This document shows, piece after piece, positions 1-14,685 of a DNA stretch of 14,685 nucleotides. The DNA is taken from assembly GCA_010028615.1 (NCBI GenBank), contig RHAS01000004.1:1-14685 (forward strand), in the 5' to 3' direction. The stretch comes from Actinomycetota bacterium (GTDB lineage: Bacteria > Actinomycetota > Actinomycetes > Actinomycetales > Microbacteriaceae). The position numbers and the translations under genes were made by a program. Every line of letters starts with the position of its first letter. Within the stretch, counting starts at the first letter, position 1. The notes under the pieces were generated by a model. The model did no database searches, was not told the origin of the DNA, and worked only from the letters and a program-made list of their open reading frames with translations.

Positions 1-55
1 CAGCGGCAACCAGGGCCACTAGCCCCAAAAGCGAAAGCCGAACAAACAGACGCAT
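1..55 (-). CDS. Exported protein, N-terminus only (runs off window)
   Basis: Only the first 18 codons are present, beginning with ATG at 55-53 on the minus strand. They read as a positively charged start (MRLFVRL) followed by a hydrophobic Leu/Val/Ala run, which is a typical signal peptide or first membrane segment. The start lies 4 bases past the stop codon of the upstream toroid lipoprotein, so the two are almost certainly co-transcribed under the same B12 riboswitch. The product cannot be identified from 18 residues. By context, a DUF4430 (transcobalamin C-terminal-like) secreted protein or a B12 transporter membrane component would fit, but this is inference. Confidence 0.6.
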   Translation of the reverse strand, partial: MRLFVRLSLLGLVALVAA

Positions 56-59
56 CGAA

Positions 60-1004
60 TCACTTGGTGTTATTCAAGACATCGATGAAGTTCAACTTTG
101 ACAAAGCCAGGATTGACTGGTTAGTTGCAAAGATGTCGCTATTTGGATCGGACCAAGCGCTTATCACACCGCCGTCTTTTGGATTAATCTGCTGCTTGAG
201 CCAATCAAGGCTCTCATCGACATTTTTACCCAAAGCAGTTAGCGCCATGATTGCGTAAGCAGTCCCATTCACATCTGCAGTGGTATCACCAAGCCAAAAC
301 TTTCCTTCGTAGCTGCTACCAATTAGCCAATCTGAAGTTCGGCTAATGGCAAACTGGATTGTGCCTTTATCTGTATCTTGGCTAAACTCCTCGGCCGCCT
401 TCAGAGCCATTATGACTAACCCAGTTACATCGGCAGCAGGACCGGACTCCATATCTCCGAGATAGTATTTCACGCCGCCGTTTTCTTCAATTTGAGATAC
501 GAGATGAAGCGCAACCTTAACTGCCAAATCATTCTCATCTGCCGCGAGCAATCCGAAAACGACGAGCGCAGTTGAGAAGTTATTGGTCTCCTCTTTTATA
601 GAGCCATCTTGATTGATTAGCGACTTTAGTTCGTCAACCTGAGTCTTCACCGTGACATCATCTTCAAAGTCAAGAACTTGAGCTGCAAAAAGAAATTGTC
701 CTTTTAGTCCAGGGCTGGTTAGGCTTTTCGTGTTTGCCTTAAGCCAGGTGGCTACTTTAGATAATTTGTCTTTGTATCCAACTCCGGTTAGCTGTACTAC
801 GGCTTCCATTGTTGACCCAATGTCACCACCAGATTTAAATGGGTCAAGATAATCTGCTTTTTCAAACTTATCCAAGATGTATTTACTTGTTTTTGGATTT
901 TGATCCGATCCATAGGTTCCTGCAGTGCAGGCAGAGAGGCTAAAAATAGTTAGAACAGATACTGCGGCCAGTAAAACTGAACGCACTTTGATTGATTTTG
1001 ACAT
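60..1004 (-). CDS. Alpha/alpha-toroid lipoprotein, putative transcobalamin-like B12-binding protein
   Basis: The 314-residue product starts with a signal peptide ending in a lipobox, LSAC, with the lipid-anchored cysteine at residue 26, so it is probably tethered outside the membrane. Residues ~40-310 are helical repeats with recurring segments such as ADVTGLVIMALKA and NGTAYAIMALTALG, preceded by short D/G-rich turns. This is the pattern of prenyltransferase / squalene-cyclase-like alpha-alpha toroids. The same fold forms the N-terminal domain of animal transcobalamin and intrinsic factor. The gene directly follows a cobalamin riboswitch, so a role in capturing B12 or a precursor at the cell surface is inferred from context plus fold. 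Enzymatic terpene cyclisation is unlikely: the protein is short, exported and shows no DXDD motif. The ATG at 1004 is supported by GAAAGG five bases upstream. No DUF4430 domain is visible in this chain; it may be in the downstream gene. Confidence 0.75.
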   Translation of the reverse strand: MSKSIKVRSVLLAAVSVLTIFSLSACTAGTYGSDQNPKTSKYILDKFEKADYLDPFKSGGDIGSTMEAVVQLTGVGYKDKLSKVATWLKANTKSLTSPGLKGQFLFAAQVLDFEDDVTVKTQVDELKSLINQDGSIKEETNNFSTALVVFGLLAADENDLAVKVALHLVSQIEENGGVKYYLGDMESGPAADVTGLVIMALKAAEEFSQDTDKGTIQFAISRTSDWLIGSSYEGKFWLGDTTADVNGTAYAIMALTALGKNVDESLDWLKQQINPKDGGVISAWSDPNSDIFATNQSILALSKLNFIDVLNNTK

Positions 1005-1026
1005 CGCAACCTTTCGGGTTTGCGAT
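1003..1026 (-). promoter_or_regulatory. RBS-sequestering hairpin (riboswitch expression platform)
   Basis: On the minus strand the arms ATCGCAA and TTGCGAT pair over 7 bp. Two further G-C pairs form above a single bulged A, closing a five-base loop. The 3' half contains the Shine-Dalgarno GAAAGG (1015-1010), and the helix reaches into the first bases of the ATG at 1004. Such a stem would block ribosome entry. Since it lies between the B12 aptamer and the gene, it is the likely OFF structure of a translational riboswitch. There is no U-tract, so a transcription terminator is less likely. The pairing is directly visible; the switching role is inferred. Confidence 0.65.
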
Positions 1027-1040
1027 CTCCATGCGACGAC

Positions 1041-1178
1041 GGACAGATTCTGCCCGACTCCACCTGCAGACCACGACAGTATTATTTGGAGTCGTTATTT
1101 GGGCAGGCATTCCGACTTATCGATAAATCGACTTACGGTTGCGGGTCAGCACTGGATTTCCACCAGTTTCCCCTGTCC
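1041..1178 (-). promoter_or_regulatory. Cobalamin riboswitch aptamer
   Basis: Read on the minus strand, this stretch contains the hallmark conserved blocks of the B12 riboswitch. They are a GGGAAACTGGTGGAAATCC block (about 1172-1154), the B12 box GCTGACCCGCAACCGTAAG (1150-1132), and the GGAATGCCTGCCC block (about 1123-1111). The ends close into a helix: GGACAG (1178-1173) pairs with CTGTCC (1046-1041), giving the expected P1 stem. A small extra hairpin, CAACTG/CAGTTG, lies just 5' of it (1197-1182). The element precedes the toroid lipoprotein by about 37 bases, the usual position for cis control. The family represses its genes when adenosyl- or other cobalamins bind. Which cobalamin is preferred cannot be told from the sequence alone. 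Confidence 0.93.
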
Positions 1179-1215
1179 AAACAACTGGGCTCAGTTGAGC
1201 GTTAGATAACCATAG

Positions 1216-1265
1216 CAGGAAACAGGTAAAACCCCTGAATGCCCTGTATTTCTGGGGGTTTCCTG
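1216..1265. repeat. Inverted repeat between riboswitch and ABC gene
   Basis: The 8-bp arms CAGGAAAC (1216-1223) and GTTTCCTG (1258-1265) are perfectly complementary. An alternative internal pairing AAACCCC (1229-1235) with the GGGGTTT that overlaps the right arm (1255-1261) is also possible. The repeat lies upstream of the minus-strand riboswitch, where the promoter for that transcript should be, and upstream of the plus-strand binding-protein gene. It could be an operator or a transcript hairpin. No function is assigned. Confidence 0.4.
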
Positions 1266-1279
1266 AAAAGTAGACCACT

Positions 1280-1349
1280 GTAATGAAATGTAACGATTTG
1301 GGCAATAACCCCTGTAGGAAGTCAGTTATTAGTTGTAGAGTTTCATTAC
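1280..1349. repeat. Nested inverted repeats in leader of ABC binding-protein gene
   Basis: Outer arms GTAATGAAA (1280-1288) and TTTCATTAC (1341-1349) are a perfect 9-bp inverted pair. Inner arms AATAAC (1304-1309) and GTTATT (1325-1330) form a second pair with almost the same centre. The plus strand could fold into one long interrupted hairpin, or the arms could be protein-binding half-sites. The non-coding stretch 1205-1410 that holds them contains no open reading frame I would trust. I could not place a convincing -35/-10 pair in it, although TAGAGT (1336-1341) fits an actinobacterial -10. Confidence 0.4.
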
Positions 1350-1362
1350 CCAAGGAACATTT

Positions 1363-1380
1363 GGCAGGGTTTTCCCTACC
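1363..1380 (+). repeat. Short hairpin just upstream of the binding-protein RBS
   Basis: The sequence AGGG-TTTT-CCCT, extended by two outer G-C pairs after one mismatch, forms a compact stem with a four-T loop. It lies about 20 bases before the AAGGAG ribosome binding site of the gene at 1411. It may shape or stabilise the 5' end of this transcript. There is no T-run after it, so it is not a terminator. Its role is unknown. Confidence 0.35.
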
Positions 1381-1410
1381 GGGTGTTTCTAACCATTACA
1401 AGGAGAAACA

Positions 1411-3417
1411 ATGATGAAAAGTCTAGCTAGAGCTACGGCTCTAGTCGCAGTTTCTGTTCTTGGTGTATCAGGTCTAAGCCTTGCACCAGCGAACGCAACT
1501 GCGGCAAACAAGACGATGATTGTTCAGGAAAGCAACATCCTTACGGGTCTTAACACTGCTGTGAACGGTAAGAACCTTCTTACTAACTCAAACGTTGTTG
1601 GCCCTACTGGTGCTGGTTTTACGTATTACAACAACAAAGCTCAGTTGATTCGTAACACCAATTTCGGAACTTTCAAGATCACAAGAAACGACTGTCAAAC
1701 TGCAGTTACAACTGACGAGTTCGGTTGTTTCTCAGTTACCTACACAGTTAAGAAGGGTCTAAAGTATTCAGACGGAACTCTGATTACTGCACAGGACCTT
1801 CTTCTAAGCCACGCAATTTCGAGCAGCGATTACTCGATGAAGGCTGGTCTTGGACAACCTGTTCAGAAGATCATCAACGGTGTCAAGGGAACTGGTTCAA
1901 AGTTTAACTCTGCCGGATACGGTGGAGCTTACGATGACCACACCCGTGCTGAGTCATTTGACATTAGCGATGACAACTTCTCATTGACCGTAAAGTATGA
2001 CGCATTCCAGCCAGACTGGCAGATTTTTGGTCCTGGTCCTGGTGCAGTTCACGCTTTGGTAGCGCTAGCTAAGGGTAAGAGAAGTCTTCAGACTGCTCGC
2101 ACCAACGCTACTTACAAGTCATTGTTCGAAGATGCATACTACGACTCAATTGCTGTGCTTCCAGCTGAAAGCTCAGAAGACTACGCAGACGCACTTGACG
2201 CTCGTACCTCTGCTCGTGCATTGATGACTAAGATCGCTTTGAAGTGGTCAACTGTCTGGAACATCACGACCGTTAACTCAAGCACCAACCCATTGCTGCT
2301 TATTTCTAACGGTACTTACCAGCTAAGCGAATGTCGTTCAACCGACTGTACTTTGGTTTTGAACCCTCGTGCAAACGAAGGTGGAGCTCCAAAGCGCACT
2401 GGTAACCTTGAAAGAATCATCTTCAAGATGGCTTCTAGCATCGCAAACTTCAGCGATACAGCAGTTGCACAGGCTTTGGCCAACGGTGAAATCGACCTGT
2501 ACTCAGGTGGATCATCTGCAGCTTTCTGGTCTGGCGTTTCAGATGCTAGCAAGTTGACTCGTTTCAGAGGAAACATCCTTACTTACGAGCACTTTGACCT
2601 AAGAACTGGAGATTCACAGTACGACTACGAAAGCGATGATGTAGCCGGATGTAACGCTCCATATGACGGTCCATTCAAGGGTAACGACCAAAAGGCTAAG
2701 GATCTACGTAAGGCATTCCTATTGCTAGTTCCAAGACCTAAGTTGGCAAACACCTATGTAGCAAAGGTCTTCGACCCAGCTGCAACTGACACCCCGATGC
2801 TAAACAGCTTGTTCTCGCTAACAACTGAAGGAGACTACTCCAAGGTTGTTGCTGGTTCGAGCCTTTACGTGAATGACTTCCTAAAGGATGAAACCACTCG
2901 CGTAAACATGGCTAAGGCTCTTGTTGCTAAGTGGAGCTCAACTCCGGTTACTGTGAAGGTGCTTACAAGCGCTAGAGCAAGCCGTGTTGACTCAATCACT
3001 CAGATCAAGATCTTGGGTGCTACTGCCGGATTCAACGTACAACACACAGTCAGACCTCTTGACTGGGGAGACATGCTCGACTGCAACGCTTTCGATGCTG
3101 CTCAGTTCGCATGGGTAAAGACTGGTCTTTCACAGACCGGAACCAACCCTCAGTACGAGTCTGATGGTGGAAACAACAGCGCTGGCTGGAACGACCCAAC
3201 CCTAGACAACCTCTTGGGTGAGTTCGAGAAGCTACAGACTGCAACATCTCTAATCACAACAAAGATCAACGCTGAGAAGAGACTGTGGTCAAACTACTTC
3301 ACGCTACCGATTTATCAGTGGCCTGGAGCATCAGCTTGGAACAAGGACTTGAAGAACATTCTTCCAAGCCCACTTGCTCCAAACGTAACCTGGAACAACT
3401 GGTCAATTAGCTACTAA
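1411..3417 (+). CDS. ABC transporter substrate-binding protein, family 5 (oligopeptide/dipeptide type)
   Basis: The 668-residue secreted protein is the solute receptor of the importer encoded downstream. The N-terminus is a signal peptide with AxA sites near residues 27-31 and no cysteine, so signal peptidase I cleavage is expected rather than lipid anchoring. That is unusual for a Gram-positive binding protein. The block YTVKKGLKYSDGTLITAQDL (residues ~111-130) is the typical family 5 (SBP_bac_5) signature. Cysteine pairs at 95/106 and 308/313 could form disulfides outside the cell. AAGGAG at 1400-1405 serves either ATG; the second one (1414, 8-base spacing) may be the true start. Lys is nearly always AAG and Asn nearly always AAC, unlike the permease genes, which suggests strong expression. 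The substrate is probably peptides, but this family also takes up nickel, sugars and other ligands, so specificity is unproven. Confidence 0.88.
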   Translation: MMKSLARATALVAVSVLGVSGLSLAPANATAANKTMIVQESNILTGLNTAVNGKNLLTNSNVVGPTGAGFTYYNNKAQLIRNTNFGTFKITRNDCQTAVTTDEFGCFSVTYTVKKGLKYSDGTLITAQDLLLSHAISSSDYSMKAGLGQPVQKIINGVKGTGSKFNSAGYGGAYDDHTRAESFDISDDNFSLTVKYDAFQPDWQIFGPGPGAVHALVALAKGKRSLQTARTNATYKSLFEDAYYDSIAVLPAESSEDYADALDARTSARALMTKIALKWSTVWNITTVNSSTNPLLLISNGTYQLSECRSTDCTLVLNPRANEGGAPKRTGNLERIIFKMASSIANFSDTAVAQALANGEIDLYSGGSSAAFWSGVSDASKLTRFRGNILTYEHFDLRTGDSQYDYESDDVAGCNAPYDGPFKGNDQKAKDLRKAFLLLVPRPKLANTYVAKVFDPAATDTPMLNSLFSLTTEGDYSKVVAGSSLYVNDFLKDETTRVNMAKALVAKWSSTPVTVKVLTSARASRVDSITQIKILGATAGFNVQHTVRPLDWGDMLDCNAFDAAQFAWVKTGLSQTGTNPQYESDGGNNSAGWNDPTLDNLLGEFEKLQTATSLITTKINAEKRLWSNYFTLPIYQWPGASAWNKDLKNILPSPLAPNVTWNNWSISY

Positions 3418-3438
3418 TTGATTTAGTTTCCAAAAGAA

Positions 3439-3472
3439 TTGTTGGTGGCGTCCTTCGGGGCGCCACCAACAA
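3439..3472 (+). terminator. Strong intercistronic stem-loop after the binding-protein gene
   Basis: A perfect 12-bp stem (TTGTTGGTGGCG with CGCCACCAACAA) continues inward through U-G and two C-G pairs to a UUCG tetraloop. This is a very stable structure, 21 bases after the stop codon. There is no clean T-run directly after it (GGCTATATGGGGG follows), so it may be a partial or Rho-assisted terminator, or a block against 3' exonucleases. Either would leave the binding protein more abundant than the permeases, as is common for ABC importers. Confidence 0.65.
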
Positions 3473-3502
3473 GGCTATATGGGGGCTTCTTTTGAGTGAT
3501 TT

Positions 3503-3546
3503 GGGTCTATAAAAAGAAGAATCTGTTAGAATTTTTTCTAAGACCC
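3503..3546 (+). repeat. AT-rich inverted repeats in the dppB-type leader
   Basis: TTAGAA-TTTT-TTCTAA (3526-3541) is a perfect short palindromic hairpin. The outer arms GGGTCT (3503-3508) and AGACCC (3541-3546) flank it. The element lies 25 bases before the permease start and overlaps a possible -10 (TAGAAT, 3527-3532). It may be a promoter with an operator, allowing the permease genes to be transcribed separately from the binding protein. No good -35 at 17 bases is visible, so this is tentative. Confidence 0.35.
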
Positions 3547-3570
3547 ATACTAAAGAAGGTTTGAATACCT

Positions 3571-5106
3571 ATGTTGACCTATGTCGCTCGAAGAATCGCA
3601 ATCGCATTACTTATTCTTTTTGGTTCTACTTTTCTCTCATATAACTTGGCGGCGTATTCCGGTGATCCGCTTCAGGCGATTAGAGAATCCACCGACCCCA
3701 AAAAAGAATCTATTATTGCTGAGCTAACAAAAACCTATCAACTTGATGTTCCGCCTCCAGCTAGGTACTTTCTTTGGCTAAAAGGAATTCTAGGTGTCTT
3801 GATTGGTAAGCCGGATTTCGGTATTTCAGTAAGTACAAGAATTCCAGTAATCGACTCTTTAGCTTTAGCAATCCCAGCAACAATTCGTTTGGTTACTGCT
3901 GCCACAATTTTGGCAATTGTAGTGGGAATCACATTTGGAATCATTAGCTCGATTCGTCAGTATTCCCGCCTTGACTACTCACTTACTTTCCTGGCCTTCG
4001 TCCTCTTCTCGCTTCCAATTTTCTGGGTTGCTGTGCTTTTGAAGGAATACATGGCTATTGGGTTCAATGACTTTCTCGCCAAACCGCAGATAGATTTGAT
4101 ATGGAATGTGCTGATGTCCTTCCTTCCAGGTTTGATAATTGCTGGATTCATAGGTGGAAACAGGAAGCGATTCCTAATTTCATGGGCGGCTTCTTTTGCA
4201 GCATTCTTCGTCTTATTCTTCTTTGCCAGCGCTACTGGTTGGTTCCGTGATCCATCAATTGGAATTGTTGGAGTAGCGATAATTGGAGTATCGACTTCTC
4301 TTGGTCTTTGCCACATTTTTGCAGGTCTTCAGAATAAGAAAGCTCTCTACGCTGGTCTAACCTCGGTTGCCGTTGGAGTAGGCGTTTACTTTCCGTTCAA
4401 CATGATTGCTAACGGATCAGCAAACTACATGATGATTGTTGGTTTCGCAATCCTGGTACTGGTTGTTAGCTACTTCATAGGCTACTTCTTCACCTCCATC
4501 GACAGAGGGCCAGTAATCACAGTTTCTATGCTTTCGGCAGTGTTCGTGGCTCTTTTCACGGTGCTTGACAGGTTCATGAAATCCTGGAAAGAGTACTACG
4601 TCCTCACCGATGGTAGACCAATTCAGACAATGTCTGCTTATAACATCACCCTCAAGTCCAACGATTTCTGGATTGTCAACCTCGACATCATTACTCACCT
4701 TATTTTGCCTACAACAGCTTTGACTTTGATTTCCTTCGCTGGATACCTAAGGTATTCAAGAGCCTCTGTGCTTGAGGTGCTGAACATGGATTATGTACGT
4801 ACCGCTAGAGCTAAGGGAATTCCTGAGCGTGAGGTCATTCTTCGTCACGCACTGAGAAATGCCATGATTCCACTGACTACCCTTATCGCGTTTGACATCG
4901 CAGGAATTGTTGGTGGCGCGATTATCACAGAAAACGTGTTTGGATGGCGAGGAATGGGAAGCTTGGCGGCTGAAGCTATTGGTGCGCAGGACTTGAACCT
5001 GCTCATGGCTACCTTCAGCATCTCAGCATTCTTGGCTGTTATGGCAACTTTGGCAGCTGACGTGTTCTATACCATCCTGGATCCTCGGATTAGGATTCGC
5101 GGTTAG
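3571..5106 (+). CDS. Enlarged DppB/OppB-type ABC permease
   Basis: This is the first membrane subunit of the importer. The N-terminus (MLTYVARRIAIALLILFGST) and the C-terminal part, with the EAA loop TARAKGIPEREVILRHALRN (residues 411-430) that contacts the ATPase, are typical of DppB. The protein is 511 residues, whereas the family is usually 300-340. The extra ~200 residues lie in one block, about 165-370, after the FSLPIFWVAVLL helix and before HLILPTTALT. The block carries about six more hydrophobic segments (near 176-195, 201-223, 229-252, 258-280, 286-308 and 316-334). The reading frame is intact across the block, so it is an insertion and not a frameshift. The start is supported by AAGAAGG at 3553-3559, with 11-base spacing. 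The function of the inserted segment is unknown. Confidence 0.88.
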   Translation: MLTYVARRIAIALLILFGSTFLSYNLAAYSGDPLQAIRESTDPKKESIIAELTKTYQLDVPPPARYFLWLKGILGVLIGKPDFGISVSTRIPVIDSLALAIPATIRLVTAATILAIVVGITFGIISSIRQYSRLDYSLTFLAFVLFSLPIFWVAVLLKEYMAIGFNDFLAKPQIDLIWNVLMSFLPGLIIAGFIGGNRKRFLISWAASFAAFFVLFFFASATGWFRDPSIGIVGVAIIGVSTSLGLCHIFAGLQNKKALYAGLTSVAVGVGVYFPFNMIANGSANYMMIVGFAILVLVVSYFIGYFFTSIDRGPVITVSMLSAVFVALFTVLDRFMKSWKEYYVLTDGRPIQTMSAYNITLKSNDFWIVNLDIITHLILPTTALTLISFAGYLRYSRASVLEVLNMDYVRTARAKGIPEREVILRHALRNAMIPLTTLIAFDIAGIVGGAIITENVFGWRGMGSLAAEAIGAQDLNLLMATFSISAFLAVMATLAADVFYTILDPRIRIRG

Positions 5107-5161
5107 TAAAAGTAAATCGGTTTGTAAAGAAACAAAGTAGATAAATGGAAGGCCAATTCAA

Positions 5162-6157
5162 ATGAGTGAAGTTGGACAAAGAGAGCAACTTGTGACCACA
5201 GAGGGCATGAGCCAGGGAACTATTATTCGTAAGAAGTTTCTGCAGCACAAGCCGGCTGTAGCAGGACTGATCTTCATGATTTTCTTTGCCATTTTTGTTT
5301 ACACTGCCTCAGGTATTCACCTCGGCACTAACGAGGCAAAGTTCACCATCCAAGGTTGGTGGAAATATAGCCACGAAGACCTACTTCCAACTGGTTCATG
5401 TTTGTCTGGTTGCCCAAGTCCGGATCACCCATTTGGACAAATTGCTAACGGACGTGACTACTTCGCTTTGGTAATGCGTGGAGCTGAAATTTCACTCATG
5501 GTGATGGTGATTATTGGTTCTCTGGGAGCTTTTATTGGAACTGTCATCGGTGCGGTATCTGGTTTCTTCGGGGGAATCGTCGATGCAGTTATGATGCGTT
5601 TCACCGACTTCATTATTACTGTTCCTAGCATCCTTATTGGAGCGGTTATTGGTTACAACTTCGGTGCTCAAGGTGTTGTTACTTTGGCAGTCTTCCTTGG
5701 TGTCTTTGCCTGGACGGGTCTGGCTCGGTTGGTAAGAGGTGAATTCCTTTCTCTTCGCGAAAGAGAATTCGTTGATGCCGCAAGGGTAGCAGGTGCCTCA
5801 AACGCTCGAATAATCTTCAAGCACATTCTCCCGAACTCTGTTGGTGTGATTATTGTGTCGACGACCCTATTGCTATCGAGCTCGATTTTGACCGAAACCG
5901 GCCTTTCCTTCCTAGGATTTGGTGTTCAAGCCCCGGATGTTTCACTCGGTTTGCTAATTAACCAGTATCAGGGAGATTTCACTTTCGCACCGTGGCTATT
6001 CTGGTGGCCTGGCATCATCATTATTCTTATTGCTCTTAGCATTAACTTCGTTGGTGATGGTCTGAGAGATGCATTTGATCCGAGACAACGTAAAGATGTC
6101 AAGCGCAGGAAGAAAGCTAGGCTAGAGGCCCAGCAGTCAGCGGCGGCTAATCAGTGA
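5162..6157 (+). CDS. DppC/OppC-type ABC permease
   Basis: This second membrane subunit has 331 residues, close to the family norm. An N-terminal cytoplasmic stretch and first helix (about 33-52) are followed by the external HPFGQIANGRDYFALVMRGA block (residues ~89-108), a variant of the conserved HPFGTDxxGRD motif. Further helices follow, and then the EAA loop FVDAARVAGASNARIIFKHI, which docks on the ATPase. The tail is basic (DPRQRKDVKRRKKAR). AAGG at 5149-5152 lies 9 bases before the ATG. The 55-base gap to the upstream permease shows no terminator, so the two are probably one transcript. The TGA at 6155-6157 overlaps the 3' end of the opposite-strand PH-domain gene, so transcription towards the ATPase gene must cross that gene in antisense. 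Confidence 0.92.
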   Translation: MSEVGQREQLVTTEGMSQGTIIRKKFLQHKPAVAGLIFMIFFAIFVYTASGIHLGTNEAKFTIQGWWKYSHEDLLPTGSCLSGCPSPDHPFGQIANGRDYFALVMRGAEISLMVMVIIGSLGAFIGTVIGAVSGFFGGIVDAVMMRFTDFIITVPSILIGAVIGYNFGAQGVVTLAVFLGVFAWTGLARLVRGEFLSLREREFVDAARVAGASNARIIFKHILPNSVGVIIVSTTLLLSSSILTETGLSFLGFGVQAPDVSLGLLINQYQGDFTFAPWLFWWPGIIIILIALSINFVGDGLRDAFDPRQRKDVKRRKKARLEAQQSAAANQ

Positions 6158-6729
6158 ACAAAGTTATAAAGCAGGGCAATAATTGCCAGAGACATCAGCG
6201 CGACGGAAAGCCAGTTGATGGTTTTTTCAGTTCCGTTCAAGGTGTCCGGTTGAATGTCCTTTTGGTAGCGAAGCGCGAGCACGAATGCTGCCCCGCTAGC
6301 GGAATTGGGCGATTCGCTGGGAGTAATTATCTTCTTGCTGTCCAAATCTCTAGAGGAGAAGTCGGCTTTATGAGCTCTCCTTGCAGCGAAAATACTTGGA
6401 GCTGGAGCGGCCCAAGAGGCATATTTGGCCTCGGCGGTTTGAATGGTCAGGGAGTATCGAGTAAGCATTCCAACCACCTCAGTCCAAGGGATTCTCACCG
6501 TGGCAAAGGGATTGTGAATTTCTATTCTGCTTTTGCTGAAAATAATTTTTGGTGTGATGGCGAATACCCAAATAAAAACACAAATCGCGAATCCGTTGCA
6601 GAGAGTAACAATGGCTTCGGTCAGGTAGTTAGCCTGCAAGAAGGAATAAAAGGTCCATCCCGTGATCATAACGGTGATAGCCAGGTAGACCCAGCCGGAT
6701 TTACCGCGAAAAACGTGTATGTCTTGCAC
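6151..6729 (-). CDS. PH-domain (bPH_6-type) membrane protein
   Basis: This 192-residue protein has two N-terminal membrane helices (about 13-32 and 37-58), a central domain and a C-terminal helix (about 171-189). The segment RIEIHNPFATVRIPWTEVVG (residues 69-88) and the following WAAPAP (106-111) are typical of the small actinobacterial membrane proteins with a bacterial PH domain. Their function is not established. The start is GTG at 6729. No Shine-Dalgarno is visible, but a TAATCT element lies 7 bases upstream, which suggests a leaderless transcript. The gene sits on the opposite strand between the second permease and the ATPase of the importer, and its stop codon overlaps the end of the permease gene. 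The long plus-strand frame opposite it has no recognisable protein features. Confidence 0.8.
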   Translation of the reverse strand: MQDIHVFRGKSGWVYLAITVMITGWTFYSFLQANYLTEAIVTLCNGFAICVFIWVFAITPKIIFSKSRIEIHNPFATVRIPWTEVVGMLTRYSLTIQTAEAKYASWAAPAPSIFAARRAHKADFSSRDLDSKKIITPSESPNSASGAAFVLALRYQKDIQPDTLNGTEKTINWLSVALMSLAIIALLYNFVH

Positions 6730-6736
6730 AATTTTG

Positions 6737-6742
6737 AGATTA
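6737..6742 (-). promoter_or_regulatory. Probable -10 element for leaderless PH-domain gene
   Basis: On the minus strand TAATCT matches the actinobacterial TANNNT -10 consensus and ends 7 bases before the GTG start at 6729. Transcription would therefore begin at or next to the start codon. The lack of any Shine-Dalgarno agrees with leaderless translation, which is common in actinobacteria. No clear -35 is visible. Confidence 0.4.
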
Positions 6743-6803
6743 CAGGAACTTTTGAAAAACGAAGCGCATCAAGCGATTTTCCATTTAGAAAGGTAGCAGC
6801 GTA

Positions 6804-8669
6804 ATGGCAGCGAAAGAGTTAATCCTAGAAGTTAAGGATTTTAACGTCGATTTCTGGGTTGAGGGCCAATGGTATCCAGCGGCAATCAACATGAACTTCA
6901 AGCTAGCTGCTGGAGAGGTGCTCGCCATCGTTGGTGAGTCTGGTTCGGGTAAGTCGACCACAGCAATGGGCTTGATGGGTCTTCTAGCTGAGAACGCCAA
7001 CGTCACAGGAAGCGTGAAGGTAAAAGGTGTAGAGATGCTACACCAGCCGATTAGCGTGTTGCGTAAGTTCCGCGGTAAAGAAGTTGCATACATCTTCCAG
7101 GAGCCGATGACCGCTTTGAACCCGGTATACACCGTTGGTTTCCAGATTGTTGAAGTTCTAAGAAACCACTTTGACATGGGTCCTGAAAGCGCCAAAGAGC
7201 GAGCTATTGAGTTATTGACTCTAGTTGAAATTCCAGATCCTGCGCTTAGCTTCAACAAGTATCCGCACCAGCTATCTGGTGGACAGCGTCAGCGCGCCAT
7301 GATTGCTCAATCGCTAGCTTGTGATCCAGCATTGCTAATTGCTGATGAGCCGACTACCGCCCTAGATGTGACTGTTCAGGCAGAAATTCTTGACCTGATG
7401 CGCAACTTGAAAGACAAATTGAACTCAGCTGTCTTGTTGATTACCCACGACATGGGTGTAGTTGCTGATCTCTCTGATCGAATTTTGGTTATGAAAGACG
7501 GTTTGACCGTTGAAGTGGACACTGCTGAAAACATCTTTAACCGTCCTAAGCACCCATACACAAAGTCCCTACTCGCCTCAGTTCCAAAATTGGGTTCGGT
7601 AAAGGTAAGAAAATTAGCTAGCAGTGAAGCAAAAGCGCAACCAGTTCTTGAAGTCAAGGATCTGGTAATTGAGTATCCAAAACGTGGACGTATTCCTGCT
7701 TTCCGTGCTGTTGACGGTGTCAGCTTTGACATCAAACCAGGTGAAATCCTTGGTCTTGTAGGTGAGTCAGGTTCAGGTAAAACCACCGTAGGTCGTGCCG
7801 CGATTGGTTTGCTACCAGTGCACTCAGGATCGATCAAACTTCTCGGGGATGAAATCGCTGGAGCAGACATGAAAAAGCTCAGAGCTATTCGTCAACACAC
7901 CGGTATCGTCTTTCAGGATCCTGCATCTTCACTAAACCCACGTCTACCAATCGGTGAGAGCATCGGTGAGCCGCTGTTCCTGGCCAAGCTTGCCAAGGGC
8001 GAAGAATTGAACAGGCGAGTTGAGGATTTGCTTGACTCGGTAGAACTTCCTCGTTCCTACCGCAACCGTTACCCACACGAGCTATCTGGTGGTCAGAAGC
8101 AACGTGTTGGTATCGCTCGCGCTCTTGCTATGTCACCGGATCTGCTAATTGCCGATGAGCCAACCTCAGCTCTTGACGTATCGGTGCAGGCTAGATTCCT
8201 GGATCTGCTTCAAGACCTACAAGACAAGTTGAAGTTTGCTTGTTTGTTTATTACTCACGACATTGGTGTTGTCGACATTCTGGCTCACCGTATCGCAGTT
8301 ATGCAGTATGGAAAACTTGTAGAAGTTGGACCAAGAGACCAGGTTCTGAACCACCCAACCCAGATGTATACCAAGACATTGCTAGCGGCTGTTCCAGTCC
8401 CAGATCCAAAGGAACAGAAAAAGCGCCGCGAAGCTAGAGCGAAACTTCTTGCTGGAGCGGGAATCAAAACCAAGACCCTTGCACCTGCATCAGAGGAAAA
8501 GTCTTCAGCACCGGCTAAGGCAACTGTCAAGAAGGCAGCTCCTGCAAAGGCTGCAGTCAAGAAGGCAGCTCCTGCAAAGAAAGCGGCCCCTGCAAAGCCG
8601 AAAGCTCCGGCTAAAAAGGCAGCCCCTGCAAAGCCAACGACTAAGAAGGCCGCTCCAAAAAAGAAGTAG
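6804..8669 (+). CDS. Fused DppD-DppF-type ABC ATPase with Lys/Ala/Pro-rich tail
   Basis: A single 621-residue chain carries both nucleotide-binding domains of the importer. Domain 1 has Walker A GESGSGKST (44-52), Q-loop IFQEP (97-101), signature LSGGQRQR (157-164), Walker B LLIADEP (177-183) and switch histidine in ITHD (213-216). Domain 2 has GESGSGKTT (320-328), VFQDP (369-373), LSGGQKQR (427-434), LLIADEP (447-453) and ITHD (483-486). Each domain ends with the peptide-transporter motif HPYTKSLL or its MYTKTLL variant. All catalytic residues appear intact. Residues ~561-621 form a disordered tail of AAPAK/VKKAAPAK repeats resembling histone H1 tails, which is not a usual part of these ATPases. 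The start is supported by GAAAGG at 6788-6793. The gene is separated from the permeases only by the opposite-strand PH-domain gene, so it likely energises that transporter. Confidence 0.93.
   Translation: MAAKELILEVKDFNVDFWVEGQWYPAAINMNFKLAAGEVLAIVGESGSGKSTTAMGLMGLLAENANVTGSVKVKGVEMLHQPISVLRKFRGKEVAYIFQEPMTALNPVYTVGFQIVEVLRNHFDMGPESAKERAIELLTLVEIPDPALSFNKYPHQLSGGQRQRAMIAQSLACDPALLIADEPTTALDVTVQAEILDLMRNLKDKLNSAVLLITHDMGVVADLSDRILVMKDGLTVEVDTAENIFNRPKHPYTKSLLASVPKLGSVKVRKLASSEAKAQPVLEVKDLVIEYPKRGRIPAFRAVDGVSFDIKPGEILGLVGESGSGKTTVGRAAIGLLPVHSGSIKLLGDEIAGADMKKLRAIRQHTGIVFQDPASSLNPRLPIGESIGEPLFLAKLAKGEELNRRVEDLLDSVELPRSYRNRYPHELSGGQKQRVGIARALAMSPDLLIADEPTSALDVSVQARFLDLLQDLQDKLKFACLFITHDIGVVDILAHRIAVMQYGKLVEVGPRDQVLNHPTQMYTKTLLAAVPVPDPKEQKKRREARAKLLAGAGIKTKTLAPASEEKSSAPAKATVKKAAPAKAAVKKAAPAKKAAPAKPKAPAKKAAPAKPTTKKAAPKKK
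8526..8579 (+). repeat. Tandem 30-bp-period repeat encoding the AAPAK tail
   Basis: The 24-bp unit starting GTCAAGAAGGCAGCTCCTGC is found twice without change (8526-8549 and 8556-8579), separated by 6 bases, giving a 30-bp, ten-residue period (VKKAAPAK plus two residues). Degenerate AAPAK units continue to 8664. Identical synonymous codons point to recent duplication, so the tail length may vary between strains. Confidence 0.75.
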
Positions 8670-8809
8670 CCTTCGGCTTTGGCTCTAAGCAAAAAGCGTC
8701 GTTGAGTTTGCACCTGCTAATTGATGCCCAAGTCGGTTAGACTCAAAGAGTTCAATCGAACAAATTCACCGTCATCTCCGTTGATGGTGCCATGCCCAAA
8801 GGAAAATTA

Positions 8810-10726
8810 ATGGCTCTTATCAAAAGAGAAGACATTCGCAATGTCGCGATCGTGGCGCACGTCGACCATGGTAAAACCACTCTGGTGGATGCAATGCTGC
8901 GTCAAACGGGAGCATTTGGCGAACACGCCAATCTAGGTGAACGCATTTTGGACTCAGGAGATCTTGAGCGCGAAAAGGGAATCACCATTCTGGCAAAGAA
9001 CACAGCCATCGCCTATAAGGGCCCAAGCTCAGGTGGCAAAGAAATAACCATCAACGTGATTGACACTCCAGGCCACGCCGATTTCGGTGGGGAAGTTGAA
9101 CGTGGACTATCCATGGTTGACGGTGTCGTGCTGCTGGTGGATGCCTCCGAAGGCCCTCTCCCACAGACTCGATTTGTTCTTCGCAAAGCCCTAGAAGCGA
9201 ATCTAACGGTTATTCTGCTTGTAAATAAGACCGATCGACCTGATGCCAGAATCGACGAGGTAGTCAACGAGACCCACGATCTTCTTCTTGGATTGGCAAG
9301 CGATATTCACGAAGATGTTCCAGATCTGGACATCGATTCGGTCCTCGACCTGCCAGTAATTTATGCATCAGGTCGTGCAGGTAGAGCAAGCCTAAATAAA
9401 CCTGCCGATGGCTCACTTCCGGATAGCGACAACCTCGAACCGCTATTTGCCGCCATTCTCAAACACATTCCAGCTCCAACCTACGATGACGAGTCGCCAT
9501 TGCAGGCGCACGTGACAAACCTAGACGCCTCGCCATTTCTCGGACGACTTGCCCTACTTCGAATATTCAATGGAACCATTCGTAAGGGCCAGCAGGTTGC
9601 TTGGGTGAGGCATGACGGCACAACTCAAAATGTGAAAATCACGGAGCTGCTAAAGACTCAAGCGCTGGAGCGAGTTCCAACCGAAGAGGCAAGTGCTGGA
9701 GATATTGTTGCAGTTGCTGGAATCGAAAATATCACAATCGGGGAAACACTCGCCGATCCGAATGACGTCCGTCCACTTCCGCTTATTACAGTAGACGATC
9801 CGGCAATCTCGATGACCATCGGTATTAATACATCTCCTATGGCTGGTCGAGTCAAAGGAGCTAAGGTCACCGCGAGACTAGTTAAGGACCGCTTGGATCG
9901 AGAACTAATCGGTAACGTGTCAATCAAGGTGCTACCTACCGATCGACCAGATGCCTGGGAAGTTCAGGGTAGAGGCGAATTGGCCTTGGCTATTCTGGTT
10001 GAGCAAATGCGTCGCGAAGGCTATGAGCTAACCGTTGGTAAGCCACAGGTGGTTACCAGAAGAGTTGACGGCAAACTGCATGAGCCAGTCGAAGATTTAA
10101 CCATTGATGTTCCAGAAGAATTCCTTGGCGCAATCACCCAACTAATGGCAGCTCGTAAAGGTCGCATGAAGAACATGGTAAATCACTCCACCGGTTGGGT
10201 TCGCATGGAGTTTATGGTGCCATCCCGCGGATTGATTGGTTTTAGGACAGAGTTTCTGACCACAACCAAGGGAACAGGTATAGCTAATGCCATCTCGGCT
10301 GGCTATGAACCTTGGGCCGGAGAGATCATCACTAGAACTAACGGTTCGCTGGTAGCCGATAGAGCAGGGGTTGCCACCCCGTTTGCCATGATTGCCCTTC
10401 AAGAGCGCGGCAGTTTCTTTGTTGAGCCGACATCGGAAGTTTATGCCGGCATGGTAGTAGGCGAGAACTCCAGGGGTGAAGATATGGATGTGAATATCAC
10501 CAAGGAGAAAAAACTTACTAACATGCGCGCGTCTTCCTCGGAAGAGTTTCAGTCGCTTACTCCACCGAGAAAACTATCTCTCGAGGAGTGTTTGGAGTTT
10601 GCTCGAGAAGATGAATGTGTCGAGGTAACTCCAGAGGCAATCAGGATTCGCAAAGTCGAGCTTGATGCCAACATTCGAGCAAGAGCCGTTGCCGCCAAAA
10701 AGCGCGCCAATGAAAACGTCAACTAG
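8810..10726 (+). CDS. typA: Translational GTPase TypA/BipA
   Basis: TypA is a ribosome-associated GTPase related to EF-G that helps large-subunit assembly and growth under stress such as cold. From the ATG at 8810 the protein has 638 residues. The G-domain shows G1 AHVDHGKT (16-23), the G2 region EKGITI (55-60), G3 DTPGH (85-89) and G4 NKTD (139-142; many homologues have NKID). The C-terminal block [20 protein letters not shown] is diagnostic of TypA. An in-frame ATG at 8792 would add MPKGKL, but AAAGGA (8798-8803) sits 6 bases before 8810, so the later start is preferred. The 140 bases upstream hold a possible -10 (TAGACT, 8738-8743) and only a weak hairpin (AGCC-TTC-GGCT, from 8670). The stop codon shares a CTAG with the opposite-strand iron permease gene. 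Confidence 0.96.
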
Positions 10727-11529
10727 TTAGTTTTGACTTTTGCGGGCTTGAGAAATAGCCAGCCGACAATCGCAACATAGCCAAACCAGAATACGCTTTC
10801 TAGCATTGATGGAGCGGATCTAAAACTGATTGTTCCGCGAAGCAGAGTATCAATCCACGAGTCAGGTGTGATCACGCCAGATAGATCGTAGGTGTTTTGG
10901 GTAAGGAATGGGAACCAACCAATTTCCTGTAGTTCATGAATTCCATAGGCCAAAATTCCTGCGGCAACAATAATCAAGAAAGCGCCGGTTACTTGGAAAA
11001 ACTTGCTCAGGTTTAGTTTCAATGCGCCTCGATAGACGAGATAGCCCAGCACGGCGGCGATTGCCAAACCAAGCGAAGCTCCTAGCACTGGGTTTGTATC
11101 CGAGCCGGTGGCGCGGCTAGCGCTCCAGAGAAACACCGCTGTTTCGACACCTTCACGGATTACAGCAAAGAACGCCACAAGAATAAGGGTGATGTTTTTC
11201 TCGCCGGCCTGATCAATTTTCTCGTGCAATTCCTTGCGCATGTTCTTGGACTGTCTTGCCATCCAGAAAATCATCCAGGTAACAAAGACCACAGCCAAAA
11301 TTGAGGCAAAACCAGCAATAACTTCGTTGATTCCAGCTGGTGCAACTTCGACAAATTCGGTTAAAAGCACACCAACACCAATCGAGAACAGCACTGCAAT
11401 CAGGGTTCCCCAGAAAATGCCCGGTAAGGCTGCCTTTCGGCCAGATTTGATGCAGTAAGCGACCAGGATTCCGACGATTAGGGAGGCTTCAAGGCCTTCA
11501 CGGAGGCCGATTAGGAAGTTAGCGAGCAC
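10723..11529 (-). CDS. efeU: FTR1/EfeU-family iron permease
   Basis: This 268-residue polytopic membrane protein has the two REGxE iron-translocation motifs of the FTR1/EfeU family, REGLE (10-14) and REGVE (125-129), each in a hydrophobic helix. About seven membrane segments are visible, and the length matches EfeU. It probably moves iron across the cytoplasmic membrane. The usual partners EfeO and EfeB are not adjacent: upstream is a divergent deacetylase gene and downstream is the convergent typA. The start is GTG at 11529, with GAAAGG (11540-11535) five bases upstream. The nearby ATG at 11533 is out of frame. An iron-box-like sequence lies 37-55 bases upstream. The TAG stop overlaps the typA stop by a shared CTAG, leaving no room for a terminator. 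Confidence 0.92.
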   Translation of the reverse strand: MLANFLIGLREGLEASLIVGILVAYCIKSGRKAALPGIFWGTLIAVLFSIGVGVLLTEFVEVAPAGINEVIAGFASILAVVFVTWMIFWMARQSKNMRKELHEKIDQAGEKNITLILVAFFAVIREGVETAVFLWSASRATGSDTNPVLGASLGLAIAAVLGYLVYRGALKLNLSKFFQVTGAFLIIVAAGILAYGIHELQEIGWFPFLTQNTYDLSGVITPDSWIDTLLRGTISFRSAPSMLESVFWFGYVAIVGWLFLKPAKVKTN

Positions 11530-11565
11530 ACATGCCTTTCGCGATGGTTATCAGACCATTCGAAG

Positions 11566-11584
11566 TTAGGGTTACCTAAGTTAA
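11566..11584. promoter_or_regulatory. DtxR/IdeR-like iron box
   Basis: TTAGGGTTACCTAAGTTAA matches the 19-bp DtxR/IdeR palindrome consensus TTAGGTTAGCCTAACCTAA at 14 of 19 positions by hand alignment. It sits 37 bases upstream of the efeU GTG and overlaps a possible minus-strand -10 (TAACTT, 11568-11563). Iron-loaded DtxR-type repressors block iron-uptake promoters in actinobacteria, so iron repression of efeU is a reasonable inference. The site is also about 60 bases before the deacetylase ATG at 11645 and could affect that unit too. A separate short inverted repeat, ATGGT/ACCAT, lies at 11544-11559. Confidence 0.6.
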
Positions 11585-11644
11585 TTTACCCTGCGGGCCA
11601 TCCAATCGTCAATAGGCTTAAGGTTCTAAACTAAGGTTTTTCTT

Positions 11645-12775
11645 ATGGCTAAACAAAGATTCAATGCCAAGCGCATACTTTTGGTGCACGCGCATCCAGA
11701 CGATGAGTCTTTACAAACAGCTCACGTTATGGCTGATGCAGTTGAACGTGGTGCCGAGGTATTTCTACTCACCCTCACCAGAGGTGAACGCGGAAAAGCG
11801 AAGCTCGAGGAATTAAAGTCTCTCGAAGCAAATCGAGCAGCTATGGGTGCTTTTCGTGCTGGTGAACTTAAAAATGCAATGGCTGCACTAGGCGTGAAGA
11901 ACTTTAAATTTGCTGGAACAAGAGCTTACCTAGATAGTGGTGTCCGGATCGGAAACCTAGGAGTTCCAACTACTCCGCTTCGATTAGATGAAATGTCACT
12001 AGCTGCAGTATCAACACCTGTTGTCGCGGATGACATTTTTCAAGTTATGAAGAATTTCAAACCGGATGCCGTTATCACCTATAACTCAAAAGGTGGTTGG
12101 GGGCATCCAGATCATAAGAAGGCGCACGATGCTACGGCCATGGCGATGCGTCGATACCGCAAGCAAGTAAAGGGCAAAAAGCCTGCCTTCTGGGTTATCG
12201 CCGAGCCAGGCGAGCGAGCAAGCGTTTCTATTGGCGGAGAGAAAACGGCTGCCCTGAAAAAAGCAGCGCTGGCCGCTCATGCTTCGCAAGTTTCCATTTA
12301 TCGTGATACCTACTCAGTTGTTGATGGCATTGAATTCAGGTTTGACCAGCTAGAGCGACTAAGACTAGCCAGCCCGAACATACTGCCCTGGTTCAAACCT
12401 GCCGTTTTGGCATTCTTTGGTTTACCGCTAGGTCTGGCACTTGGCTACGCGGGAGCATATGTTCACAACATAGTTGCCGATAATGGTAGGTCATCGCCGC
12501 TAGGGCTCTATTTAGCCTTAGGGGCAACCGCCTCAATAACCTTTGGTCTTCGGATGCTTAGAAACTCCAGAGGCGCTCTATACCTACTAAACGCCGGAAT
12601 GACCATAGCCATCTGGTGGCTATCGAGAAATCCAACCTTTGGTGCCTTTATTGATGACAATAAAAACGGCAATCGCTATGTGCTATTTGCTCTTCTTATT
12701 TGCTTGGTAGCTGCCGTTTTCCCAAGAATTGATTTGGCCAAGTGGCGTGCTAGATCAAATAAGCCGCATCTGTAG
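11645..12775 (+). CDS. PIG-L/MshB-type N-acetylglucosaminyl deacetylase with C-terminal membrane domain
   Basis: Residues ~8-235 are a PIG-L (LmbE) zinc deacetylase. HAHPDDE (15-21) provides the metal and catalytic residues, and GHPDH (153-157) carries another zinc ligand. MshB, in mycothiol synthesis, removes the acetyl group from GlcNAc-Ins; the closely related Mca cleaves mycothiol conjugates. Neighbouring fdxA and dapC genes support the MshB assignment, since MshB has similar neighbours in other actinobacteria. MshB is usually ~300 residues. Here residues ~250-376 add about four hydrophobic segments (251-275, 284-303, 310-327 and 344-360), so the enzyme is probably membrane-bound with its catalytic domain in the cytoplasm. 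AAGG at 11633-11636 supports the ATG. Whether the organism makes mycothiol cannot be judged from this window; another GlcNAc-type substrate remains possible. Confidence 0.8.
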   Translation: MAKQRFNAKRILLVHAHPDDESLQTAHVMADAVERGAEVFLLTLTRGERGKAKLEELKSLEANRAAMGAFRAGELKNAMAALGVKNFKFAGTRAYLDSGVRIGNLGVPTTPLRLDEMSLAAVSTPVVADDIFQVMKNFKPDAVITYNSKGGWGHPDHKKAHDATAMAMRRYRKQVKGKKPAFWVIAEPGERASVSIGGEKTAALKKAALAAHASQVSIYRDTYSVVDGIEFRFDQLERLRLASPNILPWFKPAVLAFFGLPLGLALGYAGAYVHNIVADNGRSSPLGLYLALGATASITFGLRMLRNSRGALYLLNAGMTIAIWWLSRNPTFGAFIDDNKNGNRYVLFALLICLVAAVFPRIDLAKWRARSNKPHL

Positions 12776-12816
12776 AGAGATAATTGAATTAGCCAACAAT
12801 TGAGGATTTAGTAAAA

Positions 12817-13137
12817 GTGACTTATGTAATAGCTCTGCCATGCGTAGATGTCAAAGACAAGGCCTGTATTGCCGAATGTCCGGTTGACTGCATTTACGAG
12901 GGGGACAGGATGCTCTATATCCACCCCGACGAGTGTGTTGATTGTGGTGCTTGTGAGCCGGTATGCCCAGTTGAGGCTATCTACTACGAAGACGATCTTC
13001 CGGCTCAGTGGGCTGACTATTACAAAGCTAATGTTGAGTTTTTTAGCACCATCGGATCTCCTGGAGGAGCAGCTAAAGTTGGTCCGATCCCAGGCGATCA
13101 CGAAGTTGTCTCCGCATTACCGCCACAAGGCGAGTAA
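12817..13137 (+). CDS. fdxA: 7Fe ferredoxin ([3Fe-4S][4Fe-4S])
   Basis: This 106-residue soluble electron carrier has the cysteine spacing of seven-iron ferredoxins. C9, C17 and C50 fit the [3Fe-4S] cluster; C21, C40, C43 and C46 fit the [4Fe-4S] cluster, with the extra C25 also seen in relatives. The C-terminal extension after residue 55 (DLPAQWADYYKANVEFF) is typical of the FdxA/FdxC group. The start is GTG at 12817, preceded by TGAGGA (12801-12806). It lies 41 bases after the deacetylase gene and 3 bases before the aminotransferase gene, with no terminator, so the three are likely one operon. Its electron partner is unknown. Confidence 0.95.
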   Translation: MTYVIALPCVDVKDKACIAECPVDCIYEGDRMLYIHPDECVDCGACEPVCPVEAIYYEDDLPAQWADYYKANVEFFSTIGSPGGAAKVGPIPGDHEVVSALPPQGE

Positions 13138-13140
13138 TCC

Positions 13141-14256
13141 ATGTTTAACGGCTTGCCAGAGTATCCCTGGAAAAAACTAAAGCCATACGAGGAAATCGCT
13201 AAAAAGTATCCAGCGGGCATCGTTGATCTTTCGGTTGGCTCTCCAGTTGACCCAACTCCAGAAGTTATTCAACAAGCTCTAGTCAGAGCCACAAACGCAC
13301 CTGGCTATCCATCCACAGCAGGCTCTTTAGAACTTCGCGAAGCAATTATCGAGTGGTTCGCAAGGCGTCGTGGCGTACCAAATCTGACCATCGATCAGGT
13401 TATGCCCAGCATAGGTTCAAAAGAACTTATTTCCTTCCTGCCTCTTTTTCTAGGACTTGGTAAAGGTGATGTCGTGGTGCAACCAAGAGTTGCCTATACG
13501 GCTTATGTCGTAGGTGCCAGCCTGGTTGGTGCAGAGATTGTTAGTTCTGATGATCCAGAAAGTTGGCCAGAGAATACAAAATTGATCTGGCTAAACTCAC
13601 CAGGTAACCCCGATGGAAAAGTTTTAGACGTTGATTACTTGCGTAGAGCAGTTAATCGAGCACGCGAACTTGGCGCGGTCTTAGCTTCTGATGAATGCTA
13701 CGCGGAATTGGGTTGGGGTAGATGGGAAGCAGAGAGAATCCCTTGCCTACTAGATCCAGCTGTCTGCGATGGCAACCAAGATAATCTGCTGGTGCTTTAT
13801 TCGCTGAGTAAGCAATCGAATCTAGCTGGCTATCGAGCAGCCTTTGCTGCCGGCGATAGCAAACTTATCCAGCCGATCGTAAATCTCCGCATGCACAGTG
13901 GCCTAATGATGCCAGCACCGGTGCAGCAGGCGGTTATCGCAGCACTAAAAGATGAGGCACATGTTGCACTCGAGCGGAAAATCTATCAAGCGCGACGGGA
14001 TATTTTGCTGGCTGCGGTTAGAGACTACGGGTTCAAGGTCTCTGACTCTGAGGCTGGACTCTATATTTGGGCAACTCTAGGTCAGGACTGTTGGATCACC
14101 GTGAAGCAAATGGCTGAAATTGGCATCCTTGTAGTGCCGGGGGAGTTCTACGAGGCTGGCGGAAGTGACTATGTCCGATTCTCGCTTACCGCTAGTGATG
14201 ACAAAATCAGCGAGGGTGCCAATCGGCTTAGTAATGCCATAAAGTTAAATAGTTAA
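13141..14256 (+). CDS. dapC: N-succinyldiaminopimelate aminotransferase (DapC type)
   Basis: This is a class I/II PLP-dependent aminotransferase of 371 residues. It probably converts N-succinyl-2-amino-6-ketopimelate to N-succinyl-LL-diaminopimelate with glutamate as donor, a step towards lysine and peptidoglycan. The PLP lysine is K224 in SLSKQSNLAGYR. The aspartate that contacts the PLP ring nitrogen is D184 with Y187 nearby (DECY). NSPGNPDG (152-159) is the conserved cofactor-site loop, and R346 in YVRFSL should bind the substrate carboxylate. The gene starts 3 bases after the ferredoxin stop; AAGG (13127-13130), inside the ferredoxin gene, is the ribosome binding site. The ferredoxin-aminotransferase pair is the usual actinobacterial arrangement, which supports DapC over other aminotransferases. 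Confidence 0.9.
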   Translation: MFNGLPEYPWKKLKPYEEIAKKYPAGIVDLSVGSPVDPTPEVIQQALVRATNAPGYPSTAGSLELREAIIEWFARRRGVPNLTIDQVMPSIGSKELISFLPLFLGLGKGDVVVQPRVAYTAYVVGASLVGAEIVSSDDPESWPENTKLIWLNSPGNPDGKVLDVDYLRRAVNRARELGAVLASDECYAELGWGRWEAERIPCLLDPAVCDGNQDNLLVLYSLSKQSNLAGYRAAFAAGDSKLIQPIVNLRMHSGLMMPAPVQQAVIAALKDEAHVALERKIYQARRDILLAAVRDYGFKVSDSEAGLYIWATLGQDCWITVKQMAEIGILVVPGEFYEAGGSDYVRFSLTASDDKISEGANRLSNAIKLNS

Positions 14257-14278
14257 AACAACTACAGGAGAACCCCCT

Positions 14279-14685
14279 TTGTCTAGTGAGAACGAGCAGA
14301 AAGTAACGCTGAATTACCCTGGCGGATCGGCCGATTTCCCAATACTTTCTGCTACCGACGGCGACTCTGTAATTGACTTTTCTAAGCTCAATCAAACCAC
14401 TGGTCTTAACGCCTACGACATGGGGTTTGTGAACACTGCAAACACCAAATCAGCTATAACTTTTATCGATGGCGATGCTGGAATTCTGAGATATCGCGGC
14501 TATCCAATTGAGCAGTTAGCAAGTCAAAAAACTTTTATTGAAGTTGCATATCTTTTGATCTACGGTGAGTTACCTACCGCGGATCAACTTGCAAGCTGGG
14601 ACGACAACATCCGTCACCACACTCTGATTCACGAAGATCTGAAAAACATTTTCCACGCGATGCCGCAAAATGCTCACCCGATGAG
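14279..14685 (+). CDS. gltA: Citrate synthase, N-terminal third (runs off window)
   Basis: An open frame from TTG at 14279 stays open to the window end (135 full codons). AGGAG at 14266-14270 lies 8 bases before the TTG, and no in-frame ATG lies closer, so TTG is the likely start. The segment TKSAITFIDGDAGILRYRGY (56-75), followed by PIEQL and then YLLIYGELP (91-99), is typical of type II (GltA) citrate synthase, which condenses acetyl-CoA and oxaloacetate at the entry to the TCA cycle. The full protein would be about 430 residues, so the catalytic histidines and aspartate lie beyond the edge. It is 22 bases after dapC and likely in the same operon. Confidence 0.93.
   Translation, partial: MSSENEQKVTLNYPGGSADFPILSATDGDSVIDFSKLNQTTGLNAYDMGFVNTANTKSAITFIDGDAGILRYRGYPIEQLASQKTFIEVAYLLIYGELPTADQLASWDDNIRHHTLIHEDLKNIFHAMPQNAHPM

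Follow-up and report, generated by a model that had tools for sequence, protein, structure and literature searches.

What does a cobalamin riboswitch control at the very end of an actinobacterial contig? The stretch of DNA analyzed here (the window, 14,685 nucleotides) is one of the 316 contigs (C224) of a genome of 1.21 Mb that is 80% complete. Within the genome collection, the Rhodoluna MAG L001 stands closest to it (80% identity), and the host is therefore taken as a small freshwater actinobacterium. We put the probability at about 85% that the window holds the riboswitch-controlled first part of a B12-import operon, which would comprise a riboswitch, an alpha-beta trap with putative binding, and an ECF importer. 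The features concerned are as follows.

1229-1085, minus strand: cobalamin riboswitch aptamer (RF00174; cmscan 40.2 bits, gathering score 31.5, E 2.5e-07).
1002..1027, minus strand: predicted hairpin with the ribosome binding site and the alpha start codon (recurring arms, centroid fold).
1004-60, minus strand: gene for the alpha protein, a 314-aa lipoprotein with a predicted alpha/alpha toroid fold (open reading frame, AlphaFold2 model, structural matches).
1..55, minus strand: start of the beta gene, 18 codons, truncated by the contig end (translation MRLFVRLSLLGLVALVAA).

A preliminary description of the window had reported a cobalamin riboswitch with a closing P1 stem, and the covariance-model search found the riboswitch at 1229-1085. 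This is the sole RF00174 match at gathering level within the window; its alignment spans model positions 1-189 and reaches 51 bases past 1178, where the region described earlier had ended. The core is a good match in the cmscan alignment, and the P1 stem proved weak, with 7 of its 12 pairs standard. The riboswitch is separated from the alpha open reading frame by 80 bases. In the predicted hairpin, the ribosome binding site AAAGG (1014-1010) lies in the loop and the alpha start codon in the 3′ arm. Among 13 leaders examined from the window's clade, 11 carry the arms GATCGC and GCGATG, and 10 have GAAAGG in the stretch that separates the arms; the hairpin appears in the centroid fold computed for the downstream part of the window's leader. 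It is the probable expression platform. Plentiful intracellular cobalamin would bind the leader RNA, and the hairpin would then hide the ribosome binding site together with the alpha start codon and so lower expression of the operon. The hairpin was missing from the minimum-energy fold of the whole window leader, where the start-codon strand pairs with the aptamer instead. Of 13 short leaders that were folded, only about 8 formed it, and an alternative pairing was favored in leaders L010, L013, and L029. Because the whole-leader fold and these three leaders pair otherwise, translational shut-off of alpha is a candidate switching model that we infer.

The alpha protein carries a signal peptide and a lipobox cysteine (C26), and the lipobox pattern was found in 22 of the 23 aligned Rhodoluna-type alphas. 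The AlphaFold2 model shows paired helices (mean pLDDT 90.9), and its top structural matches in Foldseek were alpha/alpha toroids, the fold of the corresponding half of transcobalamin and intrinsic factor. The earlier reading of this gene as a lipoprotein of alpha/alpha-toroid repeats was thus borne out. Squalene-cyclase similarity was sub-threshold in Pfam (E 0.0074), and neither alpha nor beta matched PF01122 or PF14478 (DUF4430) in a Pfam scan at E up to 1. A search of the PDB with the alpha profile returned terpene cyclases only, the best being squalene-hopene cyclase at E 4e-4, and terpene cyclases also outscored intrinsic factor as structural matches in Foldseek. The catalytic motif of class II terpene cyclases is DxDD. 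It was present in none of the 23 aligned Rhodoluna-type alphas, for which reason a terpene-cyclase role for alpha was set lower, and in 1 of 13 SCO2321-type alphas. Alpha scored 53.9 bits against the NCBIfam SCO2321 family (NF053823), for which the curated cut-off is 300.

The beta open reading frame begins at 55, four bases past the alpha stop, and runs off the contig. The homolog in L001 (L001:6952-7482) is 176 aa long, and its first 17 residues are the same as those of MRLFVRLSLLGLVALVAA. By computation, beta is anchored in the membrane and folds like the transcobalamin beta domain. The Foldseek E-values were modest (best 0.013), and the whole domain of Rhodoluna beta aligned over 95-107 residues with the transcobalamin beta domain, in sequence order (VIA). 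The beta profile retrieved nothing from the PDB below E 0.89, and DUF4430 had no match anywhere in the window's genome (80% complete); the proposed link between beta and transcobalamin comes from the comparison of modeled folds only. The L001 protein scored 24.8 bits against the NCBIfam SCO2322 family (NF040672), whose curated cut-off is 85. The label PF28005 is attached to many beta homologs, and a Pfam scan of four such proteins gave no match.

The operon order is alpha-beta-T-A-S behind the cobalamin riboswitch; T, A, and S are visible in relatives, the window's contig ending before them. In L001, T matched PF02361 (CbiQ, "cobalt transport protein") at 41.4 bits (cut-off 25), A matched ABC_tran at 165.2 bits (cut-off 25), and S matched PF12822 at 43.2 bits (cut-off 30.7). 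These family matches suggest that T, A, and S together form a complete ECF importer. A CbiO-like ATPase and a CbiQ-like protein are encoded in the operon at L001, L005, and L006. The S profile had no significant match to any PDB chain, CbrT or any other solved S subunit included (best E 0.91). For the genes beyond position 1, the preliminary description had pointed to DUF4430 or transporter parts. The DUF4430 sequence was not found; a transcobalamin-type beta fold and the T, A, and S genes were found in relatives, and the guess was right in substance. After the S gene, L001:10800-11252 (plus strand) encodes a small protein with a helix-turn-helix-like C-terminus, and L005 and L006 have similar open reading frames close to the operon.

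Within the genus, RF00174 was found in 43 of 60 genomes at E up to 0.001, in one place each, and 25 of these were above the gathering score. At 30 riboswitch places the alpha match adjoins the riboswitch in 28 and the beta match in 27, several of the gaps being contig ends, the window's own included. In the Rhodoluna loci L024 and L030 and in genome G161, the riboswitch is followed directly by beta without the toroid gene. The toroid gene at L018 is broken, with its middle missing. In the wider class, SCO2322-family matches were obtained in 87 of 197 sampled genomes (67 over the cut-off), and 20 of these 67 places were hand-picked across families. T, A, and S adjoin the SCO2322 gene in 19 of the 20 (the exception is L083), and a SCO2321 toroid stands beside it in 13. 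A riboswitch of the cobalamin clan (models RF00174, RF01482, and RF01689) was found at gathering level directly upstream in 12 loci (L067, L071, L072, L076-L083, and L085). Six had a weaker RF00174 match of 24.2 to 31.4 bits (G236, G246, G253, G307, G336, and G361), and in two (G245 and G316) no riboswitch appeared at the operon with the threshold relaxed to E 1. In the seven toroid-less class loci (L072-L076, L078, and L084), L076 and L078 being cases of beta present and alpha absent, the riboswitch lies directly before beta at a distance of at most about 160 bases; alpha is therefore truly absent there. Since alpha is missing beside beta in these 7 of 20 class loci and in L024 and L030, it is dispensable in some lineages, some Rhodoluna among them.

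Would the host need such an importer? CbiC/CobH (PF02570), one marker of corrin-ring synthesis, was found in 0 of 60 genus genomes and in 7 of 14 control genomes. A domain of the B12-dependent methionine synthase (MetH) was present in 35 of the 60, and the class II ribonucleotide reductase NrdJ was over the cut-off in 35, the window's genome scoring 613 bits. The window's clade consists of 11 genomes with alpha above 360 bits. None has a MetH match, and NrdJ is over the cut-off in nine, with a partial match in G159 and none in G188. In G203, which is 99% complete, the profile for NrdJ matches no second reductase; in many other genus genomes it picks up a second one at roughly 190-243 bits. From the lack of MetH, the NrdJ matches in 9 of 11 genomes, and the sole NrdJ-profile match in G203, we infer that the window's clade needs B12 for DNA synthesis. 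Across the 60 genomes, beta or riboswitch and MetH or NrdJ occurred together in 46, the operon only in 2, the enzyme only in 5, and neither in 7 (Fisher p 6e-5, a test that ignores relatedness and incompleteness, related genomes not being independent and many being incomplete). In this count G186 and G187 were MetH-positive via PF02310, G159 was NrdJ-positive via its partial match, and the beta scraps of G188 were excluded. One of the five genomes with a B12 enzyme and no riboswitch or beta match is 91% complete. G188 keeps alpha, has beta in scraps, and has no riboswitch, MetH, or NrdJ match; from its gene content it looks like a lineage losing the system.

Taken together, the riboswitch, the alpha and beta proteins, and the ECF pump are very probably a B12-scavenging system, and import of B12 or a close corrinoid by the operon is held with high confidence. 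The surface-tethered B12 catcher of the preliminary description finds support, with binding putative, in the riboswitch, the toroid lipoprotein, the transcobalamin-fold beta, and the ECF genes of relatives. Neither alpha nor beta matched the BtuF-type Pfam family, and alpha is a toroid, unlike the BtuF fold. At the outer face of the membrane, alpha and beta would close around one corrinoid in the manner of the two transcobalamin domains and would hand it to the S subunit, with ATP hydrolysis by the fused ATPase driving import. The cell would need the importer because corrin-ring synthesis is missing and its ribonucleotide reductase is B12-dependent. By analogy, joint corrinoid binding by alpha and beta is held with moderate confidence, given that the toroid is dispensable in some lineages. 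The beta protein and the ECF complex could instead be the B12-binding part, with the toroid an accessory (a lid, an anchor, or an enzyme-like relic) and no half of a sandwich. We find this rather doubtful: alpha adjoins beta in most loci and is fused to it in one chain in one locus, the animal partner of the beta fold is a toroid, and the DxDD motif is missing from all 23 Rhodoluna-type alphas, though present in 1 of 13 SCO2321-type ones.

Two other rivals concern the cargo. The ligand may be a corrinoid precursor or analogue, such as cobinamide or pseudocobalamin, that is salvaged after uptake. The cobalamin riboswitch class responds to complete cobalamins, and this preference speaks against such a ligand. 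In its favor, the choice between B12 and its precursors was left open in 2007 in the available text of PMC1796856, and ECF-CbrT also carries cobinamide, as stated in the accessible part of PMC5997447. We judge this reading unlikely; it overlaps the preferred one, uptake of B12 or a close corrinoid, and the two are inseparable by sequence. Far less probable is that the operon imports cobalt or another metal, with B12 regulating as the end product of cobalt use. The CbiQ "cobalt transport protein" match of T fits that proposal, and some ECF systems under B12 riboswitches are thought to carry cobalt, according to the portion of PMC2667541 available. Against it, none of the 60 genus genomes has CbiC, which would make cobalt for corrin synthesis useless, S belongs to PF12822, a general vitamin-type S family, and not to CbiM, and beta is folded like the B12 carriers.

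The SCO2321 and SCO2322 families (NF053823 and NF040672) occur in the same operon, with T, A, and S of the same kind and usually a cobalamin riboswitch. The window-type proteins are far below their cut-offs, and both proteins show their sequence blocks in exchanged order, as a circular permutation would produce. A profile of ten SCO2322-type betas scored a median of 25.4 bits on 56 Rhodoluna betas and 37.9 bits on the doubled sequences, with one alignment across the join in 5 of 5 among the matches listed. Shuffled doubled betas reached at most 0.2 bits, 26 of 56 giving no alignment. In the reciprocal direction, with a Rhodoluna profile run against ten SCO2322-type betas written twice, scores rose by 1.7 bits at most, which is no real gain. 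Eighteen weak SCO2322 places (L087-L104) are operons of the Rhodoluna-type order, with a toroid near beta in 14 of 18 and T in 15 of 18; a gathering-level riboswitch adjoins 6 of the 14 loci scanned. On comparison of their alphas with the SCO2321 type, doubling joined the pieces in 8 of 11 (L093 rose from 197 to 259 bits) and did not in L089, L095, and L100. SCO2321-type self-controls showed no gain in 5 of 5 among those listed. Of the betas in this set, 6 of 10 gained on doubling, and L088, L094, L099, and L104 did not.

The window's own alpha showed no gain on doubling in the single-profile test, and its topology is assigned from profile-profile comparison of sequences. In that comparison the window's alpha family aligned end-to-end with the L087-L104-type alphas (E 5e-14, 299 columns), and over 78 columns with the SCO2321-type alphas, or 183 across the join when the latter were doubled. 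The same three comparisons for beta gave 120, 48, and 117 columns. Because Rhodoluna beta aligns with transcobalamin in sequence order (VIA), the window type appears to keep the transcobalamin block order, and SCO2321 and SCO2322 look like circular permutants of both halves. The fuller reading has an actinobacterial, two-piece, membrane-tethered transcobalamin serving, in two topologies, as the external trap of an ECF B12 importer, a transporter type whose binding protein is usually taken to be S, with the widespread SCO2321/SCO2322 type permuted in both halves; we regard it as somewhat probable. If true, both shells of a corrinoid sandwich have been re-cut with the importer and riboswitch unchanged.

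At L097:5733-9377 (minus strand), a single open reading frame of 1214 aa unites a beta domain (residues 30-200, Rhodoluna profile) with two toroid-like stretches (407-668 and 838-1132) and has a hydrophobic N-terminus and C-terminus; beyond it lie a second beta, T, and S. By holding both in one chain, this one open reading frame speaks for alpha and beta acting together. It resembles the beta-first fusions of Burroughs et al. 2007, as far as these are described in the available text (PMC1796856). At L094:4682-8953 (minus strand), two tandem alpha-beta gene pairs precede one ECF module, and the locus contains several cobalamin riboswitches. In genomes G366 and G295 of genus g109 (L098, L099, L105, and L051), an operon of the SCO2321/SCO2322 type occurs together with another that has a Rhodoluna-type beta.

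The animal carriers transcobalamin, intrinsic factor, and haptocorrin (PDB 2pmv, 3kq4, 4kki, and 2bb5) have toroid and beta halves, and both folds are common to the window system, as are the extracellular location and the link to B12, which in the window is made via the riboswitch. The animal proteins are one soluble chain with DUF4430 or PF01122 sequence matches and work with endocytosis, whereas the window system has two separate membrane-tethered proteins without such matches and works with an ECF importer. Burroughs et al. 2007 defined the SLBB superfamily and described bacterial proteins that fuse a toroid to an SLBB domain and are encoded in operons with CbiO and CbiQ; the hosts usually lacked key B12 synthesis enzymes, and a role in scavenging B12 was predicted. 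The accessible part of that paper names low-GC Gram-positives, planctomycetes, and euryarchaea, and not actinobacteria, as hosts of the transcobalamin-like clade (PMC1796856). The secreted toroid, the transcobalamin-like beta domain, the CbiO/CbiQ operon, and a host without B12 synthesis are shared with the window system. The SLBB-toroid proteins are, in that text, mainly fusions; the window system is split, a lipoprotein, actinobacterial, riboswitch-led, and accompanied by apparent circular permutants. Kang et al. 2017 proposed a riboswitch-led ECF module as the cobalamin importer of B12-auxotrophic freshwater acI bacteria; an ECF module behind a cobalamin riboswitch is common to both, and no transcobalamin-like protein is mentioned for acI in the available part of that report (PMC5301498). 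In ECF-CbrT of Lactobacillus delbrueckii, as described in the accessible text (PMC5997447), B12 import is ATP-driven and the S subunit is the binding protein, whereas window-type operons encode two extra outer proteins.

Toroid and transcobalamin-like domains beside CbiO/CbiQ (PMC1796856) and riboswitch-led ECF B12 importers (PMC5301498) were thus already predicted in the available portions of these papers. Among the listed results of a literature search that covered mainly freely accessible papers, none dealt with the split pair or with the permutation. As far as searched, the split actinobacterial form and SCO2321/SCO2322 as what look like permutants of both halves are new. The window system is a variant missed by the sequence models used: split, lipoprotein-anchored, and with permuted relatives. 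The proposed function would assign a role to two actinobacterial families named only after Streptomyces locus tags and would explain the capture of a scarce vitamin by small B12-dependent freshwater bacteria. For the question of how the animal B12 carriers arose, it would also supply bacterial forms to compare them with, two that seem to be permuted and one that is fused. Genome editing has been published for Rhodoluna lacicola, according to the accessible text of PMC11577799, and the prediction is therefore directly testable.

Divergent from the riboswitch, 1411-8669 (plus strand) is an Opp/Dpp-type ABC transporter operon with a binding protein, two permeases, and a dual ATPase. It was excluded as a part of the B12 system on the basis of its matches to peptide/nickel transporter families and its location on the other strand. 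The gene at 3571-5106 encodes the first permease, which at 511 aa is long and matches BPD_transp_1 only from residue 316 onward. Further along the window, 10723-11529 (minus strand) encodes an EfeU/FTR1 iron permease (NF041756, 305 bits).
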